This document shows, piece by piece, positions 1-42,863 of a stretch of 42,863 nucleotides of DNA. Position numbers and translations under genes: made by a program. Each line of letters opens with the position of its first letter. The first letter of the stretch is position 1. The stretch spans positions 1 to 42,863 of the forward strand of contig JASKLG010000005.1 in assembly GCA_030153805.1 (NCBI GenBank), in the 5' to 3' direction. The notes below the pieces were generated by a model. It did not search any database. It worked only from the letters and a program-made list of their open reading frames with translations, and had not been told where the DNA came from. This DNA comes from Bacillota bacterium (GTDB taxonomy: Bacteria; Bacillota; DTU030; DUMP01).

Positions 1-326
1 GCGTACTCCAGGTACGGAAGCCAGCGCTCAAATTCGTTTTCGGCCTCCGGCCCCACGTAGGCCTCGAAGGCTTCGCCCGGCCCGACCTGGCGGTAATCCT
101 CCGGCGGGAAAGCGAAGAACCAGGTGTGACCTTCCTGGTAGACCCAGTACGGGTAATAACCTTCGCGATCGTACCCGCGCCCCCAGCCCTGGGAAGTACC
201 TTCCCCATCCTCGTCGCGGACATAGAACCCGGCTTCCTTCAAGGCCTTAGTTAAGCGTGGCAGGTCTATGGCGAAGGGGAGCTCAACCTGCACCATCTGA
301 CGGTCCAGCTTCATCTCGTAGGCCAC
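1..326 (-). CDS. Hypothetical protein, 3' end outside window
   Basis: The reading frame starts at a GTG with an AGGAGG site eight bases upstream and runs off the left edge, so about 108 residues are visible and the C-terminus is missing. The visible part is rich in Tyr, Trp, Gly and acidic residues, with no signal peptide, membrane segment or cofactor motif. I do not recognise the family. It lies 95 bases downstream of the aminotransferase on the same strand, so the two could be cotranscribed. The clear ribosome binding site and intact frame are the main reasons to call it a gene. Confidence 0.6.
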   Translation of the reverse strand, partial: MAYEMKLDRQMVQVELPFAIDLPRLTKALKEAGFYVRDEDGEGTSQGWGRGYDREGYYPYWVYQEGHTWFFAFPPEDYRQVGPGEAFEAYVGPEAENEFERWLPYLEY

Positions 327-421
327 GTTTGCCCCTCCTGGCAGCTTTTGCCGTTAGTCTGCCCGAAGAGGCCGCTTTCCATTCCGCGTGCGGTAACGGC
401 AGCCGGCCCGGCCGTTCACTC

Positions 422-1654
422 CTACCGCGCCGGAGCGTTTTTCTCCAGCTGCGTGCGGAAGAAACGGCCCAACCGCTCTATTCCGGCGGCAATCTCCGCC
501 GTTTGGGGGTAAGAGAAACAGAGCCGTAGTTGGTTACTCCCCTGGCCGTGCGCGTAGAAAGAACGCCCGCTCACGTAGGCCACTTTTTCTTCGACGACGG
601 CCTGCTTGAGGAGCCGGCTCGTATCAAGGCCGGCCGCCGCCGGGAGCGTTACCCAGGTGAAGAACCCGCCCTGAGGCTCCACCCAACGCGACCCGGCCGG
701 GAAATGCCGCTCAAGTGCGGCCATCATGGCTGCAGCCTTATCCTTGAGTAAAACGCGGCTATTTTCTATCTGGCGATCAATGATCCCTCTCCGGCCGCAC
801 TCCAGAGCCACGAGCTGGCTCAAGCTTCCGGAACACTGGTCGTTCGTCTGCTTTACGGCAATTAGTTTTTCGGCCAATGCCCGCGGCGCCACCACCCAAC
901 CCAGGCGCAGGCCGGGGGAAAGGATTTTGGAAAAAGTGCCCAGGAAAATAACGCCGCCCGTTCGGTCGAGGGCTTTCAGCGCCTGCTCCCCCTCGCCGGC
1001 AAAGCGCAGCTCCGCGTACGCTGCGTCTTCCACCAGCGGTACGCCGTAAGCGCTGGCCAGATCCACCAGAAGCTGCCGGCGCGAAGCGTTTAAAGTGGTG
1101 CCGCTCGGATTTTGGAAAGTGGGAATGGTATAGATGAACTTCGGGCGGATCCCGCGCTTTTTAAGCTCGGCCAGGCGTTCTGCCAAAAGGTCTACCTGGA
1201 GCCCGGCTTCGTCCATCGGTATCTCCTCGATGTGCGCCCGGTAGGTAGCAAAGGTTTGGAGGGCTCCCATGTAGGAAGGAGCCTCGGTTATAACCGTATC
1301 GCCCGGCTCTACCAGCACACGGCAAAGAAGGTCCAGCCCCTGCAAGGCGCCGGTGGTAATAACCACCTCTTCCGGCGCCGTTTTAACTCCAAAACGGTCC
1401 AGCATGCGCTGGGCGAGGTATTCCCGTAGCGCAGCAAATCCGGCCGTCGGGCCGTACTGCAGCGCCTGAGCGCCTTTTTCCGCGAGGATCCGGTCTGTCA
1501 CTTCCCTGACCTCGGGCAAACGAAACATATCCGCCGCAGGAAAACCGCCGGCGAAAGAGGTGACGCCCTCCATTTCGCTGAGGCGCATAACTTCGGCAAT
1601 GTCCGTGTTCGCTTCTCCCCGCCACTTAGGGCTAAACAGATCATCCCAATTCAT
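422..1654 (-). CDS. PLP-dependent aminotransferase, fold type I (MocR/LysN-like, no HTH)
   Basis: This 410-residue protein has the landmarks of a class I/II aminotransferase. They include NPSG at about 182-185, the Asp-x-x-Tyr pair at 210-213 that contacts the cofactor, the Schiff-base Lys near 243 in GTFSKILSPGLRLGW, and a late NQLRLCFS segment whose Arg should bind the substrate carboxylate. It resembles the aminotransferase half of MocR proteins and 2-aminoadipate/LysN-type enzymes but has no GntR DNA-binding domain. Family knowledge suggests transamination of an amino acid with 2-oxoglutarate; the substrate cannot be read from sequence. A TTG nine codons upstream (1681) is in frame, but it sits inside the GGAGGG, so the ATG beginning MNWDD is preferred. 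It is divergent from the IclR gene. Confidence 0.85.
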   Translation of the reverse strand: MNWDDLFSPKWRGEANTDIAEVMRLSEMEGVTSFAGGFPAADMFRLPEVREVTDRILAEKGAQALQYGPTAGFAALREYLAQRMLDRFGVKTAPEEVVITTGALQGLDLLCRVLVEPGDTVITEAPSYMGALQTFATYRAHIEEIPMDEAGLQVDLLAERLAELKKRGIRPKFIYTIPTFQNPSGTTLNASRRQLLVDLASAYGVPLVEDAAYAELRFAGEGEQALKALDRTGGVIFLGTFSKILSPGLRLGWVVAPRALAEKLIAVKQTNDQCSGSLSQLVALECGRRGIIDRQIENSRVLLKDKAAAMMAALERHFPAGSRWVEPQGGFFTWVTLPAAAGLDTSRLLKQAVVEEKVAYVSGRSFYAHGQGSNQLRLCFSYPQTAEIAAGIERLGRFFRTQLEKNAPAR

Positions 1655-1753
1655 AATCCTGGCTTGATGCCTTCCCTCCAATCAGTTTCTTGGCCTATCT
1701 TTACAAAAATCTTCTCGAGGCACAAGGAATTTCCCTGCCGGATGACGAAATGT

Positions 1754-1759
1754 TATAAT
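1754..1759 (+). promoter_or_regulatory. Putative -10 element for the IclR gene
   Basis: A perfect TATAAT lies 45 bases before the IclR start in the 149-base divergent intergenic region. No good -35 is found at 16-18 bases (TTCCCT at 1731-1736 is the best), so the promoter may be weak or activator dependent. Imperfect inverted sequences around it (GACGAAATGTT and AAACGTTGTC) could be an operator for the adjacent IclR protein, but the symmetry is poor. Confidence 0.45.
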
Positions 1760-1803
1760 GTTAAATGAAACGTTGTCTTACCCTATAAGACGGAGGCTGG
1801 CCC

Positions 1804-2613
1804 ATGCAGCGCTCATCAGACGCTTCCGGTCCTGCCTACAACGTCCGCGCCGTGGAACGCGCTATGGACCTGCTTTTGGCCCTGGGAAGGACCGATTCCG
1901 CTTTGGGCGTGACCGAACTCGCCTATGAACTGCACCTTCACAAGAGCACCGTCCACCGTCTGCTCGTCACATTGGAAGGCAAGGGATTTGTAGAGCAAGA
2001 CCCAGCCAGCGGGCGGTACCATCTGGGGCTCAAGCTCTTCGAACTCGGCACCGTCGTCGCTTCCCGGCTGGAACTTCGGCGCGAAGCTCTGCCTTTTCTT
2101 AAAGAACTTTCAGAAAAGAGTGGTCACACCGTCCACCTGGTGCTTTTGTCCGGATACGACCCCATCTACGTGGAGAAGGTGGAAAACCCGCATTCGGTGG
2201 TAACTTATTCCCAGATCGGTAAAAAGCTGCCGCTTCATGCCACCGCATCCGGCAAGGTACTGCTGGCTCATCTGCCGCCTAAGGAGCAAGAAGAAGTACT
2301 GCGCGGTCCCTTGACGGCGTACACGCCAAACACCATTACCGATCCGGCCGTCCTCCGGGAACATTTGGCGCGTGTGGCCCAGCAGGGGTATGCGGTGGAC
2401 GATGAAGAGTTGGAACTGGGGCTGCGTTGTGTGGCCGCGCCTATTCGCGGCCCGCGCGGCCAGGTAGTGGCGGCGCTGTCTTTATCCGGTCTTACGGCGA
2501 CGCTCACCCAGGAGAGGCTGCCCGGACTGATCGCCGCTGCCCAGGAAACGGCGCGGGCCATCTCCCGCCGCCTAGGATACAGCGAAGCGTTACTTCTTTT
2601 GCGAGAAGGTTGA
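1804..2613 (+). CDS. IclR-family transcriptional regulator
   Basis: This is a 269-residue protein of normal IclR length. The N-terminal winged helix-turn-helix spans about residues 12-75 (AVERAMDLLLAL, then a recognition-helix region HKSTVHRLLVTLE and wing GRYHLG). The C-terminal effector-binding GAF-like domain includes LPLHATASGKVLLAHL and a DDEELELGLRCVAAPI segment typical of the family. The ATG is preceded by GGAGG at nine bases. IclR proteins usually sense small organic acids and control adjacent catabolic genes. Here the neighbours are a divergent aminotransferase and, 48 bases downstream, panB. The target is unknown. Confidence 0.93.
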   Translation: MQRSSDASGPAYNVRAVERAMDLLLALGRTDSALGVTELAYELHLHKSTVHRLLVTLEGKGFVEQDPASGRYHLGLKLFELGTVVASRLELRREALPFLKELSEKSGHTVHLVLLSGYDPIYVEKVENPHSVVTYSQIGKKLPLHATASGKVLLAHLPPKEQEEVLRGPLTAYTPNTITDPAVLREHLARVAQQGYAVDDEELELGLRCVAAPIRGPRGQVVAALSLSGLTATLTQERLPGLIAAAQETARAISRRLGYSEALLLLREG

Positions 2614-2661
2614 TTAGCGCCTTAATTTTTCCTTGAAATAAAAGAATAGGAGGTATGTTTG

Positions 2662-3513
2662 GTGCGCAGCAAAGTTACCATTACCACCCTTAGAGAAAAG
2701 GTGGCCCGGGGCGAAAAGATCACTATGGTCACAGGTTACGACTATCCTCTGGCCCTGGCCGAGGAAAAGGCCGGCGTGGATATCATCCTGGTCGGCGACT
2801 CCCTCGGAATGACGGTGCTCGGCTATGACTCTACCCTGCCTGTACGCATGGACACTATGATCGATCATGCGCAGGCGGTCCGCCGGGCGGCACCTACGGC
2901 TTATGTCATCGGCGATATGCCCTACCTTTCCTATCAAATAAGCATAGAGCAGGCCGTCGCCAACGCCGGGCGCTTCATGAAAGAAGCCGGCTGTGACGCA
3001 GTGAAGCTGGAAGGAGGCCGCAACGTACTTGATGTGGTGGCCGCCCTGACCAAGGCCACCATCCCAGTGATGGGTCATATCGGACTTACGCCGCAGTCCA
3101 TTGCTATGCTGGGCGGTTTCAAGTCTCAAGGTCGTAGCCTGGCCGCCGCCGAGGCGCTGATCGAGGACGCCAAGGCGCTGGAGGAAGCAGGTGCAGTGGC
3201 CCTGCTGCTGGAAGCCGTACCGCCGGAGGTAGGAAAGATCATCACTTCCCGGGCAAACATACCCGTCATCGGTATCGGCGCCGGCCCGTACTGTCACGGC
3301 CAGTGCCTCATCGTTCACGATATGCTCGGCTTCTTCGAAGCGTTCACGCCCAAGTTCGTCAAGAAGTATGCAGATCTTAACAGCATCATCGTCAAGGCGC
3401 TGGAAGAGTATATCAGCGATGTAAAAGGCGGTACTTTCCCCGGCCCGGAACATTGCTATAAGATGCAACCGGGCGAAGGCGAAGCGCTTCTGGCAAAATT
3501 CCCGGTAGAATAA
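2662..3513 (+). CDS. panB: 3-methyl-2-oxobutanoate hydroxymethyltransferase
   Basis: Ketopantoate hydroxymethyltransferase transfers a hydroxymethyl group from 5,10-methylene-tetrahydrofolate to 2-oxoisovalerate, the first step to pantothenate and CoA. The 283-residue protein shows the expected barrel motifs: VTGYDYPLA, ILVGDSLGM (metal-binding Asp), MGHIGLTPQ, and a conserved late VIGIGAGPYCHGQ. An AGGAGGT lies seven bases before a GTG at 2662; an in-frame TTG at 2659 is too close to it. The usual partners panC and panD are not adjacent, so this is an orphan copy next to an IclR gene. It ends at a shared bidirectional terminator facing gyrA. Confidence 0.95.
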   Translation: MRSKVTITTLREKVARGEKITMVTGYDYPLALAEEKAGVDIILVGDSLGMTVLGYDSTLPVRMDTMIDHAQAVRRAAPTAYVIGDMPYLSYQISIEQAVANAGRFMKEAGCDAVKLEGGRNVLDVVAALTKATIPVMGHIGLTPQSIAMLGGFKSQGRSLAAAEALIEDAKALEEAGAVALLLEAVPPEVGKIITSRANIPVIGIGAGPYCHGQCLIVHDMLGFFEAFTPKFVKKYADLNSIIVKALEEYISDVKGGTFPGPEHCYKMQPGEGEALLAKFPVE

Positions 3514-3557
3514 CCGAAAAAATAAGCTGCTCTTTCAAGATCTAAGGGTTAAAGAAG

Positions 3558-3598
3558 GCTCCCGCCCGTCCGTTAAGACGGGAGGGAGCCTTTTCTTA
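3558..3598. terminator. Bidirectional intrinsic terminator between panB and gyrA
   Basis: A 14-bp stem (3558-3571 with 3577-3590, one internal mismatch) has a six-base loop. It is followed by TTTTCTT on the plus strand and, read the other way, by TTCTTT. It serves the two convergent genes; the gyrA stop codon lies within the T-tract. Confidence 0.9.
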
Positions 3599-6019
3599 AT
3601 CTACCACCCGCGCCAGCGCCATCACGCTGTCGCCTTCTTCGAGGCGCATTAGTGTTACTCCCTGAGCATCGCGTCCCTTCACCGGGATGTCCTCCACAGC
3701 CAGGCGGATGAGCAGTCCGCCGGCAGTTATGAGCATCAGGTCGTCACCCGGGCGCACCACCTTCATATCCACCACAGGCCCGTTACGGTCCGTGACGCGT
3801 ATAGCTCGTATTCCTTTTCCGCCCCGGCTGTGGGGGGTAAATTCGGCAAGCGGCGTCCGCTTGCCGAAACCTCGGGTCGTGACGGCTAGAAGGTCGGCAC
3901 CCTTCTGCACCACATCCAGGCTGACCACGGCGTCGTCTGGGGCCAGGTTGATGCCCCGCACGCCGCGTGCCGTGCGTCCCATGGAACGGATTTCACTTTC
4001 AGCAAAACGGATTAATTTGCCGCTGCGCGTACCTAGGAGGAGTTCGCGCTGTCCGTCGGTACGCCGGACGTAGATAAGTTCGTCTCCTTCCTCTAAAGTG
4101 ATTGCCTGAAGCCCGACCCGGCGCACGGAATCGAAATCGGGTAGAGGCGTTTTCTTCACGTAGCCGCGCCGGGTGGCCATGACCAGGTATTCTCCTTCGG
4201 TAAACTCGCGCACTCCGAGAACGGCCGTAACCTTTTCTCCCTGATCCAAGGAGATTAAGTTTACCAGGGAGGTACCCTTGGCCTGCCGGCTCGCCTCTGG
4301 GATCTCATGCCCTTTTACCCGGTAGACGCGCCCGTTATTGGTGAAAAAGAGGATATAGTCGTGGGTGCTCAAGGTGATTAAGTGTTCGACCACGTCTTCT
4401 TCCTTAGTTCCAGTGCCCAGGATGCCCCGGCCGCCCCGGCGCTGGCTGCGATAGGTAGCCAGAGGCTGTCTCTTGACGTAGCCCTCCGCAGTCAGCGTGA
4501 CCACAATTTTCTCTTCGGGGATGAGATCCTCGGGTGATAAGGGTCCCACATCGCTGGTAATGCGGGTGCGCCGTTCGTCCCCGTACTTTTCCTTTATCTC
4601 CAAAAGTTCGCTGCGGATAATTTGGTAAACCATATCTTCACTGGCCAGGATAGCGCGCAGGCGTTCGAGGGTCTGCAAAACCTCTTGGTACTCTTCTTCA
4701 ATTTTTTCCCGTTCCAGCCCGGTAAGGCGCTGCAGTCTCATGTCCAGGATGGCTTGGGCCTGTTTTTCGGAGAGGCCGAACCGCTCCATGAGGCCCGTTC
4801 GCGCCTCATTTACTGTGTGCGCCGCGCGGATAAGGGCAATTATCTCGTCAATGTGATCCAGCGCAATGCGCAGCCCTTCTAGGATGTGCGCCCTTTCTTC
4901 CGCCCGCGCCAAGTCGAAACGCGTGCGGCGCACCACAACCTCTTTTTGATGATCCAGGTAATGCCTGAGCATTTCCTTCAGGTTGAGGATACGCGGCTCG
5001 CCGTCGACCAGCGCGAGCATGATCACCCCGAAGGTATCCTGAAGTTGAGTCCGGTGATAAAGCTGGTTGAGGAGGACGTCAGCGTTCGCGTCCCGCCTGA
5101 GTTCAATTACAATGCGTATACCTTCGCGCCCGGACTCATCCCTAAGATCGGTAATTCCCTCAATCTCTTTTTCCCGTACCAGGTCGGCAATTGTCTCCAC
5201 CAGGCGCGCCTTGTTGACCATGTACGGCAGCTCAGTCACTACGATCTGCTGCCTGCCGCCCTTGGCCGTTTCAATGTGGGCGGCCGCCCGCACCTTAATG
5301 CTTCCGCGGCCTGTAGTGTAGGCGGCGCGGATGCCGTCGCGCCCCAGGATGAGCCCCCCGGTCGGGAAATCAGGCCCCTTTATGGCCAGCATCAGTTCGT
5401 TTACGGTAACTTCCGGATTGTCGATGAGCATGACCAGCGCATCCACCACTTCGCGCAGGTTGTGGGGAGGAATGTTGGTAGCCATGCCCACGGCAATGCC
5501 GGAAGAACCGTTGATGAGGAGATTGGGTATACGGGAAGGCAGTACGACCGGCTCTTTGAAATGCTCATCGAAGTTGGGAATAAAGTCGACCGTCTCTTTG
5601 TCGATGTCGCGCAGCATTTCTACCGCCAGAGGGGTCATGCGCACTTCGGTATAGCGCATGGCTGCCGGCGCATCGCCGTCGATGGAGCCGAAATTCCCGT
5701 GCCCGTCCACCAGCGGATAACGGCAGACGAAGTCCTGGGCCAGCCGCACCATGGCATCGTAAATGGCCACATCGCCGTGCGGATGGTATTTTCCCAACAC
5801 CTCACCCACGAGGCGGGCCGACTTCTTGTACGGTTTGTCTGGCCCCATCCCCACTTCGCTCATGGCGTAGAGGATGCGCCTTTGCACGGGCTTGAGCCCG
5901 TCGCGCACGTCCGGTAGCGCCCTGCCGACGATTACGCTCATGGCGTAATCCAGATAGGAGCGCTTCATCTCTTCTTCAATTTGCACGGGAACGATGCGAC
6001 TGGCTACTTTTTCCGCCAC
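3596..6019 (-). CDS. gyrA: DNA gyrase subunit A
   Basis: This is the 807-residue cleavage/rejoining subunit of gyrase. The catalytic Tyr is at 123 in [10 protein letters not shown]. The quinolone-determining loop reads [12 protein letters not shown] (78-89), and the GyrA box QRRGGRG near residue 525 marks a true gyrase rather than topoisomerase IV. The C-terminal half shows the repeated beta-pinwheel blades and an acidic end. The start is GTG with AAGGAAG upstream, 18 bases after gyrB, so both are in one transcription unit. Residue 84, equivalent to E. coli Ser83, is Val (GTG codon), which is unusual at the classic quinolone-resistance position; Asp88 (E. coli Asp87) is kept. Confidence 0.98.
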
Positions 6020-6037
6020 TTTCTTCTTCCTTTCCCC

Positions 6038-8304
<2,267 letters not shown>

Positions 8305-8368
8305 TTCTATCAGCTCCTTTTCCGCTTTTATACTCGCGGCCGGCTTTACCGGGGAGAACAGCGCTGCC

Positions 8369-9475
8369 TTAAAGCGGCTTAAGCTCTCCTTGTGCTACAT
8401 GCCAGGAAGCAGCAGCGGGAAATATTGTAAGTTTTATCTCTTCCGCCGAAGTAAGGAAAGTCTGGCTGCCCCGGCGCGCCTCGCGCATCAGGCAGGCCTG
8501 GCGTCTAGGGTCGAGCTCTGAGAAGACGTCGTCTAAGAGAAGGAGAGGCATCTCTCCCGTATGGCTCCGAATAAACTCTAGCTCGGCCAGCTTCCAAGCC
8601 AGGGCTGCAGTGCGCTGTTCCCCTTGTGATCCGTAGCTTCTAAGGTCTCTTCCCCCTATAGTAAAGTTGATTTCATCGCGCTGAGGCCCGCTTAAGGTGA
8701 TGCCGCGACGGAGCTCCTCGCGGCGGTTTCTGTCGAGCTTTTGGAGAAAGGCAGTTTGGGCTCCTTCCAGCGTGGGCGGGTCAGTAAGCGGAATGCTTGG
8801 GTTATAACTGATGCCCAGCTCATAGCCGCCGCTCAGCTCCCTGTGCCTTTCGTCTGCCCAGCGTGCGAGTTCGGCGACGGCAGCACGCCGTCTTATGGTA
8901 AGCTCGGCTCCGTGGCGGGCCAGCTCTTCATCCCACACCGAAAGTGCAAGTTCACTGGAAGCAGTAGGAGGAAGCTTTTTTAAATGGGCGTTCCGTTGGG
9001 CGAGAATACGGTTGTACTCGCGCAGGTGGTAGTAATAGGGACGGCTTATCTGCAGCAGGAGAAGGTTGAGAGCATGCCGGCGCACTTCCGGTGGTCCTTT
9101 TATTAAGGACAGGTCCTCCGGGGAAAAGCAGACTGCCGTAACCTGGCCGAAAAGGTCGGCGAGACGTGGATGTTCCGTGCGATCCAGGGTGAGGGTTTTA
9201 CCCCGGGACCGGTCCCAGCGGAGCACGAGGGAGAGCTCACCCGTCGCGCGTTCGATGCGTGCTCCTACAGCAAAACTGGTGCTCCCGAACCTTGCCAGAT
9301 CGGCATCGCGATGGGTACGAAACGACTTGCCACTGGCCAGGAAGAAGATGGCTTCTAAAAGGTTGGTTTTTCCTTCGGCGTTGGCACCGGTGATCACGTT
9401 CAGGCCCGGTGCCGGCTGCCACTCAAGCTTTCCCCAGTTGCGGAAGTCGGCGAGGGTGAGCAGTTTTAGGAGCAC
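8369..9475 (-). CDS. recF: DNA replication and repair protein RecF
   Basis: This SMC-like ATPase loads RecA at gaps through the RecFOR pathway. The 368-residue protein has Walker A (GANAEGKTN), the ABC signature (SYGSQGEQRT) and Walker B with D-loop (LLLLDDVFSELD), in the right order and spacing. The start is GTG with TAGGAGAG eight bases upstream, only 11 bases after dnaN. The S4-domain gene (yaaA) that lies between dnaN and recF in Bacillus is absent. Confidence 0.97.
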   Translation of the reverse strand: MLLKLLTLADFRNWGKLEWQPAPGLNVITGANAEGKTNLLEAIFFLASGKSFRTHRDADLARFGSTSFAVGARIERATGELSLVLRWDRSRGKTLTLDRTEHPRLADLFGQVTAVCFSPEDLSLIKGPPEVRRHALNLLLLQISRPYYYHLREYNRILAQRNAHLKKLPPTASSELALSVWDEELARHGAELTIRRRAAVAELARWADERHRELSGGYELGISYNPSIPLTDPPTLEGAQTAFLQKLDRNRREELRRGITLSGPQRDEINFTIGGRDLRSYGSQGEQRTAALAWKLAELEFIRSHTGEMPLLLLDDVFSELDPRRQACLMREARRGSQTFLTSAEEIKLTIFPAAASWHVAQGELKPL

Positions 9476-9486
9476 CTTAATCTCTC

Positions 9487-10596
9487 CTAAACGGCCTGGC
9501 GCGTCGTTACCGGCATAACCAGGTAAAGGTAACTCGAATTTCCTGCCGGGCCGATCACCGCCGCACTTTCCGGGCCGGTGAACTTTAGTTCAATTTCTTC
9601 GCTCCCCAAAATACGCAGGGGCTCGATTAAATAACGCCCGTTGAAAGAAATATAGAGCTCTTCTCCCGTAACCTCGGCCGGAACCAGCTCTTCCATGCGG
9701 CCAACGTCAGCACTCTGAGCCTGCACCCGGATGCCCTCCGGAGAGAGATTAAGTTGAACGGCATTCATCTTTTCGGAAGAGAACAGCTCTGCCCTCTCCA
9801 GGGCGGCGAGGAAATCGGGCCGTTTGACCCGTGCCTCCCTGGTAAAACTCCTAGGCAGCACCGACTCGTAAGGAAGGTAGTTCCCCTCCACCAGGCGGGA
9901 AACCAGCGTCCAGGTGCCGGTGGCGAAGATGATCTGTTTAGGGGCAGCGGCAATGCTAACTTCTCCTCCGCCTCCCGAAAGGCGGGCGACTTCTTCCAGA
10001 GTGCGCGCCGGTACCAGGTATTCGCCCGAGGCACTTGCAGCGCTGAGCGGGCTTTCCGTCAGGGCCAGGCGATGACCGTCGGTGGCTACCAGCCGTAGGG
10101 AAGTGCCGCGGAGGGAAAAGAGAACGCTGGTGAGAAGTTGCCTCAATGCGTCATGGGCGGCGGCGAAGGTAACCCGTTGCAGTAAGGTGCGCAGGGTTAG
10201 CTCGGGAAGCCGAAGAAGCTCCACTGCTTCCAAAGCCCCAACCGTTGGAAAGTCGGCAACGGGGAGAGTGAGAAGGCGAAAGTGCGAGGAGGCGGCAGTC
10301 AAAGAAACGTGCTCCCCGCCGTTTTCCTCCGCTAGGGTTATCTCTCCTTCCGGCAGGCGCCTCAAGATGTCGACTAAATAGCGTGCTGGAATAAGCACCT
10401 GTCCTTCTTCTTTAACGTGTGCCTCAAAGCTCGACTCTATCCCCAGTTCAAGGTCGGTACCGGTAAGGGTCACCTTATCCCGGCCGGCGGTGACGAGGAT
10501 GCCGGTGAGGGCCGGGACGGTACTTTTGGTCAGCACCGCCCGCAGGGCGGCCTGGGCGGCGGTAAGGAAGGGCTCGCGGGAGGTAGTAAAGTACAC
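9487..10596 (-). CDS. dnaN: DNA polymerase III beta subunit (sliding clamp)
   Basis: The 369-residue clamp has the normal three-domain length. Recognisable clamp segments include LLQRVTFAAAHDALRQ, LRLVATDGHRLALTE and the C-terminal YLVMPVTTR (final beta strand motif, usually MP-hydrophobic-R). It is a dimeric ring that tethers polymerase III and is contacted by many clamp-binding peptides. The start is GTG with AAAGGAG ten bases upstream. The 245-base gap to dnaA contains DnaA-box-like sequences. Confidence 0.97.
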   Translation of the reverse strand: MYFTTSREPFLTAAQAALRAVLTKSTVPALTGILVTAGRDKVTLTGTDLELGIESSFEAHVKEEGQVLIPARYLVDILRRLPEGEITLAEENGGEHVSLTAASSHFRLLTLPVADFPTVGALEAVELLRLPELTLRTLLQRVTFAAAHDALRQLLTSVLFSLRGTSLRLVATDGHRLALTESPLSAASASGEYLVPARTLEEVARLSGGGGEVSIAAAPKQIIFATGTWTLVSRLVEGNYLPYESVLPRSFTREARVKRPDFLAALERAELFSSEKMNAVQLNLSPEGIRVQAQSADVGRMEELVPAEVTGEELYISFNGRYLIEPLRILGSEEIELKFTGPESAAVIGPAGNSSYLYLVMPVTTRQAV

Positions 10597-10621
10597 GAGA
10601 ATTTCACTCCTTTATCTCTGG

Positions 10622-10837
10622 TTATCCACAGGGCGGGTAACTACGCTGCGATCTTAACCGTTAAAACTGGGATAACTTCGTAAGAGTAGTAGAGGGCTGT
10701 GGTTAGCGTGGACAAGGTAGAAAGACATACTTGTCCACAAAGAAAAGGTTGGGGAAAAATCTCGTCAAAGTGTGGAAAAAATGGGGAAGGCTTGGGGAAA
10801 AAAGTTGATCTATGGAGAAAGAGAAAAATTATCCCCA
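10622..10837. other. oriC, dnaA-dnaN intergenic DnaA-box cluster
   Basis: A perfect TTATCCACA is at 10622-10630, TTGTCCACA at 10731-10739, TGTGGAAAA (reverse orientation, one mismatch) at 10771-10779, and TTATCCCCA at 10829-10837. Weaker reverse matches lie near 10698-10715. The segment also holds A/G-rich runs at about 10741-10830 that could serve in unwinding. This position, downstream of dnaA, corresponds to the main unwinding part of the bipartite Bacillus origin. Which side unwinds here cannot be decided by eye. Confidence 0.8.
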
Positions 10838-10841
10838 GGCT

Positions 10842-12182
10842 TTATCCGGTTTTGTCCTGGATAGCCTCCCGCAGGCGCTTAATGGTGGCCCTAAGTTGCG
10901 GATCGGTTTGCAGGCTGGCGGCAATCTTTTCACAGCCGTGGAGGACGGTGGTGTGGTCGCGGCCGCCGAATTCGTCGCCGATCTTTGGAAGAGAGGCGTC
11001 CGTAAGTTCGCGCGCCAGGTACATGGCAATTTGCCTTGCTTCGGCTACGGCCCTGGTGCGGCGTTTTGCTTTAAGGTCTTCCGGGCGCAGGTGAAAGTAC
11101 TCGGCGACTACGCTTTGGATGCGGGCAATGGTAATGGGTTGGCGGCGGTTTTCCGGCAGAATGTCACGGAGGGCTTCTTCGGCCAGGGCGGCCGTTATCG
11201 GCGCCTGGTGCAGCTGAGCGTAAGCCACCAGACGTATTAGAGCCCCTTCAAGTTCGCGGATGTTGCTGGTAATACGGGTGGCTATGTACTCCAGCGCATC
11301 GTCGGGGACAAAGAGGTTGTCGAGTTGCGCTTTTTTACGGAGAATGGCCACTCTGGTTTCTAGGTCCGGCGGCTGAATGTCTGTGATGAGGCCCCATTCA
11401 AACCGCGAGCGCAGGCGGTCCTCCAGGGTGGAAAGCTCCTTCGGTGGACGATCGCTGGAGACGATGATCTGGCGGTTTGCTTCGTGGAGGGCGTTGAAGG
11501 TGTGGAAAAACTCTTCCTGGGTACGCTCTTTGTTTTCGAGGAACTGAATATCGTCGATAAGAAGCACGTCTTTTTCCCGGTACTTGGCGCGGAAGCTGTT
11601 GATTTCGTCGTCCTTGATGCAGTTGATGAGCTCGTTGGTGAAAGTTTCTGAAGACACATAGACGACTCTCATGTGAGGGTTCTTGGCGAGGATATAGTGG
11701 CCGATGGCGTGCATGAGGTGTGTTTTGCCGAGGCCGACGCCGCCGTAGATAAAGAGAGGATTGTAGGCGCGTGACGGGGATTCTGCCACGGCCAGGGCCG
11801 CGGCGTGGGCAAAACGGTTGCTGTTTCCCACCACGAAGGTGTCAAAGACGTACTTGGGGTTGAGAAGGGGGCGTTCTGGTTGCGCAGGACGAGAATTGGA
11901 CGTCTTAGCAGGCTGGATGTTGGGCTCTTTGTCCTCTGGGATGAGATAATGAACGCGCAGGTGGCCTGCGCCTATCTGGCGCAGGGCACGCTGCACGAGG
12001 CTGGAGTAAGAGGTCTCGAGCCACTCGCGGGCGTAGGCGTTCGGCACCGAAACGAGGAGGTTTGTCCCCACGATGGCGACGGCATGGGTGGGCCGCAACC
12101 AGTTGTCGAAACTGGTGCGCCCGAGTTCCTGCTCCATCACCGTCAGTGCGCGGCGCCAAATTTCTTGAGCTGATTCTGCCAA
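10842..12182 (-). CDS. dnaA: Chromosomal replication initiator protein DnaA
   Basis: The initiator ATPase is 446 residues. Domain I is at about 1-85 and is followed by a short linker, then the AAA+ domain with Walker A GGVGLGKTH and Walker B LLIDDIQF. Domain IV carries the DnaA signature GGRDHTTVLHGCEKI that reads DnaA boxes. The start codon is TTG with AAGGGGG six to seven bases upstream, an uncommon but credible choice because the protein begins like its homologues (AESAQEIWRRAL). It is flanked by box clusters on both sides, and a box lies inside its probable promoter. Confidence 0.98.
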   Translation of the reverse strand: MAESAQEIWRRALTVMEQELGRTSFDNWLRPTHAVAIVGTNLLVSVPNAYAREWLETSYSSLVQRALRQIGAGHLRVHYLIPEDKEPNIQPAKTSNSRPAQPERPLLNPKYVFDTFVVGNSNRFAHAAALAVAESPSRAYNPLFIYGGVGLGKTHLMHAIGHYILAKNPHMRVVYVSSETFTNELINCIKDDEINSFRAKYREKDVLLIDDIQFLENKERTQEEFFHTFNALHEANRQIIVSSDRPPKELSTLEDRLRSRFEWGLITDIQPPDLETRVAILRKKAQLDNLFVPDDALEYIATRITSNIRELEGALIRLVAYAQLHQAPITAALAEEALRDILPENRRQPITIARIQSVVAEYFHLRPEDLKAKRRTRAVAEARQIAMYLARELTDASLPKIGDEFGGRDHTTVLHGCEKIAASLQTDPQLRATIKRLREAIQDKTG

Positions 12183-12214
12183 AGGTATACCCCCTTAGCG
12201 ATGCACTACACAGG

Positions 12215-12327
12215 TTATACACAAGTTTATCCACAGGGTGTGTATAAACCTGCGGATAAAGGCCAAAATGAAGGTAGAAAGAGACAGGGTTGTTAAGCTC
12301 AGGAATATAATAGCATAGATATCCACA
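12215..12327. other. oriC, rpmH-dnaA intergenic DnaA-box cluster
   Basis: Five boxes are visible. They are TTATACACA (12215-12223), a perfect TTATCCACA (12227-12235), TGTGTATAA in reverse (12239-12247), TGCGGATAA in reverse (12251-12259) and ATATCCACA (12319-12327). The first four are packed at about 12-base centre-to-centre spacing. Together with the dnaA-dnaN cluster this gives a bipartite origin around dnaA. Confidence 0.85.
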
Positions 12328-12336
12328 GGTCGGCAA
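12307..12336 (-). promoter_or_regulatory. Putative dnaA promoter with embedded DnaA box
   Basis: On the minus strand TTGCCG (12331-12336) and TATTAT (12307-12312) are 18 bases apart. The DnaA box at 12319-12327 lies within the spacer, which would allow DnaA to block its own transcription, as known in other bacteria. The -35 is a partial match. Confidence 0.5.
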
Positions 12337-12381
12337 CCAGGACAAAGGTACTGCCGTCCGACTGAGGTGCACCGGGAAAGC

Positions 12382-12410
12382 TTGACAGGGCAAGAGGGGT
12401 CAAGTATAAT
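12382..12410 (+). promoter_or_regulatory. Sigma-A promoter for rpmH
   Basis: A perfect TTGACA (12382-12387) and perfect TATAAT (12405-12410) are 17 bases apart, 45 bases before the rpmH start. It is the closest match to consensus in the window, fitting a highly expressed ribosomal protein operon. Confidence 0.92.
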
Positions 12411-12455
12411 TTTTCTGAAGCGCGATCGGAAAAAGAGCGGAAGGAGAAACGTGGC

Positions 12456-12590
12456 GTGAAAAGGACGTTTCAACCGAACCTCAGGCACAGAAAAAAGACA
12501 CATGGTTTTCTTGTACGGATGCGTACAAAAGGCGGGCGCAAGGTTTTGGCCCGGCGCCGCGCCAAAGGCAGAAAGAGAATTTCTGCCTGA
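12456..12590 (+). CDS. rpmH: 50S ribosomal protein L34
   Basis: This is a 44-residue very basic protein beginning [19 protein letters not shown] and ending in an [11 protein letters not shown] tail, a full-length L34. The start is GTG with AAGGAG nine bases upstream. It begins the rightward rpmH-rnpA-yidD-yidC-jag run that flanks oriC in most Firmicutes. Confidence 0.97.
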
Positions 12591-12610
12591 GGTTTAGGTG
12601 TAGGTTACAC

Positions 12611-12639
12611 GGGGCGGGACCTGGTACCTGGCCCCTTTT
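12611..12639 (+). terminator. Weak hairpin with T-tract after rpmH
   Basis: GGGGC (12611-12615) can pair with GCCCC (12631-12635), followed by TTTTCTT. The stem is short and the loop is long with partial internal pairing, so it may be a partial terminator that lowers rnpA expression relative to rpmH. Confidence 0.35.
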
Positions 12640-12662
12640 CTTGTAGTGTAGGGGGGAGCGGT

Positions 12663-12998
12663 ATGCGACCGGAGACGCTCACGCAAAATGCTGAGTTCCA
12701 AGAATTATACCGGCGCGGCCGCTCATACGTGGGAAAGTTTGTCGTGGTCTATGCCCTTGAACGCGGCGGGGAGCGCACGCGAGTCGGTTTTACCGTGGGA
12801 AAAAAGTTAGGCGGGGCGGTAGCCAGAAACCGCGTGCGGCGGCGCCTGCGCGAAGCCTACCGGCTCCTCTACCCGAGCTTAGCGGGAGGGTACGACCTGG
12901 TCATCGTCGGCCGTACCCGGGCCAAAGACGTGAGGTTCAGAAAACTTTTGGAGGAAATGAAGAGCCTGCTAAAACAGGCTGGAGCCCTAACGAGGTAG
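12663..12998 (+). CDS. rnpA: Ribonuclease P protein component
   Basis: This 111-residue basic protein subunit helps RNase P RNA process tRNA 5' ends. The family motif [14 protein letters not shown] lies at about residues 58-71, and the preceding [13 protein letters not shown] strand is typical. The ATG has GGGGGGAGCGG upstream. It follows rpmH by 72 bases and precedes yidD by five bases. Confidence 0.96.
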
Positions 12999-13003
12999 GA
13001 AAG

Positions 13004-13288
13004 ATGGTTAAGAGGGCCCTTCTTTTTCTCATTAGGTTCTACCAGCGCTTCCTCTCCCCCCTTTGGGGTCCGCACTGCCGTTACCTGCCTACTTGTTCCC
13101 AGTACGCTTATGAAGCGATTGATCGCTATGGCCTTTGCCGAGGTGGATGGCTGGCTTTAAGGCGCATTTTGCGTTGTCACCCTTGGGCGCCGGGCGGCTA
13201 TGACCCCGTTCCTCAAGAAATGGGTAGTTTTTACCCAGCGGGGAACCGGCGCGGAGGAACGAAACGAACTGAGGAGGGGATGAGGTGA
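13004..13288 (+). CDS. yidD: Membrane protein insertion efficiency factor YidD
   Basis: This 94-residue protein has the conserved core [20 protein letters not shown] followed by [12 protein letters not shown] and a late RCHPW. YidD lies at the membrane face through an amphipathic N-terminal helix and assists YidC-dependent insertion. The three conserved Cys are present. Its stop overlaps the GTG of yidC (GTGA), indicating translational coupling. The C-terminal tail of about 25 residues after GGYDPVP is divergent. Confidence 0.95.
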
Positions 13289-13923
13289 AGGCCCTAGGTG
13301 ACGCGCTGTTTTGGATATTGGAACTTTTATACAGTTACTTTCACAACTACGGCTGGGCGATTATAGGGCTTACCCTGGTGGTTCAGCTTGCCGTCTGGCC
13401 GCTTACCCGCCGGCAGACGAAGAGCATGCTGGTAATGAAAGAAATTTCTCCTAAACTGCAGGAGCTACAAAAGAAGTACAAGAACCAGCCGGAGAAGTTG
13501 AACAAAGAAATGCTCGCCCTCTACCGGGCCTACGGGGTGAATCCGTTAAGCGGTTGCCTGCCGCTACTTTTGCAGCTGCCCATCCTGATTGCTCTTTTTA
13601 ACGTGCTGCGAACCTACCCTTATCCCGTGGACAGCGCCGGATTTCTCTGGATTCCGGATCTGGGAAAGGCAGATCCCTGGTACATCCTTCCCCTTCTTAC
13701 GGTAATCACGACCTATATCTCCCAGAAGCAGGTTACCACCGATCCCAAGCAGGCACAGATGCTGGTCGCGATGCCGCTCATCATCGGCTGGATGGCCACC
13801 CGGTTCCCGGCCGGCCTGGCCCTTTACTGGGTAGTGCAGAATGCGGTGCGCATCGCCCAGCAATGGTGGGATGAGCGTACGCTGGTGGCGAAGGGGGAGC
13901 TGGCGCGAAGTGAAGAGCATTGA
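13285..13923 (+). CDS. yidC: Membrane protein insertase YidC/Oxa1 family
   Basis: This is a 212-residue Oxa1-type insertase. It has a first membrane helix at about 20-40 ([17 protein letters not shown]), a cytoplasmic coiled hairpin with the positively charged [20 protein letters not shown] region, and the conserved [22 protein letters not shown]. Two C-terminal helices follow. It inserts proteins into the cytoplasmic membrane, alone or with Sec. It is short: there is no lipoprotein signal peptide, unlike Bacillus SpoIIIJ. The start is a GTG overlapping yidD. Confidence 0.94.
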
Positions 13924-14560
13924 GGAAACCGGCCGTACGGTAGATGAAGCTGTGGCGCAAGCGCTGAGAAAACTGGGACTTACACGTGAGGAAGTTGAGG
14001 TAGAGGTCCTGGAAGAGGGAAGCCGGGGGCTTCTAGGAATTTTAGGGGCACGCCCGGCGCGGGTACGGGTAAGCGCCAGGGAAATGGCGGCTGAAAGGGC
14101 GCGCCGGTTCCTGGAGAGCGTGATCCAGGTATTAAGGATTACGGCCCAAGTTTCAGCCGTTTTGAGAGAAGAAGCGCTGGAAGTTGAGATCGACGGTGAG
14201 GACGTAGGAGTACTAATAGGCCGCCGGGGGAGCGGGCTTGAAGCGTGGCAGTACTTGACCGGATTGGTAGTGAACAAAGGCGCCGAAAAACCGGTGCGGG
14301 TGTTACTGGATGTGGCCGGATACAGGAAGAGGCGGATCGCATCTTTGGAGAATCTGGCCCGTAAGACCGCCGAAAAGGTGAAAGCCAGGAAGCGGAGCAT
14401 TGCCCTCGAGCCGATGCCGGCGGCGGAGCGACGGATTATTCACCTGGCGCTGCAGAACGACCCGGAAGTTGTAACCGCAAGCGAAGGACGCGAACCCTAC
14501 CGGCGCGTAGTGGTGAGCCTGCGCGGCAGCGAGGAGAAAAGAGTTCGCGAAAGGAAATAG
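13910..14560 (+). CDS. jag: Jag/KhpB family RNA-binding protein
   Basis: This 216-residue protein has three parts: a Jag_N domain (about 1-52, [20 protein letters not shown]), a KH domain with the GxxG-type IGRRGSGLEAWQYL, and a C-terminal R3H domain ending in SEGREPYRRVVVSL. It binds RNA and is cotranscribed with yidC in many Firmicutes. The start is placed at the GTG at 13910, with GGGGGAG ten bases upstream; the frame is open further upstream but overlaps yidC extensively. With this start it overlaps yidC by 14 bases. Confidence 0.93.
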   Translation: MKSIEETGRTVDEAVAQALRKLGLTREEVEVEVLEEGSRGLLGILGARPARVRVSAREMAAERARRFLESVIQVLRITAQVSAVLREEALEVEIDGEDVGVLIGRRGSGLEAWQYLTGLVVNKGAEKPVRVLLDVAGYRKRRIASLENLARKTAEKVKARKRSIALEPMPAAERRIIHLALQNDPEVVTASEGREPYRRVVVSLRGSEEKRVRERK

Positions 14561-14569
14561 CTGTTCGTA

Positions 14570-14597
14570 AACCCAGTGATGAGCTCGCTGGGTTTTT
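14570..14597 (+). terminator. Intrinsic terminator after jag
   Basis: A ten-bp stem (14570-14579 with 14585-14594, one G-T pair) has a five-base loop followed by further T residues. It closes the rpmH-jag unit before mnmE. Confidence 0.85.
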
Positions 14598-14624
14598 CGT
14601 TAGGGGAGGTTTCCGGAAAAGTTT

Positions 14625-16004
14625 ATGAGGAATGATACTATTGCGGCCATCGCTACGCCCGTAGGGGTCGGAGGAATCGGTATAGTTAGGATCAGCGGCC
14701 CGGAGGCCCTGCCCGTAGGTGACCGGGTGTTCCGCGCGCGGCGAGGCACAAAGCTGGGCGAGGCGAAGGGGTATACGGTGCACTACGGTGAAGTGGTTCA
14801 CCCTGAGACCGGAGCAAGCATTGACGAAGCTCTGGCCTTAGTGATGCGGGCGCCGGCCTCCTACACGCGGGAAGACGTGGTGGAACTGCACTGTCACGGC
14901 GGGCCCCTTCCGCTGAGGTTGGTGCTTGAGGCGGTGCTGGCTGCGGGGGCACGGCTGGCCGAGCCGGGAGAGTTTACCGCCCGGGCGTTCCTCAACGGAC
15001 GCATCGACCTGGCCCAGGCGGAAGCAGTGGCCGACATTATCTGTGCGCAAACGGAAGCGAGCCTGCGGCTGGCCCAGATGCAGCTTAAAGGGAGACTTTC
15101 CGAGAAGATTCGCGCTTTAAGGGAGGCCCTCGTGGCTTTGGCCGCCGAGCTCGAGGTGGGGATCGATTTTCCGGAAGACGACATCCCTGAGCTTACGCCC
15201 CCGGAACTGGCGGCACGCTTAGAGGAGGTCATCCGAGGGATAGAAAAGCTTATTGCCGGCGGGAAACAGGGGCGGATCCTGAGGGAAGGGCTGCCGACGG
15301 TAATCTTAGGGAAGCCGAACGTGGGAAAGTCCAGCCTACTGAATGCATTGGTGGGTGAGCGGCGGGCGCTTGTTACAGATGTACCGGGTACTACGCGGGA
15401 CGTCATTGAAGAAGTGGTCAACATCCGCGGGATCCCGGTCAGGCTTCTCGATACGGCCGGAATTCGCGAAACTAGTGACCTGGTAGAAAGGTTGGGCGTA
15501 GAGGCAACCAAAGAGCGGCTTGGGGAGGCGGAGCTCGTACTTTTCATGCTGGACGCCGAGCGCGGCTGGGAGGGAGACGATGCCGAGATCCTGGCGCTCT
15601 GCCAGGGGCGTGCTACGCTGGTCCTGGTCAACAAACTGGATGTAGGGCGAAAACTTACGGTAAAGGAAGCCGAAGAGCTCTGTCCCGGGCGGAGGGTGAT
15701 TGGCCTTTCCGTTAAAGAAGGTTGGGGAATAGAGGCGCTCGAAGAAGCCATTGCCGAAATGGTTTACGGCGGCGCAGGAACAGGGGAATACGCGAGCGTC
15801 AGCAATATTCGACATCTTAAAGCCCTGGAGGCGGCCCGAGAAAATCTGAAAGGGGCTTTAGAAGCAGCTCGCAAGGGTTTCACCCTGGATGTTATTTCTA
15901 CGGCGGTGCGCGCATCTCTTAATGAGCTGGGAAAAATAACCGGTGAAGCGGTGGATGAAGAGGTTGTGGAACACATCTTCCACGACTTTTGTGTAGGAAA
16001 ATGA
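14625..16004 (+). CDS. mnmE: tRNA modification GTPase MnmE
   Basis: MnmE with MnmG places the (carboxymethyl)aminomethyl group on U34 of certain tRNAs. The 459-residue protein has the N-terminal folate-binding domain ([18 protein letters not shown]). The inserted G domain has G1 GKPNVGKSS near residue 228, G2 region PGTTRD, G3 DTAGIRET and G4 NKLD. The C-terminal helical domain ends in the obligatory FCVGK with its catalytic Cys. It lies just upstream of mnmG, as expected. Confidence 0.98.
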
Positions 16005-16023
16005 AGGGAAGCGAGGCGGGAGG

Positions 16024-17901
16024 ATGAGCACTGGAGGAAATTACGACGTAATAGTGGTGGGGGCCGGCCATGCCGGATGCGAGGCCGCATTGGCGGCGGC
16101 GCGGATGGGTTGTCGTACTCTCCTTGTCACTTTGAGCCTGGAGCATATAGCGCTGATGCCGTGCAATCCTTCTGTAGGCGGTCCCGCGAAGGGGCACCTG
16201 GTACGGGAGATCGACGCGTTGGGAGGGGAGATGGCCCGCAACACCGATCGCGCGTACCTGCAGCTTAGGGTGCTTAACACGAGTAAAGGACCGGCGGTGC
16301 GGGCGCTCCGGGCTGTTTGCGATAAGGAGCTCTACCGGCGGCGCATGCGTCAGACCCTCTACCGCACCGCGAACCTGGATGTAAAAGAAGCGGCGGTTGC
16401 TGAAGTCTTGGCGTCGGGAGGAAGCGTCCAGGGGGTGCGGACGCGCACCGGTGTAGTTTACTGGGCGCCGGCGGTAGTGCTCACCACCGGGGTGTATTTA
16501 AGGAGCGAGATCTTCGTGGGTGAACTCAAGTACGAGGGCGGGCCGCAGGGGCAGCCGGCCGCGCGCGAACTTACCGCTTCGCTGCTTAAGTTGGGGCTTA
16601 CCACCGGGCGCTTTCGCACTACCACCCCGCCGCGCATTGCCGGTCATACGGTGGACTACAGTAAGCTTTTAGTACAGCCGGGGAGCTCCGAGCCTCTCGC
16701 ATTTTCCTTCTGGGACGAGCCCAAGAAGCGGCGCCAACTTCCCTGCTGGCTTACGTACACTAACGAGCGGGCACACAGCATTATCCGGGCTAACATCAAT
16801 CGGTCGCCTTTTTCTGTTGATACTTGGGAAGGCGCCGAGCCGCGGTACTGCCCTTCCATTGAGGGGAAGGTAATGAACTTCCCTCAGCGGGCGGCGCACC
16901 AGGTCTTCCTTGAGCCGGAGGGATGGAACACAGACGAGGTATACGTGATGGGACTGTTTACGAGCCTGCCGGAGGATGTGCAGCTTAAGGTACTGCGGGC
17001 CTTGCCGGGCTTGGAACAGGTGGAGATGCTGCGACCGGGGTACGGCATAGAATACGACTACCTACCCCCCACGCAGCTCAAGGCCAATCTGGAAACGAAA
17101 AGCGTACGCGGTCTCTTCTGCGCAGGACAGGTAAATGGCACCTCCGGCTACGAAGAGGCGGCAGCACAGGGCATTATGGCCGGAATCAACGCGGCTCTAT
17201 ATGTCAAGGGAAAAGAACCCTTCATCTTACGGCGTAACGAGGCGTATATCGGCGTCCTAATCGATGACCTGGTGACCAAGGGGCCGAAAGAGCCTTACCG
17301 CATGTTAACCTCACGGGCGGAGTATCGCCTCCTCCTGCGTTCAGACAATGCAGACCTGAGGCTCTGCGATTACGGGCATGCTTTGGGGCTTCTCCCTGAT
17401 GAGCTTTACGAACGCTTCTGCGCCAAACGGGCCGAAATCAGGCGGGAAAAGGAGAGGCTTGAAGGCGAGCGCTTGGTGCCGGGCGAGGAAATAAACAGGG
17501 CCCTGGTGAGCCTGGGCAGTTCGCCGCTCGAGCACCCGGTAACGCTGGCCGAGCTTTTGAGGAGGCCGGAAATCAGCTACCGGGATGTGGCAGGCCTGGT
17601 GCCGCCCCCAGTGCCGCTTTCGCCGGAAGCGGCGGAAGAGGTAGAGGTAGAGATTAAGTACGCCGGCTACATTGCTAAGGAAGAACAGCTGGTCAGGCAA
17701 ATGGAAAGGCTGGAAAGGCGGCAGCTGCCGGAAGACCTCGATTACGAAAATATCCGCGCCCTTTCCAATGAAGCTCGGGAGAAGCTGACGCGCATTCGGC
17801 CGAGGACTTTGGGACAGGCGGCGCGCATACCCGGGGTATCGCCGGCCGATATCTCCGTCCTGCTCATTTATCTTAAAGGCAGGGGGCGGGGGCAAGAATG
17901 A
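16024..17901 (+). CDS. mnmG: tRNA uridine-5-carboxymethylaminomethyl synthesis enzyme MnmG
   Basis: This 625-residue FAD enzyme is the partner of MnmE. The FAD-binding [17 protein letters not shown] is at the N-terminus, and [20 protein letters not shown] holds a conserved Cys. The family signature [16 protein letters not shown] comes later, and the C-terminal helical MnmE/tRNA-binding domain ends in [15 protein letters not shown]. It begins 20 bases after mnmE and overlaps rsmG by four bases (ATGA). Confidence 0.98.
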
Positions 17902-18644
17902 GTGCAGGCAACAAAGGGGCGTGGGATAGGCCGGGCCTCCGGGAGTTGCTACGGGCCGGCTTTCAGGAACTGGGAGTGGCGATAAACGATGAGGTACTGA
18001 CGCTCTTTCTTCGTTATGGTAGGGAGCTTACACGCTGGAATGAGCGCTTTAATCTCACGGCCATAACGGAGCCGGAAGAAGTGATAAGAAAGCACTTCCT
18101 CGATGCGCTGACTGCCTTGCCCTGGCTTCCGCCGGGGCGGGTGCGCTTGGTTGATGTGGGAAGCGGAGCAGGCCTTCCTGGACTGGCGCTGAAGATTGCG
18201 CGGCCGGATATTGAGGTTACTCTCATTGAAAGTGTCAAGAAGAAGGCAGATTTCCTGCGGCACGCGGTGGGGCTGCTGGACCTTGCCGGGGTGGAAGTGC
18301 GCCAGGAGCGGGCTGAAGAGAGCGGACACGTGCTGGGACTCCGGGAGGCTTTTGCTGTGGCCACGGGGCGGGCCGTTGCCCCTTTACCCGTTCTGGCCGA
18401 GTTGGCGCTGCCCCTGGTGGGTGTGGGAGGGTTGTTTATTGCCTACAAAGGGGCAAGGGTGGAAGAAGAGGTGAACGGGGCCGGGGGGGCGCTGGCCCTG
18501 TTGGGCGGAAGCGTTGCGAAAGTGGTCGGGGTATCAGTTCCGGGAGTAGACGAGAAGCGGACGCTGGTTCTGGTGCGCAAGGTAGCCCCAACGCCGGCGG
18601 CCTACCCGCGGCGGGCGGGGCAACCGAACAAGAAGCCGCTTTAG
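17898..18644 (+). CDS. rsmG: 16S rRNA (guanine527-N7)-methyltransferase
   Basis: This 248-residue methyltransferase makes m7G527 in 16S rRNA. It has a family-typical N-terminal [20 protein letters not shown] and a SAM-binding [18 protein letters not shown] beginning at about residue 86. [19 protein letters not shown] follows, and a C-terminal KGARVEEE strand region is present. Its ATG overlaps the mnmG stop. The last 20 residues are Pro/Arg rich and probably disordered. Confidence 0.96.
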
Positions 18645-18698
18645 GGAGATTTTTCCGGAAGGTGGAAAAAAGGTTTTTCCTGCGCGATAGGGGCGGGC

Positions 18699-18730
18699 GG
18701 CAGGAATTTTCTACCATCCGGCGAAATAAG
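18699..18730 (+). repeat. Recurring intergenic motif, copy A (upstream of noc)
   Basis: GGCAGGAA, 13 variable bases, then GGCGAAATAAG, ending eight bases before the noc ATG. It shares the left block and a related right block with three other intergenic copies (28736-28767, 31006-31036, and 42080-42111 on the minus strand). Confidence 0.5.
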
Positions 18731-18737
18731 GAAGAGA

Positions 18738-19706
18738 ATGACCACAAGAGGCGGTGCCGCAGTGAAGGAGCGCTTGGCAAAGTTTTTCGGGCTGGGAGAC
18801 CAGAACCGCGACGAGGTGCGGGAGATTCCGCTTTCCAGCATCAGAGCGAACCCGTTCCAGCCCCGGCGCGAGTTCGGCGAGGAAGAACTGGCAGAGCTGG
18901 CGGCAAGTATTGAAGCCTACGGGGTGCTGCAACCGGTGATCGTGCGGCCGGTGAGAGGAGGCTTCGAACTTATTGCCGGGGAAAGGCGGGTGCGGGCCTG
19001 CCGGCTGCTGGGGCGCGAGACGGTTCCGGCTTTGGTGCGGGAAATGAGCGACGAGGACGTGGCGCTTCTCGCCCTGCTGGAGAACCTGCAGCGGCAGGAT
19101 CTGTCGTTTTGGGAGGAGGCGGAGGCGTACGCACGCCTCTTGGGCGAATTTGGCCTTACCCAGGAAGAGCTGGCGCGCCGGTTGGGAAAGAGCCAGTCCA
19201 CGATTGCGAATAAACTTCGGCTTTTGCGCCTTCCCGACAGCATTCGTAACCATATTTCCCGGGAAATACTCACGGAGCGACACGCAAGGGCGCTTCTCAG
19301 GCTGCCTGATGCGGCCAGCCAGGAAAAGGTGGCGAAAAGAATTGTCGCCGGGAGACTAACCGTGCAGGAAACTGAGGAGCTTATTGCCAAAATCCTAGGC
19401 GAAAATCGGGAGAAGGAACACGGCCCCCGGGTCGTAAGGGTATATAAGGATATCCGCCTTTTCTTGAACAGTGTAAAGCGGGCGGCGGCGGAACTGGAGA
19501 AGGCAGGGTTGGAGGTGGCGGTAAGTTCTACGGAAACGGAAGCTGGTTGGGAGGTGCGCATTGTTATCCCCCGCGCGCAGGAAAAGGCGGGCGAAAGCAG
19601 CCCGAAAGGCACAGGGAAACGGCGCCGGGTTGGGGAAAAGCAGCACGAACAAGCGGAGGTCAAGTCCGCGGCGGAGGGCGCCCTCAGTTCGTCTTCGCCT
19701 GCCTGA
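18738..19706 (+). CDS. noc: Nucleoid occlusion protein Noc (ParB family)
   Basis: This 322-residue ParB-family CTPase and DNA-binding protein lies directly after rsmG, the Noc position. It shows the ParB box FELIAGERRVRACRLLGRE (CTP binding), ENLQRQDLSFWEEAEAY, and a helix-turn-helix TQEELARRLGKSQSTIANKL. The dimerisation/C-terminal part is divergent. In Bacillus, Noc spreads from its sites, binds membrane through an N-terminal amphipathic helix and prevents division over the nucleoid; the VKERLAKFFGL start here could form such a helix. The start ATG has AAGGAAGAG upstream; a GTG eight codons later is the alternative. A perfect Noc-binding palindrome lies within the gene. Confidence 0.9.
   Translation: MTTRGGAAVKERLAKFFGLGDQNRDEVREIPLSSIRANPFQPRREFGEEELAELAASIEAYGVLQPVIVRPVRGGFELIAGERRVRACRLLGRETVPALVREMSDEDVALLALLENLQRQDLSFWEEAEAYARLLGEFGLTQEELARRLGKSQSTIANKLRLLRLPDSIRNHISREILTERHARALLRLPDAASQEKVAKRIVAGRLTVQETEELIAKILGENREKEHGPRVVRVYKDIRLFLNSVKRAAAELEKAGLEVAVSSTETEAGWEVRIVIPRAQEKAGESSPKGTGKRRRVGEKQHEQAEVKSAAEGALSSSSPA
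19253..19268. promoter_or_regulatory. Noc-binding site (NBS) inside noc
   Basis: TATTTCCCGGGAAATA is a perfect 16-bp palindrome containing the 14-bp consensus ATTTCCCGGGAAAT established for Bacillus Noc. It covers noc codons 172-177 (H-I-S-R-E-I). Confidence 0.85.
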
Positions 19707-19747
19707 TTTGCGCCTGATTTGTTTTTGCCAAAGGAGAGGGTGGTATT

Positions 19748-20734
19748 TTGGCTTTAGAGCTAGGAGCGGGAGAGGTATTCGCTGCAGCGCGGCGCATTGA
19801 ACCGTACATACGGCGTACTCCTCTCGAACGATGTTTTGCGCTGGAGGACGAGGTGGGATGCGGGCCTATCTATTTTAAGCTGGAAAACCAGCAGCGAACG
19901 AGGTCCTTTAAAATCCGGGGAGCACTCAACCGGGTCCTCTCCCTTAGCGAAGAAGAACGGCGGCGCGGCATTGTTACGGCTTCTTCGGGTAACCACGGAC
20001 AGGGCGTGGCAGTGGCCGCTTCGCTGGCCGGGGTGAAGGCTACGGTGGTGGTGCCAGAGGTTACGCCTGCCGTTAAGATCCGAGAGGCCCGGCGCTGGGG
20101 AGCTGAGGTAGTGAAGGCGGGAGCCGATTTTGATGCGGCCGAGAAGAAGGCCTGGGAACTGGTGCGGGAGCTGGGCGGGACGTTTGTCCATCCCTGCATC
20201 GATCCTGGGGTTATGGCGGGCCAGGGAACGGTAGGGCTGGAAATCGTGGAGGAACTTCCCGTTGTGGCGACGGTGATTGTACCGGTAGGAGGCGGCGGCC
20301 TCGCCGGCGGTATCGGGATGCTTATCAAGGCCGTGTGCCCCAAGGTCAAGATAGTTGGGGTGCAGGCGGCTTCTTCCCCGGCCCTTTATGAATCGTTCCG
20401 GGCCGGGCGCATCGTATACTGCCCGGTAGGCGAAACGCTGGCGGAGGGCCTGGCCGGGAACGCGTATGAGGAGACTTTTCCCTTAATCCGCCGGGTGGTA
20501 GACGAGATGGTAGTCGTCTCGGAGGAAGAGATTGCCCGGGCCATGGCCTGGCTGGCGCTTAAGGCCGGCCAGGTGGTGGAGGGGGCGGGGGCCGTGGGCG
20601 TGGCTGCGCTCCTTTGCGGGAAGCTTTCTCTTGAAAAAGGACCTTCTGTATTTATTTTAAGTGGCGGCAACGTGGACGCCGCAACACTCAGGCGGATTGT
20701 GGTTCAGGAAGGGGCGGCTGTTTCGGCCGGGTAA
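19748..20734 (+). CDS. Threonine dehydratase-like PLP enzyme (fold type II)
   Basis: This 328-residue enzyme has the PLP Lys at 55 in TRSFKIRGA, the phosphate/substrate loop SSGNHGQG (79-86), the glycine-rich cofactor loop VPVGGGGLAGG and a closing LSGGNVD. This matches catabolic threonine/serine ammonia-lyases, which make 2-oxobutyrate or pyruvate plus ammonia. The C-terminal regulatory ACT domain of biosynthetic IlvA is missing, which favours a catabolic TdcB-like or related (hydroxyectoine-type EutB) role. The start is TTG with AGGAGAGGG upstream. It follows noc by 41 bases without a terminator. Confidence 0.85.
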   Translation: MALELGAGEVFAAARRIEPYIRRTPLERCFALEDEVGCGPIYFKLENQQRTRSFKIRGALNRVLSLSEEERRRGIVTASSGNHGQGVAVAASLAGVKATVVVPEVTPAVKIREARRWGAEVVKAGADFDAAEKKAWELVRELGGTFVHPCIDPGVMAGQGTVGLEIVEELPVVATVIVPVGGGGLAGGIGMLIKAVCPKVKIVGVQAASSPALYESFRAGRIVYCPVGETLAEGLAGNAYEETFPLIRRVVDEMVVVSEEEIARAMAWLALKAGQVVEGAGAVGVAALLCGKLSLEKGPSVFILSGGNVDAATLRRIVVQEGAAVSAG

Positions 20735-20748
20735 GGTAAAGTCCGGAA

Positions 20749-20775
20749 AGGATGGCCGCAGGCCATCCTGGTTTT
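20749..20775 (+). terminator. Intrinsic terminator after the threonine dehydratase-like gene
   Basis: A perfect nine-bp stem (20749-20757 with 20761-20769) has a three-base loop, followed by GGTTTTAAA. The T-run begins a few bases late but the hairpin is strong. Confidence 0.75.
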
Positions 20776-20810
20776 AAATTAGCGAAAAAGTATAAAAAGA
20801 GGCGGGAAAC

Positions 20811-21536
20811 GTGAAAATGAAGAATTTCAGGCGGGCCGCGCTGTTAATTGTCCTGGTGCTGGCCGTATTTTTGCTTCCTGTGCGCTTTACCGAAGGGAAA
20901 GAACGAGGGGAATTTGCTCGAGGGCCGGCTGCCGGAGGGCTCGGCTCGCAGGGAGAGGGAAAGGGCATGGTAAAGGAAGAGGAGGCCGCTCTTTCTGCCG
21001 GGTTGGAGAGGCACTGGGCGTGGGGGGCGACAAAGTCCCTGGTTGAAGCCGGAATAGGCGGTGAGGAACTGAAGGCTGCCCTTCAGCTCCCAGGGGAGCT
21101 TGACCGGCCGGTGACTCCGCTGGAGTGGAATGCTTATGTAGCCCGGGCGGTGGGGGAAGAGCCGGGGTGCGGGAAGACGGGCGATACACGGTACTGGCTT
21201 TATGTCTATACAGCGGATGAGGGGAACGGTGTCCGTTCGCTGGTAACGCGAGGTTACGCGGCGGCAGGGCTGGCGAAGGTAGGTGATATGTACGGTTTTA
21301 TCCCAGGCACGGGAAGGCCGCTCCTCTACCTTAAGCGCTTCAAAGACTGGCAGACGCTGGATGAGAGATACACCGGCCCGTGTGAGGAATTGGTGGCGGC
21401 CGGGATTCTCGCCGGGTATCCGGACGGAACTCTGCGGCCCGGGGCGCCGCTTACGCGGGGTGAGGCGGCGGCGCTCTTGAAGAGTTGGCTCGAATACCGG
21501 GAAAAAGTGCAGAGCGAGGAGCGGGGGCGGCTGTAG
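20811..21536 (+). CDS. Exported protein with one S-layer homology (SLH) motif
   Basis: This 241-residue protein has an N-terminal signal peptide or anchor (basic KMKNFRRA, then a hydrophobic stretch to about residue 25). A Gly/Glu-rich linker and an unknown middle domain follow. Near the C-terminus is a single clear SLH core (GILAGYPDGTLRPGAPLTRG, then EAAALL). SLH motifs usually occur in threes and bind pyruvylated wall polymer; an earlier degenerate copy may lie around residues 65-110 (HWAWGATKSLVEAGI). GTG at 20811 and ATG at 20817 are both possible starts. It converges on the DMT transporter. Confidence 0.75.
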   Translation: MKMKNFRRAALLIVLVLAVFLLPVRFTEGKERGEFARGPAAGGLGSQGEGKGMVKEEEAALSAGLERHWAWGATKSLVEAGIGGEELKAALQLPGELDRPVTPLEWNAYVARAVGEEPGCGKTGDTRYWLYVYTADEGNGVRSLVTRGYAAAGLAKVGDMYGFIPGTGRPLLYLKRFKDWQTLDERYTGPCEELVAAGILAGYPDGTLRPGAPLTRGEAAALLKSWLEYREKVQSEERGRL

Positions 21537-21546
21537 GCCGTCCCTT

Positions 21547-22425
21547 TCAACGCTTCTGAAGCAAGGCGGCGAGGAGGATAAGGAGACCTCCCAGGAGCTG
21601 GTGGGGAGGCAGCGACTCGCCGAGGATGAGGCAAGCCAGGAAGGCGGTAAAGAGGGGCTCGAGGGTGGCGATGATGGCGGTGCGGGCCGGGCCGATGCGG
21701 CTTACGGCGGTGAGGAGGCTGACCAGGGCGAATACTGTAGGTACGAGGGCTAAGAAGGCGAGGAGAAGATAGACTTGCAGCGAAGGGTCGGGTAGGAAAA
21801 ACTCACCGGTGGCCAGGGCCAGGAAGAGGAAGGAGAGGGCGGCTGTTCCTGTAGTCCAGGCACTTACGGTGTAAACGGGGATTTCGTCCAGGAACCGGCT
21901 GCTGAAGATAACGAAGGCGGCATTTGTGAGGGCGGCCAGGAGGGCATAAACGGCGCCGGAGAAGGTAAAGGCGCCGGTGGGCGCGCCGGTGATGATGAGA
22001 AGGCCTGTTGAAGTGAGAAGGAGCCCGGCGAGGCGTGCTGCGGTAAGGCGTTCCTTAAGAAAGATGACGTCGGCGGCGGTGACGAAGGCGGGATAAAGAT
22101 AAAAGAGGAGGATGGCCAGGCCGGCCGGCAGGAGGGCAAAGGCATAGAAGAGGAAAAGGACGGTAAACGTCTGGATAAGGCCGGCAGCGATGAGGGGAAA
22201 GGGACGTACGTTAGATTGGAAGAGGCGGATACGATTGAGGAACACAAAGATAAGGGCGGCCAGAAGAAAACGCCAGAGCAGAACGGCGATGGGGGTAAGG
22301 CCGTAGGTATAGAGCAATTTGGCGGCCAACCCCTCGGTGCTGTAAAGCAGGGCCGAAAGGAGGGCAAAGAGAAAACCGGTGGCTTCCCCGGTTGCGCGGG
22401 AAGAGGAAAGGTGGCTTGGCTCCAT
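21547..22425 (-). CDS. EamA/DMT superfamily transporter
   Basis: This 292-residue integral membrane protein has ten predicted helices arranged as two EamA repeats. The first half contains ALLYSTEGLAAKLLY and LLWRFLLAALIFVF. The second half ends in the typical IATLEPLFTAFLACLILGES followed by a last helix. Such permeases usually export or import amino acids or other metabolites; no substrate can be assigned. The start ATG has GGAGG upstream. It faces the SLH gene and lies behind a large hairpin downstream of the NuoEFG-like operon. Confidence 0.88.
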   Translation of the reverse strand: MEPSHLSSSRATGEATGFLFALLSALLYSTEGLAAKLLYTYGLTPIAVLLWRFLLAALIFVFLNRIRLFQSNVRPFPLIAAGLIQTFTVLFLFYAFALLPAGLAILLFYLYPAFVTAADVIFLKERLTAARLAGLLLTSTGLLIITGAPTGAFTFSGAVYALLAALTNAAFVIFSSRFLDEIPVYTVSAWTTGTAALSFLFLALATGEFFLPDPSLQVYLLLAFLALVPTVFALVSLLTAVSRIGPARTAIIATLEPLFTAFLACLILGESLPPHQLLGGLLILLAALLQKR

Positions 22426-22502
22426 GTATGGGCCTCCTTACGTCAGAACGTGTAGTTAAGAGTTGGAAAAAGGTAGAAGAATGCGGGCAGTTGGCAGGCG
22501 AA

Positions 22503-22543
22503 TCAAGAAGGGGGTGGAAGACGGTCTTCCTCCCCCTTCTTGA
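22503..22543. terminator. Large hairpin after the NuoEF/StnC-like operon
   Basis: Two 20-base arms (22503-22522 and 22524-22543) are complementary except for one mismatch, with a very small loop. It lies 47 bases beyond the stop of the minus-strand large subunit and upstream of the DMT gene. T-tracts are poor on both sides, so termination efficiency is uncertain; it could also protect the mRNA 3' end. Confidence 0.6.
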
Positions 22544-22589
22544 ATTTACGCTTAAGAAGCCATGCTTCGGTTTCGCCTGTCTTTGAGCT

Positions 22590-25500
22590 CTAAGGGTAGA
22601 TGAGCCGGGGTGCGCCTGCGGCCTGCGCGAGGACCGGCCAGGTGAGAGGTGGCGTGGGGCACACTGCCAGGGAGCGCATTTCGGCGGCGAGGCCGGAGGC
22701 AGTGCGGTCTTGCTTGTAGCCGAGGGCCCGGCCGACGCCGAGGAGTGTCTGCCAGCCGGGGGGTACTGCCGGAGGAAGGGCCGGCTTGAGCACCCCGAGG
22801 CGGCCGTCGGTAGAGGTTAGGGTCCCGGAATTGGCGGCGAACTCCGGTAGGGGCAGAACGAGGTGTGCCAGGTCGGTGGTAGCCGTGCGGCGGTCGCTGG
22901 CCACTACCAGGAGGGGCACGGCGGAAAGGGCCGGAGCTAGGTCGGCCACTTGAGATGCCGGATCTTCGCCCCAGACGAAGAGGGCGCCGATTTTACCGGC
23001 CTTCAGCGCGGAGATTAGCTCTCTGCCCGTAAGGCCACTCTCCTCCGGTAGCTTACGGCCCCAGGCGGCGGCGAGGCGGGCGCGAGTTGCAGCGTCGCCC
23101 ACGTCCTTTCCTCCGGGAAGGAGGTAGGGCGAGGCGCCGACCGCCAAGAGTCCCTGGCTGTTGGCGTAGGGACGGAGGGCGACTAGACCCTGGCGCGGGC
23201 GCCCGAGCCTGCCGGTAACCAGAGCTAGGTCGGCGGCCAAAGCTAGAGCTCCGGGGATGGCTCCGTCTACCAAAAGGAGCGGGTTCTTGGCCTTGAGGTA
23301 GTTTTGAAGGAGCGCCTTGGCCGAACTTAAACTTACACCGGCGGCTGCGGCGAGTTCTTCAGTAGCAAAGCGGCCTAAAGCGGCCTTAAGCTCTTCGCTG
23401 CCGGCCAGGGGCCCGAAGGGGAGGGCGGCCGGCTCATGGTCGTGGAGGTAGAGGCTGAGGAGAAGCTCGAGCAGGGCGCGTGGACGGGAGGCGGTATGGG
23501 CGCCGGGGAGTTCGGTGCTGAAGCTGCCGCTTTCTTCTTCAACCAGGGTGATATGGGCGCCGCGGCGGTGGGCCCGGTGAAGGAGGACGGGAACCACAGG
23601 ATAGTCAGCTTGGAGATTACGGGCGACGGCAAGGATGAAATCGGCGTGGGGAAGTTCGGCTAAGGTGTTGGGGGATGTGGGGGTGCCGAGGGTGAGGAAG
23701 AGCTCGTCCGGCCCGTTTTCCTTCAGGGTGGTGATGGTATTGGTTCCGAGAGCCGCCCGGGCCACCTTAGCGGCCAAATAAGCTTCCTCGTTGGTGATGG
23801 TGGGTGCGAGGAGGAAGGCGCTCGGCCCGCGGGCCTGGGCGGCGACGGCGGCACGGGTGAGGTAGGCCCAAGCTTCCTCCCAGGAGGTTGGTTCACCGTA
23901 AAGGAGCGGCTGAGTGAGGGGAGCGGGCGGGCGCTTGAGGAGCGCGAAGCGGCCGCGGGCGCAGAGGTTACCGTCGGCCGGAGGGCTGGCGGGAATAGGC
24001 GTGGTGCGCACCAGGAGGTCGCCGCGCGTCTCTAGATTCAGCTGGCAGCCGAGGCTGCAGAGGGTGCAGGTGCTGGGCGTTGCGGTCAGCTGCCAGGGGC
24101 CTTGTTTGGGGAGCGGTGCTTTTTCGGTGAGGGCACCGGTCGGGCAGGCGGCGGCGCACTGCCCACAGGCGTCGCAACCGCTTTCTTCAAGCGGCAGGTC
24201 GAAAGCGGGTTTGATCACCACGTCGAAACCGCGGTGAACAAAACCGAGGGCGCCGAGGCCGCGCACTTCGTCGCAGACGCGTACGCACTGGGCGCAGAGA
24301 ATGCACTTGTTGGGGTCGCGCGTCAGGAACGGATGTGCCTGAACCTCGTAGGCGTGGGTTTCGCCGGCGAAACGGTCCGGATTGGCGCCGTATTCTTCGG
24401 CATAGCGCCTCAGCTGGCATTCAAAGTAATCCTGGCAGCCGCAGGCGAGGCAACGCTCGGCTTCTGCACGGGCTGCCTCCGGCGTAAGAGGCGTTTCGAT
24501 CTCGCGAAAATCTCGAACGCGTACTTCAGGAGGCAGGACCTCGACGGGTACGCGCGCCTTCTTTTCGTGCTGGGCGAAGTCTTTGGGTGTAAGATCCGTG
24601 CGCTCTACCGTAAAGGGCTCCCGGTAAGGCGTAAGGCGGCCGGCAAGATAGGAATCGATGACGGCGGCGGCCTTCTTACCTCCCGCCACGGCCTGAATGG
24701 CGATGTCGGGGCCGGTTACGGCGTCGCCGGCGGCAAAAACTCCGGGAAGATTGGTCTGGCAGGTGTCGGGGTCTATGCTGATGGTTCCGCGCCTTGTGGT
24801 GGCGAGTTCAGAGAGACCGGTGAGATCTACCTTTTGGCCGATGGCCGCAATTACCGTATCCACCGGTAGATCGAATTCGGAGCCCGGGACGGGCTCGGGA
24901 CGCTGGCGGCCGGAAGAATCGGGTTCACCCAAGCGCATCTTTTGGCAGCGGAGGGCGGTGACGTGGCCGTCGTCGCCGAGAACGGCAACGGGGGCGGCGA
25001 GATAGAGGAAGCGAACGCCTTCTTCCTCGGCCTCGCGAATCTCATTTTCTCTGGCTGGCATCTCCGCGCGGGAGCGCCGGTAAACCACCGTCACTTCGCT
25101 GGCGCCCAGGCGGAGGGCCGTGCGCGCGGCGTCCATAGCGGTGTTTCCGCCGCCGACCACCGCTACCCGGCCGAGCGGCACTTTTTGGCCCTGGGTGACG
25201 GCGCGAAGGAACTCTGTTCCGCCCATAACCTCCGGCAGGTCTTCGCCGGGGATGTTGAGAGGGGTGCTCTTTTGTGCGCCCAGAGCCAGGAGAACAGCGT
25301 GGTAGCCCTGGTTAAAAAGGCCGGTTAGAGTAAAGTCGCGCCCTAAGGCCTGCTGCGTGCGCAGCTCAACGCCCAGCCTGAGGATGGAATTGATCTCGGC
25401 ATCGAGGACGGCTTTGGGCAGGCGGTACTGGGGGATGCCGTAACGGAGCATCCCGCCCGGCTCGGGCATGGCCTCGAAAATGGTCACCGCGTGGCCGGCC

Positions 25501-26147
25501 AGGGCGAGGAAATAGGCGGCAGAAAGCCCCGCCGGGCCGGAACCGACCACGGCCACGCGCTTGCCGGTGCTGGGGGCCGGTTGGGGTTGATAGGGGTGGG
25601 TGGCGGCCAGGTCGAAGTCGCCCACGAAGCGTTTCAGGGCGGCGAGGGCAATGGGCTCGTCCACAAACTTCCCGCGGCGGCAGGCGTCTTCACACGGGTG
25701 GGGACAGATGCGGCCAATGGAGGCCGGCAGAGGCAGCACTTCTTTTATGAGACGTACGGCCTCCTGGTAGCGCCCGTTGGCTATAAGGGCCACGTAGCCC
25801 TGGCAGTCGGTATGGGCCGGGCACTCCTGTACGCACGGCGGGCGGCAGTCGCCGCGGTGGTCCGAAAGGAGAAGCTCGAGGGCCAGGCGGCGTGCCGAAT
25901 CGATCCTGGGCGAGCGGGTGCGTATGATCATGCCGTCTGCAGCCTCGGTGGCGCAGGCCCGCACGAGCTTAGGCATGCCTTCTACTTCTACCACGCAGAG
26001 GCCGCAGGAGCCGAAGGGTTCAAGGTATTCGGCCCAGCAGAGGGTGGGGATGTGAATGCCGTGCGCCTGGGCCGCCTGAAGGATGGTCTGGCCGCGGGGC
26101 ACGGTTAGTTCACGGCCGTCGATGTTGACGTTTATCGTGTAGCCCAT
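22590..26147 (-). CDS. Large iron-sulfur flavoprotein: NuoG-like N-terminus, GltD/NfnB-like FAD-NADPH module, ferredoxin and molybdopterin-oxidoreductase-like regions
   Basis: This 1185-residue fusion has several modules. Residues 1-80 form a [2Fe-2S] ferredoxin domain (C37, C48, C51, C65). Residues about 95-570 are like GltD/NfnB, with cluster Cys at 101-115 and 148-156, FAD loop GSGPAGL at 202, NADP loop GGGNTAMD at 332 and AGDAVTGP at 473. A CLACGC patch is at 566-571. Two [4Fe-4S] clusters follow (C615/618/621/625 and C658/661/664/668), and then a NuoG-type CxxCxxxC...C cluster (694, 697, 701, 729). About 450 residues resemble the molybdopterin oxidoreductase fold but without an obvious catalytic Cys/Sec. 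There is no hydrogenase H-cluster motif. With the NuoE and NuoF subunits this fits a soluble bifurcating NADH/ferredoxin:NADP transhydrogenase of the Stn type. The ATG has GGGGGGAG upstream. Confidence 0.85.
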   Translation of the reverse strand: MGYTINVNIDGRELTVPRGQTILQAAQAHGIHIPTLCWAEYLEPFGSCGLCVVEVEGMPKLVRACATEAADGMIIRTRSPRIDSARRLALELLLSDHRGDCRPPCVQECPAHTDCQGYVALIANGRYQEAVRLIKEVLPLPASIGRICPHPCEDACRRGKFVDEPIALAALKRFVGDFDLAATHPYQPQPAPSTGKRVAVVGSGPAGLSAAYFLALAGHAVTIFEAMPEPGGMLRYGIPQYRLPKAVLDAEINSILRLGVELRTQQALGRDFTLTGLFNQGYHAVLLALGAQKSTPLNIPGEDLPEVMGGTEFLRAVTQGQKVPLGRVAVVGGGNTAMDAARTALRLGASEVTVVYRRSRAEMPARENEIREAEEEGVRFLYLAAPVAVLGDDGHVTALRCQKMRLGEPDSSGRQRPEPVPGSEFDLPVDTVIAAIGQKVDLTGLSELATTRRGTISIDPDTCQTNLPGVFAAGDAVTGPDIAIQAVAGGKKAAAVIDSYLAGRLTPYREPFTVERTDLTPKDFAQHEKKARVPVEVLPPEVRVRDFREIETPLTPEAARAEAERCLACGCQDYFECQLRRYAEEYGANPDRFAGETHAYEVQAHPFLTRDPNKCILCAQCVRVCDEVRGLGALGFVHRGFDVVIKPAFDLPLEESGCDACGQCAAACPTGALTEKAPLPKQGPWQLTATPSTCTLCSLGCQLNLETRGDLLVRTTPIPASPPADGNLCARGRFALLKRPPAPLTQPLLYGEPTSWEEAWAYLTRAAVAAQARGPSAFLLAPTITNEEAYLAAKVARAALGTNTITTLKENGPDELFLTLGTPTSPNTLAELPHADFILAVARNLQADYPVVPVLLHRAHRRGAHITLVEEESGSFSTELPGAHTASRPRALLELLLSLYLHDHEPAALPFGPLAGSEELKAALGRFATEELAAAAGVSLSSAKALLQNYLKAKNPLLLVDGAIPGALALAADLALVTGRLGRPRQGLVALRPYANSQGLLAVGASPYLLPGGKDVGDAATRARLAAAWGRKLPEESGLTGRELISALKAGKIGALFVWGEDPASQVADLAPALSAVPLLVVASDRRTATTDLAHLVLPLPEFAANSGTLTSTDGRLGVLKPALPPAVPPGWQTLLGVGRALGYKQDRTASGLAAEMRSLAVCPTPPLTWPVLAQAAGAPRLIYP

Positions 26148-26159
26148 GGTTTCTCCCCC

Positions 26160-27950
26160 CTAGTCGATCTGGATGGCGTGGAAGCGGCAGGCCTCGTAGC
26201 AGCTGCGGCAGCGGATGCACTTTTCCGGGTCGATGGCATGAGGCCGCCGGCGCTCTCCTGTTATGGCTCCGACCGGACAGACGCGGACGCAAAGACCGCA
26301 GCCGGTGCAGACATCGGGATTGATGCGGAAAGAGATGAGGGCCTGGCAGTGGTGGGCCGGGCACTTCTTGTCGCGAATATGGGCTTCATACTCCTCACGG
26401 AAGTAGCGGAGGGTGGTGAGTACGGGATTGGGAGCGGTCTGTCCTAGGCCGCAAAGGGCCGTCTCTTTGACGCGGTTGGCGAGTTCCTCCAGGGTAGAGA
26501 GGTCCTCTTCCCGCCCATGGCCGCTGGTGATGCGCTCAAGGATTTCCAGCATACGCTTAGTGCCCATGCGGCAGGCGATGCACTTGCCGCAGGACTCCTT
26601 TTGCACGAAGTCGAGGAAGAAGCGGGCCATGTCCACCATACAGGTGTCTTCGTCCATGACCACCATACCGCCGGAGCCCATGATGGCGCCGGTGGCGGTT
26701 ATAGACTCGTAATCCACCGGGGTGTCGAGGAGGCTCTCCGGGATACAACCCCCTGAAGGGCCGCCGAGCTGGACGGCCTTAAATTTCTTGCCGCCGCGGA
26801 TACCACCGCCGATGTCGAAGATGACCTCGCGCAGAGGAATTCCCATGGGAACTTCCACCAGGCCGCCGCGGGCGATCTTACCGGCCAGGGCAAAGACTTT
26901 GGTGCCCTTGCTCTTTTGCGTGCCCAGGGCGGCAAAGGCGGCACCGCCATTTAAGATGATCCAGGGCACGTTGGCAAAGGTTTCTACATTATTGATGCAG
27001 GTGGGTTTCTGCCAGAGGCCGGAGTTGGCCGGGAAAGGAGGCTTGAGGCGCGGCATGCCGCGGCGCCCTTCAATAGAGGCCAGGAGGGCAGTTTCTTCGC
27101 CGCAGACGAAGGCACCGGCGCCCTGTTTGATTTCCAGGTCAAAGGAAAAGGTAGAGCCGAGGATATTTTCGCCCAGGTAACCGGCAGAGCGGGCCTGGTC
27201 GAGGGCGATCGAAAGGCGCTTTACCGCCAGCGGGTACTCGGCCCGGACGTAGATGTACCCGGTGCTGGCGCCAATGGCGTAGGCGGCAATTAGCATCCCT
27301 TCGATGACGGAGTGCGGATCACCTTCCAGGACGCTCCGGTCCATAAAGGCCCCCGGGTCTCCCTCATCGGCGTTGCAGACGAGGTACTTGGGCTGGCCGG
27401 TTGCCTGGCGGGTGAACTTCCACTTGAGACCGGTGGGGAAACCTGCTCCGCCGCGGCCCCTGAGGCCCGAGGAGAGAACTTCTTGTATGACGGCTTCCGG
27501 GGTCATCTCGGTGAGAGCGCGCTTTAAAGCAGTATATCCGCCCCGGGCTTCGTATTCGGATAAGGATTCGGGGTCAATGTGCCCACAGTTGCGAAGGGCG
27601 ATGCGGCGCTGTTTGCCGAGGAAGGCAGCGGTAGAAGGGCTTGTATGGCCGCCGCCCGCTACCAACCATTCGGGGATAGGGTTGCCGCCCAGGGCATGCT
27701 CTCTGAGGATAGTGATGGCCCGTTCGGGTGTGACGTGGCCGTACGTATAGACTTCTTCGCCGGGACGGAGGACATCCATAAGGGGTTCTTCATAACAGAG
27801 GCCAAGGCAACCCGTCTTTTTCAGTTGGACGGGAAGAGCCTCGCGCTCGATGACGGTCTTAAGTTCTTCATATACCTTGAGCCCGCCGGCGGCGGCACCG
27901 CAGCTGCCGAGGCCGACGCGCAGGATAACAGGTTGAGCCTGCTCGGGCAT
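26160..27950 (-). CDS. nuoF: NuoF/HydB-like NADH-binding flavoprotein subunit
   Basis: This 596-residue FMN subunit oxidises or reduces NAD(H). An N-terminal thioredoxin-like [2Fe-2S] region has Cys near 17, 48 and 52. The NADH/FMN part has GLRGRGGAGFPTGLKW and CNADEGDPGAFMDRSVLEGD. The NuoF [4Fe-4S] site ESCGKCIACRMGT plus a later Cys comes next. A C-terminal extension carries two [4Fe-4S] ferredoxin motifs (CTGCGLCVRVC and CIRCRSCYEAC), the HydB/bifurcating-enzyme architecture rather than respiratory complex I. An in-frame GTG three codons upstream overlaps the GGGAGGT, so the ATG is preferred. It lies between the NuoE-like and large-subunit genes with short gaps. Confidence 0.93.
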   Translation of the reverse strand: MPEQAQPVILRVGLGSCGAAAGGLKVYEELKTVIEREALPVQLKKTGCLGLCYEEPLMDVLRPGEEVYTYGHVTPERAITILREHALGGNPIPEWLVAGGGHTSPSTAAFLGKQRRIALRNCGHIDPESLSEYEARGGYTALKRALTEMTPEAVIQEVLSSGLRGRGGAGFPTGLKWKFTRQATGQPKYLVCNADEGDPGAFMDRSVLEGDPHSVIEGMLIAAYAIGASTGYIYVRAEYPLAVKRLSIALDQARSAGYLGENILGSTFSFDLEIKQGAGAFVCGEETALLASIEGRRGMPRLKPPFPANSGLWQKPTCINNVETFANVPWIILNGGAAFAALGTQKSKGTKVFALAGKIARGGLVEVPMGIPLREVIFDIGGGIRGGKKFKAVQLGGPSGGCIPESLLDTPVDYESITATGAIMGSGGMVVMDEDTCMVDMARFFLDFVQKESCGKCIACRMGTKRMLEILERITSGHGREEDLSTLEELANRVKETALCGLGQTAPNPVLTTLRYFREEYEAHIRDKKCPAHHCQALISFRINPDVCTGCGLCVRVCPVGAITGERRRPHAIDPEKCIRCRSCYEACRFHAIQID

Positions 27951-27955
27951 TTTTG

Positions 27956-28504
27956 TCACCTCCCAGTGTTGTTGGCCGGTGGGGCGGCAGGGGCTTGGGC
28001 GGCCGGCTGGCCGCGAAGGTCGCGGATGATGCGGCGGGCTTTTTCAGGAGTGAGCTTCCCATAAGCTTCGCCGTTTATCATCATTACCGGCGCCAGGCTG
28101 CAGCAGCCCAGACAGGCCACTGTCTGCAGGGTGAACTCGCCGTCGGGGGTCGTTTCCCCTTCTTTGATCCCCAGCTCTTCGGATAGAGCCTGGAAGATGG
28201 TGTTGCCGCCGTTGACGTGGCAGGCCGTACCCTGGCAGACCATAATGACCCGCTTGCCGACCGGTTGAAGGCGAAACTGGGTGTAAAAGGTGGCTACTCC
28301 GTAAACGTGGGCGGGGCGGAGGCGGGTCCTGGCTGCAATGTAGCGCAGGGCGGCGGGAGGTAGGTAGCCATAAACCTCCTGGGTTTCCTGGAGGATGGCG
28401 ATTAAGGCACCGGGATTGTGGCCGTGGCGCGCCAGGATAGCGTCCAGCTCGGGGAAAGAAGCAGCTTCCGGCGCCTTAGCAGTGGTTTGGGTCACAGCGT
28501 TCAC
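27956..28504 (-). CDS. nuoE: NuoE/HydC-like [2Fe-2S] subunit
   Basis: This 182-residue subunit has a helical N-terminus (LQETQEVYGYLPPAALRYIA). The thioredoxin-like [2Fe-2S] domain has ligands C90 and C95 (CQGTAC) and C131 and C135 (CLGCC). It passes electrons between the FMN subunit and the rest of a Nuo/Hyd-type complex. The first gene of a three-gene operon, its stop overlaps the GTG upstream of nuoF. The GTG start at 28504 abuts GGGAGAGGA; a GTG three codons later (28495) has better spacing. The C-terminal tail is Ala/Pro rich. Confidence 0.93.
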   Translation of the reverse strand: MNAVTQTTAKAPEAASFPELDAILARHGHNPGALIAILQETQEVYGYLPPAALRYIAARTRLRPAHVYGVATFYTQFRLQPVGKRVIMVCQGTACHVNGGNTIFQALSEELGIKEGETTPDGEFTLQTVACLGCCSLAPVMMINGEAYGKLTPEKARRIIRDLRGQPAAQAPAAPPANNTGR

Positions 28505-28735
28505 TCCTCTCCCTTAAATCGTAGGAATAGTATGGGAGGTGCGGCGGTCGGAGGGATGAGTAGGGGCAGTAATAAACGGGAAGAGAACTGCGTCGCTCGT
28601 TTTAACGGATTCATTATAGCAGAAGTGAACGGGTTTCGGCTAGATATGATTGTCAGAAAAACAACAAATAGGCGGCATGGTAAAAAGTTGAGGAGAGCCG
28701 CGGAGCAGAAAAAAGGAGGGGGTTTTGTTGAACAC

Positions 28736-28767
28736 GGCAGGAAGATGTAGACGGGCGTGGAATTAAT
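28736..28767 (+). repeat. Recurring intergenic motif, copy C (upstream of parA)
   Basis: GGCAGGAA, 12 variable bases, then CGTGGAATTAATAG, ending 27 bases before parA. It lies within the 290-base divergent region between nuoE and parA. A minus-strand TATAAT (28613-28618), without a good -35, is the only other promoter-like signal I see there. Confidence 0.45.
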
Positions 28768-28794
28768 AGGAGACGAGAATTTGAGGTGAGCTGT

Positions 28795-29586
28795 ATGGGC
28801 AGAGTGATTGCCGTCGCCAACCAAAAGGGCGGCGTGGGAAAGACCACCACGGCCGTGAACTTAGGAGCTGCCTTGGCCCAGGCCGGGAAAAGGGTGCTGC
28901 TCGTGGACATCGACCCCCAAGGAAATGCTACGAGCGGCCTGGGGATTGATAAGAGGCAGGTGGGCGCGTGTATCTACGAGGTCTTGCTTGGTACTAAGGC
29001 GATAAGAGAGGTACGCCTTCCCACCGCGGTTCGCGGGCTCGAGCTGGTACCGGCTTCTGTGCAGCTTGCCGGAGCGGAAATTGAGCTCGTAGGAATGGAG
29101 GCGCGGGAAAAGCGGCTGCGGCTCGCGCTCGCCGGGGAACGCGAGCGCTACGACTACGTATTCATCGACTGCCCGCCATCGTTAGGCCTGCTTACGTTGA
29201 ACGCGCTGGTGGCCGCTGATTCCGTCCTGGTGCCGATTCAGTGCGAGTACTACGCGCTGGAAGGTGTGGGGCAGCTTATGAGCACGGTTCAACTGGTCCA
29301 GCGGTCTCTGAACCCCGGTTTAGAGGTGGAAGGGATCGTTCTCACCATGTTTGATGCCCGTACAAACCTGTCGATTCAGGTGGTGGATGAGGTTAAGAAG
29401 TATTTTCGGGATAAAGTGTACCGGAGTATCGTGCCGCGAAACGTGCGCCTTTCGGAAGCGCCCAGCCACGGGAAGCCGATAATGATGTACGATGCCCGGT
29501 CGCGCGGAGCCGAGGTTTATCAGGAGCTGGCCAAGGAAGTGATGGAACGTGCCGCAGAAAAAGAACGAAAAGCACGGGTTAGGTAG
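28795..29586 (+). CDS. parA: Chromosome partitioning ATPase ParA/Soj
   Basis: This 263-residue ParA ATPase has the deviant Walker A KGGVGKTTTAVNLG at about residues 11-24, DIDPQGNATSG (Walker A'), and Walker B YVFIDCPPSLGLLTLNAL. It works with ParB/Spo0J in origin segregation and, in Bacillus, regulates DnaA. The ATG at 28795 is preceded by GAGGTGA; an in-frame GTG three codons upstream lies inside that site. It overlaps parB by 38 bases. Confidence 0.97.
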   Translation: MGRVIAVANQKGGVGKTTTAVNLGAALAQAGKRVLLVDIDPQGNATSGLGIDKRQVGACIYEVLLGTKAIREVRLPTAVRGLELVPASVQLAGAEIELVGMEAREKRLRLALAGERERYDYVFIDCPPSLGLLTLNALVAADSVLVPIQCEYYALEGVGQLMSTVQLVQRSLNPGLEVEGIVLTMFDARTNLSIQVVDEVKKYFRDKVYRSIVPRNVRLSEAPSHGKPIMMYDARSRGAEVYQELAKEVMERAAEKERKARVR

Positions 29587-30439
29587 AGGGCTGGCGGCGT
29601 TGCTCCCGGCCGTCGAAGCGAGGGCTGACGAGCCCGTACGTGAACTCCCGTTGGCGGAGATCCGGCCGAACAGCTTTCAGCCGCGCAAAACCTTTGATGA
29701 TGAAAAACTCGCGGAACTGGCCGCTTCGATAAAGGTCCACGGTGTGCTGCAGCCGGTAGTGGTGCGTGCGGTAATCGGGGGCTTCGAGCTTGTGGCCGGG
29801 GAGCGGCGCTTTCGCGCGGCCCAAATGGCCGGACTTACGAAAATACCGGCCGTGGTGCGCGAGCTCAGCGATGCCGAGATGGTGGAACTGGCCCTTATTG
29901 AAAACCTGCAGCGGGAGGATCTTAATCCGCTGGAAGAGGCTGCAGCATTTCAGCGCTTACTCGAAGAGTTTGGGCTGACCCAGGAAGAATTGGCCCGGCA
30001 CCTGGGAAAGAGCCGTTCACATATAGCCAACACCATCCGGTTGCTGAACCTGCCGGCAAGTATCCAAGAAAATGTTTCACGTGGAACAATTACCATGGGC
30101 CACGCCCGTGCCCTGTTGGCCCTGGACGATCCGGAATTACAGAACCAAGTTGCCCGCCAAATCGTGGAAAAAGGCCTTTCGGTAAGGGAGACGGAAAATC
30201 TCGTACGCTCTCTCCTGAGTCGCAAGAGACAAGCATCGCGGAAAAAGCGTGCCCCACTGGATCCATGGTTGGCAGAAGTAGAAACCAACCTCAAACATGC
30301 TCTCGCTACTCAGGTACGCATCAAGCCCGGCCGCCGCGGCGGCAAGATCGAAATCGAGTACTATTCCACAGAAGACCTTGAACGCCTGACCGGCCTCTTG
30401 TTAAACGAAGCGGAGATGGGAATTACAGCGGGCAGGTGA
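29549..30439 (+). CDS. parB: Chromosome partitioning protein ParB/Spo0J
   Basis: This 296-residue CTPase and DNA clamp begins with the Lys-rich KHGLGRGLAALLP segment that stimulates ParA. The CTP-binding ParB box FELVAGERRFRAAQMAG follows, then ENLQREDLNPLEEAAAF and the helix-turn-helix TQEELARHLGKSRSHIANTI. The C-terminal dimerisation part ends with IEIEYYSTEDLERLTGLL. It is a paralogue of the Noc protein 10 kb away. The GTG start has AAGGAAG about nine bases upstream, inside parA. A parS site lies in its own coding sequence. Base composition shifts from G-rich to C-rich within the second half of this gene. Confidence 0.97.
   Translation: MPQKKNEKHGLGRGLAALLPAVEARADEPVRELPLAEIRPNSFQPRKTFDDEKLAELAASIKVHGVLQPVVVRAVIGGFELVAGERRFRAAQMAGLTKIPAVVRELSDAEMVELALIENLQREDLNPLEEAAAFQRLLEEFGLTQEELARHLGKSRSHIANTIRLLNLPASIQENVSRGTITMGHARALLALDDPELQNQVARQIVEKGLSVRETENLVRSLLSRKRQASRKKRAPLDPWLAEVETNLKHALATQVRIKPGRRGGKIEIEYYSTEDLERLTGLLLNEAEMGITAGR
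30073..30088. promoter_or_regulatory. parS site inside parB
   Basis: TGTTTCACGTGGAACA matches the parS consensus TGTTNCACGTGAAACA when read on the complementary strand (TGTTCCACGTGAAACA). It spans parB codons 175-180 (N-V-S-R-G-T), an arrangement also known for Bacillus spo0J. Confidence 0.93.
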
Positions 30440-30471
30440 AGGGAAACGGATAAAGGAGCGAATATGCTTAC

Positions 30472-30975
30472 ATGAACCCCAGCCTATTTACAGATCTTGT
30501 GACTACCAACATTGCCTCCCTCGTCTTCGTTCTCCTGGCTCTTTCAGGCATTCTGTTCCTTCTGGTGGTATTGCTTTGGCTGCGCCTCGGTGCCTTAACC
30601 CGGCGCTACAACGCTTTTATGACCGGCAGCGATGCCGCTTCGCTGGAAGGCCTCCTGGAGGAAACGCTGACGCGGGCGCGAGAGCAAAGCGAAGCACTGC
30701 GCGATCTCCGCTTCGCCCTGCGCCAGCTGGAAACCTCCCAAAAGCGCACAATACAACGAATAGGCATTGTGCGTTTCAATGCCTTCCCCGATACCGGCAG
30801 CGATCTGAGTTTTGCCGTCGCCCTCTTGGACGGGCACGGGGACGGTGTCGTAATAAGCAGCCTCTACGGGCGGGAGGAATCCCGTGTTTACGCCAAACCC
30901 GTCCGAGGCGGCCGTTCCACCTATCACCTCACGCCGGAAGAGGAAAAGGCCATTTCAGAAGCACTGGCCCGGTAA
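30472..30975 (+). CDS. DUF4446 family membrane-anchored protein
   Basis: This 167-residue protein has one strong N-terminal membrane helix (about 14-38, IASLVFVLLALSGILFLLVV) and an amphipathic, probably coiled-coil region (50-90). Its globular C-terminal domain starts IQRIGIVRFNAFPDTGSDLS. It matches the DUF4446 family that commonly follows parB in Clostridia; its function is unknown. The AAAGGAG lies 13 bases from the ATG, but a three-codon mini-ORF (ATG CTT ACA TGA, 30464-30475) sits between, and its stop overlaps the real start. This suggests coupled initiation or simply poor spacing. The stop codon lies in the loop of the terminator. Confidence 0.85.
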   Translation: MNPSLFTDLVTTNIASLVFVLLALSGILFLLVVLLWLRLGALTRRYNAFMTGSDAASLEGLLEETLTRAREQSEALRDLRFALRQLETSQKRTIQRIGIVRFNAFPDTGSDLSFAVALLDGHGDGVVISSLYGREESRVYAKPVRGGRSTYHLTPEEEKAISEALAR

Positions 30976-30990
30976 GGTCGGTGCTTTTTC
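30960..30990 (+). terminator. Intrinsic terminator overlapping the DUF4446 stop
   Basis: A ten-bp stem (30960-30969 with 30976-30985, two G-T pairs) has a six-base loop holding the TAA stop, followed by TTTTCTTTG. It closes the parA-parB-DUF4446 unit. Confidence 0.85.
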
Positions 30991-31005
30991 TTTGCTCTAC
31001 GCTCC

Positions 31006-31036
31006 AGCAGGAATTTCCAGGCGGGCGCAGAATGAT
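31006..31036 (+). repeat. Recurring intergenic motif, copy B (upstream of the M23 peptidase gene)
   Basis: AGCAGGAA, 12 variable bases, then CGCAGAATGATTG. It matches copy C at most of the fixed positions, including the CGGGCG before the right block. Confidence 0.45.
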
Positions 31037-31086
31037 TGATTGAAGAGGAACCTTGTCCCATGAGCAAAACGTGGAGGTCTGAAATA

Positions 31087-32016
31087 GTGTCCCTGCATAT
31101 GCTCTGCAGACTGCGGCGCTCGCGCGGCGCGGGCGCCGCCGCCCGGGCCTTTACTCTCCTTTTGGTGCCTCATTCCGGAAAAGAAGCACGGCGCTGGCGC
31201 ATTCCGGTTTTCCTGCTTCGCCTATCTGCCGCCCTCGGAATCACAGCTCTAGTTGGACTTGCCTGGGTAGGATGGGACTACCTGCGCCTGCGCTCTGCCG
31301 CCCGGGAGTTGCAGTCCCTGCGCACGGTCAATGAGGAACAGGCCCGGCAAATCGACGATTTGGCCAGGCGTGCCGCTGAGGTAGAGGAGCGCCTGAACGA
31401 ACTGAACGAACTAGATGCTCAGGTACGCGAAATGCTGGATTTGCCCCCGGCATCAGATCCCACCTCAGGCTCTCCCCGAGTAAGCGCATCGCGCGGCGGG
31501 CCGGCGCGAACCGTGTCGGCGGCGGCCGTTCGGGATTCCTTTGCCAACTCAGACGCCGCCCTGGAGTTTATGCGCACCCGCCTGGAGGACTTAAAGGAAA
31601 AGGTAGCTGAGCACCAGCGCCGGCTTGCCCACATACCGTCTTCCTGGCCGGTGAACGGCAGAATAGTATCCAACTTCGGTCTCCGGCGCTCACCCTTCGG
31701 CAAAGGAACTGAGTACCACGAAGGGGTGGACATTGACGCCCCTTACGGTGCCCCTGTGCGCGCCACAGGTGACGGGCGGGTGATCTTTGCCGGGTGGAAA
31801 AGCGGATACGGAGAGCTTGTCATCATCGACCACGGTTACGGATACCAAACGGCCTACGGGCATAATTCCAAGATCAAGGTACGGGTAGGCCAGGCGGTGA
31901 AGCGGGGCGACGTTATTGCTTATGTGGGAAGCACCGGGCGCAGCACCGGCCCGCACCTCCACTACGAAGTTATCTACCAGGGGAAGAAAAAGAATCCCCG
32001 GGACTACCTGCCCTAA
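31087..32016 (+). CDS. M23-family peptidoglycan endopeptidase, membrane anchored
   Basis: This 309-residue protein has an N-terminal cytoplasmic basic segment, one membrane helix (IPVFLLRLSAALGITALVGL), and a coiled coil (about residues 68-120). A C-terminal LytM/M23 domain carries the zinc motif HEGVDID and the HLHYEV His motif. The family cleaves cross-bridges in peptidoglycan outside the membrane. The GTG at 31087 is chosen because GGAGGT lies eight bases upstream; in-frame ATG (31060) and TTG (31036) starts have weaker sites. A bactofilin gene follows directly, a known pairing in which the scaffold positions the wall hydrolase. Confidence 0.9.
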   Translation: MSLHMLCRLRRSRGAGAAARAFTLLLVPHSGKEARRWRIPVFLLRLSAALGITALVGLAWVGWDYLRLRSAARELQSLRTVNEEQARQIDDLARRAAEVEERLNELNELDAQVREMLDLPPASDPTSGSPRVSASRGGPARTVSAAAVRDSFANSDAALEFMRTRLEDLKEKVAEHQRRLAHIPSSWPVNGRIVSNFGLRRSPFGKGTEYHEGVDIDAPYGAPVRATGDGRVIFAGWKSGYGELVIIDHGYGYQTAYGHNSKIKVRVGQAVKRGDVIAYVGSTGRSTGPHLHYEVIYQGKKKNPRDYLP

Positions 32017-32086
32017 GACCGGCGCCCGGCTCCGCCTAACGGTGATTATAGCTGCCCGTGCCGTTCACTGAAGGAGGTTACGAGAC

Positions 32087-32506
32087 ATGTTTGCTGCAAA
32101 GAAGAAAGATGAGATCAACTACGATCAGGTGGATACCATACTGGGTCGCGGCACAGAGTTCAAAGGAACCATATCCTCGCGGGGAACCCTGCGCATCGAA
32201 GGCCGCGTAGAAGGGGAGATTTCCGCCCAAGGCGACGTGATCATCAGCGAGAGCGGCCGCGTAACGGCCGACATCCGCGCCCGCCATGTAACGGTGGCCG
32301 GGGAAGTGGAAGGCGAGCTGGACTTGGAAGGGCGGCTGGAGATTACCTCCACCGGCAAAGTCAAGGGCAAAATTCGCGTAGCCAACTTAGTCGTGAGCGA
32401 CGGCGGCTTCTTCTTGGGGACCTGCGAGATGGGTTCCAGGGACAATAAGCAGGGCCCGGAAACAGGGGCAACGGGCGAAGAAAACCTTTCTTCTAAAAAG
32501 CTTTGA
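32087..32506 (+). CDS. Bactofilin (polymer-forming cytoskeletal protein)
   Basis: This 139-residue protein has a right-handed beta-helix of repeated short strands (TEFKGTISSRGTLRIEGRVE and following glycine-spaced turns) flanked by short disordered ends, as in bactofilins. These self-assemble into nonpolar filaments at the membrane. It has an excellent AAGGAGGT site. It is placed 70 bases after the M23 peptidase, so a joint role in local cell-wall remodelling is likely. Confidence 0.92.
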   Translation: MFAAKKKDEINYDQVDTILGRGTEFKGTISSRGTLRIEGRVEGEISAQGDVIISESGRVTADIRARHVTVAGEVEGELDLEGRLEITSTGKVKGKIRVANLVVSDGGFFLGTCEMGSRDNKQGPETGATGEENLSSKKL

Positions 32507-32661
32507 TCCGGAAGATGATAACCGCAAGCCTAAACTATTCAGATTGCCGGAACCGGTGCGGAGCACCTTCAGCTCTCGGACAAGCTTAACGCAGAAATAC
32601 ATAGAGACGTCCGTGCGCGCCCAAACTTAAGAACGACAGGTACCTTAAGGCAGGTGGGCAT

Positions 32662-33315
32662 ATGTTCAAAGACCGCCATGCGGCCGGAGTACAACTGGCC
32701 GAGGCCCTTAAAGGGAAAGTAGGCCCGAATCCACTCATTCTGGCCATCCCGCGCGGGGGCGTCCAGGTGGCCTACACGGTGTGGGAACGGCTGGGCGGCG
32801 ATCTGGATATCACCCAGCCGCGCAAGATCGGAAGTCCTTTTAATCCGGAACTGGCCGTCGGCGCCGTCGCTCCGGACGGCACCCGGCTCATTGACGACCG
32901 CCTCGTGGATCGCCTCGGCATCTCAAGCGAGTATTTAGAACGGGAAGCCGAGAGGGAGAGATTAGAGGCCCAGCGCCGCCTCCGCCTCTATCGCGGAGAT
33001 CGCCCTTTTCCCTGCCCGGCCGGACGGCAAGTCGTTCTGGTGGACGACGGCGTCGCCACCGGAACTACTGCCCTCCTCGCCCTACGCCTCCTCAAGCAAC
33101 AAGGCCCGGAACGGCTCATTCTAGCCGTCCCGGTGGCGCCTCCGGAGACCGTAGAGAGGCTCGTGCGCGAGGCAGACGAGGTGGTCTGCCTTCTTCGGCC
33201 GGAATACTTTCAGGCGGTCGGAGAATTCTACCTGGATTTTTCTCCGGTAGAAGATAGAGAAGTAATTAACCTTCTTAAAGCCGCGTGGCGGCAAAATATT
33301 CAAGGAAAAGTTTAG
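32662..33315 (+). CDS. Phosphoribosyltransferase-fold protein
   Basis: This 217-residue protein has the type I PRTase PRPP loop VVLVDDGVATGTTALLALR and an N-terminal LILAIPRGGVQVAYTVWERL that matches standalone PRTases of unknown substrate. These are often annotated as predicted phosphoribosyltransferases and are sometimes fused to hydrolases; none is fused here. Reaction and substrate cannot be assigned. The preceding 155 bases contain a short GGTGC/GCACC hairpin and nothing else recognisable. Confidence 0.85.
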   Translation: MFKDRHAAGVQLAEALKGKVGPNPLILAIPRGGVQVAYTVWERLGGDLDITQPRKIGSPFNPELAVGAVAPDGTRLIDDRLVDRLGISSEYLEREAERERLEAQRRLRLYRGDRPFPCPAGRQVVLVDDGVATGTTALLALRLLKQQGPERLILAVPVAPPETVERLVREADEVVCLLRPEYFQAVGEFYLDFSPVEDREVINLLKAAWRQNIQGKV

Positions 33316-33336
33316 TTACCAGCCGGGGAATTCCTC

Positions 33337-33366
33337 TTGACACCTGTAATGCTGGCGGAGTAAGAT
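33337..33366 (+). promoter_or_regulatory. Sigma-A-like promoter of the lysine riboswitch operon
   Basis: A perfect TTGACA (33337-33342) is followed after 18 bases by TAAGAT (33361-33366). Transcription would start about 50 bases before the riboswitch aptamer. Confidence 0.65.
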
Positions 33367-33420
33367 AAATCACAAAAGAATAATTGCCTCATCTCAGTCC
33401 CTGAAAGCGCACCGCTGAGG

Positions 33421-33600
33421 TGAGGTAGAGGCGCGGTCGGTCAAGAGTAACCACCCTGAGCAGGGCAGCGATGGGGGGTGGCGAAAGGGGCCACCGCCGA
33501 AGCCGGGCATCCGCCCCGGGTGCCTGAGCTGGGCCGGCAGTTAAGAGCTGTCGGACTGTCACTTGCGGCTTCCCCGGGCTGCAAGTGATGAGCTATCTCA
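33421..33600 (+). promoter_or_regulatory. Lysine riboswitch (L box) aptamer
   Basis: The conserved blocks occur in the right order and spacing: AGAGGCGCG (33427-33435), CAAGAGTA, GAAAGGGG, GCCGAAG, GCTGG, ACTGTCAC and GAGCTATCTCA. The P1 stem pairs 33421-33428 with 33593-33600 (one G-T). P2 to P5 helices are all formable; for example P5 pairs CACTTGC with GCAAGTG. This matches the lysine aptamers of Bacillus and Thermotoga lysC block by block. It lies in a 424-base gene-free leader before the 2Fe-2S/FAD oxidoreductase operon. Known L-boxes repress lysine synthesis or uptake; whether this one is ON or OFF cannot be read, because I find no unambiguous antiterminator. Confidence 0.94.
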
Positions 33601-33631
33601 CGCTTGGGGAAGGGATGGGCTACGAGCCATT

Positions 33632-33660
33632 GGGCCAGGCCTGTCTGCCTGGCCCTTTCT
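33632..33660 (+). terminator. Expression-platform terminator of the lysine riboswitch
   Basis: A perfect nine-bp GC-rich stem (33632-33640 with 33647-33655) has a six-base loop, then TTTCT. It starts 31 bases after the aptamer and 80 bases before the first gene, the normal place for a riboswitch terminator. A second small hairpin (about 33615-33630) precedes it. Confidence 0.85.
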
Positions 33661-33739
33661 ACGCCTTTCAGCAGGGTGACCGCCCATTCCGTACGGCACG
33701 GCATGGAGAAAGGAACATAGGCAAAGAGGGGGAGGAAAC

Positions 33740-34057
33740 TTGCGCGTCGAAGAGCACCCCATCCTGGGGCCGCTACCTAAGACCGAAACTGTTTGGATTG
33801 AGGTGGACGGCAAGAAAATTCCTGCCCGGGCGGGAGAACCCATTGCCGCCGCCCTCCTGGCCGCCGGTATTCGCGTATTCCGCACCACGCACCGCCGCGG
33901 CGAGCCGCGCGGGCCCTTCTGTGCTGTCGGCCGCTGCACCGATTGCGTCATGACCGTGGACGGAGTACCAAATGTTCGTACCTGCGTTACCCCCGTCCGG
34001 GAAGGGATGAAGATCGAAACGCAAAGGGGGCTGGGCCGGTGGCCGGAGCTGAAGTAA
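33740..34057 (+). CDS. (2Fe-2S)-binding protein, HcnA/SoxA-N-like subunit
   Basis: This 105-residue plant-type ferredoxin-fold protein has cluster ligands in FCAVGRCTDC plus a later Cys (C-x4-C-x2-C-x11-C). It matches the small iron-sulfur subunit (or N-terminal domain) of hydrogen cyanide synthase, octopine/nopaline oxidases and dye-linked proline dehydrogenases, where it lies between two flavins. It is the first gene after the lysine riboswitch. The start is TTG with GGGGGAGG close upstream. It overlaps the next gene by 19 bases. Confidence 0.88.
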   Translation: MRVEEHPILGPLPKTETVWIEVDGKKIPARAGEPIAAALLAAGIRVFRTTHRRGEPRGPFCAVGRCTDCVMTVDGVPNVRTCVTPVREGMKIETQRGLGRWPELK

Positions 34058-35145
34058 CAGAAGTTGCCGTAGTCGGAGGCGGTCCGGCAGGCCTCTCCGC
34101 CGCCCTTGCGGCACGTCAGGCCGGAGCAAAGGTAATAGTGGTAGATGAAAACGCCGCGCCCGGCGGGCAGCTGCGCAAACAAATCCACAAGTTCTTTGGT
34201 TCCAAGGAGCACCACGCCGGACGGCGAGGCTTCCGTATTGCCGAAGAACTGGTCGCCGCCTGCCGGGAGCAGGGGGTGGAACTCTGGACGGACACCCTCG
34301 CTTACGGCATCTTTGACCACACGTTGGGGATTGTCCGTGGGGGTACGGCATCCACCCTCGCCGCCCGCTCCATCGTCCTCGCCACCGGTGCCAGCGAAAA
34401 TGCTTTGGCCTTTCCCGGCTGCACGCTGCCGGGGGTCATGGGCGCAGGTGCGGCTCAAACCTTCATTAACCTGCACCGGGTCCTGCCTGGGCGGCGGGCC
34501 CTTATAGTAGGCGCCGGCAACGTAGGTCTAATTATCACCTACCAGCTCCTCCAGGCGGGCGCGGAGGTGCTCGGCGTGGTGGAGGCGGCACCTCGCATCG
34601 GCGGCTATGCCGTGCATGCGGCAAAAATCCGCCGCGCCGGCGTTCCCATCTATACCCGGCATACGGTGCTGAACGCCGCCGGGCACGGTGAACTGGAGGA
34701 GGTTACCATTGCCGCCCTGGACGAAAACGGCTGGCCCATAGCCGGCAGCGAACGGACGTTCGCCATAGACCTCCTCTGCTTGGCCGTGGGGCTTACCCCT
34801 CTTACCGAGCTTGCCTGGCAGGCGGGCTGCCTCTTCGAGTATTGCGGCCCTTTGGGCGGGCATGTGCCGCTGCACAGTGAGGATATGGAGACGACCGTTC
34901 CCGGGCTCTTCGTTGCCGGCGATATGGCCGGGGTGGAGGAGGCTTCCACAGCCCTGGAGGAGGGTCGCCTGGCCGGTCTCGCGGCCGCCGCCTATGCGGG
35001 GTACCGTAGCCCGAACCTGGAAGAAGAAAAGGCGGCCGCGCGCGAGCGCCTTCAGGCCCTGCGCAGCGGCCCCTTCGGAGAAGGGCGCTATCTTGCGCAC
35101 GAGGAGATCGTAAGGAGGTGGCTCAAATGGAGGGACGCCCGGTAG
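34039..35145 (+). CDS. FAD/NAD(P)-fold oxidoreductase subunit, HcnB-like
   Basis: This 368-residue protein has two Rossmann modules. The FAD site is GGGPAGLSAALAARQAG near the N-terminus, a second nucleotide loop is VGAGNVGLIITYQLLQAG near residue 155, and the closing FAD motif is VPGLFVAGDMAGVEEA. It resembles the alpha subunit of multisubunit amino-acid dehydrogenases (HcnB, PDH alpha, OoxA). The GTG at 34039 fits the family N-terminus; the longer frame overlaps the previous gene without support. The relatives' C-terminal BFD domain is absent here and is instead encoded as a separate gene two positions downstream. Confidence 0.88.
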   Translation: MAGAEVTEVAVVGGGPAGLSAALAARQAGAKVIVVDENAAPGGQLRKQIHKFFGSKEHHAGRRGFRIAEELVAACREQGVELWTDTLAYGIFDHTLGIVRGGTASTLAARSIVLATGASENALAFPGCTLPGVMGAGAAQTFINLHRVLPGRRALIVGAGNVGLIITYQLLQAGAEVLGVVEAAPRIGGYAVHAAKIRRAGVPIYTRHTVLNAAGHGELEEVTIAALDENGWPIAGSERTFAIDLLCLAVGLTPLTELAWQAGCLFEYCGPLGGHVPLHSEDMETTVPGLFVAGDMAGVEEASTALEEGRLAGLAAAAYAGYRSPNLEEEKAAARERLQALRSGPFGEGRYLAHEEIVRRWLKWRDAR

Positions 35146-35540
35146 CCGTTATCGAGTGCCCGGAGGAGATCCCCTGTAATCCGTGTGAAACGGCCTGCCC
35201 GCAGGGGGCCATTCAAATAGGCAATCCCATTACACGCCGCCCGAGATTGGATGCGGCCAGGTGCACGGGGTGCGGGCTGTGCGTAGCCGCCTGCCCCGGT
35301 CTGGCCATCTTTCTGGTGAAGGAAGAGGCCGACACGGCTGAAGTCACCTTCCCCTACGAGTTCCTGCCCCTTCCGCAGGTGGGCGACGTGGTTACCGCCG
35401 TCGGCCGCGAGGGACAGCCGCTCGGTGCCGCCCGTGTGGTGGCCGTGCGGCAGGTGCGTACCTCGGACGGAACCTGGCTGGTCACCCTCGCCGTTCCTCG
35501 GGCGCTATCTTCTGAAGTGCGTGGGATGAGGAGGCTGTAG
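35127..35540 (+). CDS. 2x[4Fe-4S] ferredoxin-like electron-transfer subunit
   Basis: This 137-residue protein has one cluster motif near the N-terminus (IPCNPCETACPQGAI) and a second CTGCGLCVAACPG, followed by a small beta-rich C-terminal domain. The ATG at 35127 has AAGGAGG at normal distance; a GTG three codons earlier lies inside that site. It overlaps the HcnB-like gene by 19 bases. In archaeal dye-linked proline dehydrogenases a comparable ferredoxin subunit carries electrons between flavins, which suggests ferredoxin or another low-potential carrier as partner. Confidence 0.85.
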   Translation: MEGRPVAVIECPEEIPCNPCETACPQGAIQIGNPITRRPRLDAARCTGCGLCVAACPGLAIFLVKEEADTAEVTFPYEFLPLPQVGDVVTAVGREGQPLGAARVVAVRQVRTSDGTWLVTLAVPRALSSEVRGMRRL

Positions 35541-35542
35541 CG

Positions 35543-35815
35543 ATGAATGACGACGATGTGATCATCTGCCGCTGCGAAGAAATCACCAAGGGCGAGATTC
35601 GGCGGGCCATCCAGGCAGGCGCCACCACCTTCAAGGCCATCAAGAAGTTCACCCGCGCCGGTATGGGCCTCTGCCAGGGGCGCACCTGCCGCCGGCTCAT
35701 CCTCCAAATCCTGGCCCAGGAAACGGGACAGACACCGGGACAGCTTTTGCCGGGTTCCTACCGCCCGCCCACCCGGCCGGTCCCACTCGCCGCTTTGAAG
35801 GGGGAAAAACCATGA
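35543..35815 (+). CDS. BFD-type [2Fe-2S] protein
   Basis: This 90-residue protein has the bacterioferritin-associated-ferredoxin-like pattern: CRCEE (C-x-C) at 9-11 and LCQGRTCRR (C-x4-C) about 35 residues later. In relatives this domain is fused to the C-terminus of the HcnB-like subunit. Here it is free-standing, two bases after the ferredoxin gene and overlapping the next gene's ATG by four bases. Confidence 0.87.
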   Translation: MNDDDVIICRCEEITKGEIRRAIQAGATTFKAIKKFTRAGMGLCQGRTCRRLILQILAQETGQTPGQLLPGSYRPPTRPVPLAALKGEKP

Positions 35816-37014
35816 AGGCGCCCGATGTGGTGGTTGTCGGCGGCGGCGTTATCGGCACGGCGGTCACCTACTACCTGGCTAAACAAGGTGCGGATGTTCT
35901 TCTTTTGGAACGGAGCGAACTCGGCGGCGAGACATCCTCCGCCTGCGACGGGTTCGTCATCCTGCAGTCGAAAAGCCCGGGCGTACATCTGGCCCTGGCC
36001 CTGGCTTCCGCCGAGCTCTACCGCAACCTTGCCGCCGAGCTCGACTGGGACATTGAGTACAAAAACTGCGGCGGTCTCATTGTAATTGAACGCGAAGAAG
36101 AAATGCCGGCCATGCGCACCTTTATGAGCAAACAGCAGGCCATCGGACTGGATGTACGCCTGCTCTCCGGCGAAGAGGTGCGCCGCCTGGAACCTGCCTT
36201 GGCTCCCTATATCGCGGGGGCCACCTACAGCCCGCAGGACAGCCAGGTGAACCCTCTTCAGGTAGTGTTGGGCTTTGCCCAGGCGGCGGCCCGCCTGGGA
36301 GCTCGGGTGTGCCAGGGGATGCCGCTCCAGACTCTGCGGCGCACCGGCGCGCGGGTCGGTGCGGTGGTAGCAGGAGGAGAAGAGATTCCGGCCGGGGCGG
36401 TGGTTTTGTGCACGGGCGTCTTCACGCCAGAAATTCTCGCTCCGCTCGGGGTCGACCTGCCGATCCGGCCCCGGCGCGGGCAACTGGTGGTGACCGAACC
36501 GGCTCCACCCATGGTCCGGCACATCTTTCTCTGCGCCCGATACATCGCCGCCAAATACCACCCGGAGCTTCTCGCGGCGGCAGAAGATGAAGCGCTGCGC
36601 CTCGGGGTGGGACTCGCGCTCGAGCAGACAGAGAGCGGAGGGTTCCTCATCGGCAGCACGCGCGAGTTCGTCGGCTGGGACAAAAGGACCACGCCCGGCG
36701 GCATCAGGGAAATTGTCCGCCACGCCACCCGCATCCTGCCGGCCCTCGCTCAGCTCAACGCCATCCGTACCTTTGCCGGGCTCAGGCCCTACACCCCCGA
36801 CGGCCTACCATTCCTGGGGCCGGTACCGGGGTGGGAAAACCTCTACCTTGCCGCCGGTCATGAAGGCGACGGCATAGCTCTAGCTCCCATCACCGGCCGC
36901 CTGATGGCGGAGCTAATTCTCACCGGCCATACGTCTTTTCCGCTGGAGGACTTTGCCGTAGAGCGTTTTTCCTGCGGCAAAGAGCAGGGAGGCCGGCTCA
37001 AGGTTACGCCCTAA
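35812..37014 (+). CDS. FAD-dependent amino-acid/amine oxidoreductase (DAO family), catalytic subunit
   Basis: This 400-residue DAO-fold flavoprotein has the FAD loop VVVGGGVIGTAVTYYLAKQG at the N-terminus followed by LLERSELGGETSS. The middle substrate domain contains RPRRGQLVVTEP, and FAGLRPYTPDGLPFLGPVPG plus AAGHEGDGIALAPITG close the flavin site. It resembles the catalytic beta subunits HcnC, SoxB, OoxB and PDH beta, which oxidise the C-N bond of glycine, sarcosine, proline, opines or D-amino acids. Substrate is not readable. Because the operon is under a lysine riboswitch, a lysine-related substrate (for example D-lysine) is my inference. Confidence 0.88.
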   Translation: MKAPDVVVVGGGVIGTAVTYYLAKQGADVLLLERSELGGETSSACDGFVILQSKSPGVHLALALASAELYRNLAAELDWDIEYKNCGGLIVIEREEEMPAMRTFMSKQQAIGLDVRLLSGEEVRRLEPALAPYIAGATYSPQDSQVNPLQVVLGFAQAAARLGARVCQGMPLQTLRRTGARVGAVVAGGEEIPAGAVVLCTGVFTPEILAPLGVDLPIRPRRGQLVVTEPAPPMVRHIFLCARYIAAKYHPELLAAAEDEALRLGVGLALEQTESGGFLIGSTREFVGWDKRTTPGGIREIVRHATRILPALAQLNAIRTFAGLRPYTPDGLPFLGPVPGWENLYLAAGHEGDGIALAPITGRLMAELILTGHTSFPLEDFAVERFSCGKEQGGRLKVTP

Positions 37015-37099
37015 ACGACCGGCTTTCCTTGTAACACGGCGCAGAGGGGATTGGATTTCATAAAATAATATCGAAATTTCAAAAGGAGGTCGTTGGCCC

Positions 37100-38446
37100 G
37101 TGTGGAGCGTGCTCATCCCGGTATCGGCGCTTTTCCTCATCATTTTGGCCCCGCTTCCGAAAATCGGGGGTGAGGTGCGTCTCGGGCTCCTTACCGCCGC
37201 CATCCTGGCCTTTCTTTTGGGCGGCGTTGGGCCGGGCACCGCACTTCTGGCCGCCGTCGACGGCATCGACCGTATCGCCTGGGTGATTGGCCTTTCCATC
37301 TTTGGCAGCATCTACGCGCAATCCCAGGTGAGCTTAGGAACCATGGATACGGTCCTCAACATCTTCCGGGCCCTCTTCGGGCACAGTCCCAAGGGGCTGG
37401 TGGCAGCGGTGCTCTTAACCCTGGTTTTGGCCGGTTCGCTCCTCGGCGACGCCATCGCTTCGGTTACGGTAATCGGGGTGCTGGTAGTACTTTCTCTGGC
37501 CGAGCTCGGTCTGACTCCGGAAGAGACGGGCGTGATCATTCTTCTTGGCGGCATCTTGGGTTCAATCATGCCGCCTATAACTCAGGCCTTTTTCCTCGCT
37601 TCCAGCCTGGTCGGGACCCCCGTCGATCCGGTGGTGAACCTCGGCTACCTTACTGTGGGCGTCGGGGTAATTGTAGCCCTTTTCACCGTGTCGCGTTACG
37701 TTCGGATAAAGGAACTTCCAACCGAACTCATCCCGGAGCGCACGGCAGGCCAAATTCTGGCCCGGGAATGGCCGCGCCTTTTGCCCCTCATCGTGCTGGC
37801 CGGCATTGTGGTGCTGCGCTCCGGCTTTAAAGTAGAACTACTCAAGGTGCTCGATCCCTTACTTCCCTTTGCCCAAACCCCCATCTTAAAGGCCTTGACC
37901 AACCGTATCATCCAGGCCATCATCGTAGCTACTGTGGTGGCCTTTGCCTTTCGCCGGGTGCGGCGCGAAACCGGTGAGATCCTGCGCAAAGGCCTGGCCG
38001 CAGTGTCCAAGACCGTTCAGATCCAGCTCTGCGCAGGCGTTATGATCGGTGCCTTTTACGCCTCCGGCATGATCGACCGGGTGGTTGAGTTTACCAAGGG
38101 ACTCGCCCCGGCGGCGGTAAAGCTGGGCGGGGCAGGGGCCATGCTCCTTATGGGCATGCTGACCGGCTCGCAGACCACCTCTCAAAACACCCTGATGCCT
38201 TTTCTCGGGCCCATCCTAACCCAGAATTTAGGAGTGGCGCCGGTGAAAGCAGCCCTCGGTGCGGCGCATCTGGCCATGGCCGGGCAGTCCATGCCGCCGG
38301 TCTGCCTCACCACCTTTGTGGTGGCCGGCATCGTAGGGGGCATCCTGGCCAAGAAAGTGGATCCGGTGCGCGTCATGCTCATGGCCCTACCCGTCACCAT
38401 TTACTTTACCCTAGTGGGCCTGGCGGCCTGGTTCCAGGTGTTCTAG
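37100..38446 (+). CDS. Ion-transporter-superfamily permease (DctM/TRAP-large-subunit-like)
   Basis: This 448-residue protein has about 12 hydrophobic helices in two similar halves. Each half holds a membrane re-entrant-type motif: GGILGSIMPPITQAFFLA in the first half, and GSQTTSQNTLMPFLGP with AGQSMPPVCLTTFVVAG in the second. This pattern is that of IT-superfamily carriers such as TRAP large subunits (DctM) or related Na+-coupled amino or organic acid permeases. No DctP or DctQ partner is adjacent. The GTG start has AAAGGAGGT upstream, 85 bases after the oxidoreductase gene. Uptake of the substrate of the neighbouring dehydrogenase is a reasonable inference. Confidence 0.8.
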   Translation: MWSVLIPVSALFLIILAPLPKIGGEVRLGLLTAAILAFLLGGVGPGTALLAAVDGIDRIAWVIGLSIFGSIYAQSQVSLGTMDTVLNIFRALFGHSPKGLVAAVLLTLVLAGSLLGDAIASVTVIGVLVVLSLAELGLTPEETGVIILLGGILGSIMPPITQAFFLASSLVGTPVDPVVNLGYLTVGVGVIVALFTVSRYVRIKELPTELIPERTAGQILAREWPRLLPLIVLAGIVVLRSGFKVELLKVLDPLLPFAQTPILKALTNRIIQAIIVATVVAFAFRRVRRETGEILRKGLAAVSKTVQIQLCAGVMIGAFYASGMIDRVVEFTKGLAPAAVKLGGAGAMLLMGMLTGSQTTSQNTLMPFLGPILTQNLGVAPVKAALGAAHLAMAGQSMPPVCLTTFVVAGIVGGILAKKVDPVRVMLMALPVTIYFTLVGLAAWFQVF

Positions 38447-38504
38447 TGGGCGGCCTGCAAAAGGACGGTATTGGCCGAGCCTGTCTTTAAAAGGAGGGGC
38501 GTAG

Positions 38505-39251
38505 ATGGCGCTAATTCCAGGCGGCTACACTACTTACGGTCAAGTTCTGGGGATCATCATGCTCGATACCCGCTTTCCACGCCTTCCGGGCGACATCGGT
38601 CACGCCGCTACTTTCCCCTTTCCCGTGCGCTATCAGGTGGTTAAGGGTGCTTCGCCCGTACGCGTCGTACAGGAAGCCGACCCGGCCCTTCTCGCTCCTT
38701 TTATCGACGCCGCCCGAGAGCTGGAGGCGGCCGGAGTGCGTGCCATCACCACCAGCTGCGGCTTTCTGGCCCTGTGGCAGAAGGAGCTGGCGGCCGCCGT
38801 TAAGGTTCCCTTCTTCGCTTCCAGCCTGCTCCAGGTACCCCTCGCCTGGCACCTTACCGGCGGGCGGCCCGTGGGCATCATCACTGCCCATGCGCCCAGC
38901 CTTACGCCGGGACACCTCGCCGCCGTGGGAGCGGCCGACGTGCCGCACGTCATCTACGGGCTGGAGAACGCTCCGGAGTTCAGCCGCACTTTCCTGGTCG
39001 GCGAGCCGACGCTAAACCCGAAGGCGGTGTACGAAGAAGTACGCTCGGTAAGCCGGCGACTCGTCCGCGATCACCCAGAGATCGGCTCCATAGTCCTGGA
39101 ATGCACCAATTTGCCTCCTTTTTCGTCTGCAGTAAGGGAGGAGACTGCTCTTCCGGTTTTCGACATCGTGAGCCTCTGCCACCTGGTGGTGCGCGCCGCC
39201 TCCTATCCCGCTCTTCTTACATCCCTCTCCGCCTTTTTCCCGGCCGGATAA
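38505..39251 (+). CDS. Aspartate/glutamate racemase-family protein
   Basis: This 248-residue protein has the two-Cys layout of Asp/Glu and hydantoin racemases: TTSCGFL (about Cys 84) and LECTNLPPF (about Cys 202). The family inverts the alpha carbon of amino acids by a two-base mechanism without PLP. The spacing and the N-terminal GYTTYGQVLGIIMLDTRFPR resemble an uncharacterised subgroup, so the substrate is open. Its place in an operon with a DAO-family dehydrogenase suggests an L-to-D conversion that feeds the oxidase. The start ATG has AAAGGAGG upstream. Confidence 0.82.
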   Translation: MALIPGGYTTYGQVLGIIMLDTRFPRLPGDIGHAATFPFPVRYQVVKGASPVRVVQEADPALLAPFIDAARELEAAGVRAITTSCGFLALWQKELAAAVKVPFFASSLLQVPLAWHLTGGRPVGIITAHAPSLTPGHLAAVGAADVPHVIYGLENAPEFSRTFLVGEPTLNPKAVYEEVRSVSRRLVRDHPEIGSIVLECTNLPPFSSAVREETALPVFDIVSLCHLVVRAASYPALLTSLSAFFPAG

Positions 39252-39302
39252 AGCGACTGCCCCCTGGATAAGCTACAGGCAAAAACCCCGGGAGGTGGCG
39301 TA

Positions 39303-39551
39303 ATGTCCGCAAGAATCGCCGTTGAAAACGGGCTGGATTACGTCAAGGAATACCTGGCCAGGCAAGGTTACGATGTGGTGGACTTGAAGGGCGGCCCGGG
39401 AAACGCTCAAGCCGTAGTCGTTAGCGGGACCGACGAATCCTTTCTCGGGATGGCCGACCGCACCACCAACGTCCCGGTCATCTCCGCCCAGGGGCGGACG
39501 CCGCAAGAGATCCTTACCGACATCAAAGAACGGCTGCAAAAAACGCGCTGA
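39303..39551 (+). CDS. ykuS: YkuS/UPF0180 family protein
   Basis: This 82-residue protein begins RIAVENGLDYVKEYLARQGY. It has AVVVSGTDESFLGMADRTT and ends with RTPQEILTDIKERL, matching the Bacillus YkuS/UPF0180 family of unknown function. It has a GGGAGGT ribosome binding site. It is the last gene of the riboswitch operon, immediately followed by a strong terminator. Confidence 0.85.
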   Translation: MSARIAVENGLDYVKEYLARQGYDVVDLKGGPGNAQAVVVSGTDESFLGMADRTTNVPVISAQGRTPQEILTDIKERLQKTR

Positions 39552-39578
39552 GGCAGGGTTTCACCTGCCTCTTTTCTT
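39550..39578 (+). terminator. Intrinsic terminator ending the lysine riboswitch operon
   Basis: A perfect eight-bp stem (39550-39557 with 39564-39571) has a six-base loop and TTTTCTT. It overlaps the ykuS stop and separates the operon from the alanine-dehydrogenase-like gene. Confidence 0.9.
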
Positions 39579-39672
39579 ACGTCGGTTTGCCGGAATATGA
39601 CGCCACGAAGAGGAGGAATGGCGCTGCCTACGCCGAAAGGAAAAAGAAAGGCACGTAAAGGGGGAAAGATTC

Positions 39673-40788
39673 ATGCTGATCGGTGTGCCCCGAGAAAGGG
39701 TACCGGGGGAACTTAGGGTTGCCCTGGTTCCGGGCGGTGTGGCCGCGCTCACGCGCCAGGGCCACCGCGTACTTTTGGAAGCAGGTGCCGGTGCCGGAAG
39801 CGGTTGGAGCGACGCCGCCTACCGGGAGGCGGGGGCGGAAATAATAGAAGGACTGGAGCAGATTTACGGCCGGGCTGAGGTAATCGTTAAAGTCAAGGAA
39901 CCGGTGAAAGAGGAGCTCAACCTCCTGCGCGAAGGACAGGTTCTTCTTGCCTTTCTCATGTTCAGCAAAAATCGCCCGCTCCTCGAGGAGCTGGTTAAGA
40001 GGCGTGTGATCGGTATCGGCTGGGAGAAAGTACAGGGCTCGGGCGGGGTGCGACCGGTGCTGGCGGCCATGAGCGAGATTTCCGGCGTTGCCGCCGTGCT
40101 TTTCGCGGCCGACCTGTTGAGGAGCGACCGGGGTGGGCCGGGCATCATCCTCGGCGGTATAAGCGGCCTCGTGCCGCCGAAAGTTGTAATCCTCGGCCCC
40201 GGGCAGGTAGGCAAGGCGGCTGCCCGCACTGCGGCCGGCCTGGGAGCCCACACAATTCTGGTTGGCTACAGCCTGGAGCAGGTGCGCGCCGCCCGTAGCG
40301 AGCTGCCGCCGGGAGTCTGTACTATAGTGGCCCAGGGGGATGCCCTTGCCCACTGCCTGGACGGCTGCCAGGTACTGATCAACACCGTAACTTTGCGCCC
40401 GGGGGAAAGGGACGAGCACCTGGTTCCCCGCTCCTACCTTAAACTCTTGGCGCCGGGCGCGGTAGTCATCGACGTGGCCGTGGATAAAGGAGGCGCGGTT
40501 GAAACCAGCCGGCCCACCACTTGGGACGACCCTATTTACGTAGAAGAAGGCGTCCGCCACGTAGCCATCCCAAACCTTCCGGCGCGTTTCCCGCACACGG
40601 CCACCACCGCGCTGGCGACGGCAGTCCTGCCCTATCTAAAAACCATCGCTGCGGCTGGCTGGCGGGCGGCGCTCCGGGCCGACGCGGGACTGAGGGCCGG
40701 TCTCGTCTGCGTGGACGGGCGGCTGACCGATGAACAGGCGGCCCGTCTTTACGGCCTCTCCTATCACCCGGCCGAGGACGAGGTCTGA
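39673..40788 (+). CDS. Alanine dehydrogenase/PNT-family protein with altered active site
   Basis: This 371-residue protein aligns end to end with alanine dehydrogenase, which converts alanine to pyruvate and ammonia with NAD. It keeps Arg15 (GELRVAL), Lys75 (VKVKEP) and Asp271 (VVIDVAVDKGG), and a Rossmann loop ILGPGQVGKAAART. The catalytic His at the position of His96 is replaced by Met96 (AFLMFSK against the usual YLHLAA), and the acidic residue after beta-2 that binds NAD ribose is lost (LVGYSLEQV against IIDLNADRL). The late NMPGAVPRTS segment is also changed. It is therefore probably not a standard alanine dehydrogenase; other amino-acid dehydrogenase or non-catalytic roles are possible. 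The ATG has AAAGGGGG upstream. Confidence 0.85.
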   Translation: MLIGVPRERVPGELRVALVPGGVAALTRQGHRVLLEAGAGAGSGWSDAAYREAGAEIIEGLEQIYGRAEVIVKVKEPVKEELNLLREGQVLLAFLMFSKNRPLLEELVKRRVIGIGWEKVQGSGGVRPVLAAMSEISGVAAVLFAADLLRSDRGGPGIILGGISGLVPPKVVILGPGQVGKAAARTAAGLGAHTILVGYSLEQVRAARSELPPGVCTIVAQGDALAHCLDGCQVLINTVTLRPGERDEHLVPRSYLKLLAPGAVVIDVAVDKGGAVETSRPTTWDDPIYVEEGVRHVAIPNLPARFPHTATTALATAVLPYLKTIAAAGWRAALRADAGLRAGLVCVDGRLTDEQAARLYGLSYHPAEDEV

Positions 40789-40789
40789 C

Positions 40790-40948
40790 ATGACCGCCTT
40801 TTTCGCCGGCCTCCTCCTTCTCGCCGCCGCCGGATTTCTTCTTAGAGGCGGCCGCCGGCGGCTGGACGTCCTGCGCCGCCGTGCTCCGCAGGGTGCCGCC
40901 CGCATCACTCAGCGCCGGCGCCTTAGAAGGGGGCTCGGGGGTCGATGA
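40790..40948 (+). CDS. Possible small membrane protein
   Basis: A 52-residue frame starts two bases after the preceding gene's stop, with GAGGT five bases upstream of ATG. It has a hydrophobic N-terminal helix (FFAGLLLLAAAGFLL) and a very Arg-rich remainder. It overlaps the 3' end of the opposite-strand alcohol dehydrogenase gene by 26 bases. High GC and overlap make chance possible, and I do not recognise a family. Confidence 0.35.
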   Translation: MTAFFAGLLLLAAAGFLLRGGRRRLDVLRRRAPQGAARITQRRRLRRGLGGR

Positions 40949-42023
40949 CCGCCTTGATCACCTTTTGCGCCTCCACGTCGGCCAGGGCCTGGTTCGCCTC
41001 GGCCAGGCTGTAGCGGCGGGTGATGAAGCGCTCCCAGCGGATGCGGCCGTTATGCTTGGAAAGGACCTTCAGGGCGCGGTAGAAGTGACTGAAGTCGATG
41101 CCCCAGGTACCGCGCACGTCTACATGCTTCTTGTTGATGTCCCAGTGAGGGTTCAGAGTTACCTCACCGTGGTCGGTATACTGCCCGACCACCACATAGG
41201 TACCGCAGTCGCGCACCATGGCCAGGCCTTCTTTTACGGCGGCCGGCACCCCCGTCGCTTCGATGACGATGTCCGCGCCCCGGCCGCCGGTGAGGGCCTT
41301 TACTCGCTGGATGCGCTCGTCTACGGGAACTTCCTCGATGTTGATTACCTCATCCACGCCAAGGCTGCGGGCAAATTCCAGCCGGAGCGCCGGTGCTCCC
41401 ACCAGGATCACCTGCCAGGCTCCGGCCAAGACGCTCAAAAGAGCTGCATTTAACCCTACCGGGCCGCTCCCCTGCACTACCACGCTGGCGGCGAGCCCCA
41501 CGCCGCCACGCTCTACCGCGTGGAAGGCGGTGGGAAGGCCGCATCCTCCGCCAATAATGGCTTCAGGCGGCACGTCCGCCGGTATCTTTACAATGCGCAC
41601 GCCCGGTTTAAGATAAATTTTCTCGCTCCACCCGCCCAAAAGACCGTCCCGGGCCGAATAGGTAATACCGTATACGCGCCGGCTCGGGCAACGGGTGGAT
41701 GCTTTGGCCACCTCGCAGTACCAGCAGCTGTGGCACGTACCGTGGACGTCGAGAAAGGTTACCACGTCGCCCGGCTTAAGGATTTCCCCGTCCGCATCCC
41801 GGACCTCTCCGCCCGTCGCTTCCACTTCACCCACGTTAATGTGGCCCGGGATGATGGGGTAGGGAACCTCCGCCAGCCGACCGTGCCAGAGGTGGACATC
41901 GGTGCCGCATACCTCGGAAAAGAGAGTTCGGAGGATTACTGCGCCGGGTTCTAACACCGGTTCAGGGAACTCCACAACCCGCACCGGCTGCTCCGGCGCT
42001 TCCATAACCGCCGCTTTGACCAT
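40923..42023 (-). CDS. Zinc-dependent medium-chain alcohol dehydrogenase family protein
   Basis: This 366-residue MDR protein has the catalytic-zinc Cys in SEVCGTDVHLWHG and the His in PGHINVGEV. The structural-zinc lobe CHSCWYCEVAKASTRC has four Cys, GGGCGLPTAFHA is present, and the NAD loop is VVQGSGPVGLNAALL. It oxidises or reduces an alcohol or polyol with NAD(P); the substrate is unknown, with threonine/sorbitol-type relatives likely. The usual Glu of the GHE motif is Ile here. ATG at 42023 is chosen over an upstream in-frame start because AAAGGAG lies seven bases before it. Confidence 0.92.
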   Translation of the reverse strand: MVKAAVMEAPEQPVRVVEFPEPVLEPGAVILRTLFSEVCGTDVHLWHGRLAEVPYPIIPGHINVGEVEATGGEVRDADGEILKPGDVVTFLDVHGTCHSCWYCEVAKASTRCPSRRVYGITYSARDGLLGGWSEKIYLKPGVRIVKIPADVPPEAIIGGGCGLPTAFHAVERGGVGLAASVVVQGSGPVGLNAALLSVLAGAWQVILVGAPALRLEFARSLGVDEVINIEEVPVDERIQRVKALTGGRGADIVIEATGVPAAVKEGLAMVRDCGTYVVVGQYTDHGEVTLNPHWDINKKHVDVRGTWGIDFSHFYRALKVLSKHNGRIRWERFITRRYSLAEANQALADVEAQKVIKAVIDPRAPF

Positions 42024-42079
42024 GAGCGCACTCCTTTCCTTACCGATCAATATCTGACACCCGGGAGGGCACCTGCCAG

Positions 42080-42111
42080 TCTATTCGTCTTCAGGCCCGG
42101 CCTTTCCTGCC
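42080..42111 (-). repeat. Recurring intergenic motif, copy D (upstream of the alcohol dehydrogenase gene)
   Basis: On the minus strand GGCAGGAA, 14 variable bases, then GACGAATAGA. It is oriented with the downstream gene, as are the other three copies. Confidence 0.4.
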
Positions 42112-42170
42112 GGGTGCCGAAAGAGAAGGAAAAGGCGGGAAAGACGCTCTAGTAAAACGGCCGGGAATCT

Positions 42171-42179
42171 GGTATAATA
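42171..42179 (+). promoter_or_regulatory. Extended -10 promoter of the Mn riboswitch/ATPase unit
   Basis: TGGTATAAT is an extended -10 (TGN-TATAAT), about ten bases before the aptamer. No clear -35 is present at the expected distance, as is common for extended -10 promoters. Confidence 0.7.
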
Positions 42180-42185
42180 AGAACC

Positions 42186-42286
42186 GCTTAAGGGGAGTAG
42201 CTTGGGGAAACCCGGGTTAGGTCAACAGCACTGGACGCACGTCCTGGCCTACCCTCTGACGCGCGGCAGAAAGCGAGACCTTAAAC
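42186..42286 (+). promoter_or_regulatory. yybP-ykoY manganese riboswitch
   Basis: The leader contains the hallmark GGGGAGTAGC (42192-42201), GGTCAACAGC and GGCCTACCCTCTGAC. P1 can form between TTAAGG (42188-42193) and CCTTAA (42279-42284). The 3' P1 strand is also the 5' arm of the downstream terminator, so metal-stabilised P1 would prevent termination (an ON switch), as known for this class upstream of Mn exporters. The gene-free leader between the alcohol dehydrogenase and the ATPase is fully explained by promoter, aptamer and terminator. Confidence 0.88.
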
Positions 42287-42317
42287 GCAAGTTTAAGGCC
42301 TCGCTTTTGTCTTTTCC
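42272..42317 (+). terminator. Riboswitch-controlled terminator before the P-type ATPase
   Basis: A 15-bp stem (42272-42286 with 42291-42305, one mismatch) has a GCAA tetraloop, followed by TTTGTCTTTT. It is mutually exclusive with riboswitch P1. Confidence 0.9.
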
Positions 42318-42341
42318 ACTCAGCAAAAAGGAGGAAGGTAA

Positions 42342-42863
42342 GTGCAGGCGTGGCATACTATGTCACTTTCCGCCGTCGGCCAAAAGCTTAATACCGACCT
42401 TAAGAAAGGGCTTACGCCCGCTGAGGCTGCAGCCCGCCTGGCCAGGTACGGTCCCAATGAAATCGTCGGCCGGGAGGGAGAGCCTCTCTGGCGGAAATTC
42501 CTGGCCCAGTTTCAAGACTTTTTGGTGATCATCCTTTTGGCGGCGGGAGCCTTATCTTTCGCCATCGGCGAGCGTACCGATGCCGCCCTCATCTTGCTCA
42601 TAGTCGTTCTCAATGCAGTCTTGGGGGTTATCCAGGAGGGGCGGGCGGAACGGGCCCTTCAGGCCTTAAAACAGATGGCCGCCCCCCAGGCACGCGTGAT
42701 ACGCGGGGGGCGGGTCGAGGAGATCCCGGCCAGGGAGATCGTCCCCGGCGACGTGGTGCTTCTTGAGGCCGGCAGTGTCGTTCCCTGTGACCTGCGCCTT
42801 ACCCACACGGCCAGCCTGAAGGTGGAAGAAGCCGCCCTTACCGGGGAGTCGGTCCCCGTGGAG
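42342..42863 (+). CDS. P-type cation-transporting ATPase (type IIA, Ca/Mn-like), 5' part
   Basis: The first 174 residues are visible. They comprise a cation-ATPase N-terminal domain (GLTPAEAAARLARYGPNEI), two membrane helices (about 50-90, FLVIILLAAGALSFAIG and LILLIVVLNAVLGVIQEG), and the start of the actuator domain with PGDVVLLEAGSVVPCD and the TGES dephosphorylation loop. The phosphorylation site lies beyond the window. The start is GTG with AGGAGG seven bases upstream; an ATG six codons later is possible. Control by a manganese riboswitch points to Mn2+ (or Ca2+/Mn2+) export, as for Lactococcus YoaB. Confidence 0.92.
   Translation, partial: MQAWHTMSLSAVGQKLNTDLKKGLTPAEAAARLARYGPNEIVGREGEPLWRKFLAQFQDFLVIILLAAGALSFAIGERTDAALILLIVVLNAVLGVIQEGRAERALQALKQMAAPQARVIRGGRVEEIPAREIVPGDVVLLEAGSVVPCDLRLTHTASLKVEEAALTGESVPVE

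Follow-up and report, generated by a model that had tools for sequence, protein, structure and literature searches.

A conserved alanine dehydrogenase-like protein with methionine in place of the catalytic histidine, encoded beside a lysine riboswitch operon in the putative genus Gelria

A gene that encodes an alanine dehydrogenase-like protein with methionine in place of the catalytic histidine raises the question of whether its product still acts on alanine and, if not, what its substrate might be. The gene was found in contig JASKLG010000005.1 (assembly GCA_030153805.1) of a Bacillota bacterium that falls into the putative genus Gelria, a heat-loving anaerobe. All positions refer to the window, that is, the whole stretch of 42,863 nucleotides analyzed, and the coordinates of its features are collected in Table 1. 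A preliminary description of the gene had listed the residues lost and retained and had suggested a modified amino-acid or imine reductase, possibly NADP-linked. Its observation of the residue losses was confirmed by alignment, and its interpretation as a whole is partly supported by the results presented here.

Table 1. Coordinates of the alanine dehydrogenase-like gene, its altered codons and the neighboring features in the window.
Feature	Coordinates	Strand	Basis
Lysine riboswitch aptamer RF00168, at the operon head	33418..33603	+	Rfam, 103.5 bits; in 3/3 genus members
[2Fe-2S] protein, gamma-like subunit of a flavin amine dehydrogenase complex	33740..34057	+	Fer2_4
FAD protein, alpha-like subunit (sarcosine oxidase alpha / Pyr_redox_2)	33943..35145	+	Domain matches
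Ferredoxin-like protein	35118..35540	+	Domain match
BFD-like [2Fe-2S] / SO_alpha_A3 protein	35543..35815	+	Domain match
DAO-family flavoprotein, beta-like catalytic subunit (glycine/sarcosine oxidase-like)	35812..37014	+	Pfam, NCBIfam
DctM-like membrane transporter	37100..38446	+	Pfam
Asp/Glu racemase family protein, PRK07475 subfamily	38505..39251	+	292 bits, cut-off 231
UPF0180 protein	39303..39551	+	Pfam
Terminator-like hairpin between operon and gene	39550..39571	+	Stem in 3/3 genus members
Alanine dehydrogenase-like gene, 371 aa, M96/G198 clade	39673..40788	+	ORF; Pfam/NCBIfam matches; residues; model pLDDT 93.3
ATG codon, Met96 replacing catalytic His96	39958..39960	+	Sequence, alignment
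Gly198 codon replacing NAD-contacting Asp198	40264..40266	+	Codon count from 39673; alignment; contact as reported in PMC4691113
Zinc alcohol-dehydrogenase-like gene, convergent with 39673..40788	40923..42050	-	Pfam/NCBIfam; slot marker in sister genus G005

The gene product matched both Pfam domains of its family well above the cut-offs, with 130.7 bits for AlaDh_PNT_N (cut-off 30.4) and 178 bits for AlaDh_PNT_C (cut-off 23); the only other Pfam match was a weak one to 2-Hacid_dh_C. The score for the NCBIfam alanine dehydrogenase equivalog TIGR00518, 325.4 bits, was below its cut-off of 391.85, and the PntA profiles were not reached either (143.3 of 383 bits for NF006942 and 123.8 of 444.4 bits for TIGR00561). 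The start codon is preceded by GGGGG, which could bind the ribosome.

An AlphaFold model of the product, computed from 34 sequences, had a pTM of 0.89, and its lowest-confidence block comprised residues 241–250 (pLDDT 68, compared with the mean given in Table 1). The top structural matches were alanine dehydrogenases (Z 41–49), followed by domain I of transhydrogenase (Z 34–38.5) and by saccharopine dehydrogenase and the LKR domain (Z 25–29). The same order was returned by Foldseek, with alanine dehydrogenases first and transhydrogenase domain I second. The model could be overlaid on the NAD-pyruvate complex of the Mycobacterium tuberculosis enzyme with Z 48.8 and an rmsd of 1.9 over 365 residues. 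According to the model, the alanine dehydrogenase fold is intact. Just past the gene stop, at position 40790, lies the second ATG of a 72-codon open reading frame (40730–40948), whose translation is hydrophobic and then arginine-rich and which runs into the 3' end of the convergent gene for zinc alcohol dehydrogenase.

The active-site and cofactor residues were compared in an alignment of 80 loci. Eleven of these were left out of the count, namely ten repeat genes and the partial locus L054, which has the histidine. The residue table therefore sets the three members of the clade against 66 other full-length loci, all of them better matches to the query; these form 58 groups at 90% identity and cannot be taken as random or as fully independent. 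Residue 96 was methionine in all three clade members and histidine in all 66 others, as the preliminary description had read it. Ten extra, mostly weaker matches were also inspected, and the eight that span this position all carry histidine, including the transhydrogenase-like loci L140 and L141. No alternative histidine occupying the position of His96 was found in the family alignment, so that the preliminary reading was not refuted on this point; His249, which is invariant in the clade, belongs to a different column, where histidine also occurs in 5 of the 66 ordinary enzymes.

The second loss noted was that of the aspartate after beta-2 (GYSLEQ in place of DLNADR). Residue 198 was glycine in 3/3 clade members, while the other sequences had aspartate (52), glutamate (13) or glycine (1), an acidic residue thus being present in 65 of 66. 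The preliminary description was also right that Arg15, Lys75 and the late aspartate are kept: together with Ser134 and Asn300 (301 here), Arg15, Lys75 and Asp270 (271 here) are unchanged in all three members, and the GxGxxG loop is retained.

Further changes common to the clade were Y94F, A98S/N, T119K, L127R, P132A, A137S, R203Q, G237N, P248E, Q271K/E and H284W, of which Tyr94, Ala98, Pro132, Ala137 and Gln271 are nearly invariant elsewhere. A one-residue insertion at position 240 faces a gap in all 66 other sequences. Of 101 columns with at least 90% conservation among the others, 25 are altered in the clade. One of the changes noted earlier, RTS to HTA near the end, did not prove to be a marker of the clade, since the histidine is found in only two of the three members (the third has arginine) and A310 occurs in 12 of the 66 others.

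In the alanine dehydrogenase of M. tuberculosis, replacement of His96 or Asp270 is reported to abolish activity, and Asp198 to contact NAD (PMC4691113). Loss of activity is likewise reported upon replacement of Arg15, Lys75, His96 or Asp269, and the histidine of the ordinary enzyme is described as serving proton transfer near the pyruvate carbonyl oxygen (PMC10401832). Because replacement of His96 is reported to abolish activity, it is likely from the sequence that the clade has lost alanine dehydrogenase activity, in agreement with the earlier statement that simple alanine deamination is improbable. We advise against annotating this gene as "alanine dehydrogenase".

As for the cofactor, the variants D198A of the Shewanella enzyme and D196A/L197R of the Bacillus subtilis enzyme are tabulated as NAD to NADP changes (PMC5817062). 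Since Asp198 is glycine in the clade, use of NADPH by the putative reductase is plausible, and the NADP link raised earlier can be kept to the extent that the analogy with these mutants holds.

The changes at residues 96 and 198 define a conserved clade, M96 and G198 being common to all three genomes of the genus with branch support of 100/100. The other two copies are 90% and 80% identical to the query, and one of them comes from a Bacillota MAG (contig JASKKP010000015.1). Pairwise dN/dS was about 0.12 in each comparison (0.053/0.425, 0.133/1.152 and 0.132/1.078), a value lying within the range of the seven neighboring genes measured (about 0.05–0.22). Judged from these ratios, the gene is under purifying selection in the three species. 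The M96 and G198 changes go beyond chance because they are common to all genus members at a dN/dS of 0.12.

In a midpoint-rooted tree of 69 rows, the fully supported clade was set on a branch of 2.23 changes per site, and the ordinary alanine dehydrogenases of the genus, one of which is encoded elsewhere in each of the three genomes, grouped with those of their family. The searches covered 61 genomes, 13 of the class, 398 of the phylum and a set of 396 that was probably largely the same draw, with the three genus members included; the contig-level scan of genomes used two short patterns. The 398-genome search gave matches in 180 genomes, and residue 96 was read in the loci fetched from these. 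Among the matches listed, no clade member was found outside the genus in the 398 sampled phylum genomes, and the best non-genus match reached 324.7 bits, compared with 766–803 bits for the clade, and keeps His96. These sequence data suggest a paralogue of old origin within the alanine dehydrogenase/transhydrogenase family that appears to be restricted to the genus.

The genomic neighborhood was examined next to the residues, as the gene had been described as following a lysine operon after a terminator. A verdict of "no lysine operon", drawn from gene content alone, was dropped when the Rfam search gave a lysine riboswitch. This part of the earlier statement stands firmly: RF00168 occupies the corresponding position in all three genus members, with scores of 103.5, 99.1 and 90.8 bits against a gathering score of 30. 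The terminator is the weaker part. A scan of positions 38400–41100 gave two terminator-like sites compared with an average of 2.7 in shuffled sequence, that is, no better than chance, so that the case for the hairpin comes from its position after the operon and from its stem, which is kept in all three members. No sigma-70-type promoter was found in the same interval (chance expectation 0.4). The whole 12-kb block is syntenic across the genus, for which reason synteny within the genus is weak evidence of function.

Other predicted RNA structures were seen around the operon. A hairpin of 12–14 bp lies just upstream of the aptamer (33385–33427) in all three genus members and looks like an alternative (anti-P1) fold, because it uses the 5' strand of aptamer P1; a terminator-like hairpin follows the aptamer at 33632–33655. 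In both genus relatives, tandem glycine riboswitches are located a few kilobases downstream (L033:16219-16415 and L034:16073-16278).

The operon combines Fer2_4, Pyr_redox_2, BFD/SO_alpha_A3 and DAO domains, i.e., the domains of alpha, beta and gamma subunits of one flavin complex; the true start of the FAD protein is probably further in, since the listed start overlaps the preceding gene. For the racemase, the only PDB match was insignificant (E 0.79), and we know of no lysine activity in this racemase family. By sequence, the first five genes resemble those of known multi-subunit flavin dehydrogenases that act on D-hydroxyproline, L-proline and opines, of which three-subunit forms are known (PMC4575208).

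Flavin genes were also found outside the genus. In the sister genera G007 and G004 they follow the same bactofilin-like gene without a riboswitch, and in the distant genomes G049 and G054 they are present with no riboswitch in the stretch fetched; the lysine riboswitch was thus found in none of the four other-genus loci carrying flavin genes (L094–L097). At L094 (G007:C134) and L095 (G004:C3), the flavin operon occupies the same chromosomal place, and a terminator-like hairpin without an aptamer could be seen there by eye. The riboswitch was either gained in Gelria or lost elsewhere.

Relatives of the racemase were followed in six plasmid contexts, a small sample read from the best hits among 164 matched records. 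An FAD oxidoreductase lies directly next to the racemase in three of them (Leisingera, Ruegeria sp. and Rhizobium), and a pyridine-nucleotide amino-acid dehydrogenase-like gene is adjacent or one gene off in three (Vescimonas, Chelatococcus and Rhizobium). In Vescimonas this is an alanine dehydrogenase-family gene beside the racemase, the racemases being 48.5% identical; in Chelatococcus, it is a gene annotated as "saccharopine dehydrogenase C-terminal domain", for which there is no NCBIfam support, with an FAD oxidoreductase further off; and in Rhizobium, it is an aspartate-dehydrogenase-like gene, below every family cut-off, at a distance of one gene. Neither partner was present in the sixth context, that of R. 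pomeroyi. Small as the sample is, the strongest clue to function is that genes for a racemase, a flavin oxidoreductase and a pyridine-nucleotide amino-acid dehydrogenase repeatedly occur together.

The Vescimonas record (L159, NZ_AP023419.1) is a circular "plasmid" of 4,032 bases whose annotation comprises only the racemase, an NhaC antiporter and the gene of the alanine dehydrogenase family; a replication gene is absent from its incomplete gene table, and it may be a mis-assembled chromosomal piece. No similarity was detected between the NhaC gene and the transporter of the operon studied here.

The reading that we prefer is that the product is no longer an alanine dehydrogenase and instead uses NAD(P)H to reduce a 2-imino or 2-oxo acid related to lysine, a reading that falls only a little short of probable and whose substrate and cofactor we infer from the evidence above. 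In such an enzyme, Arg15 and Lys75 would hold the substrate, as they do with pyruvate in the ordinary enzyme, and NAD(P)H would give a hydride to its C2. A ready C=N substrate, for example a cyclic ketimine, would presumably not need the proton step of His96. Combined with the lysine setting, this makes Delta1-piperideine-2-carboxylate the obvious candidate; its reduction to L-pipecolate is our leading specific guess, possible but by no means probable.

In the corresponding route, the racemase would make D-lysine, the flavin complex would oxidize it at C2, and the reductase would convert the resulting Delta1-piperideine-2-carboxylate to L-pipecolate as the last step, with lysine governing the operon through the riboswitch. 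We consider it rather unlikely that the proposal holds in its most complete form, that is, an NADPH-dependent cyclic ketimine reductase without the family histidine, working in a riboswitch-commanded lysine route of Gelria together with the racemase and a flavin D-amino-acid dehydrogenase complex. Against the preferred reading stand the terminator-like hairpin that separates the gene from the operon and the failure to find a sigma-70-type promoter at 38400–41100. To our knowledge, such a lysine route has not been described for syntrophic anaerobes, and no description of a ketimine reductase lacking the histidine in a lysine route was found among the open-licence papers listed in searches on its separate parts. 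A comparable sequence of reactions is reported for Pseudomonas putida, in which D-lysine is converted by D-amino acid dehydrogenase to piperideine-2-carboxylate and then to L-pipecolate (PMC6034422). Lysine riboswitches are described as mostly controlling lysine biosynthesis or transport by repression, with activation of catabolic genes also being possible (PMC5584792); should this one be repressing, the role of the operon would lie in salvaging or taking up lysine and not in breaking it down.

An alternative comes from the sister genus G005, in which the racemase, the UPF0180 gene and the zinc alcohol dehydrogenase gene are in place and a gene of the D-2-hydroxyacid dehydrogenase family fills the slot of the query. 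The racemase is encoded in all three genus members as well, whereas searches of G003, G004, G006 and G007 did not detect it. Given this replacement, the product could simply reduce a 2-oxo acid with NAD(P)H, forming a 2-hydroxy acid from the oxo acid supplied by the flavin complex and handling no nitrogen. In the three genus members, identity to the G005 gene reaches only 43–46% in its best relatives, which fits this alternative. On the other hand, the replacement is a single case on a 3.3-kb contig ending at the racemase, a search of G005 at E 1e-40 gave no DAO gene, and a carbonyl substrate would be expected to profit from His96. We give this alternative a small though real chance. In G006, a 64% identical relative of the G005 gene lies next to genes that, as judged from translations, encode a dehydratase and a GntR regulator, and not in a module of this kind.

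The preferred reductase was also weighed against an opine-type enzyme, which would join the lysine amino group with a 2-oxo acid or split the product, and which would be paired with the opine-dehydrogenase-like flavin complex. The likeness of this complex to three-subunit flavin opine and D-hydroxyproline dehydrogenases (PMC4575208) speaks for it, as does the fold common to the model, saccharopine dehydrogenase and the human LKR domain (Z 25–29). Asn237 is present in the clade and in 8/8 N5-(carboxyethyl)ornithine synthase-like proteins, while 63 of the 66 ordinary enzymes have glycine there; the same residue also occurs in L157 and L158, however, and so does not single out opine enzymes. The eight synthase-like proteins, moreover, all retain His96. 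When seven of them were added to the tree, the clade still stood apart on a branch of 1.69 changes per site, the clade and the annotated synthases forming separate supported groups; this counts only weakly against the alternative, as the branches are very long and deep placement is unsure. An opine-type enzyme appears improbable.

Asn237 (40381–40383) is common to the clade and to all ten non-standard relatives read, namely the eight synthase-like proteins, L157 and L158, and possibly characterizes a broader branch of the family that does not act on alanine. Two other shared residues suggested by one pairwise alignment, His249 and Lys272, proved not to be consistent across the eight synthase-like sequences. 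Among the relatives read was L142 (G058:C25:9779-10606), a protein of about 316 residues whose closest annotated plasmid matches are N5-(carboxyethyl)ornithine synthases; its genome also carries several partial alanine dehydrogenase matches. L142 had prompted the idea that the clade belongs to these synthases, which was rejected because those proteins keep His96.

It could further be argued that the protein is still an amino-acid dehydrogenase for alanine, glycine or another small substrate, with an unusual acid-base group such as Lys75 or His249 in the role of His96. The intact Arg15, Lys75, Asp270 and Asn300, the invariance of His249 in the clade and the close overlay of the model on the NAD-pyruvate complex agree with this view. 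Against it stand the presence of His96 in every one of the 66 ordinary homologues, the reported abolition of activity upon its loss, and the ordinary alanine dehydrogenase already encoded in the genome, which together render it quite unlikely. A catalytically dead relative retained as a binding or regulatory protein would fit the loss of two hallmark residues, but with the remaining active site and the GxGxxG loop kept and dN/dS within the range of the neighboring genes, it is very improbable.

The clade is a clean natural example of a well-characterized fold that stays under selection despite the loss of its textbook catalytic and NAD-selecting residues. It can help to assign the parts of the mechanism of alanine dehydrogenase to the chemistry that needs them, and the adjoining lysine riboswitch points to a substrate class that is readily testable.

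When compared with known systems, the protein is closest to L-alanine dehydrogenase (Ald, EC 1.4.1.1; M. tuberculosis Rv2780 and Thermus thermophilus 2eez), with which it has both Pfam domains over its full length and Arg15, Lys75, Asp270 and Asn300 in common, its identity to solved members being 36–43% at Z 41–49. It differs in His96Met, Asp198Gly, Tyr94Phe, Gln271Lys/Glu, the insertion at position 240 and the sub-cut-off TIGR00518 score. The alpha subunit of NAD(P) transhydrogenase (PntA) has the same fold, but the query stays far under the family cut-off (143 versus 383 bits), and the transhydrogenase-like proteins L140 and L141 have His96 where the clade has methionine. N5-(carboxyethyl)ornithine synthase, represented by L142, is an AlaDh_PNT family member too and has, besides Asn237, some other positions in common with the clade; the synthase-like proteins (six of the eight so annotated, two of them near-identical) differ in residue 96 and fall into a separate group in the tree, whose very long branches make the deep placement unsure.

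Saccharopine dehydrogenase and the LKR domain of human AASS are related to the query by superfamily fold and by putative lysine chemistry, with 18–25% identity in structural alignments; a sequence match was obtained only to AASS and was weak (E 1.1e-5 to 2.1e-4, residues 4–143). With DpkA, the Delta1-piperideine-2-carboxylate reductase of P. putida, the likeness lies in the proposed reaction only. DpkA is described as a malate/lactate dehydrogenase-type protein, and the query has no such Pfam match and belongs to a different family. The families known to us for piperideine-2-carboxylate reduction are DpkA and mu-crystallin, both named in PMC11876095; if the proposed reaction is correct, the alanine dehydrogenase fold would represent a further, unrelated family for it.
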